A stretch of 14,708 bases of DNA, taken from the NCBI GenBank assembly GCA_949123685.1, contig CASBHZ010000075.1, forward strand, positions 1 through 14,708. The letters are read 5' to 3'. The stretch is from an uncultured Bacteroidales bacterium. Its GTDB lineage: Bacteria; Bacteroidota; Bacteroidia; Bacteroidales; Muribaculaceae. The notes under the pieces are model-generated. The model saw only the letters and a list, made by a program, of their open reading frames with translations, did no database searches and was not told where the DNA came from. Position numbers and translations under genes: made by a program. This document shows positions 1 to 14,708 of the stretch, piece after piece. How positions within the stretch are numbered: position 1 is the stretch's first letter; every line of letters starts with the position of its first letter.

Positions 1-1401
1 CTGTTCAGTCTCGGCAAATAGAGCCGTGGTAGTCTCGCTGATCTTGATGTCATTGTCGCTTATGAAATCGGTATTGCCGCTGTATCTGTCTGTGCGGTGA
101 ATATTGGTGATTTCCGTGCCGAATCTGATGTCGCCTTTCAATGCCGGTAAGGATGCCGTAATGTTGCCGGCAAGTAGTCTGTTCTCAACATTATTTACCG
201 TAGAAAAATCTCGTTCCTGATTTATCGTTGAAATCTCAGTCTCTGCGGTATGCCTGTCGTCTATCTGCCACATTGCGTCAAAATTGACCGACAAGTGCCA
301 TTTCCCAATTTCGCCGGTATAATATGCACTGAGAAGATGTTGCCGATTATGGCGGGATATATCTGAAAGATTCTCAAGAGTCTCGGAAAATTCATTATTG
401 ACATAGCGGTCAGTCAATGAATTGTCTTCGGATGTGGAGGGTCTGAAAGAGAAGTCATAATAAAAACCGAAGCTATGCAACGAGACGTTGTAGCTTAGAC
501 CTATTTTTCCTTGATAGACCGGGTATTTTGACATATCTCTTCCGGAGCTGCTCTGTTGCACGACACCGGATTTGAGATATTGCAGTGTGGTATTGGAAAA
601 CCTCGGTCGTTCACGGTAATTCTCGTAATTCAACATTCCGAAAAGGTCAAAACCCTTCTTGCGCCAGTTGAAATTGAGCTGCTCGAAAAGATAGGTATAA
701 TGCTTATAGCCTACTGTTGTGTGGTCGTTGAAAGAAAAGCCTTCTCCGACAGGTGCGACAGTGGCTATTCTTATCACAGAATTGACGGTGGAAGCATAAC
801 GAGCTCCCGGATTGGTTATCACATCAACGCTTTTAATCTGCGTGGAGGCGAGCTGTTCAAGTTCCGACATATCCCTTATCTGTCTGCCGTTTATATAAAT
901 AGAGGGTGTTCCTTTTCCAAGCACTTCAATACCGGAACCTATTTTTGTAACGAAAGGCATCTTGCCAAGCACTTCAAGGGCGGTTCCTGTGTTGGCGAGA
1001 TATGTGCCGGATACAGGAATCTGTACTCCTTCCCCTTTTAGTTTTGCCATAGGGCGTGAACCTTTGACTATAACCTCGCCAAGCATGTACGAAGCAGGGG
1101 CAAGGACAATATCACCTAAGTTGGCATCCGGGTTGTCTATAATCCTGTCCTCAAAGCCTATTGCCGAGACTTTTAGGAACACGGAATTACCGTCTCCTCT
1201 AACTGAAAACTTTCCTTCGGCATCAGTTACAGTCCCGTCAATCAATGTTGAATCATTTTGGTTCTGAAGTGTCACATTAACAAACTCCAGAGGATTGCCG
1301 GATACATCCTTTATGATGCCTTCGTAGGTCTTAACCTCGGCAAAAAGGGTGTTGAATGTTAGGCAGAGCAACAGCCCCGCCATTAATTTTCTTAATGACA
1401 T
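1..1401 (-). CDS. Outer membrane beta-barrel protein with carboxypeptidase-regulatory N-domain (partial, C-terminus beyond window)
   Basis: Open frame of 467 codons read from an ATG at 1399-1401 to the window edge with no stop, so the C-terminal part is missing. Residues 1-21 form a signal peptide (MSLRKLMAG, then a Leu-rich core, ending FNTLFA). Residues about 25-100 look like a carboxypeptidase-regulatory (CarboxypepD_reg-like) beta-sandwich, with GNPLEFVNVTL and VTDAEGKFSV. Residues about 115-215 resemble a TonB-receptor plug, with YINGRQIRDMSELEQL and SVDVITNPGARY. The rest alternates aromatic and polar residues like barrel strands. This order is typical of the Bacteroidetes outer membrane beta-barrel family (OMP_b-brl_3 type, usually about 800 residues). 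It lies 26 bp after the putative anti-sigma gene and is probably the last visible gene of that operon. The ligand is unknown; import or surface signalling is inferred from family. An alternative start at Met7 is possible, but Met1 gives the better signal peptide. Confidence 0.85.
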   Translation of the reverse strand, partial: MSLRKLMAGLLLCLTFNTLFAEVKTYEGIIKDVSGNPLEFVNVTLQNQNDSTLIDGTVTDAEGKFSVRGDGNSVFLKVSAIGFEDRIIDNPDANLGDIVLAPASYMLGEVIVKGSRPMAKLKGEGVQIPVSGTYLANTGTALEVLGKMPFVTKIGSGIEVLGKGTPSIYINGRQIRDMSELEQLASTQIKSVDVITNPGARYASTVNSVIRIATVAPVGEGFSFNDHTTVGYKHYTYLFEQLNFNWRKKGFDLFGMLNYENYRERPRFSNTTLQYLKSGVVQQSSSGRDMSKYPVYQGKIGLSYNVSLHSFGFYYDFSFRPSTSEDNSLTDRYVNNEFSETLENLSDISRHNRQHLLSAYYTGEIGKWHLSVNFDAMWQIDDRHTAETEISTINQERDFSTVNNVENRLLAGNITASLPALKGDIRFGTEITNIHRTDRYSGNTDFISDNDIKISETTTALFAETEQ

Positions 1402-1427
1402 CGAATTATGTTTTGAGTATTATTCTA

Positions 1428-2582
1428 TTAAAGACCCCCGACTACAATCCATCCACCGGAATCGGTTTTCTGCAAGGCTATGTTGTGTCTTTGCATGGTG
1501 TTGTCTCTAAGTTCAAGCGTATATGGAACGAAAATTGAGTTTCCTGCACCGGATGAGAAGGAATGTCCTATCGAGATAAGTCTTGAACCACTGAATTTTT
1601 CCTTGTATGTCACATCTGATATTTCCTTCATCATAACCTTGTCGAGAATCGCTTCATTCCAGTCTGTGAAGGCATTAAGTATGGTAGAGGCCGCTTCTTC
1701 CGCACTGAGGTCTTTCAATCCGACAGGCTGTTTTTCTGTCTCTACATAGCGGATGTCATCGGCGAGATGGCATATATCGTTCCTATGTAGCCCGTAATTT
1801 ATAGATGTGATTTTCAGCACCGGTATTTCCCGACTATTCGAGACCATACTTACTGTAGCACTTTTAAGTCTTTTGGAATCAGCTTCAATCACATATCTCC
1901 GGATATTTTCGGATTCGGCAATAGATGTGTTCAGCAGGTAGGGATTGTCAAAATTTCCTTGCGGCATGGTGTGAACTGTAAGAATTATGTCGTCACCGCT
2001 TTTACTTACCGTATATTCTCCGCCTTTGCCGCTGATGCAATTATCCAATTCTGTCTCCAGTATCTTCCGGGGGGCCAGTAGGGTTGCCATATATCCCAAG
2101 ACTTTTTCTTCTTCGGACTCAGGGAGGTGCAAACCTAATTTGAGAGACGGCATCCAAGTGTAGATGTCAGTGCCATTTCCTGTTGCCACACGCTCTCCTT
2201 TGTCAATTCTCCATTTCAGAAGCGAATCTGAAGCGGCAATGTAGATGTGATGTGTTATAAAATCCTCATGTATATCTATGTAGCTGAAATTTTCTATCAG
2301 GCGAGTCCTGACCTCTGCTGTCATTTCGATATCTTCGGAGCGTTCAAGTGCGTTTATTGCCTCTGCAAGAATCTCCTTTGCTGAAATCCTTGAAGGCACG
2401 AATATAAGCAACAGAACTGCCGCGACTGCACTCAGACTGATTCCACCGAAAACCCATTTGCGAATAGTATGTTTCCTGTCCGTCTGTTCCAATGTACGGA
2501 TGACTTTAAGACGCAATTCGTCAGAAGCCTTTATCTCACGGCGAGGCTTCAACAATTCCTTTATTTCTTTGTAATCATTCAT
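1428..2582 (-). CDS. Putative anti-sigma factor, single-pass membrane protein with long periplasmic part
   Basis: 384 residues. A 42-residue basic/acidic N-terminus is followed by one clear membrane helix (about residues 43-62, WVFGGISLSAVAAVLLLIF). About 320 residues would then lie in the periplasm. Residues about 66-250 (starting SAKEILAEAINALE) resemble LolA/RseB-like folds, with a short helix and then many beta strands. The last 85 residues, starting AAEEA-like SAEEAASTILNAF and ending GGWIVVGGL, look like an NTF2-like domain. Both fold calls are inferences from pattern. The role rests mainly on position: it starts one base after the stop of an ECF sigma gene and precedes an outer membrane receptor-like gene, the usual layout of sigma/anti-sigma/receptor modules. 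It lacks the FecR domain seen in the common Bacteroidetes anti-sigma factors, and the cytoplasmic sigma-binding part would be unusually short. Treat the function as likely, not shown. Confidence 0.65.
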   Translation of the reverse strand: MNDYKEIKELLKPRREIKASDELRLKVIRTLEQTDRKHTIRKWVFGGISLSAVAAVLLLIFVPSRISAKEILAEAINALERSEDIEMTAEVRTRLIENFSYIDIHEDFITHHIYIAASDSLLKWRIDKGERVATGNGTDIYTWMPSLKLGLHLPESEEEKVLGYMATLLAPRKILETELDNCISGKGGEYTVSKSGDDIILTVHTMPQGNFDNPYLLNTSIAESENIRRYVIEADSKRLKSATVSMVSNSREIPVLKITSINYGLHRNDICHLADDIRYVETEKQPVGLKDLSAEEAASTILNAFTDWNEAILDKVMMKEISDVTYKEKFSGSRLISIGHSFSSGAGNSIFVPYTLELRDNTMQRHNIALQKTDSGGWIVVGGL

Positions 2583-2583
2583 A

Positions 2584-3084
2584 CTATGTTTTTTTATGGT
2601 TAATGAACAGTTTTCTTAATTTATTCATCCCTGATTTATATCTTGATTTGGCAGTGGACTGAGGAATGGAAAGGATACTGCTGATTTCGACAAATGACAG
2701 ACCGTCAACCACATTCATTCGTATGATGTCGGCTTCGCGTGATGGGAGACTGTCAAGACAGGCGTTTACTCTGTCAGCATCCTCCAGATCAAGTATCTCA
2801 TTGGGTGTTTCCTCTATATCGTAATCTTCTATGTGCAAGATGTCCCGTTTGCCAGACCGGGCATAATCTTGGCACAGATTATGGACAATCCTGAAAAGAT
2901 AGAGTCTCACGCTTTCCGGCTTAATGTTGTCTGTATACCTCTCCAGAAATTTCAGAACGGCTTCGTATACAAGATCCTCAGCCTCAACATGGTTGCCAAG
3001 CCTATAATACGCAAAACGTACAAGATAGTCGAGATTATCCTCGATTATCTTGCTGATGGTTTTGTGCCGAGTATTCTTTAACAT
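2584..3084 (-). CDS. ECF-type RNA polymerase sigma factor
   Basis: 166 residues, a normal length for a sigma-70 family ECF factor. Region 2 spans about residues 14-80: an aromatic-rich stretch FAYYRLGNHVEAEDLVYEAV, followed by YLFRIVHNLCQDYAR, the core-binding and -10 recognition helices. Region 4 spans about residues 108-160: LPSREADIIRMNVVDGLSFVEI, then a helix-turn-helix SILSIPQSTAKSRYKSGM that would read the -35 element. There is no region 3, as usual in ECF factors. The ATG at 3082-3084 gives the standard N-terminus. It is translationally close to the downstream membrane protein (one base between genes), which supports a sigma/anti-sigma pair. It probably directs expression of its own operon including the outer membrane protein, but I could not find a convincing ECF promoter pair upstream. 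An IS element sits about 250 bp upstream of the start codon. Confidence 0.92.
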   Translation of the reverse strand: MLKNTRHKTISKIIEDNLDYLVRFAYYRLGNHVEAEDLVYEAVLKFLERYTDNIKPESVRLYLFRIVHNLCQDYARSGKRDILHIEDYDIEETPNEILDLEDADRVNACLDSLPSREADIIRMNVVDGLSFVEISSILSIPQSTAKSRYKSGMNKLRKLFINHKKT

Positions 3085-3327
3085 ACCGTCCTGTTATTGA
3101 TACTTCTACTTAATAAGACGTAAAATAAACAAAATCGACGAAAATGAAATGTTAAAAATCAGCTATCCTTAGCTATTTTTATGTATTGCATAAAATAAAC
3201 GTGGTGACCCGGTGAGATTTTAGGCTAAGCAAGGCAAACGTCAGACTATTAAATAGTTCTGAGGTTTTGTGTATAATCCTTTCGATTCCGGACCGAGATA
3301 AGACCAAGAAAGTTAGCTAAAGATTGG
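3085..3327. other. Intergenic region upstream of the sigma operon
   Basis: About 240 bases without a credible gene, A+T rich. It must hold the promoter of the sigma operon, but no clear TTTG/TAnnTTTG pair or AAC/CGTC-type ECF promoter with normal spacing is visible. Small symmetric elements are present: AGCTA-tcct-TAGCT near 3162-3175 and ACTATT-a-AATAGT at 3245-3257. I attach no function to them. Before the IS insertion this gap ran on directly to 4612, for about 300 bp in total up to the radical SAM gene. Confidence 0.5.
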
Positions 3328-3336
3328 GTCTAATAG
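3328..3336. repeat. Target site duplication, left copy
   Basis: GTCTAATAG directly abuts the left inverted repeat of the IS4-family element. The identical nine bases follow the right inverted repeat at 4603-4611. A 9-bp duplication is within the range known for IS4-family elements. Confidence 0.93.
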
Positions 3337-3359
3337 CATAGCACATGACATTTTTAGGT
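3337..3359 (+). repeat. Left terminal inverted repeat of the IS (IRL)
   Basis: Begins CATAGCACATGACATTTTTA and continues GGT. The first 20 bases are identical to the reverse complement of the right end, position 21 differs (G versus A), and positions 22-23 match again. Confidence 0.93.
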
Positions 3360-3421
3360 ATTCGTCTCAAGGCACACAAAAACAAGTACATACGCCAATT
3401 GGGAGTCAATTTCAAGTTAAA

Positions 3422-4585
3422 ATGTCTTGCATCGCTTGCCTTTACCAACTGTCAATAAAACATAAGGATATAGGAAAGGCGCGGACTTCCTTTGTTAATA
3501 GGGTGAACAAAAATCAAGGAAATCGCACGCCTTATGGATACTCTATTAACAATTCTGAGACCGGTTTGTCAGAGAGGAATGAACCTTTCTCTAAAAAATG
3601 TCTCATATCGGTTCTTCAGGCCATGATAGTGTCGTGGTCGGTCAACATTCTCAAACTCGCTTCCGAGTTTGCCTCAAGTGCCGACGTCGCATCGGTGGTA
3701 AGGCGTATCGAGCGTTTCTTGCTTCGAGGACTGGTAAAGCAGCATGAAGCTGCCCGGAGCATAATTGACGCCCTGCCTGAAAATAGTCGGTTCATACTGA
3801 CCATGGACGGCACATCATGGCAGCTTGGCAAATTCAAATACTATGTCCTTGCAGTGGGAATCTGCTTCAACGGAATATCGCTCCCCATATGCTTCACATT
3901 CCTCCCTGGCCACGACATTACCAGCTTTGTAGAGGAGATTGACATTATGGAAAGAGTTGTATCCCTGATTGGCCATGGCAGGATAGAGTGTCTTCTCGCA
4001 GACCGTGAGTTCGGCAATTCGAATTTCATCAAATGGCTTCAGATAAACCACATACGCTATTGCCTGAGACTGCGGGAGAATCTGTTTATGAGAAAAGAAG
4101 GCCAGAAAAAGGGGCGGAAGCTCCGCGAAGTGCTCTCATCGCTGAAACTCGGTGAATCCGTCGTATTGCATGACGTCTGGCTGATGCGCAGGAACACGAG
4201 GGTACGGATCTATGCCACACGCCGCACGGGCAGAAACGGGGAGGAGTCGCTTATAATCCTCGCTTCTCCATTGGAGTGCGACTATACGGAGGCGCTCTAT
4301 CGCAAGCGTTGGACTCTCGAGACCGCATTCCGGGCGCTGAAGTCCGCCGGATTCAACATGGAGGAGACCCATCTCGGAGTAAAGCGTTTTGAAAACATGC
4401 TTACTCTTTTGATGATTGCCTTTGCTGCTGTATTCATCGACGGCCTTGTCAAAATCGAGTCTTTGCCGATTCCGATGATGAAAAGCAGGAATGTACAGCG
4501 CATCAGTATTTTTCGATATGGATATGTCAACCTGCTGCACGATTTCTGGACAAATGTTAAAAACGAGGCGGCTAAACCGACTTAA
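3422..4585 (+). CDS. IS4-family DDE transposase
   Basis: 387 residues that cut and join the ends of the surrounding IS. The RNase H-like catalytic core is visible: first Asp at D129 in FILTMDGTSWQ, second Asp at D194 in IECLLADREFG, and the C-terminal IS4 signature Y-x2-R-x3-E-x6-K at Y293, R296, E300 and K307 in LYRKRWTLETAFRALK. Between D194 and E300 there is a beta-rich stretch of about 100 residues, as in the IS4 family. The N-terminal part has a helical DNA-binding look. The frame is open further upstream to the IS end but has no ATG there, so 3422 is the first ATG; GTG/TTG starts cannot be excluded. The TAA stop (4583-4585) lies within the right inverted repeat. No frameshift or internal stop is seen, so the enzyme should be functional. 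Confidence 0.93.
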   Translation: MSCIACLYQLSIKHKDIGKARTSFVNRVNKNQGNRTPYGYSINNSETGLSERNEPFSKKCLISVLQAMIVSWSVNILKLASEFASSADVASVVRRIERFLLRGLVKQHEAARSIIDALPENSRFILTMDGTSWQLGKFKYYVLAVGICFNGISLPICFTFLPGHDITSFVEEIDIMERVVSLIGHGRIECLLADREFGNSNFIKWLQINHIRYCLRLRENLFMRKEGQKKGRKLREVLSSLKLGESVVLHDVWLMRRNTRVRIYATRRTGRNGEESLIILASPLECDYTEALYRKRWTLETAFRALKSAGFNMEETHLGVKRFENMLTLLMIAFAAVFIDGLVKIESLPIPMMKSRNVQRISIFRYGYVNLLHDFWTNVKNEAAKPT

Positions 4586-4602
4586 AAATGTCATGTGCTA
4601 TG
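4580..4602 (-). repeat. Right terminal inverted repeat of the IS (IRR)
   Basis: Reverse complement of the left end with one mismatch in 23. It contains the last codon and stop of the transposase gene. Confidence 0.93.
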
Positions 4603-4611
4603 GTCTAATAG
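4603..4611. repeat. Target site duplication, right copy
   Basis: GTCTAATAG, identical to 3328-3336. Its last two bases also form the start of a 16-bp inverted repeat (4610-4625). Confidence 0.93.
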
Positions 4612-4625
4612 GCATAAATATGCCT
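4610..4625. repeat. 16-bp inverted repeat at the IS insertion site
   Basis: AGGCATA-aa-TATGCCT, two perfect 7-base arms with a 2-base centre. It lies between the IS and the 3' end of the radical SAM gene. It could be a protein-binding site, a weak hairpin at the end of the radical SAM transcript, or a target feature preferred by the IS. A tandem repeat of GCAGGCTGGA follows at 4637-4646 and 4648-4657. Confidence 0.6.
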
Positions 4626-4662
4626 GTCCAAAATGAGCAGGCTGGATGCAGGCTGGAAATCT

Positions 4663-5556
4663 TTACAGATGCCAAATCCTGTTGCGATGGGTTCTTAGTG
4701 AGTCTTCGGGGAACCGGGCTATCGCTTTGTCAAATTCGCTAAGTATTGCGGTTTTGTCATCCGGTAATGCTCCGGTAATCGGTACTGTATTGGAAATATG
4801 ATGACCAAGCAGATTGACTCTGATGTTCAGTCTGTCAATTAGCGTCCGCATCTCTATCAGTCGCTCAATTTCCGGTTCCTCGATATATGTGCCGTCCTGC
4901 ACTTCCTGATATAACTGCGATTCGGGAAAGATGGTTAACGACACTATGTTGATGATGCAGGGATGGAGTCGGTTCAGCACGCCGGCGGTTGCTATCGCGC
5001 TTACCTCGCCATTACCCTTGCCCCCGAGTCCGTTCAGGTAGAAAATGTTGTAGCGGATTCCCGCTTTGTCGAGCTTTGACAGCTGTTCAATAATATCGGA
5101 GGCATTGTAGCCTTTGTTCATACGTTCCAGTGTCGGGTCATGTGCCGTCTCCATCCCGATGTTGATGCTGTTGAGTTTCATGTGTCGGAGATTCTTTAGT
5201 TCCTCTACAGATTTGGGAATTATGTCTGTGACACGGGCAAACATTCCAAACGAAACCATGTGTGGCAGATATTTTCTCAGCAGGAGTGCCACATCCATAA
5301 GCTTATTGTAGTTCAGTGCAAAAGGATTTGCACCAGTTAGATAGACTCTTCGGGTGCGTGGTTGCCATTGACGGATAATTTTCAGGTCTTGCTCAACCTC
5401 CGAAAGCGGTGACATCCGGAATGGGGTGCCGTGATAAAGGCTGCAAAACTTGCACTTGTGCCAAGTGCAGCCGGAGGTCAGTTGCAGGAGTTGGGAACTT
5501 GCCTCGTATGGTGGTCGCCATATCTGTCCTGTGAAATGTAGCTCTGGATATATCAT
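4663..5556 (-). CDS. Radical SAM protein of unknown substrate
   Basis: 297 residues. The iron-sulfur motif is at the N-terminus: TSGCTWHKCKFCSLY with Cys30, Cys35 and Cys38. The spacing is C-x4-C-x2-C, one residue longer than the classic motif but, from what I know, regular for the subfamily with the GC(S/T)xNKCTFC-like signature. The barrel continues with VYLTGANPFAL (residues about 71-81), NSINIGMETAHDPTLERMNKGY (a SAM/ribose-binding type glycine-glutamate stretch) and IFYLNGLGGKGNG. The C-terminus (SLRTHRNRIWHL) looks complete, so the nearby IS did not truncate it. No cobalamin or SPASM domain is visible. It should bind a 4Fe-4S cluster and cleave SAM in the cytoplasm; the substrate is unknown. 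It is divergently arranged with a HxlR regulator, which probably controls it through palindromes in its leader. Confidence 0.85.
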   Translation of the reverse strand: MIYPELHFTGQIWRPPYEASSQLLQLTSGCTWHKCKFCSLYHGTPFRMSPLSEVEQDLKIIRQWQPRTRRVYLTGANPFALNYNKLMDVALLLRKYLPHMVSFGMFARVTDIIPKSVEELKNLRHMKLNSINIGMETAHDPTLERMNKGYNASDIIEQLSKLDKAGIRYNIFYLNGLGGKGNGEVSAIATAGVLNRLHPCIINIVSLTIFPESQLYQEVQDGTYIEEPEIERLIEMRTLIDRLNIRVNLLGHHISNTVPITGALPDDKTAILSEFDKAIARFPEDSLRTHRNRIWHL

Positions 5557-5570
5557 AACTTGAATTTTTT

Positions 5571-5586
5571 TATGTAATTTTACATA
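5571..5586. promoter_or_regulatory. Inverted repeat 1, putative HxlR operator
   Basis: TATGTAA-tt-TTACATA, two perfect 7-base arms. It lies in the 5' untranslated region of the radical SAM gene, 15 bp from its start codon, and one base from a second palindrome. A role as regulator-binding site is inferred from symmetry and context. Confidence 0.6.
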
Positions 5587-5587
5587 A

Positions 5588-5603
5588 GTAAATGATCATT
5601 TAC
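5588..5603. promoter_or_regulatory. Perfect 16-bp palindrome, putative HxlR operator
   Basis: GTAAATGATCATTTAC equals its own reverse complement. It begins just downstream of the -7 box (5608-5615) of the radical SAM promoter on the minus strand, covering the expected transcription start region, which is a good position for a repressor. HxlR proteins are winged-helix dimers that bind such symmetric sites. The link to this particular regulator is inferred. Confidence 0.65.
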
Positions 5604-5607
5604 CCAG

Positions 5608-5638
5608 CAAAATTATATGATTATCAGAGCTGAAGCAA
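5608..5638 (-). promoter_or_regulatory. Predicted promoter of the radical SAM gene
   Basis: On the minus strand: TTG (5636-5638) as the -33 element, 20-bp spacer, then TAATTTTG (5608-5615), an exact match to the Bacteroidetes -7 consensus TAnnTTTG. Transcription would start near 5602, giving a leader of about 45 bases that carries both palindromes. Confidence 0.6.
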
Positions 5639-5712
5639 CAACTTACCAATGGGTTTGACCCTTACCGGAAAGTTTGTTTTGCTCGTTATCAGTCTCTTTG
5701 AGATATCACGAT

Positions 5713-6063
5713 ATGTCAAAAAAATTAGACTACGAATATTGTAAGGCTGCTCCGATGCTTGAATGGCTCGGCAACAAGTGGTCATTGGTTGTTCTCGTGA
5801 AGATTTCCGAGAACGAGCCGATGCGTTTCAACGAGCTGTATCGTAACATTCCGTCAGTATCGGAGAAAGTGTTGTCACAGGTGCTCAAACAGCTTACAAT
5901 AGATGGTATAATCCGCAGGGAGCTGTTTCCCGATGTACCTCCTCGTACGGAATATTCGGTGACTGACTTCGGCAAGACTCTTTTGCCCCATGTGTTGGCG
6001 CTCATTAATTGGGGACGCGAGAATTTTGACACTATAATGTCAAATCGTCAAAACACAACATAA
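5713..6063 (+). CDS. HxlR-family winged-helix transcriptional regulator
   Basis: 116 residues from the ATG at 5713, within the usual 100-130 for HxlR proteins. The family signature is EYCKAAPMLEWLGNKWSLVV at residues 8-27, then FNELYRNIPSVSEKVLSQVL (recognition helix region), KQLTIDGIIRRELF and the wing PPRTEYSVTDFGKTL. The C-terminal helix (LPHVLALINWGREN) is the usual dimer contact. Cys10 sits where several HxlR/YodB-type proteins carry a redox-sensing cysteine, so thiol or electrophile sensing is possible but unproven. An in-frame ATG at 5674 adds 13 residues unlike the family, so I prefer 5713 (MSKKLDYEYC). It is divergent from the radical SAM gene, with two palindromes between them, and converges on the PH-like gene 31 bp downstream. 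Confidence 0.88.
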   Translation: MSKKLDYEYCKAAPMLEWLGNKWSLVVLVKISENEPMRFNELYRNIPSVSEKVLSQVLKQLTIDGIIRRELFPDVPPRTEYSVTDFGKTLLPHVLALINWGRENFDTIMSNRQNTT

Positions 6064-6094
6064 ATTATTTGGAAGGACTTACCAATCTGTATCA

Positions 6095-6583
6095 TTATAA
6101 AGTTGCGATTCTTTGTCTTATGGCATCTACCATTTCCGGAGCATCTTTGCAACCAAGCATATATTTTTTGCCGTCTTTAGTGAAGACAAGAAAGCGGTCG
6201 GAATTTTTGCCGTAATAAGCGAAATACTTGCCGAGATTTTTTTCTCTGAACCATCCGTACCACCCGAACCAACCTCCACTGCCGCATATTCTTATTGCGT
6301 CTATTGTCGGAGGACATAATATGACATCGGCAATCTCGGACAGGGGGATAGATTTGATTTTTAGCGGTCGGTTAATTTCCAGACTGTTCTTATCCAATAA
6401 AACGGACAGCGGCATAAAGAACAGGGTTGACAGGAATAGCAGAATGATTACAGCACCAAGAATCCAAACGGCAATATTGTTGTCGGGCTGTTTCAATGCA
6501 TATACAAACATTCCCCAAAATATGGCTGTTGATATAGCTGAAATAATAAGTGAATATGAACTAAGTTCTACACGTTTTTTCAT
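6095..6583 (-). CDS. Small membrane protein with PH-like domain
   Basis: 162 residues. Two hydrophobic helices lie at about residues 9-30 (SLIISAISTAIFWGMFVYAL) and 37-60 (IAVWILGAVIILLFLSTLFF). They are followed by a cytoplasmic-type beta domain with LLDKNSLEINRPLKIKSIPLSEIADV and LVFTKDGKKYMLGCKDAPEMVDAI at the end. This helix pair plus beta domain is the layout of bacterial PH-domain membrane proteins known from Bacteroidetes. A striking aromatic/glycine stretch ICGSGGWFGWYGWFREKNLG lies at about residues 98-117. Function is unknown. It has its own upstream region with an AACAGCTTC motif (6671-6679) and a small leader hairpin, and it converges with the HxlR gene. Confidence 0.75.
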   Translation of the reverse strand: MKKRVELSSYSLIISAISTAIFWGMFVYALKQPDNNIAVWILGAVIILLFLSTLFFMPLSVLLDKNSLEINRPLKIKSIPLSEIADVILCPPTIDAIRICGSGGWFGWYGWFREKNLGKYFAYYGKNSDRFLVFTKDGKKYMLGCKDAPEMVDAIRQRIATL

Positions 6584-6614
6584 TATAATTAGTTTTAATA
6601 ATCCAGCTGAAAGG

Positions 6615-6631
6615 CTGCAATTTTCTTGCAG
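6615..6631 (-). other. Small leader hairpin before the PH-like gene
   Basis: On the minus strand CTGCAA-gaaaa-TTGCAG: two perfect 6-base arms and a 5-base loop, in the expected 5' leader about 32-48 bases before the start codon. No run of T follows, so it is not an obvious terminator. Confidence 0.35.
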
Positions 6632-6707
6632 TTATCGTTATTTATCTTAAAATTTTCACAAATCAAATTAGAAGCTGTTTAAGCAACTCCAATTATTCTT
6701 GTTAAAG

Positions 6708-7859
6708 TTACTTGCCTTGCGCCTTAACGCGCTTTACAATTTTCTGAATACCGGAATGCGGTGCCGCAACTCCTTTCGGTGTAGAGATTCCTGAATTTAT
6801 AACTGGAGGATTCTTCTTTAGCTCCTTGGCTTCTTCTTCTGATACATACTCCCTGTCTGTTATGTAAATCTCTATGTAGCTTCTCATGTCAAGCGGAGTT
6901 TGGGTGTTGAATGCCCATTTATAAGCCTTTCCTCGTCCTGTCATTTTTAGAGAAAGAGAAATCTGACTGAGGTCTGCAGGTGTAATAGCGTTTTCTCCAT
7001 CGCTATTTATAAATACGTAAGAACTGAGAGCCTCGGTAAAATCTGTTGTAGCGCCAATAACTTTCAGAGCATTCGGAGTATAGACATGATTTGGGTATTG
7101 TGTCATTATATCGTGGTTCATGCGTATCACATTGCCGTTTTTTTGCCAATCCATCTTTGTCTTTTTCTTGGTGAATACGGTTTCAGATGCGATACCTGAT
7201 GTATTTGCAATCTTTTCAGGAAGATTCAATACATTGGATGTTGATGTAGGGAATACGTTGAGATTATACGACATCAGGAATATTTCGTCAGCATAGCGGC
7301 TTACACTATCAAGTCCATCTGCATTTGTGTGTCGACTGTATGTGTTCGATGTCAATATTCTCGGTTTTTGCCACCCTTTGATTTTTGTCTTGTCAATAGG
7401 AATAAGGAAGTCGACTATCGCTTCTTTATAAATAGTTAGCGAATCTTTTGATCCAAATGATGAGACATATTCCCTCATATATCCGGTTATATGCAGAAGA
7501 GGGCGCATACCCGGAGAAACTATGATTTCCGATAGATCGAGAGTTTTAGGGACCATTCTAATATTTTCACTGTTTACAGAGTCAATCTCTAATGGAACGT
7601 ATCCGAGATAGGAGAAAGTCACAGGAAAAGCATTTGCCGGTAATTCCGGAATGACACCATCGTTCCCGGTAAGAGCGATCATCGTGCCGTTACGGTCGGT
7701 GATTGAAGCGAGAACAAGCGGTTCGCCAGTCTCTTTATCAACAAGTAAAGGACGGCTTTCGGCTGTTTTTGCCATTGAAAGCAATACGGTCAAAAGTAAG
7801 AATATAGGAACTGTCATTACCCTCCGGATGTTTGCCATGATATGATTTTTAATTGTCAT
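6708..7859 (-). CDS. Exported protein with carboxypeptidase-regulatory-like domain
   Basis: 383 residues from the first ATG. A start at Met8 (7838, MANIRRVMTVPIFLLL) would give a cleaner signal peptide ending near SMAKTAES, and either may be used. Residues about 36-115 form a CarboxypepD_reg-like sandwich, with VDKETGEPLVLASIT, an N-G-turn ALTGNDGVI and VTFSYLGYVPLEI, ending LDLSEIIVSPGMRPLL, the usual lead into a receptor plug. Here no plug or barrel follows. The remaining 260 residues are mixed, with KTKIKGWQKPRILTSNTYSRH and ISLSLKMTGRGKAYKWAFNT, and match a group of Bacteroidales cell-envelope proteins of unknown role. The C-terminus is basic (IVKRVKAQGK). It probably acts in the periplasm or at the outer membrane. 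It reads in the same direction as its neighbours but is separated from rpmE2 by a terminator. Confidence 0.75.
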   Translation of the reverse strand: MTIKNHIMANIRRVMTVPIFLLLTVLLSMAKTAESRPLLVDKETGEPLVLASITDRNGTMIALTGNDGVIPELPANAFPVTFSYLGYVPLEIDSVNSENIRMVPKTLDLSEIIVSPGMRPLLHITGYMREYVSSFGSKDSLTIYKEAIVDFLIPIDKTKIKGWQKPRILTSNTYSRHTNADGLDSVSRYADEIFLMSYNLNVFPTSTSNVLNLPEKIANTSGIASETVFTKKKTKMDWQKNGNVIRMNHDIMTQYPNHVYTPNALKVIGATTDFTEALSSYVFINSDGENAITPADLSQISLSLKMTGRGKAYKWAFNTQTPLDMRSYIEIYITDREYVSEEEAKELKKNPPVINSGISTPKGVAAPHSGIQKIVKRVKAQGK

Positions 7860-7940
7860 TATTATCTATTTCTGAGTTTTATCGCGAAATTCCGACGGAG
7901 TCATTCTGTATTGTCATTTGTTGAGGGGATAGGGGAGAAA

Positions 7941-7976
7941 CAAAGAAGGGGTCCGATTGGATCCCTTTTTTATTTT
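7941..7976 (-). terminator. Rho-independent terminator after rpmE2
   Basis: On the minus strand, an A run, then GGGATCC-aatc-GGACCCC, then TTCTTTGTTTC. Six of seven stem pairs are canonical with one A-C mismatch, and the flanking A and T runs extend the stem. The plus strand also has a T run after the stem, so it could act in both directions. Confidence 0.7.
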
Positions 7977-7987
7977 GCGCGAGATGA

Positions 7988-8242
7988 TTACTTCTTTGCG
8001 CGGTTGCCGTAACGGTTGCGGAATTTGTCCACACGTCCGGCTGTATCGACGAGTTTCTGCTTTCCGGTGAAGAAAGGATGCGAAGAGCTGGTGATCTCAA
8101 GTTTTACAAGAGGATACTCTTTGCCGTCGATTTCGATAGTCTCACGAGATGCAACCGTAGAACGGGTGATGAACACCTCGTCGTTTGACATATCTTTAAA
8201 TACCACCTCGCGGTATTCTTTGGGATGAATGTCTTTTTTCAT
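7988..8242 (-). CDS. rpmE2: 50S ribosomal protein L31 type B
   Basis: 84 residues, the standard length of type B L31. It has the family N-terminus [19 protein letters not shown], a middle with [20 protein letters not shown] and the C-terminus [20 protein letters not shown]. The protein has no cysteines, so it is the zinc-free form. The type A form carries a CxxC zinc site, and in some bacteria the two forms exchange with zinc supply. Whether this genome also has a zinc-binding copy cannot be seen here. It is a structural protein of the large ribosomal subunit near the central protuberance and the bridge to the small subunit. It is monocistronic, with its own strong promoter, a leader hairpin and a terminator. 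Confidence 0.95.
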
Positions 8243-8279
8243 TTTTGTAAATACTGCAGTTAATTTATTAAAAAATCTT

Positions 8280-8298
8280 GACAGGTCGCGATCCCGTC
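8280..8298 (-). promoter_or_regulatory. Leader hairpin at the 5' end of the rpmE2 mRNA
   Basis: On the minus strand GACGGG-atcgcga-CCTGTC: six pairs (one G-U) and a seven-base loop. It begins a few bases after the expected transcription start and lies about 38-56 bases before the start codon. It may stabilise the mRNA or be an autoregulatory ribosomal-protein site; this is inference. Confidence 0.5.
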
Positions 8299-8308
8299 AA
8301 ATGGCTTG

Positions 8309-8339
8309 CAAAGTTAATACTTTTTTTTGAGATGGCAAA
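8309..8339 (-). promoter_or_regulatory. Promoter of rpmE2
   Basis: On the minus strand TTTG (8336-8339), a 19-bp spacer and TAACTTTG (8309-8316), an ideal Bacteroidetes housekeeping promoter. The start would be near 8303, giving a leader of about 60 bases. An AACAGCCTC motif (8340-8348) sits directly upstream of the -33 element. Confidence 0.8.
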
Positions 8340-8363
8340 GAGGCTGTTTCTAAAGTTTATAAA

Positions 8364-8397
8364 AAAGTAATTCCGAGTATACACCCGGAATTACTTT
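8364..8397 (-). terminator. Rho-independent terminator after the carboxyltransferase gene
   Basis: Perfect 12-bp stem AAAGTAATTCCG / CGGAATTACTTT with a 10-base loop, starting 21 bp after the stop codon at 8418. On the minus strand it is followed by TTTTTTATAAAC. Confidence 0.85.
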
Positions 8398-8417
8398 AAA
8401 TATAACTTATGATTGGT

Positions 8418-10310
8418 TTATTCAAATTCAACGAGAGGCTGGTCTGTTGCAATTACATCGCCTTCGTTCACGAGGAATCTCTTGATTGTGCCCGCCATGT
8501 CTGTGGCAAGGTCATTCTCCATCTTCATTGCTTCATATACAAGCAGGAGATCACCTGTCTTTACTGTCTGACCGGGTTTGGCGAGTATTTCGATTACAGT
8601 GCCGCCCATAGGAGCGCGGAATACTTTACCTGTGATTTCCTCGGCAGCTTCTTTGGGAGCTTCCGCTTGAGTTGAAGCAGGTTCCTCAGCTTTCTTTTCT
8701 GCCTGCTTGGCTTCAAATTCAGCTTTGCGTTTGTTCTTGAGGAATGTGTTGGCAACGGATGGTAGAAGTTCCATAAGAAGGAACTCTTCTTCGTTTTGAG
8801 CCAATTTCATGCCGCCGAACTCGGGAAGTTCGGGATTTGCAGGTTCGCGGAATGAGCCGGTGTCATAAGGACGTTCCTCTGCCGATCCGGTGATCTTCTC
8901 ACGGAATGCAGGATCGATAGCTACCGGAGTCTTGCCGTATTCACCCTTGACAAGTGAAATGAACTGATTGTTCTTGTTTGAATAATCAGGTGCGCCTTTA
9001 CGGCGGTCAAGGGCAAGTGCAACTGCCTGGGAGCCGACGATCTGGCTTGTGGGAGTCACGAGCGGCACAAGACCCGCATCACGGCGAACTTTCGGAATGA
9101 GAGCCATTGCCTCGTCAAGAACGTCTTCTGCCTTAAGGGCACGCAGGTTTGCAACCATGTTTGAATACATACCGCCTGGAACTTCCGCATTCTTAACAAG
9201 CTCATTTGGTTTGGGGAAGCCGAAATATGCCTCGATCTTATGGCATGCGTCAAGCAGTTCTTCTTCTCTGTTTTCGTTTGCTGCGGCTATTGCGCGATCA
9301 AACTCGGCATCGATCTCTTTCGGCATTTTTGCATAATACTCATCGAAATCGTTAGGCCATTTGTCTTTGTTGAGGTCGAAATCGGCGAGAGCCTTGCGGG
9401 CTTCTACAAGTTCTTTACGGATCTTTGCCACAGCGTCCATATTGACAGCCATTTCGATTCCGAGTTTCTGGCAGAAAATCCATACGAGCTCGATTGCAGG
9501 AGCTGCCGAACCACCACCGAACCACCATATATTGGTATCGACGATATCCACTCCCTTGATGATTGCTGTCAATACGGCAGCAAGACCATAACCGGGTGTG
9601 CAGTGGGTATGGAAGTCAACGGGCACTTTGAGTGCCTGTTTAAGTTTCGGCATCAATGTAAAGATGCGGGAAGGATTAACAAGTCCTGCCATATCTTTAA
9701 GAGTCACCATCTTGGCTCCAAGAGCCTCCATTTCTTTGGCTTTCTCTACGAAATATTCATCAGTGAATATTTTCTCAGGTGCTGCCGGAGCATCGTTGCC
9801 ACCGAAAAGTTTTGCAAAGAAGCCTTTTTTCTTCGGAGCTTCGGCGGGCGTGTCTTTCGGGTCTACGGTATAGCAAACGGCGGTATCTGAAACACCTCCG
9901 AGCTGATTTATCATCTTCACCGATTCCTTGATATTGTTAATGTCGTTGAGCGCATCGAAAATACGCATCACGTTCAGACCGTTTTCAATAGCTTTTTTGT
10001 AGAAGCCTTCGAGAACATAATCAGGATAAGGAACATAACCGAAAAGGTTACGGCCACGCGAAAGTGCGGAGAGGAGGGATATTCCCTTCATCTCTTTTGA
10101 ACATGCGCGAAGACGGTCCCATGGGGATTCGCCAAGATAACGCATCACGGAATCGGGAACGGCACCGCCCCAGACTTCCATAATGTAGAATTTAGCTTCA
10201 CGATAAAGAGGAAGAAGTTTGTCAACATTCTCCTGCTTCATTCTGGTAGCGAACAGCGACTGCTGGCCGTCGCGCAGTGTAAGGTCTCGGATCTGTAATA
10301 CCTTTGCCAT
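8418..10310 (-). CDS. Biotin-dependent carboxyltransferase/decarboxylase alpha subunit with fused biotin carrier domain
   Basis: 630 residues. The N-terminal TIM barrel belongs to the HMGL-like carboxyltransferase family (oxaloacetate decarboxylase alpha, transcarboxylase 5S, pyruvate carboxylase). Asp14 in LTLRDGQQSL and His234/His236 in VDFHTHCTPGYG are the expected metal ligands. Lys205 in VTLKDMAGLV is the lysine carboxylated in relatives. A conserved carboxylase domain follows to about residue 510, then an Ala/Glu-rich linker (about 525-555). The C-terminal biotinyl domain has VYEAMKMEND, with Lys596 as the biotin site. It moves a carboxyl group between biotin and a keto acid such as oxaloacetate/pyruvate, or decarboxylates it. 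An odd insertion (about residues 151-181, with KKKGFFAKLFGG) sits inside the barrel. No beta or gamma membrane subunits or carboxylase partner lie next to it, so the exact reaction is open. Confidence 0.85.
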   Translation of the reverse strand: MAKVLQIRDLTLRDGQQSLFATRMKQENVDKLLPLYREAKFYIMEVWGGAVPDSVMRYLGESPWDRLRACSKEMKGISLLSALSRGRNLFGYVPYPDYVLEGFYKKAIENGLNVMRIFDALNDINNIKESVKMINQLGGVSDTAVCYTVDPKDTPAEAPKKKGFFAKLFGGNDAPAAPEKIFTDEYFVEKAKEMEALGAKMVTLKDMAGLVNPSRIFTLMPKLKQALKVPVDFHTHCTPGYGLAAVLTAIIKGVDIVDTNIWWFGGGSAAPAIELVWIFCQKLGIEMAVNMDAVAKIRKELVEARKALADFDLNKDKWPNDFDEYYAKMPKEIDAEFDRAIAAANENREEELLDACHKIEAYFGFPKPNELVKNAEVPGGMYSNMVANLRALKAEDVLDEAMALIPKVRRDAGLVPLVTPTSQIVGSQAVALALDRRKGAPDYSNKNNQFISLVKGEYGKTPVAIDPAFREKITGSAEERPYDTGSFREPANPELPEFGGMKLAQNEEEFLLMELLPSVANTFLKNKRKAEFEAKQAEKKAEEPASTQAEAPKEAAEEITGKVFRAPMGGTVIEILAKPGQTVKTGDLLLVYEAMKMENDLATDMAGTIKRFLVNEGDVIATDQPLVEFE

Positions 10311-10547
10311 TTGGTCTTAGTGTTAAGGTTTCGAAATGAAATTTCTAAAAATTAATTATGCGGTAAATATATATATAAATTTTATACCGAACAAAAAATT
10401 AATGAAAAATTTCAGTAATAAGTTTAATTCTTGTTAAATTTCAGAATTTAGCTTATGCCGGTATATTTAATTCAATTGCCTATTTATGAAATTAAGAAGC
10501 TGTTTAAACTAAACATACTCTAATGAAACCGTGGTTATTATGTGTTT
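10311..10547. other. A+T-rich intergenic region upstream of the carboxyltransferase gene
   Basis: 237 bases with no credible gene. A possible minus-strand promoter is TTTG (10392-10395), a 20-bp spacer and TATATTTA (10364-10371), seven of eight bases of TAnnTTTG. An AACAGCTTC motif occurs at 10496-10504, close behind the end of the penicillin-binding protein gene, in a context very similar to the copy at 6671. No clear terminator for the penicillin-binding protein gene is seen. Confidence 0.45.
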
Positions 10548-13016
10548 TTACTCAAAAATTCCTTCAACAGCCTCCTCTTCAGCAGGCGCAGGTCCGTAAT
10601 CGGTTATTATCTCTCCCTCGCAGGCATTGTAATTGTCAGGAAATTTGAATTTCGCATCTTGTCTGTAAGGGAGCTTGGAGTCTGCATATACCTTCTGCAT
10701 ATACAATCCGTATATAGGCAGGGCTGCTCTTGCTCCCTGTCCGAATGCCATGGTGTTAAAGTGGATATAACGTTCTTCACCGCCTACCCAGACTCCGGTG
10801 ACAAGTTCCGGCGTGAATCCCATGAACCAGGTGTCTGAGTTGGAGTTTGTAGTACCGGTCTTTCCTCCCATCTGTGCAGTGATGTTATATCTTGAGCGAA
10901 GGCTGGCTCCGGTTCCGCTGTCAACGACATTCAAAAGGATTGACAATATCTTGTAATATGCATCTTCCGATGTAACTTCCGTGCGATGGGGCACTGCTGA
11001 ATATATGAGGTTTCCCTGGTTATCTTCAATGCGGGTGACGAACACTGGATCCACCCTGATTCCTCGGTTGGCGAATGCCGTGTACGCTGCCACCATATGA
11101 CCTACGGGCACGTCTACCGTGCCGAGACAAAGCGGAAGTGTAGGGTCTATGTATCCTGTTATTCCGAACATTCTCATCTTGTTGGCGAGACTGACCGGTG
11201 TCAGTTCATTGACAAGGCGGGCTGAAATCCAGTTATTGGAGTTGGTAAGCGCCCAACGCAGGTCAACCATCTCTCCGACACGTGCGCTGCCGGAATTTCG
11301 AGGAGCCCAGTTACCGAATACGGGCTGTGTGTTTGAGAACATTGAGCAGGGTGTGAAATCCTGTTCCATAGCCAAGGTATAAAGGAACGGTTTGGCTGTA
11401 GAACCGATCTGTCGTTTTCCCCGGCTCACCATGTCATATTGGAAATGAGAGAAGTCGGGACCTCCGACATAAGCCTTTACATATCCCGTCACGGGATCCA
11501 TACTCATGAGTCCGGTGCGAAGAACCGTCTTCATATAAAGTAAGGAATCATAAGGAGACATTGTAACAGTTTTTGTGCCCGGCACTATCTTCGTAACATT
11601 CCTGCCTTTTTCGGTTCTTGTCTCTTTGACATATGCGAACACATCCATTTCGTAAGGAGTGTGGAATGCTTTGTCTATTTCCTCTTGCGAGTGTCCCGCC
11701 TTTTTCATGTTGCGGTAACGTTCTGTCTGTTTAACAGCGTTTTTGATGAGTTTCATCACGCCGTCATAACTCAATTCCGATGAATTGGTAGTATACGGAC
11801 CTGTTCGTTGTCCTCTTTTTTCCCTTTCGAATGCAGGCTGGAGGTATCCGCCAAGGTGCTGATATATTGCCTCTTCGGCATAATCCTGCATTCGCATATC
11901 TATCGACGTATATATGCGCAGACCATCGGTATAAAGGTCATAATGTTTTCCATCGGGTTTGGGATTTTTCAATATCCAGCCATAGAGCGGGTTTTCCTCC
12001 CATTGAGTTGAGTCAGTATTATAGTTTCCCCATGCCAGACGGTAAGCCATCAGAGACTTATAGTCGGAACGTTTGGGGCGTTCCGGTTTTTTTGCAGTCA
12101 TAAGGCGGCGTATCTCTTCGCGAAGGTAGGGTGCGCCACCTTCCTTATGGTCAACCTTGTGATAGTCGAGAGAAAGGGGTAGGGCTTTCAGTGAGTCACC
12201 TTCCTCAACAGTGAGGAAATCCGCTTTCACCATTTGGTCGATTACTATATTCCTCCTGTTTCTTGCCCGCTCTTCATGACGGAGAGGATTAAAGAAACTT
12301 GGATTCTTCAGCATTCCCACGAGCAAAGCGGCTTCTTCAGCTTTGAGGTCGCCCGGTTCTTTACCGAAATACACGTTTGCCGCAGTTTTAATTCCCACGG
12401 CATTGTTGAGGAAGTCGAACCTGTTGAGATACATGTTTATTATCTCATCTTTGGTATAGAAACGTTCGAGCTTCACGGCAATCATCCATTCGATAGGCTT
12501 CTGGATAGCGCGCTTGAAAATATTTCCGGTAGGTTGTGAATATAGCTGCTTTGCAAGCTGTTGGGTTATGGTTGATGCACCTCCTGCAGACTTGTCACCC
12601 ATCATTACTGTTTTGATCATGGTTCTGCCAAGAGCTTTGAAGTCAATGCCGGAATGCTCTTTGAACCTCACGTCTTCTGTAGCTATCAATGCATTGATGA
12701 CGTGAGGAGACACTGCATCATAGTCTGTATATACGCGGTTGCCTGATCCGAAATAATATCTGCCAAGTTCTGTGGTGCCGTCAGAAGCGAACACAAGCGA
12801 GGCAAGTTTATCGTGAGGGTCCTCAAGCTCCTCGATCGGAGGCATATATCCTATCACACCATTATATATTAGCAGCAGGAATAGGAATATGAAAGCTCCA
12901 AGGCTTAAGAAAGCTGCCCACAGCCACTTGACAATGCGCTGATTGCGTCTGATACGTTTCGCGGCGCGTGCGTCAAAACCGGTGTTTTCTATGTTGTTGC
13001 CGAAATCGTTGTTCAT
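10548..13016 (-). CDS. Class A penicillin-binding protein (PBP1A-like), glycosyltransferase plus transpeptidase
   Basis: 822 residues, a usual length for PBP1A. A cytoplasmic N-terminus is followed by one membrane helix at about residues 30-51 (WLWAAFLSLGAFIFLFLLLI). The GT51 glycosyltransferase domain has catalytic Glu114 in ATEDVRFKEHSGID, GGASTITQQLAKQLY (about 145-159), Glu176 in KPIEWMIAVKLERF and INMYLNRFDF. The transpeptidase domain has the active-site Ser539 in IGSTAKPFLY, S593-N-N595 in TNSNNW and K719-T-G in GGKTGTTNSNSDTW. All key residues are present, so both activities should work. It polymerises lipid II glycan strands and cross-links peptides in the periplasm. A charged stretch between the domains (about 305-345, PERPKRSDYK) and an acidic tail (PAEEEAVEGIFE) are noted. 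A -7-like TATATTTG lies just upstream, so it can be transcribed apart from the flavin reductase gene. Confidence 0.95.
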   Translation of the reverse strand: MNNDFGNNIENTGFDARAAKRIRRNQRIVKWLWAAFLSLGAFIFLFLLLIYNGVIGYMPPIEELEDPHDKLASLVFASDGTTELGRYYFGSGNRVYTDYDAVSPHVINALIATEDVRFKEHSGIDFKALGRTMIKTVMMGDKSAGGASTITQQLAKQLYSQPTGNIFKRAIQKPIEWMIAVKLERFYTKDEIINMYLNRFDFLNNAVGIKTAANVYFGKEPGDLKAEEAALLVGMLKNPSFFNPLRHEERARNRRNIVIDQMVKADFLTVEEGDSLKALPLSLDYHKVDHKEGGAPYLREEIRRLMTAKKPERPKRSDYKSLMAYRLAWGNYNTDSTQWEENPLYGWILKNPKPDGKHYDLYTDGLRIYTSIDMRMQDYAEEAIYQHLGGYLQPAFEREKRGQRTGPYTTNSSELSYDGVMKLIKNAVKQTERYRNMKKAGHSQEEIDKAFHTPYEMDVFAYVKETRTEKGRNVTKIVPGTKTVTMSPYDSLLYMKTVLRTGLMSMDPVTGYVKAYVGGPDFSHFQYDMVSRGKRQIGSTAKPFLYTLAMEQDFTPCSMFSNTQPVFGNWAPRNSGSARVGEMVDLRWALTNSNNWISARLVNELTPVSLANKMRMFGITGYIDPTLPLCLGTVDVPVGHMVAAYTAFANRGIRVDPVFVTRIEDNQGNLIYSAVPHRTEVTSEDAYYKILSILLNVVDSGTGASLRSRYNITAQMGGKTGTTNSNSDTWFMGFTPELVTGVWVGGEERYIHFNTMAFGQGARAALPIYGLYMQKVYADSKLPYRQDAKFKFPDNYNACEGEIITDYGPAPAEEEAVEGIFE

Positions 13017-13035
13017 TGCTAAATATTTTAAGCTG

Positions 13036-13043
13036 CAAATATA
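13036..13043 (-). promoter_or_regulatory. Predicted -7 box of the penicillin-binding protein gene
   Basis: TATATTTG on the minus strand matches TAnnTTTG exactly and lies in the 52-bp gap 20 bp before the start codon. The expected -33 element is poor, so it may be a weak or secondary promoter. Confidence 0.45.
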
Positions 13044-13068
13044 CGAATATTTATCGAAAACGGACTCT

Positions 13069-13638
13069 CTATTTTCTTTTCTGCACAGAGAAACCGAATT
13101 TTCCTATAAGCTTTCCAAGTTCGAAATAATGACCGTGGCAATAAGCCATAATGCCCGATTTTTCGAGTGAGAAGCGTCCTGTCTCCGTATCTATAAATCG
13201 GTCGTCGGCACGCACGTTAAGCACTTCGGCTATGAACATGTCGTGGCTACCCAATGACATGATGGTTTTCACCCTGCATTCGATAGAGAGTGGCGACTCC
13301 TCTATTGTTGGCGATGAAACTTTTTCACCGGGTATCGGAGTGAGTCCCGTTTCTTTCCACTTATTATAATCTTTGCCTGAACGGACTCCCGCCCAGTCAG
13401 TGGCGTTTGCCATGGCTTCGGTGGTCAGGTTGATGGTAAACTCCATCCTCTCCTTTATAATGGGATATGAATGACGTTCCTTCCTGACGGAGATGTAGCA
13501 CATCGCAGGGTCTGAGCATATTGTTCCGGTCCAAGCGACAGTTAGCATGTTCCATTCTTCAGGAGAAGCTCCGCATGTAACGAGGGCTGCGGGCAAAGGG
13601 TATATCATTGTCCCGGGACGCCAAGATATTTTGGTCAT
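13069..13638 (-). CDS. Flavin reductase-like protein (FMN-binding split barrel)
   Basis: 189 residues, typical for the flavoredoxin/DIM6-NTAB family. Recognisable parts are PGTMIYPLPAALVTCG at the N-terminus, NMLTVAWTGTICSDPAMCYI (the flavin phosphate-binding strand pair in this family), SVRKERHSYPIIKERMEFTI, then ATDWAGVRSGKDYNKWKETG and IECRVKTIMSLGSHDMFIAEV. It probably binds FMN in the cytoplasm as a dimer and passes electrons to an unknown partner; the substrate is unknown. It lies 52 bp before the penicillin-binding protein gene on the same strand, with no functional link evident. It is divergent from the phospho-sugar mutase. Confidence 0.85.
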   Translation of the reverse strand: MTKISWRPGTMIYPLPAALVTCGASPEEWNMLTVAWTGTICSDPAMCYISVRKERHSYPIIKERMEFTINLTTEAMANATDWAGVRSGKDYNKWKETGLTPIPGEKVSSPTIEESPLSIECRVKTIMSLGSHDMFIAEVLNVRADDRFIDTETGRFSLEKSGIMAYCHGHYFELGKLIGKFGFSVQKRK

Positions 13639-13675
13639 ATGATTCCAGTTTTATTTAACATCTTCTTATTTTGAA

Positions 13676-13706
13676 CAAAATTACTACATTTAGATTAAAA
13701 GCTGTT
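13676..13706 (-). promoter_or_regulatory. Predicted promoter of the flavin reductase gene
   Basis: TAATTTTG (13676-13683) on the minus strand is an exact -7 match, 38 bp before the start codon. About 19 bp upstream is not TTTG but the AACA of an AACAGC motif (13698-13706). The same bases lie at the -33 of the divergent mutase promoter. Confidence 0.5.
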
Positions 13707-13735
13707 AAAGATGAAGAAATTTTTTCTTATCTTTG
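13705..13735 (+). promoter_or_regulatory. Predicted promoter of the phospho-sugar mutase gene
   Basis: TATCTTTG (13728-13735) is an exact -7 match. With a 19-bp spacer the -33 position is TTAA (13705-13708), a weak match. The leader would be about 70 bases. Confidence 0.55.
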
Positions 13736-13810
13736 CGTTTATCTAATAAGCGCAGTGGTGTATGTCGCTTTTGAAAATTTAATATTTAATATAACAGATA
13801 CATATTAATT

Positions 13811-14662
13811 ATGAGTAACGATGAATTGATAAGAACCGTCACCGAACGGGCTCAAAACTGGTTGACCCCTCAATACGATGAAGATATCCGTGAAGAGGTT
13901 AAAAAAATGCTTGATGCTGAAGATAAGACTGAACTTATAGAGTCGTTTTACAAGGATCTTGAATTTGGCACAGGCGGTCTCCGCGGCATCATGGGTGCCG
14001 GTACGAACCGCATGAACCGTTACACGGTTGGCGCAGCCACCCAAGGTCTTGCCAATTATCTAAAAGACTGCTTCAAGGATCTTCCTCAGATTGCTGTTGC
14101 CGTAGGTCATGACGTGCGTCATAATTCACGCAAGTTTGCCGAGCTTACGGCTGATATTTTCTCAGCCAACGGTATTAAGGTTTATCTTTTCGACGGACCG
14201 TGCCCCACGCCTGAAGTTTCTTATGCTATCCGTAAACTCGGATGTCAGAGCGGTGTTATGGTGACTGCGAGTCACAATCCTAAAGAATACAACGGCTACA
14301 AGGCTTATTGGAGCGATGGTGCCCAGATGATTGCGCCTCACGATGTCAAGACTATCGAATATGTGAATGCCATAACATCTGTAGATCAGATTAAATTTGC
14401 TCCCAACAAAGATCTTATCCAGGTTATAGGAAAAGATATAGACGAGCAATACCTTGCGGATATTCATTCTCTTTCTCTCGATCCGGAAGCTAACAAGCGT
14501 CATAGCGACATGAAGATCGTTTACACCCCGATTCATGGCACCGGTACGCGCCTGATGTTTGATTCCCTTAAGTTATGGGGATTCAACAATGTGATCCACG
14601 TTCCGGAGCAGGATATTCAGAGTGGTGATTTCCCCACAGTTGCTTCTCCGAATCCTGAAAAT
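13811..14662 (+). CDS. Phospho-sugar mutase (phosphoglucomutase/phosphomannomutase family), partial
   Basis: 284 genuine codons from the ATG at 13811; the rest of the gene (the family is about 580 residues) is missing. The N-terminal domain has FGTGGLRGIMGAGTNRMNRY and VGHDVRHNSRKFAELTADIF. The active-site serine loop is GVMVTASHNPKEYNGYKAYW, where the serine carries the phosphate that is swapped between positions of the sugar. Domain 2 begins near YTPIHGTGTRLMFDSLK and breaks off after FPTVASPNPEN. It converts glucose-1-phosphate and glucose-6-phosphate or a similar pair in the cytoplasm; a pentose role as in PGM2 proteins cannot be excluded. Beyond 14662 the open frame continues only into adapter sequence (RSEEHTSELQSR), which must not be annotated as protein. 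Confidence 0.92.
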
Positions 14663-14708
14663 AGATCGGAAGAGCACACGTCTGAACTCCAGTCACGCGA
14701 TAGTATCT
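14663..14708. other. Illumina sequencing adapter and index, assembly artefact
   Basis: Bases 14663-14696 match the 34-base TruSeq read adapter, which begins AGATCGGAAGAGC and ends CCAGTCAC. They are followed by eight bases GCGATAGT (14697-14704), which fit an index, and ATCT, the first bases of the next adapter part. Its in-frame translation is the well-known contaminant string RSEEHTSELQSR. This is not genomic DNA. Confidence 0.98.

Follow-up and report, generated by a model that had tools for sequence, protein, structure and literature searches.

Does the phospho-sugar mutase gene that runs into the right edge of this contig end there as the organism encodes it, or are its last bases foreign to the genome? 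The window, which is the whole stretch of 14,708 nucleotides that was analysed, closes with 46 bases (14663-14708) that the preliminary description had read as sequencing adapter. The features at this edge are as follows.

13811..14662, plus strand: phospho-sugar mutase gene, 5' portion of 284 codons cut off by the contig end, recognized from its Pfam domains and from 83% DNA identity to a relative
14663..14696, plus strand: TruSeq-type i7-side adapter, 34 bases, exact match
14697..14704, plus strand: sample index slot, GCGATAGT, eight bases, sitting between the adapter and ATCT
14705..14708, plus strand: ATCT, the first four bases of the P7-side adapter segment ATCTCGTATGCC...

The plus-strand letters at 14663-14708 are AGATCGGAAGAGCACACGTCTGAACTCCAGTCAC, followed by GCGATAGT and ATCT, and they continue to the right edge of the window, which is presumably the edge of the contig. 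Local alignment matches 34 of 34 adapter bases at 14663-14696 with zero mismatches (score 34 of 34), where the expected chance number of exact 34-mers in the window is approximately 1e-16 (both strands, equal base frequencies). We take the name and sequence of the TruSeq i7-side adapter to identify these bases, the first A of which can presumably be the A-tail base from library preparation. The adapter lies on the plus strand, points outward and stops 12 bases short of the right edge; only four bases of the following segment, ATCT, remain before the edge. Thus, all three parts that had been proposed for this edge (adapter, 8-base index and beginning of the following segment) are present, in the right order and facing outward.

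The contig was also screened with five adapter pieces (including the i5 side, Nextera, and the P7 and P5 tails) on both strands, with the best place recorded for each piece and strand. This screen, which the preliminary description had suggested, finds the exact adapter at the right edge; the i5 piece likewise aligns there, by way of a shared 13-base core. No adapter is seen at the left end among the best places per piece and strand, and scores away from the right-edge adapter range from 9 to 13. The 13-base core occurs once in the window (both strands, up to two mismatches), as an exact copy within the right-edge adapter; the core alone is little proof at this tolerance, because shuffled sequences average 0.46 matches.

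The length of the index slot can be read directly: ATCT is found at offset 8 after the adapter and is absent at offsets 6 and 7, so that eight bases is the only index length that fits (chance 1/256). Among the listed viral-contig copies of the adapter with at least 12 bases beyond it (n = 82), ATCT is at offset 6 in 52, at offset 8 in 20 and at neither in 10; a further 39 copies are too short for the offset to be placed. The continuation ATCTCGTATGCCGTCTTCTGCTTG is present after the index in other contaminated contigs. The sequence GCGATAGT directly after the adapter has no match in the viral contig collection (viral_contigs), and we know of no kit index list that includes it. A phage MS2 record (L201, LC710218.1, 3556-3601) carries the adapter, then the index AGCGATAG, then ATCTCG. 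The slot might accordingly be a misread copy of the AGCGATAG index, not a true GCGATAGT, as the two have seven bases in common, shifted by one; this is unlikely, since such a misreading would require both a one-base deletion and a one-base insertion, with the slot staying at exactly eight bases.

Upstream of the adapter lies a genuine phospho-sugar mutase gene from a Muribaculaceae-like bacterium. The gene product covers positions 3-134 of the 138 in the PGM_PMM_I profile (6.1e-42, 143 bits versus a Pfam cut-off of 22.5), and its match to PGM_PMM_II (33.8 bits versus a cut-off of 29.3) breaks off at profile position 69 of 103; a search of NCBIfam profiles returned no model at its cut-off. The reading frame 13811-14707 is open off the end of the contig, without a stop. 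Residues 1-284 of this frame resemble the Bacteroidales phospho-sugar mutase, the gene for which in the relative L203 specifies 583 amino acids; compared with that protein, the copy in the window is incomplete, being cut at residue 284, about half length, and ends in an adapter translation. Because the adapter is read here in the frame RSEEHTSELQS, which has no stop codon, the mutase frame continues past the end of the contig, having added 15 false residues, RSEEHTSELQSRDSI, and one dangling base. The false C-terminus previously attributed to the mutase is thus confirmed as an in-frame adapter tail, although its length is 15 residues and not the 12 that were quoted.

Comparison with relatives places the end of the genuine gene at 14662, as was expected from the earlier suggestion that similarity to homologues stops at PNPEN; the break is evident both in the ends of DNA matches and in protein identity across the junction. 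In a DNA search of 397 genomes from the family of the best locus, 369 of which gave matches, the best relative (G192/L203) is 83% identical over query bases 1-852, ending at window position 14662, with 53 of 60 bases in agreement before the junction and 12 of 46 after it, which is chance level. The 15 best DNA matches end at query bases 851 to 854 in 14 cases and at 862 in one, and none of the DNA matches listed extends past base 862 of the 898-base query.

At the protein level, a scan of the genome_contigs collection found at least 587 stretches encoding a relative of the mutase, of which 80 were kept as loci. The closest locus among the matches listed has 84% protein identity, and the titles of the best 15 name Muribaculaceae, Muribaculum or Paramuribaculum in eight cases and Bacteroidales, Bacteroides, Porphyromonadaceae or no group in the others. 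Across 78 of the 80 loci (L030 and L053 were dropped, their SPNPE-type motif not being in register), identity to the window is 67.9% over the 36 residues before the junction and 2.5% over the 15 residues after it, compared with 69.6% before and 56.5% after when the same 78 relatives are aligned to L001. The DPDADR motif of the relatives, which we take to be the metal-binding loop of the mutase, lies approximately 20 residues past the junction.

The preliminary description had also proposed that its reading would fall if an independently sequenced relative carried the same bases at this site. None does among the matches listed: AGATCG follows the junction in none of the 29 loci checked (of 80), and the adapter with up to two mismatches is found in 0 of the 15 genomes behind loci L001-L015. 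In the list of protein homologues (the best 120 of 7,489, admitted at 0.55 to 1.75 times the length of the query), the closest are P0001 and P0002, 94% and 91% identical over 95% of the query, and both read PEAMAM after SPNPEN, not the adapter peptide. RSEEH follows SPNPEN in 0 of the 68 homologues with SPNPEN among the 120 listed, and neither the window's own protein nor an identical one is among these best 120. Entry of this contig's protein into protein clusters, which the preliminary description had expected, is not seen in that list; adapter tails do occur there on other homologues of the gene.

These comparisons bear on whether the organism itself encodes a mutase with a novel C-terminus, by natural truncation or gene fusion. 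The frame is open throughout the 46 bases, as such a protein would require, but an open frame is no evidence for a natural fusion, because two of the three adapter frames stay open. The 34-base identity to a synthetic oligonucleotide (approximately 1e-16 by chance), the index slot with ATCT next and then the end of the sequence, the breaking of the PGM_PMM_II model at 69 of 103, and the relatives' DPDADR some 20 residues past the junction all speak against it. We therefore reject natural truncation or fusion, on adapter identity and the homology break, as so improbable as to be negligible; no evidence for a natural origin of the 46 bases was found.

We conclude with near certainty that 14663-14708 is synthetic library DNA, most likely arising from read-through of a short insert, left untrimmed and assembled as the tip of the contig. 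A short genomic fragment with its end near 14662 would have been covered by a read that exceeded it in length; this read would have gone on through the i7-side adapter and the index to the first bases of the P7 segment; and, left untrimmed, it would have been built by the assembler into the closing stretch of the contig. The adapter with its order and direction, and the break in homology, are observed directly; the orientation and the published pattern (see below) point to read-through, failed trimming and extension of the tip. A different origin of the adapter, in a chimera formed by adapter ligation or in some other library molecule that became attached to the fragment, is very improbable. 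A chimera and a read-through look alike from the contig alone, and a viral contig (L093) in which 1257 bases separate the adapter from the end of its stretch suggests that internal joins may occur, but the outward orientation at the edge and the native order of adapter, index and next segment are the pattern of simple read-through.

The same adapter is also present at contig ends in related genomes. The exact 34-mer is present in 6 of the 397 genomes of the same family, in 8 copies total, and the 34-mer pattern read backwards is present in none of these 397. In all 8 copies the stretch ends 5-16 bases past the adapter; these bases comprise an index and, if there are enough of them, the beginning of ATCTCG, although one copy (L225) reads ATCGCG in place of ATCTCG. 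Contig coordinates show a contig start for 3 of the 8, and in the rest the contig was assumed to end where the stretch does.

Viral contigs contain the adapter in at least 120 stretches, with 121 copies listed. Measured to the ends of the fetched stretches, which were taken as given, 36 of these 121 copies lie within 10 bases of an end, 92 within 50 and 120 within 250. The contig L093 carries adapter, index and P7 segment, with the adapter at 3889-3922, which may be the trace of a chimeric join within that contig.

The last 54 bases of the window were also compared with phage, plasmid and Escherichia coli records. Among 50,697 phage records, 19 match over 28 to 46 bases; for 14 of the 19 the best place is no more than 250 bases from a record end, and two that were examined, including MS2, are titled as complete genomes. 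None of 72,556 plasmid records matched. Of the complete E. coli genomes (5,426), two matched, both inside the chromosome: NZ_AP040990.1 at 4842162-4842206 (93.6% over 46 query bases) and NZ_AP046542.1 at 2224712-2224746 (100% over 35 bases), with no annotated feature under either match.

An adapter artefact at the end of a contig is ordinary, and has already been described for microbial genome databases: Moeller et al. (2024, BMC Genomics 25:1033, PMC11536531) report their contamination by sequencing adapters. According to the text of that paper, 1,110 of 15,657 assemblies among the MGnify reference genomes were adapter-enriched (p < 0.01), against an expectation of about 157; adapters clustered at the ends of contigs, and reverse-complemented adapters at their starts; and some contigs could be merged once trimmed. 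The paper gives AGATCGGAAGAG and CACACGTCTGAACTCCAGTCA as the universal and forward-specific Illumina adapters. The cases that it sets out resemble the window in having Illumina AGATCGGAAGAG and then the i7-specific part at an outward contig end; contigs are thought to have broken at adapter sites, and both metagenome-assembled and isolate genomes are affected. From that account, the window shows no difference in kind. The main text of PMC11536531 does not contain the terms protein, open reading frame, gene prediction, index or read-through, and therefore does not treat the false protein tail under those words.

False protein tails can be recognized among the homologues of the mutase, 11 of which (of the 120 listed, best of 7,489) end in adapter translations. 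Frame translation derives IGRAHV followed by a stop from the i7-side adapter, DRKSVV followed by a stop from the i5-side adapter, and LSLIHI from the first frame of the Nextera piece. IGRAHV ends three of the 120 listed homologues (P0001, P0017, P0082) and DRKSVV four (P0007, P0019, P0042, P0060); LSLIHI ends P0043 and P0076; P0059 ends in LSLIHISEPTRP, with LSLIHI seven residues before its end; and the C-terminus of P0068 is RSEEHTSELQSQR. Four six-residue ends recur among the 120, namely IGRAHV (3), DRKSVV (4), LSLIHI (2) and DADRIG (2), and three of these four are adapter translations, the fourth, DADRIG, being a real motif of the family. In the other homologues listed, IGRAHV and DRKSVV are internal to none and LSLIHI to one (P0059), compared with 67 for DADRIG.

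The two TruSeq adapters can also supply a stop codon of their own, which is met in two of their six forward frames, and 7 of the 120 listed homologues end exactly where such an in-frame stop would fall. Because the adapter brings its own stop, a gene caller could see a finished gene. A weaker test is given by four-residue adapter words, which occur near the ends of 8 of the 120 homologues, where 200 shuffles of the adapters average 1.31 and reach 14 at most; such words are common inside proteins too (46 versus a shuffle mean of 27). Because of this weakness, the claim of false ends rests on the exact ends. The list of 120 is biased towards cut proteins, because its length limits of 0.55-1.75 leave out full-length mutases.

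Adapter remnants at contig ends are probably a systematic class of false protein C-termini. If the rate of 11 in 120 were general for proteins at contig edges, such ends would be very numerous in protein databases, and some adapter-ended proteins may be labelled complete by gene callers. Screens for such ends can use the peptide in addition to the DNA. The adapter tail is a matter of quality control, not of biology: 14663-14708 should be masked, the gene handled as partial, and the 15 residues excluded from alignments and protein families. A search of openly licensed literature gave no match for RSEEHTSELQS, RSEEHTSEL, DRKSTRLN, SSHVKISYAVFC, IGRAHV or YAVFCLKK, and a search of the same kind for DRKSVV and five further adapter peptides matched SFPTRRSSD only. 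The paper with that match, PMC7949039, reportedly concerns two-hybrid mapping.

Elsewhere in the window, a protein with a carboxypeptidase-regulatory-like domain (1-1401, minus strand) is cut by the left edge. On the same strand, a sigma-70-type factor (2584-3084) adjoins the gene for a 384-amino-acid protein (1428-2582) that has no Pfam match and, by eye, one membrane-spanning stretch. A complete-looking insertion sequence occupies 3328-4611, with a DDE transposase (PF01609) at 3422-4585 and 23-base terminal inverted repeats (3337-3359 and 4580-4602) that are 96% complementary. It is flanked by a 9-base direct repeat, GTCTAATAG, at 3328-3336 and 4603-4611, which looks like the target-site duplication of the element.
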